DNA of 54,366 nucleotides from Frankiales bacterium (GTDB lineage Bacteria; Actinomycetota; Actinomycetes; Mycobacteriales; SCTD01): assembly GCA_025465135.1 (NCBI GenBank), contig JAODNA010000007.1, positions 1 to 54,366 on the forward strand. Direction: 5' to 3'. The notes beneath the pieces are model-generated. The model searched no databases. It saw nothing but the letters and a program-made list of their open reading frames with translations, and had not been told where the DNA came from. This document shows positions 1 to 54,366 of the stretch, one piece after another (the first letter of the stretch is position 1; every line of letters starts with the position of its first letter). A program made the position numbers and the translations under genes.

Positions 1-593
1 GCCCCGACGCGCTCTACGTCGCCGGTGTGGGCCAGCACCAGATGTGGGCCAGCCAGTTCATCTCCTACGAGAACCCCTACACCTGGCTCAACTCCGGCGG
101 CCTCGGCACGATGGGCTACTCCGTGCCCGCGGCCATGGGGGCCAAGGTGGACCGGCCCGAGGCGACGGTCTGGGCGATCGACGGCGACGGCTGCTTCCAG
201 ATGACCAACCAGGAGCTCGTCACCTGCGCGATCGAGGGCATCCCGATCAAGGTGGCCGTCATCAACAACGGCAACCTCGGCATGGTCCGGCAGTGGCAGA
301 CGCTGTTCTACGAGGGGCGCTACTCCAACACCAACCTCCAGTCCAAGCGCATCCCCGACTTCGTCAAGCTCGCCGACGCGATGGGCTGCGTCGGTCTGCG
401 CTGCGACAGCAAGGACGATGTCGACGCCACGATCGAGAAGGCGATGGCCGTGGACGACATGCCGGTCGTCATCGACTTCGTCGTCGGGCAGGACGCGATG
501 GTCTGGCCGATGGTGCCCGCCGGGACCAGCAACGACGAGATCCTCGCGGCGCGCGACACGCGCCCCGACTACGACAGCGATGAGATGGTCTGA
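1..593 (+). CDS. ilvB: Acetolactate synthase large subunit, C-terminal part (5' truncated by window edge)
   Basis: Open frame from position 3 ([19 protein letters not shown]...); [12 protein letters not shown] ThDP-binding region; followed directly by ilvN. Confidence 0.95.
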
Positions 594-2159
<1,566 letters not shown>

Positions 2160-2174
2160 GCTCGCGCTGACGCG

Positions 2175-4358
2175 CTAGGGGCCGAACCAGCCGACGATGT
2201 CGACGACGAGCGCCAGGTCGCCGTTGCCGTTGCGCAGCCGGATCTGCCCGCCGAGTCCGGTGGCCACGACGGCCAGGTCGGCCGCGGTCTCGCGCGGCAG
2301 CAGGTTGAGGTTGGACGCGAGCGGGACGGCGTTGTCATTGGGGGTCGGGTAGACGGCGACGTCCGTCGTCAGCGACGCGTCGACACCGGTGACGTTGACG
2401 ACGACCGCATCGGCGCCTGTGGCAGGTACGCCGGCCACCCCGGCGACGGTGAGGTCACGAGTCTCGCCGGCGGCCACGCGGGTAGGCGTCTGCATCCGGG
2501 TGTCGAGCACCCGCTGCGGCGCGAGGACGTGCAGCAGCCGGCCGTTGGCGTTGTCGTCGTACCAGCCGGCCAGGTCGGCCACCAGGTCGACGGAGCCGGC
2601 GCTGTTCATGAGCCGGACAGCCCCGCCCGCGCCGACCTTGGCAATGACGAGGTTGGGGACGGTCTGGCGCGGGCTGAGGTTGAGGTTGCTGACCTGCGGC
2701 GCCGGGCTCGACGGGTCCAGCGGCGTCGGGTAGACGCGGACGTCGGTAGCGGTCGTGGCGTCGGTCGCGGTCACGGTGAGGATCACCGCAGTTGCCGTGT
2801 CGGGCACGTCGCGGGCGCCGCCGGTGACGACCAGGTCGATCGCGCCGCCGGCCTCCACGGGCGCAGCGCGGCTCACGCCGGTTCCGTCGCGCGTGTCCAG
2901 GAGCCGGGTCGGGCTCGTCGGCTCGTAGCCGGACGCCCCGCTGGCGCCGTACCAGCCCTCGATGTCGGCAATCACCTGCGGCGCGCCGCCGCTGTTGAGC
3001 ACCCGCACCCGACCGCCCTCGCCGACCGGCACGGTCACGAGGTTGGCCCGGACGGCGCCCGCAGCCAGATTGAGGTTGCTGACCAAGGGCTGCGCCGTAC
3101 CTGATCGCGGCGTCGGGTAGACCCGCAGGTCGGTCGGCGACGCCGGCCCGATGCCCGTGACGTTGAGCACGACCGCGGTCGCCGTGGTCGGCACACCGGA
3201 CGAGCCACCCACGACGCTGACGTCGATGGTCCTGCCCGCGCCGAGCCGGCCGACGAAGCCGCCGGTGCCGTCGCGGGTGTCGAGGATCCGGACGGGGTCG
3301 ACCGCTGTGTAGCGGACGCCGGGCTGTGCCGGGACTCCCCAGCCCATGTCGGCGAACATCCCGAGCACCACCGCTCCGGGATCGCGCTTCACCTGGTTCG
3401 TCCCGACGAACGCCGTCATCAGCGAGTTGACGTCGGATGGCGGGAAGTCAGCCGTCGACAGATGGCTGTAGCTGCTCGCCGGCTCCCAGGGCTTCGGTGC
3501 GTAGAGCCGGACGGGCCGGCCGTTGTAGGCGGCCTTGCCTCGCGGCCCGTCCCAGTAGACGTCGCCGCTGGTGAGCGCGGCGCCGAGCGCGGTGGTGGCG
3601 CTGACGTAGGACAGCAGGCGCTTGCCCTGCACGGCACCACCTGAACGGACCGTGAAGCGGTCGTAGATCGTCGGCTCGGGCTGGCGCGGCCCCGAGCCGT
3701 AGAAGCCGAAGCCGTTGGCGTCCACGTCCATGGAACCGAGGAACCCGAGGCCGTGCCCGAGCTCGTGCAGGACGACCGTCTCGAAGTCGTACTTGCCCTG
3801 CGACTGCCCGTCGGTCCCGTAGTAGACGTCCGTCGCAGTGGTGTCGAACTCCGCGGTGATGTCGGACTCGGCGGACAGGTCACGACCGACGAGGGCGTTG
3901 GCCAGCGCAAGCGGGTAGTCCGTGCGCGCGGTGCCCCCCAGCCCGTCTCGCGACAGCGGCACGAAGTCGGTCGGGCCGGCCTGCCCGAGCACGCCTGGGT
4001 CGAGGCCCGTCGATACGGCATCGACGCTGATCGGGACCCGCGACGCGATGAGCCGCGACCAGATGTCGACGGCGGCCTGGAACGACGCGCGTGCCTGCGG
4101 CCGGGCCTGGAAGCCGGCGTCGTAGTTGACGGTCCAGGTCGAGGTCGGGGAGCCGGTGTCGGCGGGCCGGGCGGCCACCCGGAGGGAAGCCGGGGAGGCT
4201 GCGGTCGGCCCCGGCGCGCGCAGGGTCTGGCCGAGGACCCGCGGGGTGTGCCGGGAGGGCGCGGCACCCGCCGGGGTCGCGCCGGCGAGCCCGGAGACAA
4301 CGAGAGCTCCCGTCGCGGCGAGCGCGCAGGCTGAGCGGTACGGGAAAGCCAGGCGCAC
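2175..4358 (-). CDS. Secreted zinc-metalloprotease-like protein with three C-terminal ~120 aa repeats
   Basis: Signal peptide-like N-terminus; VVLHELGHGLGFLGSM (HExxH); three units each with LDTR..., VYPTP, SNLNL and a terminal GWY/GWF. Confidence 0.8.
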   Translation of the reverse strand: MRLAFPYRSACALAATGALVVSGLAGATPAGAAPSRHTPRVLGQTLRAPGPTAASPASLRVAARPADTGSPTSTWTVNYDAGFQARPQARASFQAAVDIWSRLIASRVPISVDAVSTGLDPGVLGQAGPTDFVPLSRDGLGGTARTDYPLALANALVGRDLSAESDITAEFDTTATDVYYGTDGQSQGKYDFETVVLHELGHGLGFLGSMDVDANGFGFYGSGPRQPEPTIYDRFTVRSGGAVQGKRLLSYVSATTALGAALTSGDVYWDGPRGKAAYNGRPVRLYAPKPWEPASSYSHLSTADFPPSDVNSLMTAFVGTNQVKRDPGAVVLGMFADMGWGVPAQPGVRYTAVDPVRILDTRDGTGGFVGRLGAGRTIDVSVVGGSSGVPTTATAVVLNVTGIGPASPTDLRVYPTPRSGTAQPLVSNLNLAAGAVRANLVTVPVGEGGRVRVLNSGGAPQVIADIEGWYGASGASGYEPTSPTRLLDTRDGTGVSRAAPVEAGGAIDLVVTGGARDVPDTATAVILTVTATDATTATDVRVYPTPLDPSSPAPQVSNLNLSPRQTVPNLVIAKVGAGGAVRLMNSAGSVDLVADLAGWYDDNANGRLLHVLAPQRVLDTRMQTPTRVAAGETRDLTVAGVAGVPATGADAVVVNVTGVDASLTTDVAVYPTPNDNAVPLASNLNLLPRETAADLAVVATGLGGQIRLRNGNGDLALVVDIVGWFGP

Positions 4359-4462
4359 GCAGACTCCAAGGTGTTACCGAAGCGGTCCTCATTGTGACAG
4401 GACGCCCCCGCAGCGCGACGGTCGTCGTCGCCCGAGCGCGCGTCGCCCGTAGACTGCGCCAG

Positions 4463-6052
4463 GTGACCAAGCCCGTCGTGCTCATCGCCGAGGAGCTCGC
4501 CCCATCGGTCCTCGCCGTCCTCGGCGACGACTTCGACATCCGCCATGTCGACGGCGCGGATCGCGCCGAGCTGCTGCCCGCTCTGGCCGTCGCCGACGCC
4601 GTGCTCATCCGCAGCGCGACGGTCATCGACGAGGAGGCGCTCGCCGCGGCTCCTCGTCTCAAGGTCGTGGCGCGGGCCGGCATCGGCCTCGACAACGTGG
4701 ATGTGCCCGCGGCGACCGCACGGGGCGTGATGGTCGTCAACGCCCCGCAGTCCAACATCGTGAGCGCTGCCGAGCAGGCCGTCGCCCTGCTCCTGGCCTG
4801 CGCCCGCAACATCGCGCCGGCCAACGCCTCGCTCAAGGCCGGCAAGTGGCAGCGCTCGAAGTGGACCGGCGTGGAGATCGCCGACAAGACCGTCGGCGTC
4901 GTCGGGCTGGGCCGCATCGGGGTGCTTTTCGCACAGCGGATGTCCGCGTTCGGTGTGCGCCTGCTCGCCTACGACCCTTACGTCCAGCCTGCACGCGCCG
5001 CGCAGATCGGGGTGCGCCTCGTGCCGCTCGACGAGCTGCTCCGGGAAAGCGACTTCATCTCCATCCACCTGCCGAAGACGCCGGAGACCGTCGGGCTGAT
5101 CGGCGAGAAGGAGCTGGCGACCTGCAAGCCGGGTGTCCGCTTCGTCAACGCGGCCCGCGGTGGTCTCATCGACGAGCACGCGCTCGCGCAGTCCATCAAG
5201 AACGGCCACGTGGCCGGGGCAGGCATCGACGTCTTCGCGACCGAGCCATGCACCGAGTCGCCGCTGTTCGAGTTCGACAGCGTCGTCGTGTCGCCACACC
5301 TCGGGGCGTCGACGGTCGAGGCCCAGGACAAGGCCGGTATCGCCGTCGCCCGGTCGGTCAAGCTCGCGCTCGAAGGCGACTTCGTCCCCGACGCCGTCAA
5401 CGTGCAGGCGGGAGGTTCCGTGGTGCCCGAGCTCCGGCCGGCGCTCCCGCTGGTCGAGAAGCTCGGTCGCGTCTTCACCGCGCTCGCCGGTCACGTCGCG
5501 GCGACGCTCGAGGTCGAGGTGCGCGGCGAGATCGCGGCCTATGACGTGTCCGTGCTGCAGCTCGCTGCTCTCAAGGGCGTCTTCGCCGATGTCGTCGAGG
5601 AGTCGGTGACCTTCGTCAACGCCCCCGCCCTCGCGGCCGAGCGCGGGGTGCAGGTGTCGCTGTCGAAGAACGCCGAGAGCCCCGACTACCGCAACCTGCT
5701 CACCCTGCGCGGCGTGCTGCCGACGGGTGAGACGGTCTCGGTGTCGGGCACCCTCAGCGGCACCCGGCAGGTGGAGAAGCTCACGGAGATCGACGGCTTC
5801 GACGTCGACCTGCTCGCCGCCGACCACCTGCTCTTCTTCCGGTATGCCGACCAGCCTGGTGTGGTCGGCCGGGTCGGCGCCGCGCTCGGGACCGCCGGGA
5901 TCAACATCGCCGGTGCCCAGGTCAGTCGCACGTCGCAGGGCGGGGATGCGCTGATGGCGCTCACCGTCGACAGCGCGGTGCCGGCCGAGGTCCTCGACGA
6001 CATCGCGACCGCGATCGGCGCGACCTCCGCCCGCGCTGTCGACCTGGCGTGA
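4463..6052 (+). CDS. serA: D-3-phosphoglycerate dehydrogenase
   Basis: VTKPVVLIAEELAPSVLAVLG...; GVVGLGRIGVLFAQR; C-terminal ACT domain. GTG at 4463 preferred over the track start 4394. Confidence 0.95.
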   Translation: MTKPVVLIAEELAPSVLAVLGDDFDIRHVDGADRAELLPALAVADAVLIRSATVIDEEALAAAPRLKVVARAGIGLDNVDVPAATARGVMVVNAPQSNIVSAAEQAVALLLACARNIAPANASLKAGKWQRSKWTGVEIADKTVGVVGLGRIGVLFAQRMSAFGVRLLAYDPYVQPARAAQIGVRLVPLDELLRESDFISIHLPKTPETVGLIGEKELATCKPGVRFVNAARGGLIDEHALAQSIKNGHVAGAGIDVFATEPCTESPLFEFDSVVVSPHLGASTVEAQDKAGIAVARSVKLALEGDFVPDAVNVQAGGSVVPELRPALPLVEKLGRVFTALAGHVAATLEVEVRGEIAAYDVSVLQLAALKGVFADVVEESVTFVNAPALAAERGVQVSLSKNAESPDYRNLLTLRGVLPTGETVSVSGTLSGTRQVEKLTEIDGFDVDLLAADHLLFFRYADQPGVVGRVGAALGTAGINIAGAQVSRTSQGGDALMALTVDSAVPAEVLDDIATAIGATSARAVDLA

Positions 6053-6897
6053 GCTCCTTCGCTTCGTACGACGGCACCAAGCTCGCCTACACGCAGGTCG
6101 GCGCCGGGCCGCCGCTCCTGTGCGTTCCCGGCGGCCCCGGCCGGGCATCGGCGTACCTCGAGGACCTCGGGGGCCTGTCCGCAGACCGCACCCTCGTGCT
6201 GCTCGACACCCGGGCGACGGGCCACAGCGAGGTGCCGGCGGATCCCGCCACGCTGCGCTTCGACCGGCTCGCGGACGACGTCGACGCGTTGCGCCAGCAC
6301 CTCGGGCTCGACCGGGCCGACGTCCTCGCCCACTCCGCCGGTGCCATCGTGACCCAGGCGTGGGCCGCGGCTCACCCCGAACGGGTCGGCCGTCTCGTGC
6401 TCGTCACCCCCTCCGACCGGCTGCAGGGAGGCGGTCGCGCCGACGTGCCGGCGATCCGGCTGGCCCGCAAGGACGAGCCGTGGTACGCCGACGCAGCGGA
6501 GGCTGTCGAGGCACTCGACTACGCCCCGCCGGCCCAGCAGCAGTCGCTGCTGCGAGCCACCCGACCCTTCTTCTACGGCCGCTGGGACGACCGGACCCAG
6601 GCTCATGCGGCCACTGCCGACCGGCAGAGCAGCAGGCGGGCGGAGCTGGGCTTCGGGGCGGGCACCGAGGACCTCGACCTGCCCGCAATGCTCACCTCCC
6701 TCGGGGCGGTCACGGCGCCGGTCCTCGTGGTCGGCGGCGAGCGGGACGCCCTCACCGGCCTGGAGTCGGTCGCTGCGGTCGCCGGGTCGTTCCCCTCCGC
6801 GCGCACGGTCGTCGTGCCGCGCGCCGGGCACTTCCCGTGGGTGGACGAGCCGGTCGCCTTCGCCGAAGCGGTCCGCGACTTCCTCGCCGACGTGTAG
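6049..6897 (+). CDS. Alpha/beta hydrolase (prolyl aminopeptidase-like)
   Basis: LLCVPGGPGRASAYLEDLG; DVLAHSAGAIV nucleophile region; C-terminal AGHFPW. Confidence 0.8.
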   Translation: MSSFASYDGTKLAYTQVGAGPPLLCVPGGPGRASAYLEDLGGLSADRTLVLLDTRATGHSEVPADPATLRFDRLADDVDALRQHLGLDRADVLAHSAGAIVTQAWAAAHPERVGRLVLVTPSDRLQGGGRADVPAIRLARKDEPWYADAAEAVEALDYAPPAQQQSLLRATRPFFYGRWDDRTQAHAATADRQSSRRAELGFGAGTEDLDLPAMLTSLGAVTAPVLVVGGERDALTGLESVAAVAGSFPSARTVVVPRAGHFPWVDEPVAFAEAVRDFLADV

Positions 6898-6900
6898 CGT
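6895..6900 (+). promoter_or_regulatory. Putative -10 hexamer TAGCGT for the leuA leader
   Basis: TAGCGT ends 7 nt before the GTG of the leader ORF; no strong -35 seen. Confidence 0.4.
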
Positions 6901-6907
6901 CCGGGTC

Positions 6908-9709
<2,802 letters not shown>

Positions 9710-9768
9710 TCCTGGCGGATCGGATGGGAAGGGCCTACCTTTCGCGGCATCCGAGCCCTGGGGGCGTC

Positions 9769-10452
9769 ATGAACGGCCTGTCCCGTCCCGTTGGATCTGC
9801 CTGTGCCGTCGCCGGTGGTGTGGTGGCCCTGGTCGGCAACCTCCTCGCACCGCGCTTCGACCAGAACGACAACGTCGAGGTCTATCGCGCTGTCGCGGCG
9901 AGCGGTCGCCTCGCGCCGGCGGGGGTGGTGCTCATCGTCGCGTTCCTGCTCACCACGATCGGCATCCTGGCGATCGCCTCGTCGCTGCGCGGCGGGCGCG
10001 GCAACGACGCGGCGTGGCTCGGAGCGGCCGCGGTCGCAGCAGGCGGCGCCATCGCGCTCGCCCAGAACAGCCTCGAGATGTTCGGCTACCGCCAGATGGC
10101 GCGGGTGTTCGCCGGCGCCGACGGGCAGAACCAGCAGGGGGCCTTCTGGGCGACGTCCGCCCTGGACAAGGCCAACTCCAGCCTGTTCTCCACCTGGACC
10201 CTCCTGCTCCTCGGCCTGGCGCCCCTGCTCATCAGCGTCGCCATGCTGCAGACCCGGTCGTTCCCGACCTGGGTGGCCGGGATCGGGATCCTCGGCGGCG
10301 TCATCTGTGCCTTCGTGGGCGTGGCCAACCTCCTGCTGGAGGACCAGGCCGCGCTCAACCTGGTCTTCCTGGTGGGCTCCCTGCTCGTCACGGTCTGGCT
10401 CATCGCGTCGGGGGTCCTGCTGCGCCGCGAGCCGGTGGTCGCCCCCGGGTAG
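9769..10452 (+). CDS. Multi-pass integral membrane protein, unknown function
   Basis: Several hydrophobic segments; start ATG 9769 (MNGLSRPVGSACAVAGG). Confidence 0.65.
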   Translation: MNGLSRPVGSACAVAGGVVALVGNLLAPRFDQNDNVEVYRAVAASGRLAPAGVVLIVAFLLTTIGILAIASSLRGGRGNDAAWLGAAAVAAGGAIALAQNSLEMFGYRQMARVFAGADGQNQQGAFWATSALDKANSSLFSTWTLLLLGLAPLLISVAMLQTRSFPTWVAGIGILGGVICAFVGVANLLLEDQAALNLVFLVGSLLVTVWLIASGVLLRREPVVAPG

Positions 10453-10510
10453 TCGCCGCGGCGCCTCGCGACGCCGGATACCGTGGACGTCGACGAAAGG
10501 GGTCTGCGCC

Positions 10511-11590
10511 GTGGAGTTCGACCTGCAGCCGACCGGGACGCCGGTCGACGCGGAGACGCGGGCCGGGGTTCTGGCCAACCCGGCGTTCGGCCGGGTGTTC
10601 ACCGACCACATGGTCAGCGCGCACTGGACCCGTGAGCGTGGCTGGTTCGACGCCCTCCTGACGGCGTACGCCCCCCTGACGGTGGATCCGGCGTCCGTCG
10701 TCTTGCACTACGCGCAGGAGGTCTTCGAGGGGCTCAAGGCCTACCGGCAGCCCGACGGGGGCGTCGCGCTGTTCCGGCCCGACCGCAACGCCGCTCGCAT
10801 GGTCCGGTCCTGCGCGCGCCTGGCGCTGCCGGCCCTCCCCGAGGAGGCGTTCGTCGCGGCGTGCGAGCTGCTCGTCCGCACGGACAAGGACTGGGTCCCT
10901 GACGGCGAGGGCGCCTCGCTGTACCTGCGGCCCTTCATGTTCGCCGACGAGGTCGGGCTCGGAGTTCGCCCCAGTGACTCCGCGCGGTTCCTGCTGATCG
11001 CCTCGCCCGCGGGCAACTACTTCTCCGGCCCGCTGCGGCCGGTGTCGCTCTGGCTGTCGCAGGACTACGTCCGGGCCGCGCCGGGTGGGACCGGTGCTGC
11101 CAAGACCGGCGGCAACTACGCCAGCTCGCTCGTCGCCCAGCAGGAGGCGATCGCCAACGGCTGCGACCAGGTCGTCTTCCTCGACGCCGTGGAGCACCGC
11201 TGGCTCGAGGAGCTCGGTGGCATGAACGTCTTCCTCGTCCTGGACGACCAGACGCTGATCACGCCCCCGCTCGGGGGCACCATCCTCGAAGGGGTGACGC
11301 GCGACTCGGTCATCACGCTGGCGCGCGAGCTCGGCTACACGGTCGAGGAGCGGGCCGTCGACGTCGACGAGTGGCGCAAGGGAGCGGCGGACGGCTCGGT
11401 CGTGGAGGCCTTCGCCTGCGGTACGGCGGCGGTGATCACCCCCATCGGCGCCCTGCGCTGGCCGGGCGGCGAGGCGGTCGCCGGCGACGGCTCGCCCGGC
11501 CCGTTGACGACCGAGCTGCGGACGGCACTGCTGGACATCCAGTACGGTCGCCGCCCTGACACCCATGGCTGGCTGCACCGAGTCATCTAG
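10511..11590 (+). CDS. ilvE: Branched-chain amino acid aminotransferase
   Basis: VLHYAQEVFEGLKAYR; KTGGNYASSLVAQ; EELGGMNVFLV; EAFACGTAAVITPIG. Confidence 0.95.
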   Translation: MEFDLQPTGTPVDAETRAGVLANPAFGRVFTDHMVSAHWTRERGWFDALLTAYAPLTVDPASVVLHYAQEVFEGLKAYRQPDGGVALFRPDRNAARMVRSCARLALPALPEEAFVAACELLVRTDKDWVPDGEGASLYLRPFMFADEVGLGVRPSDSARFLLIASPAGNYFSGPLRPVSLWLSQDYVRAAPGGTGAAKTGGNYASSLVAQQEAIANGCDQVVFLDAVEHRWLEELGGMNVFLVLDDQTLITPPLGGTILEGVTRDSVITLARELGYTVEERAVDVDEWRKGAADGSVVEAFACGTAAVITPIGALRWPGGEAVAGDGSPGPLTTELRTALLDIQYGRRPDTHGWLHRVI

Positions 11591-11606
11591 CCCCAGGAGG
11601 GCCGCC

Positions 11607-11993
11607 TTGCAGGTTCGCGACGCCATGTCGAGCGTGGTGCTGTCCGTCGGCCCGACGCACACCCTCCGCCAGGTCGCCCAGGCCATGTCCGCCCGCAAGG
11701 TCGGTGCAGCTGTGGTCAGCGACCCCGAGGCCGACGGCCCGGGGATCCTCACCGAGCGCGACGTGCTCGAGGCCGTTGCGGCGGGGGAGGACCTGGACAC
11801 CGAGCTCGCCGCCGAGCACCTGACGCACGAGGCCGTGGTCGCCGACCCGAGCTGGCCGCTGGGGAAGGCCGCCCAGGCCATGCTCGCCGGCGGCTTCCGC
11901 CACCTGGTCGTCACGGAGCGCGACGAGGTGGTCGGCGTCCTCTCGGTGCGCGACCTGGTGCGGGTCTGGTCCGCCGAGCACGGCGACTCCTAG
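11607..11993 (+). CDS. CBS-domain pair protein
   Basis: VRDAMSSVVLSVGPTHTLRQVAQAM... and VVGVLSVRDLVRVW; TTG start after AGGAGG. Confidence 0.8.
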   Translation: MQVRDAMSSVVLSVGPTHTLRQVAQAMSARKVGAAVVSDPEADGPGILTERDVLEAVAAGEDLDTELAAEHLTHEAVVADPSWPLGKAAQAMLAGGFRHLVVTERDEVVGVLSVRDLVRVWSAEHGDS

Positions 11994-12018
11994 GCGATCT
12001 CCTAGGCTGTTCGCCCAT

Positions 12019-13083
12019 ATGGAGCGGACCGAGAGCACGACCCCCGAGACGCTCACCTTCCGGATGCCCGACCCGGACCACCGGCTGCGCGGCGTCCGCC
12101 TGCAGCAGGACGTCCGGCTGCCGGGTGAGCTGCTCGGCTTCGCGCGCGCCGGGGACGCGTGGGAGCTGACCGTGCCCCGGCCGGACGTGGACCGGGTGGA
12201 GTACTCCTTCGAGCTCCAGCTGCAGGACGGCGGCAGCGAGTGGGTCTGCGACCCCGGCAACCCGCTTCGGGTCGGCGGCGCCTTCGGCGACAAGTCCGTC
12301 CTGCAGATGCCGGAGTACTCCCCGCCGAAGTGGCTCGACGCCGAGCCCCCGCGTGGGCCGCGGACCGAGCTGTCACTGCCGAGCCGCGGGCTGCCGCACG
12401 ACGTGCCGGCGATCCTGTGGTCGTCCTACGGCAGCAGCGACGACCAGGAGCTGCCGCTGCTCGTCGTCCACGACGGCCCGGAGTACGACGCACTCGCATC
12501 CCTGACGCTCTTCCTCGACGCGATGGTCGACGACGGACGGCTGCCGCCGATGCGCGCCGCCCTGCTCGCCCCGATCGACCGCAACGAGAGCTACGCCGCC
12601 TCGGCGTCGTACTCCCGCGCGCTCGCGCTCGGGTTGGTCCCTGGGCTTCACAAGAGGCTGCCCACGTCCGTGACCCTCGGCATGGGGGCGAGCCTCGGTG
12701 GCCTCGCGATGCTGCACTGCCAGCGCGCCCACCCCGGCACGTTCGGTGGCCTCTACCTCCAGAGCAGCAGCTTCTTCCACCGGCTGCTCGACGAGCAGGA
12801 GAGCTCGTTCGAGCGGTTCCAGCGCGTCACTGCGTTCGTCGAGAGCGTCCTGCGCTCCGGGCCGGCGCGGGAGCCGGTCCCGATCGTCATGACGTGCGGG
12901 CTGATCGAGGAGAACGTCGAGAACAACCGGCTGATGACGAGGTCGCTCGGCGCCCAGGGCTACGACACGCGCCTCGTCGAGAACCGCGACGTGCACACCT
13001 ACACGGGCTGGCGGGACACCTTCGACCCCAACCTGGTGGACCTCGTACGACGTGTGGTTGACGGGCCGACGCATGAGGCGTGA
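12019..13083 (+). CDS. Esterase (enterochelin esterase-like alpha/beta hydrolase with N-terminal domain)
   Basis: ILWSSYGSSDDQELPLLVVHDGPEYD; LGMGASLGGLAMLH nucleophile elbow. Confidence 0.75.
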   Translation: MERTESTTPETLTFRMPDPDHRLRGVRLQQDVRLPGELLGFARAGDAWELTVPRPDVDRVEYSFELQLQDGGSEWVCDPGNPLRVGGAFGDKSVLQMPEYSPPKWLDAEPPRGPRTELSLPSRGLPHDVPAILWSSYGSSDDQELPLLVVHDGPEYDALASLTLFLDAMVDDGRLPPMRAALLAPIDRNESYAASASYSRALALGLVPGLHKRLPTSVTLGMGASLGGLAMLHCQRAHPGTFGGLYLQSSSFFHRLLDEQESSFERFQRVTAFVESVLRSGPAREPVPIVMTCGLIEENVENNRLMTRSLGAQGYDTRLVENRDVHTYTGWRDTFDPNLVDLVRRVVDGPTHEA

Positions 13084-13813
13084 GGCGATCGAGCTCTGGT
13101 CGCCGGAGCTCGGCTGGTCGCCGCGGGTGATCGTCTACGGCTCCTACGGCCGGCCGGTGGTCGTGTTCCCCAGCAGCGAGGGCATGGCGCACGACTACGA
13201 GAGCAACGGAATGGTGGACGCCGTCCGGCCGCTGCTCGACCAGGGCAGGGTGAAGCTCTACTGCCTCGACTCCTGGGACAGCGGGTCGTGGTACCGCCAC
13301 GACCTCGAGCTGGAGGAGCGGGCACATCTGCACGAGGCCTACGAGCGCTGGGTGGTCCAGGGCGCCGTGCCGTTCATCGACGCAGACTGCGGCGGCCGCC
13401 AGGAGATGCTGACGACGGGGTGCAGCTTCGGGGCCTTCCACGCCGTCAACGTCGCCCTGCGCCGCGCCGACCTCTTCCCGGTCGCCATCGGCCTGTCCGG
13501 GGTCTACGACCTGGCGTCCATGGGGTGGGGGCAACGCGGCGACGCGTTCTACTTCAACAACCCGGTCGACTCCGTCGCCGGTCTCCACGGTGACCACCTG
13601 CGCTGGCTGCAGTCGCAGCTCTCGCTGCTCCTCGTCGCAGGCCAGGGCATGTGGGAGGACACGACGGGCGCCCTCGACAGCACCCGCTCCTTCGGCGGCC
13701 TCTGCGCCTCCAAGGGCCTGCGCGTCGAGACCGACATCTGGGGGCACGACGTCATGCACGACTGGCCGGCATGGCGGGCGCAGATCGCGCACCACCTGCC
13801 GCGCTTCTGCTGA
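13073..13813 (+). CDS. Esterase-family alpha/beta hydrolase
   Basis: MRREAIELWSPELGWSPRVIVYGSYGRPVVVFPSSEG; TTGCSFGAFHAVNVALRRADLF; overlaps upstream esterase by 11 nt. Confidence 0.75.
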   Translation: MRREAIELWSPELGWSPRVIVYGSYGRPVVVFPSSEGMAHDYESNGMVDAVRPLLDQGRVKLYCLDSWDSGSWYRHDLELEERAHLHEAYERWVVQGAVPFIDADCGGRQEMLTTGCSFGAFHAVNVALRRADLFPVAIGLSGVYDLASMGWGQRGDAFYFNNPVDSVAGLHGDHLRWLQSQLSLLLVAGQGMWEDTTGALDSTRSFGGLCASKGLRVETDIWGHDVMHDWPAWRAQIAHHLPRFC

Positions 13814-13829
13814 GTCGAGAAGGAGACGC

Positions 13830-15062
13830 ATGAGCGACACGAGGCACCTGCTCGGACTGCTGCTCGGCACGGAGGAGGACTGGCCAGGCGCGTTCGAGCA
13901 GCTGGTGCGGCGCTACGACCCCGCGCTGAAGGTCGGTGGTGACACCCACCGCTTCGACGTCGAGCGGATCACGATCGAGCCTTTCGACCTCCGGCAGAAG
14001 AGCCGCTACGACCTGGTCGTCGACCGGCTCGCCTACTGGTACTACGTCCCGCGTGAGTGGCTGAAGAAGGTCGCTCTCATGGACGACGTCTACCTCCTCA
14101 ACAACCCGTTCACGTTCCAGTCGATGGAGAAGCACGCGGCCTACTGCGCCATGATCCGCCTCGGGCTGAAGGTGCCGGAGACCTGGCTGGTGCCCCACAA
14201 GCAGCCCCCGGACAACCCGCGGTTCCCCTACACAGCGGCGAAGTACAACCGCTTCTTCGACATCGCCGAGGTCGCCGAGAAGGTCGGCTACCCGCTCTAC
14301 ATGAAGCCGTACGACGGCGGCGCCTGGGTCGGCGTGACGCGCATCAAGGACTCCGACGACCTGCGCAAGGCCTACGACGAGTCCGGTGAGCGACTCATGC
14401 ACCTGCAGGCCAGCGTCGAGGGCTTCGACGTCTTCGCCAGGTCGCTGTCGATCGGCGCCGAGACGATGGTCATGAAGTTCGCCCCCGACCGGCCGATGCA
14501 CGACCGCTACAGCGTTGACCACCACTTCCTCGACCCGGCCGTGGGCGAGGAGGTCGTGACGATCGGCAAGGTCGTCAACGCCTTCTTCAAGTGGGAGTTC
14601 AACTCCTGCGAAACCCTCGTCCGCGGCGGCCAGGTCCACCCGATCGACTACGCCAACGCGTGCCCCGACGTCGCCATCACCTCGCTGCACTACTACTTCC
14701 CGTGGGCGATGAGCGCCCTGGTGAAGTGGTCGCTGTTCTGCACGACCACGGGGCGCAAGCCGCGACTGGACCTGGACACCGCGCGCTGGTACGAGATCGC
14801 CGACGCTGAGTCGTCCTACGAGGACAAGATCGCCGCCTACCGCAAGCTGGCCGACGACTACTTCCAGCAGGAGCAGTACGACGAGTTCGTCGCGACGTCG
14901 CTGGGCGACTTCGACCGGGTTGCCGTCGACTACTTCGCCTCCCCGGACTTCGACCGGCTCCTGGTCGAGACGGTGACGAGCACCTTCCCCGCGCACGAGC
15001 ACGAGCAGTTCGTCGCGCACTATCGGGGGCTCCTCGCCGCCTGGGTGCGGGACGCCGGCTAG
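13830..15062 (+). CDS. ATP-grasp family ligase-like protein
   Basis: YPLYMKPYDGGAWVGVTRIKDSDDLRKAY ATP-grasp-like core; 410 aa; AGGAGA Shine-Dalgarno before ATG. Confidence 0.7.
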   Translation: MSDTRHLLGLLLGTEEDWPGAFEQLVRRYDPALKVGGDTHRFDVERITIEPFDLRQKSRYDLVVDRLAYWYYVPREWLKKVALMDDVYLLNNPFTFQSMEKHAAYCAMIRLGLKVPETWLVPHKQPPDNPRFPYTAAKYNRFFDIAEVAEKVGYPLYMKPYDGGAWVGVTRIKDSDDLRKAYDESGERLMHLQASVEGFDVFARSLSIGAETMVMKFAPDRPMHDRYSVDHHFLDPAVGEEVVTIGKVVNAFFKWEFNSCETLVRGGQVHPIDYANACPDVAITSLHYYFPWAMSALVKWSLFCTTTGRKPRLDLDTARWYEIADAESSYEDKIAAYRKLADDYFQQEQYDEFVATSLGDFDRVAVDYFASPDFDRLLVETVTSTFPAHEHEQFVAHYRGLLAAWVRDAG

Positions 15063-15099
15063 GGCTTCACCCGACGCCGGTTCGTGCCGATGGGTCCCT

Positions 15100-17400
15100 G
15101 TGAGCCCGATGTCCGCCGCTCCCTCCGGGCAGAAGGCTGCCCAGGAGGCCTCCCTCCGGCGCTTGCACGCCCTCGTCCGAGGGATCAACGGCGACCTCGA
15201 CCTGGACCGGACCCTCGAGGCGGTCACCAGCGGCATCGTGGAGGGCCTCGGCTTCGAGGTCACCGTGATCAACATGGTGCAGTCCGACGGCGACTTCGAG
15301 GTCGTGGCGGTTGCCGGCTCGGACGAGGCCCGCGAGACCCTGCTCGGCCAGCGGGGGCAGCGGGCCGAGTGGGAGCGCTGGATGTCCTTGTGCACGCCGG
15401 TAGGCGCGCTCCTCGTCGACTACCGCCGCCTCGTCGATGACGGCTCCGACGTACCGACCTGGGTGCCGGACCGGCCCATCAGCGATGACGAGGACGCCTG
15501 GCACCCCCTGGATGCCGTGATCGCTCCGCTGAGGACGTCGCGTTCCGGGCTGCTCGGCACGCTGAGCGTCGATCTGCCGCGCGACGGGCGGCGGCCCACA
15601 GCAGAGACACTCGAGCTCCTCGAGATGTACGCCGCACAGGCCAGCGTCGCGATCGAGAACGCCGCGCTGCACACCGCGCTGGTCACCCGTGACGCCGAGC
15701 GCGAGCAGGCCCTCGGCCGTCTCACCGCGGTGCTGGGCGAGGTCCCTGCGGCGATCCTCGAGGTCGACCTCGACGGCCGGATCCGCACCTGGAACCCCGC
15801 GGCCGAGGAGATGTTCGGCTGGTCCGCCGACGAGGTGATCGGCAAGATCAACCCGACGGTCGACCCGGACGGCTACGACGCAGGTCTGGCCGAGCTCAAG
15901 CGCGGGCAGGTCGACCACCGCCAGTCGGGCCGTCGCCGGCGCAAGGACGGCAGCATGCTGGACGTCGAGATGTCCTCGGCGGTGCTGACCGACGCCGAAG
16001 GTGATGCGTTCGGCTACATCGGTGTGATCTCCGACGTGACCCACCGGGTCGCCATGGAGCGGGAGCTGCGGCACGCCGCGTTCCACGACCCGCTGACCGG
16101 CCTTGCCAACCGGGCCATGCTGCGGGACCGCCTCGACCAGCTCTCCGGCAGCGCGAAGGTCTCGCTGCTGCTGCTCGACCTCGACGGGTTCAAGGCGGTC
16201 AACGACTCACTCGGGCACGAGGTGGGCGACCAGGTGCTGCTGGAGGTGTCGCGGCGCCTCGCGCGCAGCTGCCGGCCCAGCGACCTGCTCGTCCGGCTCG
16301 GCGGTGACGAGTTCGTCGCCCTCGTCGAGGGCGACCAGGAACGCGCGATCACCCTCGCCGACCGGTTCCTGCGGATCCTGTCCGAGCCGATCGCGCTGTC
16401 GGACCGCGACGTGGCGCTCGGCTGCAGCATCGGCATCGCCTCGCCGTCGGAGCACGGCGCCGACAGCGCCCTGCGTGACGCGGACATCGCCATGTACGTC
16501 GCCAAGAGCAAGGGCAAGGGCCGGTACCAGGTGTTCGCGCCGGCGCTCCGCGACAGCGTGCTCGACCGAGCTGCGCTCTCCGACGACCTGCGGTCGGCGG
16601 TCGCCGGAAACCAGCTGACGCTCCGCTACCACCCCGTCATCGACGTGAAGACGCGCGCCGTCGTCGCGTTCGAAGCGCTGCTGCGCTGGAACCACCCGAC
16701 GCGCGGTGAGCTCAGCCCGCTGCTGTTCATCCCGCTCGCCGAGGAGAGCGGCGTCATTCACGAGATCGGCGACTGGGTGCTGGTCGAGGCCTGCAGCGAG
16801 CTGCGCCGGATGCAGACCGACGTCCTCCCCGAGAACAGCAGCATGACCGTCAGCGTCAACCTGTCCGCGGTCCAGCTCCACTCGGCGGGGCTGGTCGAGC
16901 GCGTGCAGCAGATCCTTGCGGAGACCGGCCTCGAGCCCCGGCGACTCGTCCTGGAGCTCACCGAGTCGGTCCTGGTCGAGGACGTCGAGGATGCGGTACG
17001 GGTGCTCGGCCGCCTCCGGTCGATCGGCGTCCGGCTCGCACTCGACGACTTCGGGGCCGGCTACTCCTCGCTGCGCTACCTCAAGCGGCTTCCCTTCGAC
17101 ATCGTCAAGCTCGACAAGGGCCTGCTCGACGGCGTCGACCGCGACCCGGCCGCGCTGGCCCTCGCCGACGCGGTGCTCGGGCTGCTCAACCGACTCGGGC
17201 TGCGGACCTGCGCTGAGGGCATCGAGACGGCTGCGCAGCTGGCCGTCGTCGAGTCGCTCGGCTGCGAGCTGGGCCAGGGGTTCCTCGTCGCGAAGCCACT
17301 GCGGCCCGCCGAGCTGCACAGCCTGCTGGTCGACGGCTGGCCGGCCCCACCGCTGCCGGCGCAGCGCGACGGACGCGTCAAGGCCATCGATCCCGCCTGA
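15100..17400 (+). CDS. GAF-PAS-GGDEF-EAL cyclic-di-GMP turnover protein
   Basis: RPSDLLVRLGGDEFVALVE; FEALLRWNHP; LDDFGAGYSSLRYLKRLPFDIVKLDK. Confidence 0.92.
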   Translation: MSPMSAAPSGQKAAQEASLRRLHALVRGINGDLDLDRTLEAVTSGIVEGLGFEVTVINMVQSDGDFEVVAVAGSDEARETLLGQRGQRAEWERWMSLCTPVGALLVDYRRLVDDGSDVPTWVPDRPISDDEDAWHPLDAVIAPLRTSRSGLLGTLSVDLPRDGRRPTAETLELLEMYAAQASVAIENAALHTALVTRDAEREQALGRLTAVLGEVPAAILEVDLDGRIRTWNPAAEEMFGWSADEVIGKINPTVDPDGYDAGLAELKRGQVDHRQSGRRRRKDGSMLDVEMSSAVLTDAEGDAFGYIGVISDVTHRVAMERELRHAAFHDPLTGLANRAMLRDRLDQLSGSAKVSLLLLDLDGFKAVNDSLGHEVGDQVLLEVSRRLARSCRPSDLLVRLGGDEFVALVEGDQERAITLADRFLRILSEPIALSDRDVALGCSIGIASPSEHGADSALRDADIAMYVAKSKGKGRYQVFAPALRDSVLDRAALSDDLRSAVAGNQLTLRYHPVIDVKTRAVVAFEALLRWNHPTRGELSPLLFIPLAEESGVIHEIGDWVLVEACSELRRMQTDVLPENSSMTVSVNLSAVQLHSAGLVERVQQILAETGLEPRRLVLELTESVLVEDVEDAVRVLGRLRSIGVRLALDDFGAGYSSLRYLKRLPFDIVKLDKGLLDGVDRDPAALALADAVLGLLNRLGLRTCAEGIETAAQLAVVESLGCELGQGFLVAKPLRPAELHSLLVDGWPAPPLPAQRDGRVKAIDPA

Positions 17401-17427
17401 TCGCGGGACACGGGTCGGACGCTGGAG

Positions 17428-17433
17428 TAGCGT
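17428..17433 (+). promoter_or_regulatory. Putative -10 hexamer TAGCGT for the cimA leader
   Basis: Ends 8 nt before the leader ATG; GGGACA 17 nt upstream is a weak -35 candidate. Confidence 0.4.
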
Positions 17434-17441
17434 CTGCCGGG

Positions 17442-17477
17442 ATGAGCCCGGCCACGATCATTACGCGAGCGCGCTGA
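17442..17477 (+). CDS. Putative cimA leader peptide MSPATIITRAR
   Basis: ATG-initiated 11-codon ORF with tandem Ile codons (atc att), directly followed by hairpin and terminator before cimA. Confidence 0.7.
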   Translation: MSPATIITRAR

Positions 17478-17495
17478 CGACGATCGTCAGCGCGC
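17469..17495 (+). promoter_or_regulatory. cimA leader hairpin (candidate pause/antiterminator-type stem)
   Basis: Perfect 10-bp inverted repeat GCGCGCTGAC (17469-17478) / GTCAGCGCGC (17486-17495), spanning the leader stop codon. Confidence 0.65.
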
Positions 17496-17533
17496 AACCC
17501 TCCCTGCCTTCGGCACGGAGGGTTTTGTCTTTC
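17496..17533 (+). terminator. Intrinsic terminator in the cimA leader
   Basis: AACCCTCC-C-TGCC-TTC-GGCA-C-GGAGGGTT stem followed by TTGTCTTT, ending 12 nt before the cimA start. Confidence 0.8.
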
Positions 17534-17544
17534 CTGGAGAAGCG

Positions 17545-19137
17545 ATGAGCACGCCCACGGATGCCTTCCACGTCTACGACACGACCTTGCGCGACGGTGC
17601 GCAGCGCGAGGGCATGTCGCTCTCGGTCAACGACAAGCTGGCGATCGCCCGCCACCTGGACGACCTCGGGGTCGGCTTCATCGAAGGCGGCTGGCCGGGA
17701 GCCAACCCCAAGGACACCGAGTTCTTCCGGCGCGCCCAGTCCGAGCTGAGGCTGCGCACCGCGCAGCTCACCGCCTTCGGCTCGACCCGGCGGGCCGGCG
17801 GCGATGTCGTCACGGACCTTGCGCCGCTGCGCGAGTCGGGTGCCGGCGTCGTCTGCATGGTGGCGAAGTCCGACGTCCGTCACGTCGAGCGGGCCCTGCG
17901 CACGACGCGCGAGGAGAACCTCGCCATGATCCGCGACTCGGTCAGGCACCTGCGGGGCGAGGGGCAGCGCGTCTTCCTCGACGCCGAGCACTTCTTCGAC
18001 GGCTACGTCGCGGACCCGTCGTACGCGATCGAGGTGCTGCGTACGGCGGCGGAGGCCGGCGCGGACGTGGTCGTGCTCTGCGACACCAACGGAGGAATGC
18101 TGCCGCACCGCCTCGCCGAGATCGTCAACGACGTCGTCGGGACTGGGCTTCGGGTCGGTATCCACGCGCACAACGACGCGGCGTGCGCGGTCGCCAACTC
18201 GCTCGCCGCGGTCCATGCGGGTGCCACCCATGTGCAGGGGACGGCAAACGGCTACGGCGAGCGCTGCGGCAACGCCGACCTGTTCAGCATCGTCGCGGCG
18301 CTCGAGGAGAAGGACGGCCGCGAGGTGCTCCCGGCCGGCCGGCTGGTCGAGCTCGGCCGGGTCGCCCACGCCGTCGCGGAGGTCGCCAACATCGCTCCGG
18401 ACCCGCATCAGCCGTGGGTCGGCGCGAGCGCGTTCGCGCACAAGGCGGGGCTGCACGTCAGCGCGATCAAGGCCGATCCCGACCTCTACCAGCACACCGA
18501 TCCGGCCGTCGTCGGCAACGACATGCGGCTGCTCGTCTCCGAGCTCGCGGGTCGCGCGACCATCGAGCTCAAGGGCCGGGCCATGGGCCTGGAGCCCGAC
18601 CGCGCTGCCGTCGGCCGGGTCATCGAGCGGGTCAAGGACCTGGAGTCGGTCGGCTACTCGTTCGAGGCTGCGGAGGCGTCCTTCGAGCTGCTGCTGCGCG
18701 AGGAGATGGGCGAGCGACCCCATTACTTCGACCTCGAGTCCTGGCGGGTGATCGTCGAGCACCGCCAGGGCAAGGACGGCGCGGACGGCCAGGTGGTCTC
18801 CGAGGCGACGGTGAAGCTGCATGCCAAGGGTGAGCGCATCGTGGCGACCGGCGAGGGCAACGGCCCCGTCAACGCTCTCGACAACGCGCTGCGGCGAGCG
18901 CTGGAGAGGCTCTACCCGGGGCTCGCCGCGCTCGAGCTGGTCGACTACAAGGTCCGCATCGTGAGCGGTGCGCACGGCACCGACGCCGTCACGCGGGTCC
19001 TCGTGGAGACCTCCGACGGCACGAGCGAGTGGGACACCGTCGGCGTGCACGAGAACGTCATCGCGGCGTCCTGGCAGGCGCTCGAGGAGGCCTACACCAC
19101 CGGCCTGCTCCGCGAGGGGGTCTCCTCGGACAGCTAG
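17545..19137 (+). CDS. cimA: (R)-citramalate synthase
   Basis: 530 aa; YDTTLRDGAQREGMSLSVNDKL; GIHAHNDAACAVANSLAAV; HKAGLHVSAI. Confidence 0.92.
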   Translation: MSTPTDAFHVYDTTLRDGAQREGMSLSVNDKLAIARHLDDLGVGFIEGGWPGANPKDTEFFRRAQSELRLRTAQLTAFGSTRRAGGDVVTDLAPLRESGAGVVCMVAKSDVRHVERALRTTREENLAMIRDSVRHLRGEGQRVFLDAEHFFDGYVADPSYAIEVLRTAAEAGADVVVLCDTNGGMLPHRLAEIVNDVVGTGLRVGIHAHNDAACAVANSLAAVHAGATHVQGTANGYGERCGNADLFSIVAALEEKDGREVLPAGRLVELGRVAHAVAEVANIAPDPHQPWVGASAFAHKAGLHVSAIKADPDLYQHTDPAVVGNDMRLLVSELAGRATIELKGRAMGLEPDRAAVGRVIERVKDLESVGYSFEAAEASFELLLREEMGERPHYFDLESWRVIVEHRQGKDGADGQVVSEATVKLHAKGERIVATGEGNGPVNALDNALRRALERLYPGLAALELVDYKVRIVSGAHGTDAVTRVLVETSDGTSEWDTVGVHENVIAASWQALEEAYTTGLLREGVSSDS

Positions 19138-19147
19138 CCTGCACAGC

Positions 19148-19924
19148 GTGCGCATCGCCCGCTTCTCCCACTCGGGCGACGTCGCCTTCGGCGTCGTCGA
19201 GGGCCCCGGTGAGGATCCTGCCGACCTTGTCGTCGCCGTTGCCGCCGGGCACCCCTTCGCGCCGCTGCAGCTGACCGGCGAGTCGCTGCCGCTGTCGGCG
19301 GTGAAGCTCCTCGCGCCGGTCCTGCCGAGCAAGGTCGTCTGCATCGGCAAGAACTACGCCGACCACGCCGCTGAGATGGGGGGCGCGCCGCCGGAGCAGC
19401 CTGTCGTCTTCCTCAAGCCCTCCACGTCCGTCGTCGGGCCCGGCGACGCGATTGCGCTGCCGCGCAACAGCAGCCGCGTCGACCATGAGGCGGAGCTCGG
19501 CATCGTGATCGGGCGGCTGTGCCGCGAGGTCCCGAAGGAACGGGCCCACGACGTGATCCTCGGTTACACCTGCGGCAACGACGTGACGGCTCGCGACCAC
19601 CAGAAGCAGGACGGCCAGTGGACCCGTGGCAAGGGACACGACACGTTCTGCCCGCTGGGTCCCTGGGTGGAGACCGAGCTGCCGCGTGACGTCGCGGTGC
19701 GCTGCCTCGTCGACGGGGAGGTCCGTCAGGACGGGCGCACGTCGGACCTGATCCACGACGTGCCGGCCATCATCGAGTGGGTGACCGCCTTCATGACCCT
19801 GCTGCCGGGTGACGTGATCCTGACCGGCACCCCGGCCGGCGTCGGGCCGTTGCTCGCCGGTGAGTCCGTGTCGGTCGTCATCGAGGGTCTCGGCACGCTG
19901 ACCAACCCGGTCGTGGCGCGATGA
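19148..19924 (+). CDS. Fumarylacetoacetate hydrolase family protein
   Basis: VVCIGKNYADHAAEMG; DHEAELGIVIGR; GDVILTGTPAGVGPL. Confidence 0.88.
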   Translation: MRIARFSHSGDVAFGVVEGPGEDPADLVVAVAAGHPFAPLQLTGESLPLSAVKLLAPVLPSKVVCIGKNYADHAAEMGGAPPEQPVVFLKPSTSVVGPGDAIALPRNSSRVDHEAELGIVIGRLCREVPKERAHDVILGYTCGNDVTARDHQKQDGQWTRGKGHDTFCPLGPWVETELPRDVAVRCLVDGEVRQDGRTSDLIHDVPAIIEWVTAFMTLLPGDVILTGTPAGVGPLLAGESVSVVIEGLGTLTNPVVAR

Positions 19925-21375
19925 CCGACGTCCGGCTCCGCGTCGCCCCGTCCCCGACGGGGGACCCGCACGTCGGTACGGCGTACGTGTCGCTCTTCTG
20001 CCTAGCCTTCGTCCGCCAGCAGGGCGGTCAGTTCGTGCTGCGGCTCGAGGACACCGACCGCGCACGCTTCCGCGACGACAGCGAGCAGCAGATCTACGAC
20101 ATGCTGCACTGGCTCTCGCTCGACTGGGACGAGGGGCCGGACAAGGGCGGCCCCTACGCGCCGTACCGGCAGAGCGAGCGGCTCGAGACCTACCGGCCGC
20201 ACGTCGACAAGCTGGTTGCAGACGGCCGCGCCTACTACTGCTGGTGCACGCCGGACCGGCTGCAGGAGATGCGCGAGGACCAGCAGAAGCGCAAGGTGCC
20301 GACCGGCTACGACCGGCTCTGCTACGGCAAGACCCGCGAAGAGCGCGCCGAGCTGCCGGGCGCGTCGGACGCCGCCGTCGTGCGGATGCTCATCCCCGAC
20401 GACGTGTCGCTCGTCTTCGACGACGTCATCCGCGGCGAGGTCCATGCGCCTCGTCCCGACGACCAGGTCATCCTCAAGGCCGACGGCTTCCCGACGTACC
20501 ACCTCGCGGTTGTCGTCGACGACCACCTGATGGGGATCACGCACGTCGTGCGCGGCGAGGAGTGGATCTCCTCCACGCCCAAGCACCTGCTGCTGTTCGA
20601 CTGGCTCGGCTGGGACCGGCCGGCCTTTGCGCACATGCCGCTGCTGCGCAACACCGACAAGTCCAAGATCTCCAAGCGGAAGAACCCCGCGGCCCGGCTG
20701 ACGTGGTTCCGCGAGGTGGGCTACCTCCCCGAGGCGCTCGTCAACTTCCTCGACCTGCTCGGCTACTCGCTGCCGTCGGGGGAGGAGATCTTCACCTTTG
20801 CCGAGATGTCGGCCTCGTTCGACTGGTCGCGCGTCAACACCGTCGGTCCGGTGTTCGACCTCGACAAGCTCGGGTGGCTCAACGGCCACTACCTGCGCGC
20901 TCTCGCCGAGGACGACCTCGTACGCCGGATGCTGCCCTTCCTGCAGACCGCCGGTCTCCTGGGGGCCGAGGCGACGCCGGAGCAGCGGGCAGCGCTTGCC
21001 GCGGCCGTGCCCCTGATCCAGACCCGGATGGCCCTGCTGACAGAGGCGCCCGGCCTGCTGCGCTTCCTGCTCGTCGAGGAGGACGACTTCGTCGTCGACC
21101 CCGCGGCCGCGGAGAAGTCGCTCGTGGGGGCGGAGCCGGTGCTCACCGCGGCAGTCACGGCGCTCGAGCCGGTGGAGACCTGGGACACCGAGCACATCCA
21201 GGCTGCTCTCGACGCCGCGTTGCTCGACGGCGGACTCGGGTTGAAGCGCGGCAAGGCCTACGCGCCGATCCGCGCGGCGGTGTGCGGATCGAGCGTCTCG
21301 CCGCCGCTGCCGGAGTCGCTGGCGCTGCTCGGGAAGGACCGGACACTGCGCCGGCTGAGGGCCGCCGGCGTTTGA
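19921..21375 (+). CDS. gltX: Glutamyl-tRNA synthetase
   Basis: RVAPSPTGDPHVGTAYVSLF; RLEDTDRARF; KISKRKNP signature. Confidence 0.97.
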   Translation: MTDVRLRVAPSPTGDPHVGTAYVSLFCLAFVRQQGGQFVLRLEDTDRARFRDDSEQQIYDMLHWLSLDWDEGPDKGGPYAPYRQSERLETYRPHVDKLVADGRAYYCWCTPDRLQEMREDQQKRKVPTGYDRLCYGKTREERAELPGASDAAVVRMLIPDDVSLVFDDVIRGEVHAPRPDDQVILKADGFPTYHLAVVVDDHLMGITHVVRGEEWISSTPKHLLLFDWLGWDRPAFAHMPLLRNTDKSKISKRKNPAARLTWFREVGYLPEALVNFLDLLGYSLPSGEEIFTFAEMSASFDWSRVNTVGPVFDLDKLGWLNGHYLRALAEDDLVRRMLPFLQTAGLLGAEATPEQRAALAAAVPLIQTRMALLTEAPGLLRFLLVEEDDFVVDPAAAEKSLVGAEPVLTAAVTALEPVETWDTEHIQAALDAALLDGGLGLKRGKAYAPIRAAVCGSSVSPPLPESLALLGKDRTLRRLRAAGV

Positions 21376-21417
21376 GAGCCGTCGCGCCGTTCCGGTAGGC
21401 TGGCGGCCGCAATCCCA

Positions 21418-21489
21418 TGGGGTATGGGGTAATTGGCAGCCCGACGGTTTCTGGTTCCGTTAGTCTTGGTTCGAGTCCAGGTACCCCAG
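21418..21489 (+). tRNA. tRNA-Gln (CTG anticodon)
   Basis: TGGGGTA/TACCCCA acceptor stem; GTTTCTGGTTCC anticodon arm; GGTTCGAGTCC T-arm. Confidence 0.93.
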
Positions 21490-21515
21490 CGTGTCACCCA
21501 CAATTCAACAAGCAC

Positions 21516-21588
21516 GGCCCCGTCGTCTAGCGGCCTAGGACGCCGCCCTCTCACGGCGGTAGCGAGGGTTCGAATCCCTTCGGGGCTA
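21516..21588 (+). tRNA. tRNA-Glu (CTC anticodon)
   Basis: GGCCCCG...CGGGGCT acceptor (G1-U72 wobble); CGCCCTCTCACGG anticodon arm; GGGTTCGAATCCC T-arm. Confidence 0.93.
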
Positions 21589-21597
21589 CGTATGGTG

Positions 21598-21634
21598 ACG
21601 ACCCGGCTACGAAATGTAGCCGGGTCGTTCTTCG
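21598..21634. terminator. Intrinsic terminator after the tRNA pair
   Basis: ACGACCCGGCTAC-GAAAT-GTAGCCGGGTCGT perfect 13-bp stem, then TCTTC. Confidence 0.8.
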
Positions 21635-21637
21635 TCG

Positions 21638-22489
21638 TCAGCCCTGCTCGAAGAGTGCCTCCGGGTCCTGCCCGCCCAGCACCAACGTCAGCGGACGCTG
21701 CGTTGAGAGCACCTCCCGCAGGTATCGCTCGAGAAGCTCGATGGCGAACTCGACCTTGTCGATCACTCGCTGGCCGGAGGGCTGCCACGACGACCAAAGT
21801 TCGAGGTTGCCCGAGCGAAAACCGAGCAGTTGCCTGTCCGTCCGGTTGTCGCTCCGGATGCCGTTGAGGTGATGCACGGTCTCGTGCCTTTCCAGCTCTC
21901 GCCCCAGCAGTCGTTCCATCGCGAGGCGATGCTCCGCCACATCGCGACCGTTTACCCGAAGCATCACGTAGCCCTGCTTGTTCAGGTGCCCCTCGCCGCT
22001 CGCTCGTCGCAGCGGTTGGGGCGACCCGATTGCTCGACCTTTTCGGTTTCGTTCGTAATGCATGCGGCAGAGCCCCTGGCCGCAGGTCCTGCGGTGACAG
22101 CCCTCAACCGAGCAGGTGCCTGGTCTGCAGAGGATCTCTGCGCCGCCGGGATCACCCTTCGCCCGCAGGCGGGCGTAGTGGGTTGAGCAGAAGCCGCGAG
22201 CGCGCGTCGGCTTCGAACAGCCCTCGACAGCGCAGACAGGCGAGCGGTGCCGAGCCGAGCGGACGGCGCCCGGCCCGACGGATCCAGTCTTGCGCCAGCG
22301 CTCGTAATGCGCAGAGCACCATCCCCGTGCGACAGCTCTGCGCCCGCAGCCATCCACGATGCAGCCCGTCGCGTCGACGCGAATTCGGTCGGGCTGGACC
22401 TCGCCGTGCCGGAGCAGCTGCTTGTAGTGCCGGCTGCAGTGCCCACGCGCATACAGGCTGCGGTCGCAGCCGGCGGCCTGGCAGGTCAT
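21638..22489 (-). CDS. HNH endonuclease with four N-terminal CCCH zinc-finger-like repeats
   Basis: Four C-x4-C-x9-C-x2-H-Y units; GYVMLRVNGRDVAEHRLAMERLLGRELERHETVHHLNGIRSDNR...NLELWSSWQP HNH domain. Confidence 0.85.
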   Translation of the reverse strand: MTCQAAGCDRSLYARGHCSRHYKQLLRHGEVQPDRIRVDATGCIVDGCGRRAVARGWCSAHYERWRKTGSVGPGAVRSARHRSPVCAVEGCSKPTRARGFCSTHYARLRAKGDPGGAEILCRPGTCSVEGCHRRTCGQGLCRMHYERNRKGRAIGSPQPLRRASGEGHLNKQGYVMLRVNGRDVAEHRLAMERLLGRELERHETVHHLNGIRSDNRTDRQLLGFRSGNLELWSSWQPSGQRVIDKVEFAIELLERYLREVLSTQRPLTLVLGGQDPEALFEQG

Positions 22490-22630
22490 GCGTGCCTCCC
22501 GGACGTCGGAATGTCGCGATCCTCCCGGTGAGGTCCGACAGGATCACCGACAAGGCAACCGGCCAAGGACCGGACGCGTCGTAGGGAAGCGGGCTACGGT
22601 TCGCCCGTTCTTTCTGCTTTCCGACGGAAG

Positions 22631-24622
22631 GTGCGACCCGTGCGCGTCCCGAAGCTCTCCCCTCGACGGCTGGCCGTCACGGTCACCGCCCTCGCCACCG
22701 TCGCCGCGGGGGTCCCTGCCCTGCTGCCGGCGACGGCCTCGGCCGCTGCCACCGGGACACTGTCCGTGACGGGTCCCACGCACGGCGCCGCGGGGAGCTG
22801 CCTGACCTACACGGTCACGCCGAGCGACTCCCGGGGCGGACCGGCAACCGACACGGGAACCGTCGTCGTACGGCTCACGGAGAACCCCAACTCGGCCTCC
22901 CAGGACGTCGACTTCTGCACGCCCGGAACGGTGTCGACACCGAGCACCCGGCCGCACTACGTCAACGGCAGTGGCAGCACGCAGTCCTACAACGCAGGCA
23001 CGACGATCACTTCGACCCCGGCCGCCGCCAACGGCTCGACACCCGCGAGCAACCCTGATGTGGCATCGACGACCACGCCTGCCGCGCAGGCCAACCCGAG
23101 CGGCCGCGACACCGCCGTCTACATCTACGACGGCCGGGCCGGTGGCAGCACCACCATCACCTTCGGTGTTGTCGGGCTCGTCGCGGGTGGCGCGACGGTC
23201 GACGTCTTCCGCAGCGTCGACGGTGACGAGATCCAGAGCCCCGGTGACCTGTCGAAGTCGATCGCGCTCACGATCTCCGAAGGCGGTCTGCCTGACAGCG
23301 ACGGCGCAGTCGACGCCGTCCGCGCGGTAGCCATCACGCCGAAGACATCGTTCCAGCCGACCGGTGGCGCGGCGCACACGTTCAGCGTCCTGCTCACGAA
23401 CAGCAGCGGCGACGGCGTCACCGGAGTCCTGCCGTCGATCACCGCAACGGCCGGCCCCAACGCTGCGACGTCGACCGCCGCAGCGACCTTCACCGCGTCG
23501 TGCGTACGCAGCGACAACACGGGCACAGCGACCTGCACCTACAAGGGCACCAAGTCCGGCAGTGACACGGTGACGATCTGGGTCAACCAGACCAGCGCCC
23601 GTACCGCACCGGCCAACCCGACCAGCGGCCTCGACCAGAACGAGCCGCGCGACACCGCGACGGCCACCAACACGGTCACCGCTGCCACCGCGAAGTTCGT
23701 CGACCTGAGTCCGCACACGTCGACGCTGGTCAGCGGCTCGACCAAGGTCCTGACCGCGACCGCGACGGACGCGAGCGGAACCCCTGCGACCGGCGTCGGC
23801 ATCACCTTCACCGAGACGGGTCCTGGCGTCATCCAGGGTGGCACCCTCGGCGCCAACGGGACGTCAACCCTGAACGCGACCACCGATGCGAGCGGCCGTG
23901 CGACGGTCACGATCACGACGACGGCGACCGACAAGGGCACCTCGACGGTGACGGCGGCCATCCGGACCACGCCCGCAACGGTGTGCGCGTCAGCGGGCGG
24001 CCGCTGCAGCGACAGCGCCACGATCACGGTCGCCGCCGCCTCGCCGAGCCCGTCGCCCAGCCCGACCGGGACTGCTTGTACGACGGCGACGACCCTGCTG
24101 GGCGGCGCCTTCATCAGCGCGATGGAGACAGCGAACGTGACCGTCACCGGAGCACCCGGCAGCACGGTGGACCTGTTCGCCTACACCCGTCCCTCGACGA
24201 CCTTCACCGTCGTGCGCTCCGGTCCGATGCCGAGCAGCGGCGCCTTCACCTGGGGCATCCGGCCGCCGCGGAACACCCGGCTCTACGCCCAGCAGCGCGG
24301 CTGCACCGCGGGCAACCAGGTCGTCCTCGGTGTGCGGACGACACTGAGCCTGGCGGCGGTCCGCAACGGCACCCGCAACTACACGTTCTCCGGTGACAGC
24401 CTGCCGGCCCGCCCGGGCGGCCTGATCGTGTCCCTCTACCGCGTCAACCCCGACGGATCGCAGGTCCTGACAGCTCAGGCCCGCGCGAGCTCGGCGACAG
24501 GGGAGTGGAGCCTGACCCGGCGCTTCACCGGATCAGGGACGTTCGGGTTCGTCGTACGGACCGGGCAGGACCTGCTCAACGCTCCTGGCTCCAGCCGAGT
24601 GCGTCAGACGCTGATCTACTAG
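22631..24622 (+). CDS. Secreted multidomain Ig-like (Big-type) protein
   Basis: Signal peptide; VDLSPHTSTLVSGSTKVLTATATDASGTPATGVGITFTETGPG Ig-like repeat; PSPSPSPTG linker. Confidence 0.75.
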   Translation: MRPVRVPKLSPRRLAVTVTALATVAAGVPALLPATASAAATGTLSVTGPTHGAAGSCLTYTVTPSDSRGGPATDTGTVVVRLTENPNSASQDVDFCTPGTVSTPSTRPHYVNGSGSTQSYNAGTTITSTPAAANGSTPASNPDVASTTTPAAQANPSGRDTAVYIYDGRAGGSTTITFGVVGLVAGGATVDVFRSVDGDEIQSPGDLSKSIALTISEGGLPDSDGAVDAVRAVAITPKTSFQPTGGAAHTFSVLLTNSSGDGVTGVLPSITATAGPNAATSTAAATFTASCVRSDNTGTATCTYKGTKSGSDTVTIWVNQTSARTAPANPTSGLDQNEPRDTATATNTVTAATAKFVDLSPHTSTLVSGSTKVLTATATDASGTPATGVGITFTETGPGVIQGGTLGANGTSTLNATTDASGRATVTITTTATDKGTSTVTAAIRTTPATVCASAGGRCSDSATITVAAASPSPSPSPTGTACTTATTLLGGAFISAMETANVTVTGAPGSTVDLFAYTRPSTTFTVVRSGPMPSSGAFTWGIRPPRNTRLYAQQRGCTAGNQVVLGVRTTLSLAAVRNGTRNYTFSGDSLPARPGGLIVSLYRVNPDGSQVLTAQARASSATGEWSLTRRFTGSGTFGFVVRTGQDLLNAPGSSRVRQTLIY

Positions 24623-24891
24623 CAGCGCGCGGCGAGGTGGCGCGCGTCGGCCGTCAGCAGGTCGGGGAACAGCCCGGCGACCGCAGCCAGGAAGGCGGCG
24701 GGGATGTGCTGGACCGGCGCCGCGGCCATCTCGGCCACGGTCAGGGCCGTCGCGGCGAAGCGGGCCTCCAGGTCCTGGGGGCTCTCGTTGTCGTGAACCA
24801 GCATCAGCATCGGAGCCTCCGGGGCGAGGGTGGCGGCGCCTCGCGGCGCCGTGCTCTCACCATCGACAGTCGCGGCCCCGCCGACCATCAC
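24619..24891 (-). CDS. Hypothetical protein, 90 aa
   Basis: Open frame in a gap without a better candidate; its stop overlaps the convergent upstream gene's stop (CTAG). Confidence 0.45.
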   Translation of the reverse strand: MMVGGAATVDGESTAPRGAATLAPEAPMLMLVHDNESPQDLEARFAATALTVAEMAAAPVQHIPAAFLAAVAGLFPDLLTADARHLAARC

Positions 24892-24942
24892 CCGATGTGA
24901 CCGTTTTGCACCGATAGCCCGAGTAGTCCCGACGGACCATCG

Positions 24943-25641
24943 TCAGGGCGCGGTCAGGCGGGTCAGCTCGGCTGCGGCCGAGAGGACGGCTTGGGCGTGC
25001 AGGCGCCCCGGTGTCCTCGTCAGGCGCTCCAGGGGCCCGCTGACGCTCACGGCGGCCACCACCGCACCGCTCGGGCTGCGCACCGGTGCCGACACCGACG
25101 CGACGCCCTGCTCGCGCTCGGCGACCGAGTGCGCCCAGCCGCGCCGCCGTACGTCCGCCAGGGTCCGAGCGGTGAACGCCGCCAGCCCCACCAAGGGGTC
25201 CTCGGGCGTCCAGGCCAGGAGCACCTGACCGGCCGAGCCCGCGGTGAGGGGCAGCGCGGACCCGACCGGCACGGTGTCGCGCAGGCCGCTGCCGCGCTCC
25301 GCCACGGCCACGCAGAGCCGCCGGTCGCCGTGCCGTCGGTAGAGCTGCGCGCTCTCCCCCGTCGCGTCACGCAGCCTGACCAGGACCGGCCCGGCCCGTT
25401 CGAGCAGCTGGTCGCCGCCGCCCCCGGCGAGCTCGGCGGCCCGCGATCCGATGTGCCAGCGACCCTCGCCGTCGCGGGCGAGCAGCCGGTGCACCTCCAG
25501 CGCCACCGCGAGCCGGTGCGCGGTCGCCCTCGACAGACCCGTGCGATCCGTCAGGGCCGCGAGCGACGTGGCACCGCCCTGCACTGCGTCGAGGACGAGG
25601 ATGGCCTTGTCCAGGACGCCGACTCCGCTAGTGTGTTCCAC
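24943..25641 (-). CDS. IclR-family transcriptional regulator divergent from leuCD (NdgR/LtbR type)
   Basis: [54 protein letters not shown] wHTH; gene position. The 788 aa track ORF is over-extended. Confidence 0.88.
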
Positions 25642-25674
25642 ACAGTGATACTTGCATCTCAACATGCGAGATGC
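25630..25674. promoter_or_regulatory. Divergent iclR/leuC regulatory region with two inverted repeats
   Basis: GTGTG-TTC-CACAC (25631-25643) and GCATCTC-N7-GAGATGC (25654-25674). Confidence 0.5.
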
Positions 25675-25692
25675 CAGAGGACAGGACATCCC

Positions 25693-27090
25693 ATGGGTCG
25701 GACGCTGGCGGAGAAGGTCTGGGACGCGCACGTCGTGCGGCGCGCGGACGGCGAGCCGGACCTCGTGTTCGTCGACCTGCACCTGGTCCACGAGGTCACG
25801 AGCCCGCAGGCCTTCGACGGGCTGCGACTCGCCGGCCGCGGCGTGCGGCGTCCCGACCTGACCCTCGCAACGGAGGACCACAACGTCCCCACGGACGCGC
25901 TGACGATCACCGACGCCGTCAGCCTCAAGCAGGTCGAGGCGCTTCGGAGCAACTGCGCGGAGTTCGGCATCCGCTTGCACCCGATGGGTGCGGCCGGGCA
26001 GGGCATCGTCCACGTCATCGGCCCGCAGCTCGGCGTGACCCAGCCGGGCATGACGATCGTCTGCGGTGACAGCCACACGAGCACGCACGGCGCGTTCGGG
26101 GCGCTCGCGTTCGGCATCGGGACGAGCGAGGTGGAGCACGTTCTCGCGACGCAGACGCTGCCGCTCGTACGGCCGAAGACGATGGCCGTCAACGTGGAAG
26201 GGACCTTGCCGGCCGGTACGACGGCGAAGGACCTCGTGCTCGCACTGATCACGCAGGTCGGCACCGGCGGCGGACAGGGTCACGTCGTGGAATACCGCGG
26301 TGAGGCGATCCGCGCCCTCTCCATGGAAGGCCGCATGACGGTCTGCAACATGTCCATCGAGTGGGGCGCGCGAGCCGGCCTCGTCGCGCCGGACGAGACC
26401 ACGTACGCCTACCTCAAGGGTCGTCCCAACGCCCCCTCGGCCGAGGAGTGGGACGCGGCCGTCGCGGCATGGGAGCTCCTGCGCACCGACGCAGATGCCG
26501 TCTTCGACACCGAAGTCGTCCTCGACGCCTCGACCATCGCGCCGTTCGTCACCTGGGGCACCAACCCCGGACAGGGCGTCGCCCTGTCCGGTGCGGTGCC
26601 CGACCCGGAGTCGCTGCCGGCGGGCGGTCAGCGCGAAGCAGCCCAGCGCGCGCTCTCCTACATGGGACTGACGGCCGGCACGCGGATGCGCGACATCGCC
26701 GTCGACACGGTCTTCCTCGGCTCCTGCACGAACGGTCGGATGGAGGACCTTCGCGCGGCAGCCGACGTGCTTCGTGGACGTCGGGTGGCGCCGGGAGTCC
26801 GCGCGCTCGTCGTACCGGGCTCGATGCTCGTGAAGCAGCAGGCCGAGAAGGAGGGCCTCGACCGCGTCTTCACGGACGCCGGCGCGGAGTGGCGCAACGC
26901 CGGCTGCTCGATGTGCCTCGGCATGAACCCCGACACGCTCGCCCCCGGCGAGCGCAGTGCGTCGACGTCCAACCGCAACTTCGAAGGCCGGCAGGGTCGC
27001 GGTGGCCGCACGCACCTCGTCTCGCCTGCGGTCGCCGCCGCGACGGCGGTCGCAGGTCACCTTGCTGCTCCTACCGATCTGGAGGCCTGA
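25693..27090 (+). CDS. leuC: 3-isopropylmalate dehydratase large subunit
   Basis: [56 protein letters not shown]. Confidence 0.96.
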
Positions 27091-27091
27091 C

Positions 27092-27679
27092 ATGGAGGCG
27101 TTCACCGTCCACACCGGTCGCGCCGTGCCGCTGCGCCGCAGCGACGTCGACACCGACCAGATCATCTCGAGCGACTGGCTCAAGCGCGTCGAGCGCACCG
27201 GCTTCGGTGCAGGCCTGTTCAGCGAGTGGCGGGAGGATCCTGCATTCGTGTTGAACAGGCCCGAGTACGCCGCCGCGACAGTGCTGGTGGCGGGGGAGAA
27301 CTTCGGCACCGGATCGTCGCGTGAGCACGCGGTCTGGGCTCTCCAGGATCACGGCTTCCGGGTGGTCGTCAGCTCACGGTTCGCCGACATCTTCCGGAGC
27401 AACGCGTTGAAGGGGGGACTGCTCCCGGTGCAGCTGCCGGCGGAACTCGTCGAGGACCTCATGACGCGCGTCGAGACCGATCCGACGGTCGACGTCACGG
27501 TGGATCTCACGACCCGAATGCTCACCGCGGGGTCGTTGCGCGCCCCCTTCGAGATCGACGAGTTCACCCGGTGGCGACTGCTCGAGGGGCTTGATGACAT
27601 CGGATTGACGCTCCGGCACGCCGAAGAAATTTCTGCGTTCGAGTCGGCGCGTCCGGGCTGGTTGCCGGTTGTTCGTTGA
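27092..27679 (+). CDS. leuD: 3-isopropylmalate dehydratase small subunit
   Basis: [43 protein letters not shown]. Confidence 0.96.
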
Positions 27680-27909
27680 GCGACGACGACGTCGCTGCGC
27701 GACTGGCCGCTGATCTCTCGGCCGCCCACCGGCGCGTGCGCGAGCTGGATGTCGCGGATGAAGAAAAAGCCTTAGCCAGCAGGCGTTTGCTGGCGATCAG
27801 CGATGCTTCCAAGCGCGACGTCGACCGAGCAGCAAAGCGCCTTCGCGCGTTCTTTCAGGACCTCGACGAGGGCCGGATCTCGTCATGGAAAGCGTCTGAG
27901 GACGGCTGA
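27676..27909 (+). CDS. Small charged hypothetical protein, 77 aa
   Basis: TTG start overlapping the leuD stop; [39 protein letters not shown]. Confidence 0.55.
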
Positions 27910-28035
27910 TCGCCGCACCGATTGCGCGCGACACAACGAAACTTCCTTCGCCAGATGCTTTGTATGAGCACCCATTCACCTCTACCTTCCGCACAGAGAG
28001 GCACAGTGCCTCGACCGTTCTGGAAGGGACACGTC

Positions 28036-28761
28036 GTGAACAAGGCCGATCTGATCGAGGCCGTCACCAAGCGCGTCGGTGACAAGAGAACGGCAAACGC
28101 TGCGGTCGAGGCGTTCATCGACGCCGTCACCCGCGCGGTGGCCACCGGCGAACGCGTTGCCATCACAGGGTTCGGTGTGTTCGAGAAGGTGGACCGCGCC
28201 GCCCGCACTGCCCGCAACCCGGCCACGGGTGCCACCGTGCAGCTGAAGAAGACGTCGGTGCCGAAGTTCCGCGCCGGCCAGGGCTTCAAGGACGTCGTGT
28301 CGGGTGCCAAGAAGCTGGCAGCCGCTCCGGCCGAGTTCGCCATGGCGACGGGCCGCACTGCTGTTGCCGCGGCGACAGCCCCCGCGAAGCGCGGCGCCAC
28401 CGCGAAGGCGACGGCGAAGAAGGCCGCCAAGAAGGTCGCGAAGAAGGCAGCCAAGAAGGCTCCCGCCAAGAAGGCGGCGGCGAAGAAGGCTCCGGCGAAG
28501 AAGTCGGCAGCGAAGAAGGCAGCCAAGAAGGCTCCCGCGAAGAAGTCCGCAGCGAAGAAGACTGCGGCGAAGAAGACCGCGAAGCGGGCTCCTGCCAAGA
28601 AGTCGGCAGCGAAGAAGACCACTGCCCGCAAGACCGCGGCGAAGAAGGCTCCCGCCAAGAAGTCGGCTGCCAAGAAGTCGGCTGCCAAGAAGGCGCCCGC
28701 CCGCAAGACCGCGGCGAAGAAGACCGCGCGCAAGTCGCCGGCCAAGAAGGCCAGCCGCTAA
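28036..28761 (+). CDS. hup: HU-type DNA-binding protein with Lys/Ala-rich histone H1-like tail
   Basis: [66 protein letters not shown]-terminal (A/P)AKK repeats. Confidence 0.93.
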
Positions 28762-28775
28762 GCACCCTGCACGCG

Positions 28776-28813
28776 ACGACGAAGGCCCCGGCTCATGCCG
28801 GGGCCTTCGTCGT
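28776..28813. terminator. Bidirectional terminator between hup and ppk
   Basis: Perfect 17-bp stem ACGACGAAGGCCCCGGC-TCAT-GCCGGGGCCTTCGTCGT between convergent genes. Confidence 0.9.
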
Positions 28814-28815
28814 GT

Positions 28816-30981
<2,166 letters not shown>

Positions 30982-30984
30982 CCG

Positions 30985-31176
30985 CTAGGTGAACGGCAGC
31001 GTGGCGATCGTCAGCGCGACCACCTGGTCACCCTCCAGGCGCAGCTGGACGCGCTGCCCGAGCCGCAGGCCACGGACCTGGACAGCGGCCCCGGGGAACT
31101 CGAGCTGCCGCCCGTCGTCCAGCAGGAGCGTGCCGCCGCGCGACTGCGGGTCCCACGTACGCACGGTGGCCTGCAC
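30985..31176 (-). CDS. Small conserved-looking protein, 63 aa
   Basis: MQATVRTWDPQSRGGTLLLDDGRQLEFPGAAVQVRGLRLGQRVQLRLEGDQVVALTIA; fits between ppk and cofC. Confidence 0.6.
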   Translation of the reverse strand: MQATVRTWDPQSRGGTLLLDDGRQLEFPGAAVQVRGLRLGQRVQLRLEGDQVVALTIATLPFT

Positions 31177-31180
31177 GCCG

Positions 31181-31798
31181 TCAGAGTAGGTGCCGGATCA
31201 CGGCCGCCGTCGCCGCGCCGAGGCCGAGGCGGAGCGCGTCGACGAGGTCCTCCGGGGTGTCGACATCGAGTCGGAGGCCGGGTGCCCCGGGCAGCTCGAC
31301 GGCGCCAGAACAGAGATGGGTGGTGCGGGAACCCGGGCCGTACGCCGGCGCGAGGGCCAGCCCCGGGGCGGCGGCGAGCAGCGTCGTGCCCGCACCGCCC
31401 CGGTCGGCGACGAAGCCGCGACCGGCCGGCGGCACCGCCGCCAGGGCCGCAGCGAGGTCCACCGACCGGAGCGCGGGCAGGTCGGCCGACAGCGTCGCCG
31501 CCGCCAGCCCGCGCGACAGCAGCGAGACGCCGTGCTCGAGCGCCGGGTTGAGCCCGGCGTCGGGGGCATCTGCGACGACGCGAGCGCCGCCCGCCGCGAG
31601 CGCCTCGCCGGCATGGGGATCGTCGGTGACGACCAGCACCTCGGCGACGGTCTCGGCGCCGAGGGCCGCGGTTACGACGTCGAGGGCGAACGCGAGCGCC
31701 AGGGCTTCCCGGGCCGTGTCGCCGTACGACGACAGCCGGGTCTTGGCCAGCGCGAGCCGCTTCACGGGCACGACGAGGCCCCAGGAGACGGCGGGCAT
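31181..31798 (-). CDS. cofC: 2-phospho-L-lactate guanylyltransferase-like (F420 biosynthesis)
   Basis: WGLVVPVKRLALAKTRLS; LVVTDDPHAGEALAAGGARVVAD; LSADLPAL. Confidence 0.88.
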   Translation of the reverse strand: MPAVSWGLVVPVKRLALAKTRLSSYGDTAREALALAFALDVVTAALGAETVAEVLVVTDDPHAGEALAAGGARVVADAPDAGLNPALEHGVSLLSRGLAAATLSADLPALRSVDLAAALAAVPPAGRGFVADRGGAGTTLLAAAPGLALAPAYGPGSRTTHLCSGAVELPGAPGLRLDVDTPEDLVDALRLGLGAATAAVIRHLL

Positions 31799-31858
31799 GA
31801 TCGGCAAGTCTGGCAGGTGCCTCGACAGCGCCCGGCCGGGCAGGGAAGACTCCAGGCG

Positions 31859-32653
31859 ATGAGCGCACGCGGGACAGCGACGGAACGACGACGGGTCTCG
31901 CTGCGCCGCCTCGGTTTCTGGTACGGCCTGGCTGCCTGCATCCTCAAGCCGCTCACGTGGGCGTTCATGAAGCGCGACTGGCGCGGACTCGAGCACGTGC
32001 CGCGCGAGGGCGGCGTGATCCTGGCCGCCAACCACATCTCGCACGCCGACCCGATCGCGCTGGCCGACTACATCGTCTACGGCACGGGCCGGATCGCACG
32101 GTTCCTGGCCAAGAGCACCCTGTTCAGCGGCAAGCCGCTCGTCAGCCAGGTCATGCGCGGAGCCGGCCAGATCCCGGTCTACCGCCACACCGCGGATGCA
32201 TCCCTCGCGCTGAAGGACGCCGTCGCCGCGCTGCAGCAGGGCGAGTGCGTGGCGATCTACCCCGAGGGCACGGTCAGTCGCGACCCGGACAAGTGGCCGA
32301 TGCTGGCCAAGACGGGCGTGGCCCGGCTCGCGCTGCTGTCCGGCGTCCCCGTCATCCCGATCGCCCAGTGGGGCGCGGAGCAGATCCTCGACAGCTACCG
32401 CACCAAGGGCCTTCACCTGCTGCCGAGGCACACGATGCACATCGTCGCGGGGCCGCCGGTGGACCTGTCGGCCTATGCCGGCAAGGAGCTCACGGCCGAC
32501 GTGCTGCGCGGGGCCACCGACGACATCATGAGGGCGGTCGCAGGCCTCCTCGAGGGCTTGCGCGGCGGGACGGCGCCGAAGACCTTCTTCGACGCCCGTG
32601 CGGCCGTGCAGGCCGCGGCGACCGCTCGCCGGCAGGAGCGGACGTCGGCGTGA
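31859..32653 (+). CDS. plsC: 1-acyl-sn-glycerol-3-phosphate acyltransferase
   Basis: [19 protein letters not shown] (NHxxxxD) and [15 protein letters not shown] 31859. Confidence 0.9.
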
Positions 32654-33645
32654 CGCGTGCCGCGGTGCTCGGCGCCGGCTCCTGGGGCACCGCGTTCGGC
32701 AAGGTGCTGGCTGATGCCGGCACCGACGTCGTGCTCTGGGCCCGCCGCCCCGAGCTCGCTGAAGCGATGCGCACGAGCCACGAGAACACCGACTACCTGC
32801 CCGGTGTCGTGCTCCCGCCGAACCTGACAGCGACCTCCGACCCGCTCGAGGCGGTGGCCGGTGCCGACTTCGTCGTCCTGGCCGTGCCGTCGCAGAGCCT
32901 GCGCGACAACCTCGCCGCCGTGGCCGGATCCCTGCCGCGCGGCTCGGTGCTGGTCAGCCTCATGAAGGGCGTCGAGCTCGGCACCACGAAGCGGATGAGC
33001 GAGGTGATCCGCGAGGTCGCCGACGTGGCGGAGGACGCTGTCGCCGTCGTCACCGGGCCGAACCTCGCGAAGGAGATCGCCGGGGGGCAACCGGCCGCGA
33101 CAGTCGTCGCGTGCTCCGACGGGGAGGCCGCCGAGAGGCTGCAGGATGCCTGTCGTACGGCGTACTTCCGGCCCTACACCAACGTCGACGTGGTGGGCTG
33201 CGAGCTCGGCGGCGCAGTCAAGAACGTCATCGCCCTGGCAACGGGCATGGCCGAGGGCATGGGTTTCGGCGACAACACGAAGGCGTCACTGATCACCCGC
33301 GGACTGGCTGAGACGGCTCGGCTCGGCGCGGCGCTCGGCGCTGACCCGATGACCTTCTCCGGGCTCGCCGGTCTCGGTGACCTGGTCGCCACGTGCACGT
33401 CGCCGCTCTCGCGCAACCGCACCTTCGGAGAGCGGCTGGGGCGCGGCGAGACCCTCGAGGAGATCCTGGCGCAGAAGCAGCAGACGGCGGAGGGCGTGAA
33501 GTCCTGCCGATCCATCCTCGACCTCGCGCGCAAGCACGACGTCGACATGCCGATCACGGAGCACGTCGTCGCCGTCGTCCACGACGGGATGACGCCGAAG
33601 GAGATGCTCCGCGGCCTGATGAGCCGCGAGACGAAGTCGGAGTAG
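32650..33645 (+). CDS. gpsA: Glycerol-3-phosphate dehydrogenase [NAD(P)+]
   Basis: [71 protein letters not shown]. Confidence 0.95.
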
Positions 33646-33663
33646 TCGGCCTAGCCTGGTGGC

Positions 33664-34857
33664 ATGACGCCAGGCGAGTACACCCGCGCGGTCCACACGC
33701 CCGTGCCCCCGCGGCCGGAGCAGGAGCCGCTGGGCCTGCCCATCTACCGCACGGCGGCCTGGGCGTTCGAGACTGCCGACGAGTACCGCGACGTCCTCAA
33801 CGACTCGCGGCCCGGCTACTCCTACAGCCGGGTCGACAACCCCACTGCTGATGCCTTCGCGCAGGGCGTGGCCGCGCTCGAGGGAGCCGGTGTCGACGCA
33901 CCCGTTGCAGGTCAGCCGTTCGCGTCCGGCATGGCGGCGATCTCCACCGTTCTCATGGCCCTGACCCGGGCGGGCGCGCACGTCGTCTGCCCACGAGAGG
34001 TCTACGGCGGCACCTACGGGCTGCTCTCCGACCTGCTGAGCCGCTTCGGGGTGACGACGACCTTCGTCGACACGACCGACCTCGACGCGGTGCGCAGCGC
34101 GATCCGTCCCGAGACGACTGTGCTGTGGGGCGAGACCCTCGCCAACCCGACGATGACGGTGGCCGACCTGCCTGGCCTGGCTGCCGTGGCCCACGAAGCC
34201 GGCCTGACGTTCGTCGTCGACTCGACCTTCGCCTCGCCGGCGGTCTGCCGGCCGCTCGAGCACGGCGCCGACGTCGTGGTGCACTCCGCCACGAAGTACA
34301 TCGGCGGCCACAGCGACGTGACCGGTGGCGTTGCCGTGGGCTCCCCTGAGCTGATCGCCCGGATCCGCCACGACCGGATCGAGCTGGGCGGGTCGCTGTC
34401 GCCCGACGACGCCTACCTGCTGCACCGCGGCCTGGCGACGCTGCCGCTCCGGGTGGCGCGGCACTGCGCGAGTGCCCTGACGGTGGCGACCGCGCTGGTG
34501 GACCACCCCTCGGTCGAGCGGGTCGACCACCCCGGCCTCACCGGCCACCGCGACCACGGCCTTGCGGTCAAGCTCTTCGACGAGGGTCGGTACGGCGCGG
34601 TGGTCACCATCACTCCTCGGGGCGGTCGCGAGGCCGGCGTCGCGCTCTGCGACCGCCTGCGGCTCATCCGGGTCGCAACATCGCTCGGCGGCACCCACAG
34701 CAAGGTGAGCCACGTCGCGTCCACGACGCACCGCCAGCTCGACGACGACGCCCTCGCAGCCGCCGGGATCGGTGCGGGTGCGGTGCGCATCAGCGTCGGT
34801 CTCGAGGACCCCGACGACGTCATCGCCGACGTGGTCCAGGCCCTGAACAGCCTCTAG
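33664..34857 (+). CDS. Cys/Met metabolism PLP-dependent enzyme (cystathionine gamma-synthase/lyase-like)
   Basis: YSYSRVDNPTADAFAQGVAALEG; FVVDSTFASPAVCRPLEHGADVVVHSATKYIGGHSDVTGG. Confidence 0.9.
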   Translation: MTPGEYTRAVHTPVPPRPEQEPLGLPIYRTAAWAFETADEYRDVLNDSRPGYSYSRVDNPTADAFAQGVAALEGAGVDAPVAGQPFASGMAAISTVLMALTRAGAHVVCPREVYGGTYGLLSDLLSRFGVTTTFVDTTDLDAVRSAIRPETTVLWGETLANPTMTVADLPGLAAVAHEAGLTFVVDSTFASPAVCRPLEHGADVVVHSATKYIGGHSDVTGGVAVGSPELIARIRHDRIELGGSLSPDDAYLLHRGLATLPLRVARHCASALTVATALVDHPSVERVDHPGLTGHRDHGLAVKLFDEGRYGAVVTITPRGGREAGVALCDRLRLIRVATSLGGTHSKVSHVASTTHRQLDDDALAAAGIGAGAVRISVGLEDPDDVIADVVQALNSL

Positions 34858-34885
34858 GCGCCCGAAAAGGACATAGGTTGCCGGT

Positions 34886-35317
34886 ATGGGCGACTGGGTG
34901 ATCTGGCTGGTGGCAGCGGGAGTGCTGCTGCTGGCGGAGCTCTTCACCCTCACGTTCGTGCTCGGGCTCCTCTCGGCGGCCGCGCTGGCGGCTGCCGTGG
35001 CCGCCGCTGTCGGCGCACCGGTCGCGGCCGAGATCGGCGTCTTCGCCGTCACGAGCGCGGCGCTTGTCGTCCTCGTCAAGCCACTCGAGCGCCGTCATCG
35101 CCTGGCACCCGCGATCGCCACTGGGACCGCGGCCCTGACCGGTCGCACGGCCGTGGTGACGACGGCGGTCGATGACCACGGCGGGCGCGTCAGGCTCGGC
35201 GGGGAGTCCTGGCCGGCGCGGCCGCTGGCGTTCGGAGCCGAGCTCCCCGTCGACAGCACCGTGGTCGTCGCCAAGGTCGACGGCTCGACTCTCGTCGTCT
35301 ATCCCGAGGAGCTCTAG
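34886..35317 (+). CDS. NfeD-like membrane protein
   Basis: Hydrophobic N-terminus then LTGRTAVVTTAVDDHGGRVRLGGESWPARPL; paired with an SPFH gene. Confidence 0.85.
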   Translation: MGDWVIWLVAAGVLLLAELFTLTFVLGLLSAAALAAAVAAAVGAPVAAEIGVFAVTSAALVVLVKPLERRHRLAPAIATGTAALTGRTAVVTTAVDDHGGRVRLGGESWPARPLAFGAELPVDSTVVVAKVDGSTLVVYPEEL

Positions 35318-36232
35318 ATGGATGCCCTGATCGTGGCCCTCGTGCTCCTTGCCGTCGTACTCGGCATCGTGTCGCGAGGCGTGCGGGTGGTGCCGCAGGC
35401 GACGGCCCGCGTCGTGGAGCGCTTCGGCCGCTACCAGCGCGTGCTGGAGCCGGGCCTGAACCTCGTCGTGCCCTTCGTCGACAAGCTGCGGACCTCGATC
35501 GACCTGCGCGAGCAGGTCGTGACGTTCCCGCCGCAGCAGGTCATCACCAAGGACAACCTCGTCGTCGGCATCGACATCGTCATCTACTTCCAGGTCACCG
35601 ACCCGAAGGCGGCGACCTACGAGATCGCCAACTACCTCCAGGGCATCGAGCAGCTCGCGGTCACGACGCTCCGCAACGCCGTCGGCAACCTGCAGCTCGA
35701 GGAGTCGCTGACGAGCCGGGACACCGTCAACAGCCAGCTCGGCATGGTCCTCGACGAGGCGACCGGCAAGTGGGGCATCAAGGTCGCCCGGGTCGAGATC
35801 AAGGGCATCGAGCCACCGGCGAGCATCAAGGACGCGATGGAGAAGTCCATGCGCGCCGACCGGGAGAAGCGCGCCACGATCCTCACCGCGGAGGGCGAGA
35901 AGGCCGCGCAGATCCTCGAGTCCGAGGGCCGCGCGCAGGCGGCGGTCACGCGGGCGCGGGGTGAGGCGGAGGCGGCAAAGCTGCGTGCGGAAGGCGAGGC
36001 GTCGGCCATCACGACGGTCTACAACGCGCTGCACGACGCGCGGCTCGACGACAAGCTGCTGGCCTACAAGTACCTCGACCGGCTCCCCGACATCGCCAGT
36101 GGCGACGCCAACAAGGTCTGGTTCGTGCCGACCGACCTCACGGCCATGGCGACCAACCTGGCGGCAGCGCTCCGTGGGGCCCGCAGCGAGGACCAGCCGC
36201 CGCCGCCACGCCGCCGCCCCAAGTCGGTCTGA
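35318..36232 (+). CDS. SPFH/Band 7 (stomatin/paraslipin-like) protein
   Basis: VVPQATARVVERFGRYQRVLEPGLNLVVPFVDKL; DAMEKSMRADREKRATILTAEGEKAAQI. Confidence 0.93.
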   Translation: MDALIVALVLLAVVLGIVSRGVRVVPQATARVVERFGRYQRVLEPGLNLVVPFVDKLRTSIDLREQVVTFPPQQVITKDNLVVGIDIVIYFQVTDPKAATYEIANYLQGIEQLAVTTLRNAVGNLQLEESLTSRDTVNSQLGMVLDEATGKWGIKVARVEIKGIEPPASIKDAMEKSMRADREKRATILTAEGEKAAQILESEGRAQAAVTRARGEAEAAKLRAEGEASAITTVYNALHDARLDDKLLAYKYLDRLPDIASGDANKVWFVPTDLTAMATNLAAALRGARSEDQPPPPRRRPKSV

Positions 36233-36960
36233 CCACGCTGGCGGCTGCCGGCCGCGCCCTGCTCGATCACTACGGCGAGGAGCCGTGGTGGTGGCCAAGG
36301 CTGCTGCCGGAGATCCCCCGCGAGGACGAGCTGCTCCTCGGCGGCGTGCTGTGCCAGCAGTCGCGCTGGGAGCGCGTCGAGCAGGTCCTGCTGCGCCTGC
36401 AGGCGGCGGAGCTGGTCACATGGGAGTCACTGCTCGGGGCGCAGCCAGCCGTGCTGACTCCGCTGCTGAGCGGCTCGGCCTACCCGCCGACCCGCGCGCG
36501 ACTGCTGCCGCGCCTCGCCGCGGCCGTCCTGGACGCCGGTGGCGTCGCGGCGCTCTTGCGCGGTGCCGACCCTCGGGCGGCGCTGCTCGCGCTGCCCCAG
36601 GTCGGTCCGGAGACGGCGGACGCCGTGCTCGCGTTCACCGGCACGTCCGTGCCGGTCGTCGACGCCTACCTGCGCCGTGTGCTCGGCCGGCTCGGCCTCG
36701 TGGACCCCACGTCGTCGTACGGCGATCTGCGGGCGCAGCTCGCCGTGCTCGACACCGGTCTGCCGTGGGAGGTGCTGCACGGCCTGATCGTGGAGCACGG
36801 CATCCACCACTGCCTGACGAAGCAGCCGCGCTGCGAGTCCGCCGGCTCCCCACGCCGCGACTACGCCGAGCCGCGCAAGTGCGCGGCGCACTGCCCGCCG
36901 TGCGGCGGATGCCCGCTGGCCGACGTCTGCCCGCGCCGAGGTGTGGAGAGCTGGGTCTGA
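36229..36960 (+). CDS. Endonuclease III-like HhH-GPD DNA glycosylase (MagIII/endonuclease III-related)
   Basis: LLLGGVLCQQSRWERVEQVLLRL; LPQVGPETADAVLAFTGTSVPVVDAYLRRVLGRLGL; Cys-rich C-terminus. In-frame domain extends upstream of the track start GTG 36346, probably to CTG 36229 or 36238. Confidence 0.75.
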   Translation: MTTLAAAGRALLDHYGEEPWWWPRLLPEIPREDELLLGGVLCQQSRWERVEQVLLRLQAAELVTWESLLGAQPAVLTPLLSGSAYPPTRARLLPRLAAAVLDAGGVAALLRGADPRAALLALPQVGPETADAVLAFTGTSVPVVDAYLRRVLGRLGLVDPTSSYGDLRAQLAVLDTGLPWEVLHGLIVEHGIHHCLTKQPRCESAGSPRRDYAEPRKCAAHCPPCGGCPLADVCPRRGVESWV

Positions 36961-38352
36961 GTGCAGACTCGGTTCATGGAGTCGTTCGACGTGGTCGTTC
37001 TCGGAGCCGGCTCGGCAGGGGAGACCATCGCGACGAAGCTTGCCGAGAGCGGGCGATCTGTCGCACTCGTCGAGGCGCTCCGTGTCGGCGGCGAGTGCGC
37101 CTACGTCGCCTGCATGCCGAGCAAGGCCATGCTGCGCAGCGCCGAGGCGAGGGTCGATGCCGGCCGCCTCGCCGAGCTCGGCGGTGGCGAGGCCGCGTTG
37201 GGTGAGGCCGCCACTGCCTACCGCGCGGCTGCAGTTCGCCGCGACGAGATCAGCGAGCACCAGGACGACAGCGACGCCGCAGACGGGGTCGTGCAGTCGG
37301 GCGTCACTCTCGTCCGTGCGCACGGCAAGGTCCTGCGGGCCGGGGCCGTCGATGTCGACGGCCGCGAGCTGGGCTACACCGACCTCGTCGTCGCGACCGG
37401 GTCCTCGGCCACCACCCCGGACCTCGACGGACTCGACGGCGTACCGACCTGGACGAGCGATGCGGCCCTCACCGCTGACGAGCGTCCGGCGTCGCTGCTC
37501 GTCCTCGGCGGTGGTGCGGTCGGGTGCGAGCTGGCGCAGGTGCACGTCCGGTTCGGCTCTACCGTGACGCTGGTCGAGTCTGGTCCGCAGCTGGCCGGCA
37601 AGGAGGAGCCGAGCATCGCGGCGCTGCTCGCGACGGTGCTTCGCGACGAAGGTGTCGACGTGCGACTGGGCACGGAGGTGGAGCGCTTCGAGCTCAGGGA
37701 CGGACGCGCTCGTGGCCATCTCTCCGACGGCAGCACCGTCGATGCGGATCGCGTGCTGGTCGCTACCGGACGCACGCCGAACACCTCCGAGCTCGGCCTG
37801 GACGCGCTCGGCATCACACCGGCGGACGACGGCTCGATCGAGACCGACGACAACGGCCGCGTCAAGGGCCAGCAGCACGTGTGGGCCGCGGGCGACGTCA
37901 CAGGCATCGCGCCCTACACCCACGCTGCCGGCTACCAGGCCAGGATCGTCGTCGAGAACCTGCTGGGCGGCGACCGCAAAGCCGACTACCGCGCCATCCC
38001 GCGGGCCATCTACACGTCACCGGCGGTCGCCAGTGTCGGCATGGCGGAGCAGCAGGCACGCGACGAGGGCATCGACGCGCTGACCGCCGTCATGGACATC
38101 GGCGAGACCGCACGCAGCGCCACGGAGGGTGCGGGCGGTGGACGGCTCGTGCTGACCGCCGACCGCGGCAGGGGCGTGCTCATCGGCGCGGCCGCCATCG
38201 GACCGCGGGCCGACGAGTGGCTGTCGGAGGCGACACTCGCCATCCGCGCAGAGATCCCGCTGTCCGTGCTGGCCGATGTGGTGCATGCCTTCCCCACGTT
38301 CGGCGAGGCGTTCGAGCCGCCGCTGCAAGAGCTGGCCGCGCAGGTCACCTAG
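36961..38352 (+). CDS. FAD-dependent pyridine nucleotide-disulfide oxidoreductase
   Basis: [39 protein letters not shown] (CxxxxC); [10 protein letters not shown]-type motif. Confidence 0.9.
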
Positions 38353-38362
38353 GGTTCAGTCC

Positions 38363-39454
38363 GTGGCTCGCACCCGGATCGCTGTCGTGTTCGGCGGTCG
38401 CAGCACCGAGCACGCGATCTCGTGCGTCTCCGCCGGCAGCGTGCTCGGTGCCCTTGACCGTGACCGCTACGACGTCATCGCGCTGGGCATCACGCCGGAG
38501 GGCCGTTGGGTCCTCGCACCCGATGATCCCGAGCTGCTCTCGATCCGCGGCCGCGAGCTGCCCGCGGTGAAGGACGGCGCCGCTGTTGCGCTGCCGGGCG
38601 ACCCCACAGCGGGCGGCCTCATCCCTCTCGACGACGGTGCGGCGGTGCTCGGGACGGTCGATGTGGTCTTCCCCGTGCTGCACGGCGCCTACGGGGAGGA
38701 CGGCACGATCCAGGGGCTGCTGGAGATGGCGGGCGTGCCCTACGTCGGGTCGGGGGTCCTCGCGAGCGCTGCGGCGATGGACAAGGCCGTCGCGCGCGTC
38801 CTGCTGGCCGCGGCCGGCATCCCGATGACGCCGGCGGTCGTCGTACGGCGTCGCGAGTGGGACCGCGATCCCGCGGCCGTCGAGCGGTCCGTGCGTGGCC
38901 TCGGCCTGCCGCTGTTCGTGAAGCCGGCTCGCGGTGGTTCGAGCATCGGCATCAGCCGGGTCGACGACGCGGACGCGCTGCCGGCCGCGATCGAGGACGC
39001 ACTGCGCTGCGACCCGAAGGTCCTCGTCGAGGCCGCGGTCGAGGGCCGCGAGATCGAGTGCGGGATCCTCGAGGGCACCGACGGGCTGCCGGCCGCGAGC
39101 GTCCCGGCGGAGATCCGGCTGGTCGGCGACTACGCCTTCTATGACTTCGAGGCGAAGTACCTCGACTCCGCCACCGAGCTCGACTGCCCCGCCGACCTGC
39201 CCGCGGACGTCACCGAGCGCCTCCAGGACATGGCCCGGCGGGCCTTCACCGCACTCGACTGCTCCGGGCTGGCCCGGGTGGACTTCTTCCTGGGCGCCGG
39301 CGGCGACCTGACGCTGAACGAGGTCAACACCATGCCCGGGTTCACCGCGTCGTCGATGTTCCCGCGCATGTGGGCGGCGACCGGTCTCGACTACCCGGCG
39401 CTGGTCGACCGCCTGGTGCAGACGGCCCTGCGTCGAGGGACCGGCCTGCGCTAG
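38363..39454 (+). CDS. ddl: D-alanine--D-alanine ligase
   Basis: [62 protein letters not shown]. Confidence 0.96.
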
Positions 39455-39465
39455 TCCACCGGCAG

Positions 39466-39963
39466 CTAGGGGCCAGGCGCCGCTGGGATCGCAGGCAGCG
39501 CATGGAGGAGGGCCGAGACGAGCGGGTTCACGTCGTAGACCTGCTCCTTGTAGGCCTTCGGCACGTCGATCGCGGCGCTGACCGCCCGGTCCGAGGTCGT
39601 CCAGGTCGTGATCCCCGCCCGGGTGCTCGTCAGGAAGGAGACGCCGTCGATCGTGATGGGCCCGAGACCGGTGGTCGCGCGGGAGACGCCGCACCGAAGC
39701 GTGATCGCCGGGTCGCCCCAGGCCGCGGTGCGCGTCGCATCACCGGTGACGGGCCGCCGTCGTACTCCCGTGTCGAGCTCGGCGGGGACCGCGGCCAGCA
39801 GGGCGCGGCAGGCCGACAGCACCGCCGGGCTCGAGGCGGTCGGAACCGCGACCGCGACCGGTCCGGTCGCCGGCGATGCGGGCCGGCCGGATGACGACGT
39901 GCAGCCGGCGAGGCAGAGGGCCGCCGCGACGAGCGCGACTCTCAGAGGTGGACGACGGGGCAC
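39466..39963 (-). CDS. DUF3515-type lipoprotein
   Basis: Lipobox AAALCLAGC; GVRRRPVTGDATRTAAWGDPAITLRCGV. Confidence 0.75.
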   Translation of the reverse strand: MPRRPPLRVALVAAALCLAGCTSSSGRPASPATGPVAVAVPTASSPAVLSACRALLAAVPAELDTGVRRRPVTGDATRTAAWGDPAITLRCGVSRATTGLGPITIDGVSFLTSTRAGITTWTTSDRAVSAAIDVPKAYKEQVYDVNPLVSALLHALPAIPAAPGP

Positions 39964-40178
39964 GTCAGGGTGCGGGTGATGCCCTCGACGCCCTGGATCT
40001 TCGCGACGACGAGCTTGCCCAGCTCGTCGACGTTCTTGGCCTCGGCCCGCACGATCACGTCGTAGGGGCCGGTGACGTCCTCGGCATTGGCGACGCCGCC
40101 GATGTCGGAGATCGCCTTCGCGACGGCGGCGGCCTTCCCGACCTCGGTCTGGATGAGGATGTAGGCCTGGACAGGCAC
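39942..40178 (-). CDS. Stand-alone Lrp/AsnC ligand-binding (RAM) domain protein
   Basis: MPVQAYILIQTEVGKAAAVAKAISDIGGVANAEDVTGPYDVIVRAEA; no HTH domain; overlaps the next gene by 22 nt. Confidence 0.88.
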   Translation of the reverse strand: MPVQAYILIQTEVGKAAAVAKAISDIGGVANAEDVTGPYDVIVRAEAKNVDELGKLVVAKIQGVEGITRTLTCPVVHL

Positions 40179-40210
40179 GATGTCGGACCCCTTCTGAAAG
40201 GCTGGCGGGC

Positions 40211-41095
40211 GTGGCGGACGCTACCGCACGGGATGTCGGTGAGTTCGGGCTGATCGCCCGGGTCATCGACCGCCTCGCGGGGTCCCCTTCGGTGCTGCTC
40301 GGGCCCGGCGACGACGCCGCCGTGGTGGCGGCCCCCGACGGCCGGGTGGTGGCGACGACGGACGTTCTCGTCGAGGGCGTGCACTTCCGCCGCGACTGGT
40401 CCAGCGCCTACGACGTCGGCCGGAAGGCCGCGGCCAGCAACCTCGCCGACATCGCCGCGATGGGGGCGCGCGGCACGGCGCTGCTGGTGGGGCTGGCGGC
40501 GCCGGCAGACCTGCCCCTCGCCTGGTCGCTGGAGCTGACCGACGGGTTGCGGGACGAGGCGGTGCTCGTGGGGGCGGCGGTCGTCGGCGGGGACGTCGTG
40601 CGGTCCGACACGCTCGTCATCAGCGTCACCGCTCTCGGCGATCTCGACGGGCGCGACCCGATCACGCGGTCCGGCGCCCGGCCCGGCGACGTCGTGGTGC
40701 TGGCCGGTGAGCTGGGTCGCTCTGCCGCCGGCATGGGGCTGCTCGAGGCCGGGACCCGCGAGGGCGAGCTCGTCGACGCCCACCGGCGCCCGACGCCGCC
40801 GTACGACATGGGACCTGTCCTGGCCCTGGCGGGGGCGACGGCGATGTGTGACATCAGCGACGGCCTCGTGGCCGACCTCGGTCACGTCGCGCGGGCCAGC
40901 GGCGTGCACATCGACCTCGACGCCGCCGACGAGCTCTTCCTGACCGGCGGGGAGGACCACGCACTGGTCGCCACCCTGCCGGGCGGCGCTGCCGTGCCCG
41001 AGGGCGCTCGCGTCATCGGCCGGGTGCTCGCCGGGGAGCCGGCCGTCACCGTCGCGGGACAGCCGTCCCGCGGCGGCTGGGACCACTTCGCGTGA
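40211..41095 (+). CDS. thiL: Thiamine-monophosphate kinase
   Basis: [35 protein letters not shown]. Confidence 0.94.
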
Positions 41096-41883
41096 AGCGC
41101 GTCCTCGCCATTGCCGGCTCGGACTCCGGCGGTGGCGCCGGCAGCCAGGCCGATCTCAAGACGATGCTCGCCTGCGGTGTCCACGGCATGAGCGTGATCA
41201 CTGCGGTGACGGCGCAGAACAGCGAGGGTGTGCACGGGGTCTGGCAGCTGCCCCTCGAGGCCGTGCGCGCGCAGCTCGACGCCGTGCTCGACGACATCGG
41301 TGTCGACGCCGTCAAGACCGGGATGCTCGGCAGCGCGGAGACTGTCGCGGCCGTGGCTGCCTGGCTGCGGCGCGTTACCTGCCCGGTCGTCATCGATCCG
41401 GTGATGCGCGCCACCAGCGGCGACGCGCTCCTCGACCCCGCCGGCCTCGACGCCGTCAAGGCCGCGCTGCTTCCGCTCGCGACGGTCGTCACCCCCAACC
41501 TTCACGAGGTGGAGCAGCTGACGGGCGTCGTCGCGCGACGGGAGGCCGACTTGCGGGGTGCGGCTGACGCCGTGCTGAAGCTCGGCCCGCGCTGGGTGCT
41601 CGTGACGGGTGGCCACCTCGACGGTGACGCGGTGGACCTGCTCACCGACGGCTCGATCGAGTGCCTGCTGCGCGCCCCGAGGATCGACAACCCGAACACC
41701 CACGGCACCGGCTGCACGCTGGCGTCGGCCCTCGCGTCGTACCTGGCGCTCGGCGACGACGTCGTGACCGCCGCGACCAAGGCCAAGCACTACGTCACCG
41801 GCGCGATCGCAGGAGGGTTCGCGCTCGGCCGTGGCGTCGGCCCCGTCGACCACGGCTGGGGCTTCCGCCAGCCGCCCGCATGA
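41092..41883 (+). CDS. thiD: Hydroxymethylpyrimidine/phosphomethylpyrimidine kinase
   Basis: [57 protein letters not shown]. Confidence 0.95.
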
Positions 41884-41985
41884 GCGGCGTGCGCAGCCGC
41901 CGCGGGAGCCGGAGCCTGGGGTGCGCACGGCGAGCCGAGCGACCGCCTGGCACCATGCGGGTCGGATCGACGAGAGGAACGCAGC

Positions 41986-42504
41986 GTGGCCGTCTACGCC
42001 CTGGGCGACCGGGTACCGCAGATCCACCCGGAGGCCTACGTCCACCCCGACGCGACCGTCATCGGCGACGTCGTTCTCGGGGCCGGCTCGACGGTCTGGC
42101 CCAGCGCCGTCCTGCGCGGCGACTACGGGACGATCACCGTCGGGGAGCGCACCTCGATCCAGGACGGCACGGTCGTGCACGCGACGCACGACAAGCCGAC
42201 GACCATCGGCAGCGAGTGCGTGATCGGGCACCTCGCCCACCTCGAGGGCTGCACCATCGAGGATCGGTCGCTGGTGGGATCAGGCTCGATCGTGCTTCAC
42301 GACGCGGTGGTCCGCAGCGGCGGACTGGTCGGCGCGGGGGCGGTCGTCAGCAACGGCGTCGAGGTCCCGGCGCGGGCGATGGCCCTGGGCATCCCGGCGA
42401 AGATGCGCCTCGACAGCGTGCCGGACGGCACGTTCGAGCCGGCGGTGGCGCTCTACGCCTGGAACGGGCAGCGCTACAAGGACGAGCTCACGCGCCTCGA
42501 CTGA
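41986..42504 (+). CDS. Gamma-carbonic anhydrase-like hexapeptide-repeat protein
   Basis: PEAYVHPDATVIGDVVLGAGSTVWPSAVLRGDYGTITVGERTSIQDG; IGHLAHLEGCTI. Confidence 0.9.
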   Translation: MAVYALGDRVPQIHPEAYVHPDATVIGDVVLGAGSTVWPSAVLRGDYGTITVGERTSIQDGTVVHATHDKPTTIGSECVIGHLAHLEGCTIEDRSLVGSGSIVLHDAVVRSGGLVGAGAVVSNGVEVPARAMALGIPAKMRLDSVPDGTFEPAVALYAWNGQRYKDELTRLD

Positions 42505-42637
42505 CCGGTCCGACTTTTCACATCAGATGGGGCTGAAGTACCCCAGTTTCCGAATTTCTGCAGACCGGTCCGCGAGCCTACTGTCACGACTCCGTTACCC
42601 AGGGTGAGCACGGCCCCCACCCCCACCCACCGCGGAG

Positions 42638-42952
42638 ATGGCCATGGACAGCCAGGTCGACACGCCCGCCCCGGTCGGACCGACCGCCACCGAGCGCTTC
42701 ACCGCGCTGGCGAACCTCCCCGCCGGCGAGCACCGCTCGGACGCCGTCGCCGAGACGCTCGCTCCGCTGCTCGCGTCGCGCCAGCTGCCGGGCTGGATCG
42801 CCCCTCGGTGGCTGGCCGCCGCGACGGAGGTGCTCGACAGCGCCGAGGAGCTCGAGCTCTTCGTCCAGCACGACCCCGTGGTCGAGACCGTCACGATCGG
42901 CCTGTGGCGCGGTGGCGTCAGGCTGTTCGAGACCGATGTCTGGATCGGCTGA
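42638..42952 (+). CDS. Hypothetical protein, 104 aa
   Basis: MAMDSQVDTPAPVGPTATERFTALANLPAGEHRSDAVAETLAPLLASRQLPGWIAPRWL. Confidence 0.65.
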   Translation: MAMDSQVDTPAPVGPTATERFTALANLPAGEHRSDAVAETLAPLLASRQLPGWIAPRWLAAATEVLDSAEELELFVQHDPVVETVTIGLWRGGVRLFETDVWIG

Positions 42953-43115
42953 CGTGGAGGCCGCGGCGGACCTGACACTGACCAGGAGCCTGCTCAACCG
43001 GATGGTCGACGCGATCACCGCGTCGGGCGACGGCCAGTCGGCCTGGCCGGCTGCGGAGCTCGCCGAGCTCGCGGCCGAGGTGCAGCAGACGAAGATCTGG
43101 TCCCTGTCGGTCTAG
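42936..43115 (+). CDS. Possible small protein overlapping the preceding ORF
   Basis: ATG 42936, MSGSADVEAAADLTLTRSLLNRMVDAITASGDGQSAWPAAELAELAAEVQQTKIWSLSV. Confidence 0.4.
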   Translation: MSGSADVEAAADLTLTRSLLNRMVDAITASGDGQSAWPAAELAELAAEVQQTKIWSLSV

Positions 43116-43137
43116 CTGCCGGCAGGAGGCGCCGCGG

Positions 43138-43326
43138 TCAGGCGCGCACGACCTTGCCGGCCTTGATGCACGACGTGCAGACGCCGAGCTTCTTGGGCGT
43201 CTTGCCGACCATGGCGCGAACCGTCTGGATGTTGGGGTTCCAGCGGCGGCGGGTGCGGCGGTGGGAGTGGCTGACGGACATGCCGAAGCCCGGTCCCTTG
43301 CCACAGACGTCGCAGGTCGCAGACAC
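43138..43326 (-). CDS. rpmB: 50S ribosomal protein L28
   Basis: [39 protein letters not shown]+ (zinc) form with CxxC pairs. Confidence 0.96.
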
Positions 43327-43442
43327 AGATGCTCCAAAATGCGGGAAGGGTCGCTCTCCGGCACGCGCCGGACAACCGTCAAAGCGTAGCAGGCGGGCTA
43401 ACCTCGCCTCTCGTCCCGAAGGGTGCCCACAGGAGGAGCAGC

Positions 43443-45053
43443 GTGCTGCAGTTCCTCGACGCCCCGGCCGTACGACGGTGGTGCGCGGCGGGCCTGGCTG
43501 CCCTCACCGCGGCCCGTGGCGAGATCGACGACCTCAACGTCTACCCCGTCCCCGACGGTGACACCGGGACCAACCTGCAGCTGACGATGGAGGCCGTGGT
43601 CGAGGCGGTCGACGCGGCACCGTCAGACATGTCCGCGACGACGAAGGCCATGGCCCACGGGGCCCTGATGGGCGCCCGTGGCAACTCCGGAGTGATCCTG
43701 TCGCAGCTGCTGCGCGGCTTCGCCGAGGTGCTCTGCGAGGACGACCCGGCCGGCTCGGAGTGCCTGCAGCGCGCGCTGATCCGGGCGGCAGAGCTGGGCT
43801 ACGCCGCCGTGGCGACGCCCGTCGAGGGCACTGTCCTGACGGTTGCCCGGGAGGCAGCCGCCGCTGCGGCCGAGCTCGGGCCGGCCGACCTGGCGGCGGT
43901 CGTGAAGGCTGCGGCCGCCGGGGCCACCGCTGCGCTGGCGCGCACGACCGAGCAGCTGCCGCAGCTGAAGGCAGCCGGCGTCGTCGACGCCGGCGGACGC
44001 GGCCTGTGCGTGCTGCTGGATGCGCTGGAGCAGGTCGTGACCGGTGCGGTCCGCTCTGCGGCAGGACCGCTGCTGCTCGTCCCGCGCGACCGCAGCGGCC
44101 TGGCCTCTGCGCGCGAGGCGGGCAGCGACGAGTTCGACTACGAGGTGCAGTTCCTGCTGCGGGACGCGACGGACGACGCGGTCGCGTCCATGAAGGAGGC
44201 ACTCGGGGGTCTCGGCGACTCGCTCGCCGTTGTCGGTGCGGACGGCCTGCACAACGTGCACGTGCATGTGAACGACGTCGGCGCGGCGATCGAGGCGGGC
44301 GTCGAGGCGGGCACGCCGTTCCGCATCACCGTCACGCGCTTCGCCGACCAGATCGCCGCCGAGCAGGCGCCCAGGACGCAGGCGGCTCTGACCGGCCGCG
44401 GGGTTGTCGCGGTGACGGCCGGGCCGGGCCTTGGTGCGCTCTTCGAGCGGGCCGGCGCGGTTGTCGTCGACGGCGGCCCCACGGCCAACCCCTCGACAGC
44501 CGAGCTGCTCGACGCCGTACGACGCAGTGGCACGTCGGAGGTCGTCCTGCTGCCCAACGACGCCAACACGGTCGCGGTCGCGGGAGCCGCTGCGGCGGCC
44601 GCGCGCGACGAGGGCTTCACCGTCGCGGTGGTGCCGACGCGGTCGACCGTGCAGGGCCTGGCGGCCCTCGCGGTGTGCGACGCGAGCCGGTCGTTCGCCG
44701 ACGACGTGGCGGCGATGGCGGACGCGGCCGGGTCGACGCGCTGGGCCGAGGTCACGACGGCGGTGCGCGAGTCGATGACGATGGCCGGTGTCTGCCGTCC
44801 AGGTGACGTCCTCGGCCTCATCGAGGGCGATGTCGTCCTCATCGGTGCTGATGTCGAGTCGGTGGCGGAGCAGCTCATCGACCGGATGCTGGCGGGCGGG
44901 GGTGAGCTGGTGACCGTGATCGCCGGCGAGAGCGCCGTCGACGGGCTCGCCGAACGGCTTTCGTCGTACGTCGGCAAGAACCACCCGACAGCGGAGACGG
45001 TCACCTACGACGGCGGCCAGCCGCACTACCCCGTACTGCTCGGCGTCGAGTAG
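43443..45053 (+). CDS. DAK2/YloV-type kinase (FakA-like)
   Basis: [49 protein letters not shown] after AGGAGG. Confidence 0.9.
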
Positions 45054-47212
45054 TGGTCGGACTCGACGCGCGGCTCGTCTCGGTGCTCGGCGACAAGACG
45101 GCGAAGCCCATGGAGGCCACGCTCGACCTGCACACCGCGGGTGACCTCCTTCGCCACTACCCGCGGCGCTACGCCGAGCGCGGCCGGCTGACCGGCTTCG
45201 CCGAGCTGGAGGTCGGAGAGCACGCGACGGTCTTCGCCGAGGTCACGAAGTGCAAGGGGCGCAAGCTCAGGCCGAAGCTGTTCAAGACAGACGTCACGGT
45301 GAAGGACGACGAGGGCCGCACGATGACCATGGCCATCTTCAACCGCCCGTGGGTCGAGAAGGACCTTCGTGCGGGCCGGCGGGCCTTCTTCGCGGGCAAG
45401 GTCGAGATGTTCAACAAGAGGGTGCAGCTCGCCAACCCGGAGTACCAGCTCGTCGACGACGACGAGGGCGTCGTCACCGACGACTTCGCCGGCGCCCTGA
45501 TCCCGATCTACCCGGCGACGGGGAAGGTCAGCAGCCTCGTTCTCCAGCGGTCCGTGCGGCACGTGCTCGACATGGTCGACTTCGGCCCCGACCCGCTGCC
45601 GCAACGGATCCGCGAGGGTCGTGGCCTGCTCGACCTGGAAGCCGCGCTCCGTGCGGTTCACCGCCCCGAGAATCGGTCCGACGTGAAACGCGCGGAGGAC
45701 CGCCTCAAGTGGGACGAGGCGTTCGTCCTCCAGGTCACCCTGGCGCAGCGCCGGCTCGCGGCACGCGCGCTGCCGGGTGTGCCGCGCGTGCCGCGAGCCG
45801 GGGGGCTGCTCGAGGCGTTCGATCGCTCGCTGCCGTTCACCCTGACCGGCGGTCAGCAGGAGGTCGGGGACGTGCTGGCCCGCGAGCTCGCGCAGCCGCA
45901 TCCCATGCACCGGCTGCTCCAGGGCGAGGTGGGATCGGGCAAGACGCTCGTGGCGCTGCGCGCGATGCTCGCCGTCGTCGACTCCGGCGGGCAGGCCGCG
46001 CTGCTCGCCCCTACCGAGGTGCTGGCCCAGCAGCACCACCGGTCCATCCGCGACCTGCTCGGGCCACTCGGTCAGGCCGGCGAGCTCGGGGGAGGTGACG
46101 TCGCGACGCGGCTCGCACTGCTGACCGGCTCGCTGGGTTCCGCAGCCCGTCGTACCGCCCTGGGTGATGCCGCGTCCGGGGAGGCGGGAATCGTCATCGG
46201 GACGCACGCCCTGCTGAGCGAGGGGGTCGCGTTCGCCGATCTGGGTCTGGTCGTGGTCGACGAGCAGCACCGCTTCGGCGTGGAGCAGCGAGATGCCTTG
46301 CGCGCCAAGGGCGACAAGCCACCGCACGTGCTCGTGATGACCGCGACCCCGATCCCTCGCACGGTGGCGATGACGGTCTACGGCGACCTGGAGGTCTCGA
46401 CGCTCACCGAGCTGCCCCTCGGGCGGTCGCCTGTCAGGACCGCCGTCGTGCCTGTCGGCGAGAAGCCGCAGTGGCTCGAGACGGCCTGGACGCGGATCCG
46501 TGAGCATGTCGCCGAGGGGAGGCAGTCGTTCGTCGTGTGTCCCCGGATCGGGGACAGCATCAGCGACGACGACACGGCAGTCGGAGAGGACGGGAAGCGA
46601 CCGGCCGTGGCGGTGCTCGACCTCTACCCGATGCTCGTCGAGGGCCCGCTGCGCGGGTTGCGCGTCGAGGTGCTGCACGGCCGCATGGCGGCGGACGCCA
46701 AGGACGACGTCATGCGACGGTTCACCGCCGGCGCGGTCGACGTGCTCGTCGCCACGACGGTGATCGAGGTCGGTGTCGACGTGCCCAACGCGACCGTGAT
46801 GGTCGTCATGGACGCCGACCGCTTCGGCGTCTCCCAGCTCCACCAGCTGCGCGGCCGGGTCGGTCGCGGCGAGCACGCCGCACTGTGCCTGCTGGTCAGC
46901 GAGGCCGAGGTCGGTACGCCGGCGCGGACCCGGCTCGAAGCGGTGGCTGCGACGACCGACGGCTTCGAGCTCTCCCGTGTCGACCTCGAGCAGCGCCGCG
47001 AGGGCGACGTCCTGGGTGCCAGCCAGTCGGGCACGCGATCGTCGGTGAAGCTGCTCCGGCTGTCGCGGGACGAGCAGCTGATCCGCGAGGCGCGCGACGT
47101 GGCGGTGGAGCTGGTGGAGGCCGATCCTGACCTGACCCGCCACGCTGCTCTCGCGCAGGCGGTCGGCGACCTGGTCGACGCGGAACGCGCCGAGTATCTC
47201 CAGAAGGCCTGA
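45053..47212 (+). CDS. recG: ATP-dependent DNA helicase RecG
   Basis: LLQGEVGSGKTLVALRAML; VVVDEQHRFGVEQRDALRAKG; QLHQLRGRVGRGEHAALCLL. Confidence 0.96.
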   Translation: MVGLDARLVSVLGDKTAKPMEATLDLHTAGDLLRHYPRRYAERGRLTGFAELEVGEHATVFAEVTKCKGRKLRPKLFKTDVTVKDDEGRTMTMAIFNRPWVEKDLRAGRRAFFAGKVEMFNKRVQLANPEYQLVDDDEGVVTDDFAGALIPIYPATGKVSSLVLQRSVRHVLDMVDFGPDPLPQRIREGRGLLDLEAALRAVHRPENRSDVKRAEDRLKWDEAFVLQVTLAQRRLAARALPGVPRVPRAGGLLEAFDRSLPFTLTGGQQEVGDVLARELAQPHPMHRLLQGEVGSGKTLVALRAMLAVVDSGGQAALLAPTEVLAQQHHRSIRDLLGPLGQAGELGGGDVATRLALLTGSLGSAARRTALGDAASGEAGIVIGTHALLSEGVAFADLGLVVVDEQHRFGVEQRDALRAKGDKPPHVLVMTATPIPRTVAMTVYGDLEVSTLTELPLGRSPVRTAVVPVGEKPQWLETAWTRIREHVAEGRQSFVVCPRIGDSISDDDTAVGEDGKRPAVAVLDLYPMLVEGPLRGLRVEVLHGRMAADAKDDVMRRFTAGAVDVLVATTVIEVGVDVPNATVMVVMDADRFGVSQLHQLRGRVGRGEHAALCLLVSEAEVGTPARTRLEAVAATTDGFELSRVDLEQRREGDVLGASQSGTRSSVKLLRLSRDEQLIREARDVAVELVEADPDLTRHAALAQAVGDLVDAERAEYLQKA

Positions 47213-47216
47213 CGCG

Positions 47217-47759
47217 GTGACGCGGATCATCGCTGGAGAGGCGAGGGGCAGGCGGCTGCAGGTGCCGATCGGCGACGTCACGCGCCCGACGTCCGACCGC
47301 GCGCGCGAGGGGTTGTTCTCCAGCCTGCAGAGCCTCGGCGACGTCGACGGGGCGCGGGTGCTCGACCTGTTCGCCGGTTCGGGCGCCCTCGGCCTCGAGG
47401 CGCTGAGCAGAGGCGCGGTCAGTGCCACCTTCGTCGAGGACGACCCGGCAGCGCTCAACGCGATCCGCGACAACGTCGCGACGGTGAACCTGCCCGGCGC
47501 CCACGTCGTACCGATGAAGGCCGAGGTCTTCCTCGCGGCCGCCCCGGAGCCGCGCTACGACGTGGCGTTCCTGGACCCGCCGTACGACGTCGACGTCGTG
47601 CCGGTGCTCGCAGCTCTCGTGCCCTGGCTGGCACCGGACGCGGTCGTGGCGGTCGAGCGCGGAACGCGTGGGCCCGAGCTCGCGTGGCCGGACGGCCTGC
47701 GGGCCGAGCGGTCGCGGCGCTACGGCGAGGCCACGCTCTGGTACGGGAGCCGCTGCTAG
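47217..47759 (+). CDS. rsmD: 16S rRNA (guanine966-N2)-methyltransferase
   Basis: MTRIIAGEARGRRLQVP; VLDLFAGSGALGLEALSRGA; FLDPPYD. Confidence 0.94.
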   Translation: MTRIIAGEARGRRLQVPIGDVTRPTSDRAREGLFSSLQSLGDVDGARVLDLFAGSGALGLEALSRGAVSATFVEDDPAALNAIRDNVATVNLPGAHVVPMKAEVFLAAAPEPRYDVAFLDPPYDVDVVPVLAALVPWLAPDAVVAVERGTRGPELAWPDGLRAERSRRYGEATLWYGSRC

Positions 47760-47771
47760 CGTGCGTGCACC

Positions 47772-48257
47772 ATGAGACGCGCCGTCTGCCCCGGGTCTTT
47801 CGACCCCGTGACGCTCGGCCACCTCGACATCATCGGCCGGGCGAGCGACCTCTACGACGAGGTCGTCGTCGCGGTCGGCATGAACGCCGCGAAGAACCGG
47901 ATGTTCTCGCTCGACGAGCGCATCGCGATGCTCAGGGAAGCGACGGCGCAGTACGGCAACGTCTCGGTCGACTCCTTCGACGGGCTCATCGTCGACTTCT
48001 GCAAGGCCCACTCGATCCAGGTGATCGTGAAGGGGCTGCGTGCCATCAGCGACTTCGACTACGAGCTGCAGATGGCGCAGATGAACCACGGACTGGCGGG
48101 CATCGAGACCCTGTTCATGACCACCAACCCGCTCTACTCTTTCCTCTCGTCGAGCCTGGTCAAAGAGGTCGCGACGTACGGCGGCGACGTGTCGGGGCTC
48201 GTGCCCGAAGCGGCCGGCCGCCGGTTGCTCGAACGCCTGAACCCCCCGAAGCCGTAG
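47772..48257 (+). CDS. coaD: Phosphopantetheine adenylyltransferase
   Basis: MRRAVCPGSFDPVTLGHLDIIGRAS; VIVKGLRAISDFDYELQMAQMN. Confidence 0.97.
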   Translation: MRRAVCPGSFDPVTLGHLDIIGRASDLYDEVVVAVGMNAAKNRMFSLDERIAMLREATAQYGNVSVDSFDGLIVDFCKAHSIQVIVKGLRAISDFDYELQMAQMNHGLAGIETLFMTTNPLYSFLSSSLVKEVATYGGDVSGLVPEAAGRRLLERLNPPKP

Positions 48258-48267
48258 ACGGAGACTC

Positions 48268-48765
48268 GTGGACAGCGTCCAGTCCAAGCTCGACGAGATC
48301 ACCGCCGCGCTGGAGGCCGCGCGGGCGATGCCGATGTCGGCCTCGTGCGTGGTCAACCGCGGCGAGCTGCTCGGGCTGGTCGGCGAGCTGCGGGCCCTGC
48401 TTCCCGGCGAGATCACGCAGGCCCGCACCGTGCTCGAGGACAAGGACAGCGTGCTGGCCGACGGCCGGCGCGAGGCGGCCCGGATCATCGCCCAGGCCCG
48501 CGAGGAGCGGCTGCGGATGCTGTCGGAGCAGGAGGTCTACGTCCAGGCGCAGACCGAGGCCGACCGGCTGACCTGGGAGGCGACCGCCAACGCGCAGGCC
48601 CTGCGCGCCGAGGTCGACGACTACGTCGACGGCAAGCTGGCCAACTTCGAGATCATCCTGACCAAGACGCTCAAGTCGGTGGAGCGCGGCCGCGCCAAGC
48701 TCGCCGGCCGCAACGAGCTGGCCGAGATCGTCGACCGCCGCGACGAGGCTGCCCTGCCGGGCTGA
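48268..48765 (+). CDS. Coiled-coil protein (ATP synthase b/DivIVA-like in appearance)
   Basis: ADGRREAARIIAQAREERLRMLSEQEVYVQAQTEADRLTWEATANAQALRAEVDDYVDGKLANFE. Confidence 0.75.
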   Translation: MDSVQSKLDEITAALEAARAMPMSASCVVNRGELLGLVGELRALLPGEITQARTVLEDKDSVLADGRREAARIIAQAREERLRMLSEQEVYVQAQTEADRLTWEATANAQALRAEVDDYVDGKLANFEIILTKTLKSVERGRAKLAGRNELAEIVDRRDEAALPG

Positions 48766-48826
48766 GTCGACCGCCGGCGCCCGCCCGGGTAGTCTTGTCG
48801 ACGGTCTCAACGACCCAGAGCGAGTC

Positions 48827-49408
48827 ATGCCCGAGAACAGGAAGCCGCAGCACCGCCTCGACCTCCGCAGTCCCCTTGTGCTCGACACACGCGAGCTGGG
48901 GCGACGCGCGGGGTCGATGCGCACGGTGCGGTTCCCCGCCCCCGCGCCTGCCGACCTCGGGGTCGAGCTCATCGGAGTGCCCGCCGGATCCGAGATCGAC
49001 CTGGACCTCAGGCTCGAGTCGGTGATGGAGGGCGTGCTGGTGAGCGGCACCGCCGCCGTACCGCTGGCGGGGGAGTGCGGACGCTGCCTGGAGGCGGTCA
49101 GGGACACCCTGACGGTCGACCTGCAGGAGCTCTTCGCCTACCCCGACAGCACCACGGACCAGACGGTGGATGAGGACGAGACGGCACGGATGGAGGGCGA
49201 CTTCCTCGATCTCGAGCCGACACTGCGCGACGCGGTGGTGCTCGCCCTGCCGCTCACTCCGCTGTGCCGGGAGGACTGTGCAGGGCTCTGCGCCGAGTGC
49301 GGAGAGCGCCTGGACGACCTGCCGGAGGACCACGCGCACGATGCGCCCGATGCACGCTGGTCGGCGCTGCAAGGCCTGATCGACACGCGAACCACCGAGG
49401 AGAAGTAA
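48827..49408 (+). CDS. yceD: DUF177 (YceD) family protein
   Basis: GECGRCLEAVRDTLTVDLQELFAY; CREDCAGLCAECGERLDD; directly upstream of rpmF. Confidence 0.92.
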   Translation: MPENRKPQHRLDLRSPLVLDTRELGRRAGSMRTVRFPAPAPADLGVELIGVPAGSEIDLDLRLESVMEGVLVSGTAAVPLAGECGRCLEAVRDTLTVDLQELFAYPDSTTDQTVDEDETARMEGDFLDLEPTLRDAVVLALPLTPLCREDCAGLCAECGERLDDLPEDHAHDAPDARWSALQGLIDTRTTEEK

Positions 49409-49578
49409 TGGCCGTCCCGAAGCGCAAGATGTCGCGCAGCAACACCCGAGCGCGGCGCGCGCAGTGGAAGGCGACCCCGCCGGCCCTGACGACGTGCGAC
49501 CGTGGCCACACGACGCTCCCGCACACCGTCTGCCCCGAGTGCGGCCGCTACGACAAGCGCACGATCATCGCCGTCTGA
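49408..49578 (+). CDS. rpmF: 50S ribosomal protein L32
   Basis: [30 protein letters not shown]...[15 protein letters not shown]. Confidence 0.97.
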
Positions 49579-49589
49579 CGCGACCGCGC

Positions 49590-49859
49590 ATGACCCCGGT
49601 CGTCACCGCGGAGGAAGCGCTGGTCATCGTGCAGCGCGCGGTGGCCACCGTTCTCGCCGTGGACGCCGCGTCCGTCGATCGCCGGACGCGCTTCCGGGAC
49701 GACCTGAAGGCCGACTCGCTCGCGCTGCTCGAGATCCTGCAGATCGTCGAGGACGCCCTCGTCGCGCAGGCCGGCCCTGGTTTCGAGATCCCGGACGAGG
49801 ACCTCGGACGCCTCGTCACCGTGGCGGACGCGGTCGACTACGCCGTCACGCGCCCTTGA
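49590..49859 (+). CDS. acpP: Acyl carrier protein
   Basis: [23 protein letters not shown] (DSL serine motif); between rpmF and rnc. Confidence 0.88.
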
Positions 49860-50539
49860 ACGCCTCCTACACGCTGCTCGAGGCGGCGCTCGGCACGGCG
49901 GTCGAGCCCGCTCTTCTGGAGCGGGCGCTGACCCACCGGTCCTACGCGTACGAGCACGGTGGCCTGCCGACGAACGAGCGCCTGGAGTTCCTCGGCGACT
50001 CTGTGCTCGGCGTCATCGTGACCGACGCGCTGTACCGCAAGCACCCCGATCTGCCGGAGGGGCAGCTGGCCAAGCTGCGGGCGAGCGTCGTCAACACGCG
50101 CGCGCTGGCAGGGGTGGCGCGCACGCTGGGGCTCGGCAGGTGGCTGCGCCTCGGCAAGGGCGAGGAGGTCACCGGTGGTCGCGACAAGGCCTCCATCCTG
50201 GCGGACACGATGGAGGCTCTGATCGGCGCGATCTACATCGACCGGGGCCTCGAGGCAGCCAGCGTGATGGTCCGCCGGCTCTTCGACCCCTTGATGGAGG
50301 CCGCGACCGAGGAGGGCGCAGCGCTCGACTGGAAGACGAGCCTGCAGGAGCTGACCGCCGCGCGCGGCCTCGGCGTACCGGAGTACGTCGTCGCGGAGAG
50401 CGGGCCCGACCACCAGAAGGCGTTCACCGCAGCGGCCGTGGTGCAGGGTGCCGTGCACGGCGAAGGAGCGGGGCGCAGCAAGAAGGAGGCCGAGCAGCAG
50501 GCGGCCGAGGCGGCCTGGCGCGACCTGACCCGTGCCTGA
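49856..50539 (+). CDS. rnc: Ribonuclease III
   Basis: [44 protein letters not shown] start overlapping the acpP stop. Confidence 0.95.
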
Positions 50540-50544
50540 GCCGC

Positions 50545-51399
50545 ATGCCTGAGCTGCCCGAGGTCGAGGTCGTCCGCGTCGGCCTGGAGCGGGGAGTCGT
50601 GGGCCGCACGATCGACCGCGTCTCCGTCTGCCACCCGCGGGCCGTACGCCGGCACCTGGGCGGCGCGCGCGACTTCGAGGCCCTGCTCGCCGATCGCACC
50701 GTCACCGGTGCGCAGCGGCGGGGCAAGTACCTCTGGCTGCCGCTGGACTCCGGCGACGCGCTCACCGGCCACCTCGGCATGAGCGGCCAGCTCCTCGTGG
50801 TCCCGCTGGACAAGCCCGACGAGGCGCACCTGCGGGTGCGCTTCACGTTCGCCGACGGGGGACGCGAGCTGCGCTTCGTCGACCAGCGGACCTTCGGGGG
50901 ACTCGTCGTCGTGGCAGGTGGCGCCGAGCTGCCGAGCACGATCGCCCACATCGCGCGGGACCCGGTGGACCCGGAGTTCGACGACGAGGCCTTCGTGGCC
51001 GCCGTACGACGGCGCAAGACCGGGATCAAGCGGGCCCTGCTCGACCAGAGCCTGGTCTCCGGGATCGGCAACATCTACGCCGACGAGGCGCTTTGGCGGG
51101 TCGGCCTGCACTACGCCCGGCCCACGGAGCTGCTGCCGAGACGGGTGCTCGCCGACCTGCTCACCCAGGTCCGGGCCGTGCTGCACGAGTCCCTCGCGGC
51201 CGGCGGCACCAGCTTCGACGCCCTCTACGTGTCCACGGAGGGGGTCAGCGGCCTTTTCGAGCGCCAGCTGCACGCCTACGGGCGGGAGGGCGAGCCCTGT
51301 GACCGCTGCGGGACGCCGATCCGCCGCGACGCCTTCATGAACCGCTCCTCCTTCACCTGCCCGAAGTGCCAGCCAAGGCCCCGAAGCGGCCGCTGGTGA
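50545..51399 (+). CDS. mutM: Formamidopyrimidine-DNA glycosylase
   Basis: [21 protein letters not shown]-terminal [10 protein letters not shown]...FTCPKCQ zinc finger. Confidence 0.96.
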
Positions 51400-51642
51400 C
51401 AGGAGGGGTAGACGAGCGCCGAGCGCGAGCGACGCGGTTGCGAAGCCGCGGAGTGGGGCCCCCGAGCGCCAGCGAGGGACGCCCCGCGATGCGGTGTAGC
51501 AGAGCTTGGAGCGAGGGCGATAACTGTGACGGATTTGTTACCCAGACCTTGACCCAGGGGGCCCGCCGTGCGACCCTGAGCGCACCGCTGCGGAGGCTAT
51601 CGGGCCCCGCCGCGTGGACATCCCTCAACGCGGAGGAAACAG

Positions 51643-51837
51643 ATGGCGAAGGCCTTGTTCGGTCACGTCGGCGTGGGCACCGACCTTCGGCTGGCCGATG
51701 AGGTGCGGCGCCTGCGCGGCCGGATCGCCGAGCTCGAGTCCGAGCTCGTCCGGGTCCGGGCCGCCAACGACGCGCTCGCCTCGACGCTCACGGTCGAGGA
51801 CGACCTGTCGACCCTGGCGGTCGAAGCCACCGTCTAG
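51643..51837 (+). CDS. Small coiled-coil hypothetical protein, 64 aa
   Basis: MAKALFGHVGVGTDLRLADEVRRLRGRIAELESELVRVRAANDALAS; GGAGG upstream of ATG. Confidence 0.7.
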   Translation: MAKALFGHVGVGTDLRLADEVRRLRGRIAELESELVRVRAANDALASTLTVEDDLSTLAVEATV

Positions 51838-51853
51838 GCAGCAGCTGCACCGG

Positions 51854-51877
51854 AGGGCGCCCCGATCGGGGCGCCCT
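51854..51877. terminator. Terminator between the 64-aa gene and smc
   Basis: AGGGCGCCCC-GATC-GGGGCGCCCT perfect palindrome followed by TCGTCGT. Confidence 0.75.
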
Positions 51878-51970
51878 TCGTCGTGTCCGCACCCCCGGAG
51901 CCCGCTCGGCCGGTAGTGTCCGAGCCGGCCTTCCCCGCCGTACCGCTGCATCCTCCAGACCGGGCGAGAC

Positions 51971-54366
51971 GTGCATCTCAAGAGCCTGACCCTGAAGGGC
52001 TTCAAGTCCTTCGCGGCCCCGACGACCCTGCGGTTCGAGCCGGGCATCACCTGCGTCGTCGGCCCCAACGGCTCGGGCAAGTCCAACGTCGTCGACGCCA
52101 TCGCCTGGGTGCTCGGTGAGCAGGGCGCGAAGGCGCTGCGCGGCGGCAAGATGGAGGACGTCATCTTCGCCGGCACCCCCGGCAAGCCCCCCCTCGGCCG
52201 GGCCGAGGTCACGCTCACCATCGACAACAGCGACGGCGCCCTCCCGATCGAGTACGCCGAGGTGAGTGTCACGCGGCTGATGTTCCGCTCGGGGGAGTCG
52301 GAGTACTCCATCAACGGGCAGCGCTGCCGGCTGCTCGACATCCAGGAGCTCATGGGCGACTCCGGCATCGGCCGCGAGCTGCACGTCGTCGTCGGGCAGG
52401 GCCAGCTCGACGCGGTGCTGCAGGCGCGTCCCGAGGAGCGCCGGGGCTTCATCGAGGAGGCCGCGGGCGTCCTGAAGCACCGCAAGCGCAAGGAGAAGGC
52501 ACTCCGCAAGCTCGAGGCGATGCAGGCCAACCTCACTCGGCTGCAGGACCTCACGACCGAGCTGCGCCGCCAGCTCAAGCCGCTCGGCAGGCAGGCGGAG
52601 GTCGCCCGCCGTGCCCAGCAGGTGCAGGCCGACCTCCGTGACGCGAGGCTGCGGTTGCTCGCCGACGACCTGCTCGCGCTGCGCGGCACGCTCGAGGCCG
52701 AGGTACGCGACGAGACCGCGCTGCGCGACCGCCGTACCGCCGTCGAGCAGGACCTCGCCGGGGTCCAGACGAGGGAGGCTTCCCTCGAGGCGTCCGCGGC
52801 CGAGCAGGCGCCGCGCCTGGCCCGCGCCCAGGAGACGTGGTACCGGCTGTCTGCGCTCGAGGAGCGGCTCCGCGGCACGGCGACCCTGGCCTCCGAGCGC
52901 CACCGCCACCTCACCAGCGAGCTGCCCGAGGAGGCCCGCGCCGGCCGCGACCCCGAGCAGCTCGACCGCGAGGCCGCGACCGTGCGCGAGCAGGAGGCCG
53001 CCCTCGGCGAGCAGCTCCTCGCCGATGCCGAGCGGCTCGAGGGTGCGGTCACCCGCCGTACCGACGCCGAAGGCGCTCTCGCGGCCGAGGAGAAGGCGCT
53101 CGTGGCCGCCGTGCGTGCGGTCGCCGACCGGCGGGAGGGCCTGGCCCGGCTGCGCGGACAGGTCGGTGCGCTGCGGTCGCGTGCGGAAGGCGCCGAGGCC
53201 GAGATCGGTCGTCTCGCCGCCGCGCTCGCCGACGCCCACACCCGGGTCGAGCGGGCCCAAGCCGACCTGGCCGGGCTGCAGGCCGAGGCCGGCGGGCTCG
53301 ACGAGGGCGAGCTCGACCTCGACGACAAGCACGAGCAGGCTGGCCGGGCGCTCGCCCTCGCGCAGGACCGGCTGGCCGGCCTGCAGGCGGACGAGCGCGA
53401 GGCCGAGCGCGACCGCTCGACGTTCGCGGCCCGCCGCGACGCGCTGGCGCTGTCGCTGACGCGAAAGGACGGATCGGGCGCCCTGCTCGCCGGGGACGTG
53501 CCGGGCGTCCTGGGCTCGGTGGCCGCGCTGGTCACCATCGCGCACGGGCACGAGCACGCCGTGTCCTCGGCGCTCGGCGCGGTCGCGGATGCGGTCGCTG
53601 TCGCGTCGCCCGCTGCGGCAGCCAAGGCGCTCGCCCGGCTGAAGACCGACGACGCGGGTCGGGCGGGGCTGCTCGTCGGGGGTGCGTCGTACGACGACGC
53701 CGGTGACTGGCCCGCGCTGCCGGACGGTGCGCACTGGGCGATCGACCTGGTGGAAGCGCCCGAGACGCTGCGACCGGCGCTCGCGCGCGCGCTGCGCCGG
53801 GTCGCGGTCGTCGACGGGCTCGAAGCAGCCCGGTCGCTCGTCGAGGCGCTGCCGGACGTGCGTGCGGTGACGGCCGAGGGCGATCTGCTCGGCAGCGACT
53901 GGGCGGTCGGGGGCTCGGCCTCAGCGCCGTCGCTGATCGAGGTGCAGGCGGCCGTGGACGAGGCCTCTGCGCAGCACGACGAGGCGCAGCGGCGCCAGGA
54001 GCGACTGCGGTTCGAGGTCGCGGCGGCACAGGCCGACGTCGAACGCGGCAAGGAACAGGTCGAGGCCGCGCTGGTCGAGCTGCACGAGTCCGACGCCCGG
54101 ATGGCGGCCCTCGGCGAGCAGCTCGGTCTGCTCGCGTCGGCCGCCCGGGCAGCGGAGGCGGAGGCGGGTCGGCTCGAGCAGGCCCGCGTCCGCGCCGAGG
54201 AGGCCCGCGACCGCGACCTCGGCGGGCTCGCCGAGCTCGAGGAGCGGCTGGCCGCAGCCGAGGCCGCGCCGGACGAGGGCGAGCCGTCGACCGACCTGCG
54301 CGACCGCCTGGGCCGCGAAGCGGCCGACGCGCGCGCCGCCGAGGTCGAGGCGCGGCTCGCCCTGCG
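51971..54366 (+). CDS. smc: Chromosome segregation protein SMC, N-terminal part (truncated at window end)
   Basis: Open frame from GTG 51971: MHLKSLTLKGFKSFAAPTTLRFEPGITCVVGPNGSGKSNVVDAIAWVLGEQGAKALRGGKMEDVIFAG; coiled coil. Missing from the ORF track because no stop is in the window. Confidence 0.95.
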   Translation, partial: MHLKSLTLKGFKSFAAPTTLRFEPGITCVVGPNGSGKSNVVDAIAWVLGEQGAKALRGGKMEDVIFAGTPGKPPLGRAEVTLTIDNSDGALPIEYAEVSVTRLMFRSGESEYSINGQRCRLLDIQELMGDSGIGRELHVVVGQGQLDAVLQARPEERRGFIEEAAGVLKHRKRKEKALRKLEAMQANLTRLQDLTTELRRQLKPLGRQAEVARRAQQVQADLRDARLRLLADDLLALRGTLEAEVRDETALRDRRTAVEQDLAGVQTREASLEASAAEQAPRLARAQETWYRLSALEERLRGTATLASERHRHLTSELPEEARAGRDPEQLDREAATVREQEAALGEQLLADAERLEGAVTRRTDAEGALAAEEKALVAAVRAVADRREGLARLRGQVGALRSRAEGAEAEIGRLAAALADAHTRVERAQADLAGLQAEAGGLDEGELDLDDKHEQAGRALALAQDRLAGLQADEREAERDRSTFAARRDALALSLTRKDGSGALLAGDVPGVLGSVAALVTIAHGHEHAVSSALGAVADAVAVASPAAAAKALARLKTDDAGRAGLLVGGASYDDAGDWPALPDGAHWAIDLVEAPETLRPALARALRRVAVVDGLEAARSLVEALPDVRAVTAEGDLLGSDWAVGGSASAPSLIEVQAAVDEASAQHDEAQRRQERLRFEVAAAQADVERGKEQVEAALVELHESDARMAALGEQLGLLASAARAAEAEAGRLEQARVRAEEARDRDLGGLAELEERLAAAEAAPDEGEPSTDLRDRLGREAADARAAEVEARLAL

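Follow-up and report, generated by a model that had tools for sequence, protein, structure and literature searches.

The leaders closest to the one analysed here precede actinobacterial genes of branched-chain amino acid metabolism. A 2005 survey of actinobacterial leaders covered trp, cys, ilvB, leuA, leuS, trpS and ileS, with cimA not among them (PMC1262725), and the set of eight leader peptides of Streptomyces lividans, in the accessible portion of that report, has none for cimA; its IlvL was mapped by RNA-seq and is transcribed leaderless (PMC8079986). According to the available text on the Mycobacterium tuberculosis ilvB1 leader, changing its LVVI codons to AAAA abolished induction (PMC13236596), and for a Corynebacterium ulcerans ilvB-II reporter the available text gives higher expression in minimal medium (PMC10272879). 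A contrary result comes from S. coelicolor, in which changes of the ilvB control codons are reported to have had no effect (PMC1262725).

Here we describe a leader upstream of cimA in a stretch of 54,366 nt from a Frankiales bacterium, the whole of which we call the window. Citramalate synthase, the cimA product, is the first enzyme of a threonine-independent route to isoleucine. We conclude, with a probability of roughly 0.86, that the cimA leader is a ribosome-mediated transcription attenuator sensing charged tRNA-Ile. The recurrence of this device across the Actinomycetota, with codons matched to the downstream gene, strongly suggests that it would switch cimA on when isoleucine runs short. 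The same interpretation had been put forward in a preliminary description of this DNA, and it is supported by the analysis below.

Parts of the cimA leader

The region between the upstream gene and cimA contains the following features.

17405..17410, + strand: weak -35-like GGGACA hexamer, spaced 17 bp from the -10 element; assigned by consensus match alone, the promoter scan having given no score
17428..17433, + strand: putative -10 element TAGCGT (actinobacterial TAnnnT), from sequence; relatives such as L141 and L166 have similar hexamers at equal distance from the leader start
17442..17477, + strand: leader ORF MSPATIITRAR*, predicted to be leaderless; same-genus leaders are MTPVTIIARRAD (G003) and MTRLVIIRRRAD (G001)
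17457..17462, + strand: control codons ATC ATT (Ile-Ile); II in 57/65 and III in 22/65 cimA leaders
17469..17495, + strand: hairpin P1, 12 bp with loop CGA, enclosing the leader stop TGA (17475-17477)
17496..17524, + strand: P2, an intrinsic terminator hairpin directly adjoining P1 (0-nt gap)
17523..17532, + strand: terminator T-tract TTTTGTCTTT, from sequence
17536..17539, + strand: cimA ribosome binding site GGAG, from sequence
17545..19137, + strand: cimA, citramalate synthase, 530 aa (NCBIfam TIGR00977, 627.8 bits versus a cut-off of 450)

The leader ORF, the -10 element, both hairpins and the T-tract had all been proposed upstream of cimA in the preliminary description, and each was found at the position given for it there. 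P1 had been called a perfect 10-bp hairpin over the stop codon: the stem is indeed perfect (17469-17480 pairs with 17484-17495) and the stop lies inside it, but its length is 12 bp.

The leader ORF reads ATG AGC CCG GCC ACG ATC ATT ACG CGA GCG CGC TGA. A transcription start 6-8 nt 3' of the hexamer at 17428-17433 would make its mRNA essentially leaderless, and the spacing between -10 and ATG would fit leaderless transcription. Among 230 short ORFs (8-20 codons, both strands, whole window) the cimA leader ORF is the only one with tandem Ile codons. The upstream neighbour is a co-directional c-di-GMP gene ending at 17400. The folding check suggested earlier gave a clear result, the RNA of 17400-17560 reaching -80.5 kcal/mol (z = -3.65), far stabler than shuffles, with 0/200 as stable.

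Conservation and codon content across Actinomycetota

We scanned genome contigs with CimA and inspected the regions upstream of the cimA loci thus obtained. At related loci, short ORFs that end in II or III stand in front of two equivalent hairpins. In an alignment of 32 cimA leaders, compensatory changes occur in 10 of 19 pairs, and the observed covariation was matched in 0/500 shuffles; the covarying stems anticipated for related cimA leaders are thus present in both P1 and P2. A wider alignment of 95 leaders, from several genes and several classes, has two-sided changes in 18 of 19 pairs (314 versus 65.5 in shuffles, 0/500 as high), with 94.3% of cells paired and compensatory change in all 10 modelled P1 pairs; it was fitted to the model and so leans towards structure, whereas the alignment of 32 (A1) was not so fitted.

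A covariance model, R1, was built from the 32 cimA leaders, window included. It finds the window at E = 1.6e-9, a value that is not independent, the window being one of the 32 training leaders, and it has matches in 51 of 61 related genomes. The search over more than 40 genomes used strict filters, and at least three genuine ilvB leaders were missed (SLLVVP-type, in relatives with no match). Under these filters, 32 of the 50 cimA genes in the set of relatives have a leader and 18 have no leader match. The leader is absent where cimA lies directly behind ilvE or another pathway gene, and also at the closest CimA of the contig scan (L004). In the same-genus genome G002 (L202), the region upstream of cimA is bare: the same kind of c-di-GMP gene precedes it, without an attenuator. 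Genome G001 gives an ambiguous picture: a leader stands at the end of one contig, and on another a cimA behind a c-di-GMP gene (L201) has none. L202 and L201 look like natural losses of the attenuator behind the c-di-GMP gene, and are potential controls.

Tandem-Ile cimA leaders reach the orders Streptosporangiales, Pseudonocardiales and Micrococcales, and in other actinobacterial classes two such leaders stand in front of cimA (L074, MKSLSASEIIIIC, ...EIIIIC*; L233, MSASIIIIA*). A Nitriliruptorales cimA (L049) has an upstream ORF ending TIIIRPLP, for which the ORF alone was read. The preliminary description would have fallen had relatives lacked a conserved short ORF with Ile codons; run as a test, this instead returned tandem Ile in 57 of 65 cimA leaders. 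Its suggestion that Thr codons form part of the sensor fared differently, since they are present in the window yet not conserved among leaders, leaving Thr sensing unsupported. Overall, conservation makes the strongest case against a chance origin of the cimA leader.

Judged by eye, positions 1158-27090 of the window form a branched-chain cluster (ilvC, serA, leuA, leuB, ilvE, cimA, gltX, leuC), with tRNA-Gln and tRNA-Glu accompanying gltX at 21418-21589. Within this cluster only cimA has an R1 match in front.

Although R1 learned from cimA leaders alone, its matches, the training set counted in, divide into 65 in front of cimA, 41 of ilvB, 9 of leuS and 2 unclassified. The ilvB and leuS leaders share the P1-P2 architecture of the cimA leaders, and the codon run differs. 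Leu/Val runs (Leu-Val-Val and similar) are found in 41/41 ilvB leaders, with II in 1/41; all nine leuS leaders have Leu runs (Leu-Leu-Leu; LL in 9/9), with II in 0/9. Nothing supports a sensor role of the codons more strongly than this natural swap. Moreover, the Ile spellings ATC and ATT interchange freely among leaders while the first two bases are fixed, the pattern expected if selection acts on the amino acid. ATT accounts for 71 of 147 Ile codons (48%) in cimA leaders versus 33 of 861 (4%) in cimA genes (p = 5.5e-42); rare codons are likewise enriched in ilvB leaders (GTA) and in leuS leaders (CTT).

Different versions of the leader coexist within genomes. The window's own genome has a second two-hairpin leader, before ilvB, encoding the peptide VRLFVVVS (L114; G000:C22:1308-1389, minus strand). 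Two Streptomyces-like genomes, G083 and G164, encode an ilvB leader peptide, MRTRILVLGKRVG, identical to S. lividans IlvL; the cimA leader of G083, VLSFATIIGSRRAGPQ, lies 16 kb from the ilvB leader, and that of G164, VSSFVMIIGSRRAGPQ, is on a different contig from it.

The leader family may reach further branched-chain genes. In other classes, R1 matches (L175, L183, L190 and others) precede leuA-like genes (LLLT, ALLLL) and one leuB-like gene (VVII), named by eye. Several further matches were noted. Val-rich leaders with P1-P2 precede ORFs resembling isochorismatase-family hydrolases, an unexpected target, in two genomes (L185, L234; G099, G110). In G018, a cimA-type Ile leader, MSPTTIIARRVV (L120:631-714), stands in front of a 105-aa protein other than CimA; by eye the protein has an ACT-domain (IlvM-like) look, with no Pfam match. 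A weaker R1 match in G108 (L195/L237, E = 1.6e-4) has a strong P1-P2 and precedes an isocitrate lyase-like ORF.

Proposed switching mechanism and its alternatives

We propose that transcription would begin no more than 2 nt from the leader ATG, and that the leading ribosome would translate MSPATIITRAR while RNA polymerase proceeds through P1 and P2. With ample isoleucine, the ribosome would reach the stop inside P1 and leave, P2 would fold, and transcription would end before cimA. Under a shortage of charged tRNA-Ile, it would stall at ATC-ATT, termination at P2 would fail, and cimA would be transcribed. We infer the direction of this response, read-through upon starvation, by analogy with M. 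tuberculosis ilvB1 and the Corynebacterium ilvB-II motif.

The geometry of the leaders bears on how a stalled ribosome could act. The distance from the start of the last control codon to P1 is 8 nt in 37/64 cimA and 9/9 leuS leaders, and usually 7 or 8 nt in ilvB leaders. The leader stop codon sits at the foot of P1 or inside its 5' arm. From this arrangement of stop and control codons, a ribosome that has completed the leader would cover the P1 5' arm, and a stalled one would reach the foot of P1 alone. P1 and P2 adjoin without shared bases in almost all leaders, the gap being 0 nt in 57/64 cimA and 8/9 leuS leaders.

In a classical three-hairpin attenuator, the stalled ribosome would allow an antiterminator that competes with P2. 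This alternative concerns the last step only and would leave the leader an Ile attenuator; we regard it as possible, at clearly less than even odds. Antiterminators have been proposed, in the accessible texts, for C. glutamicum ilvBNC, where H2 overlaps the terminator by three bases (PMC11857589), for ilvB-II, where the P1 loop pairs with the P2 3' arm (PMC10272879), and for M. tuberculosis ilvB1 (PMC13236596). In some cimA leaders, that of G059 (loop ACCTCCCCG) among them, the P1-loop pairing could form. Against an antiterminator stand the lack of shared bases between P1 and P2 and the behaviour of both candidate pairings, neither of which does better than shuffles. For the P1 3' arm against the P2 5' arm, cimA leaders give a mean of -2.9 kcal/mol versus -18.3 for P2, no better than in dinucleotide shuffles (z = +0.3). 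The ilvB-II type pairing, P1 loop with P2 3' arm, has a mean rank of 42 among 100 shuffles, not above composition, and is effectively absent in the window, with only -1.0 kcal/mol. We thus found no trp-type, mutually exclusive antiterminator among the two arm pairings tested with minimum-energy models, which could miss a short-lived kinetic structure.

Because neither pairing beat shuffles, we favour, as a best guess for the last step, a switch that would need no antiterminator. P1 would serve as a bridge that places the stalled ribosome by the foot of the flush-stacked P2: with P1 closed, about 5 nt of RNA would lie between the stalled codon and the P2 foot, and a ribosome there would block closure of the last base pairs of P2. 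A ribosome advancing to the stop codon would open P1 and restore the distance to P2. In Escherichia coli, terminator efficiency fell from ~90% to <10% with the stop codon shifted from 28 bp to 5 bp ahead of a terminator (PMC4824070), a result that we count for the bridge step. A broader hypothesis would make the cimA, ilvB and leuS leaders one phylum-wide family regulating termination without an antiterminator, via the P1 bridge, in which a ribosome advance of two to five codons to the stop opens P1 and frees the terminator, and specificity is set by exchangeable control codons alone. We put this forward tentatively and consider it doubtful in its full extent.

Three further rival explanations were weighed. 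Control could act on cimA translation or mRNA stability instead of transcription termination: just 12 nt separate the T-tract from the start of cimA, bringing ribosomes and hairpins near the cimA ribosome binding site. We think this improbable, as P2 with its T-tract is a textbook intrinsic terminator, conserved as such, at a distance to cimA that varies from 14 to 411 nt. P2 could also be a mere terminator of the c-di-GMP gene, with the Ile ORF a chance occurrence and cimA on another promoter; P2 does follow that co-directional gene, and in G002 cimA lies behind a like gene without a leader. This is very hard to reconcile with an ORF-P1-P2 unit that stays with cimA across differing upstream genes and orders, the Ile ORF always in front, and a terminator of the upstream gene needs no ORF, P1 or fixed spacing. 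Equally far-fetched is an RNA that binds a ligand or a tRNA (riboswitch or T-box) and has an incidental ORF, to which the very conserved P1 5' bases GCGCG of cimA and ilvB leaders might point: Rfam gave nothing for this stretch of the window at E up to 1 and nothing relevant for ten relatives, these P1 bases lie in pairs that covary among more distant leaders, and the codons track the downstream gene, which a ligand-binding RNA does not need. A strictly invariant sequence of the P1 base, considered as a sign of a binding site, was rejected: the base of P1 covaries in distant leaders and in leuS.

On the attenuation reading, the threonine-independent isoleucine route in Actinomycetota would be controlled at a specific point that can be tested, also in Streptomyces-like genomes, whose published leader-peptide list, in its accessible part, omits cimA. 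With cimA, ilvB and leuS leaders carrying different codons on a shared RNA scaffold, the logic of sensing is open to direct test: a leader given other codons should respond to another amino acid. No antiterminator being detectable across more than 100 leaders, the question of how these actinobacterial attenuators switch is reopened.

Relation to described attenuators

We found no report of a cimA leader or attenuator in the searchable literature, which covers open-access sources only, so that its absence there is no proof; this agrees with the earlier remark that an Ile attenuator of cimA is not known to have been described, and none was found in Rfam. Nor does a cimA leader appear in the accessible parts of the papers on S. 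lividans, C. glutamicum, ilvB-II and M. tuberculosis (PMC8079986, PMC11857589, PMC10272879, PMC13236596).

The LEU element of leuA is a pseudoknot whose base stem pairs the Leu codon run with the Shine-Dalgarno box; the cimA leader has a terminator instead. The ilvB-II motif and the C. glutamicum ilvBNC attenuator, so far as the available texts go, resemble the cimA leader in having an upstream ORF that spans P1, followed by a terminator P2, and show higher expression in minimal medium (PMC10272879, PMC11857589); they differ in their proposed antiterminator, not found in cimA leaders, and are described for Corynebacterium and for ilvB. The M. tuberculosis ilvB1 attenuator is alike by description, the portion of the report at hand giving an upstream ORF with branched-chain amino acid codons, an intrinsic terminator, and control codons needed for induction (PMC13236596). 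In a family without cimA (f8), the one readable ilvB leader (L224) has a different P1, and R1 gives no match.

The nearest relatives are the Streptomyces and actinobacterial ilvB leader (IlvL) and the Streptomyces leuS leader (LeuL2), compared here with the accessible published data (PMC1262725, PMC8079986). The ilvB leader is found by R1 and agrees with the cimA leader in P1-P2 layout and control-codon position; it differs in its Leu/Val codons, as against Ile, and in its gene, acetolactate synthase. The leuS leader likewise shares the R1 match and the layout, and leuS leaders found here, such as VSTAARLLLPSPR, resemble LeuL2, MRAVRLLLSEPR, as given in the available text; the differences are Leu codons, the P1 bases GCCGCGC/GCGCGGC, and an aminoacyl-tRNA synthetase gene downstream. 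As in these leaders, the short ORF has a run of codons whose amino acid belongs to the regulated pathway (tandem Ile in the window and 57/65 cimA leaders), and P1 lies at or after the control codons, followed by an intrinsic terminator between promoter and gene. An antiterminator having been sought in two candidate pairings and not found, we do not file the cimA leader as a classical three-hairpin attenuator; we place it among the actinobacterial branched-chain leader-peptide attenuators of the ilvB/leuS type, as an addition to a known group.
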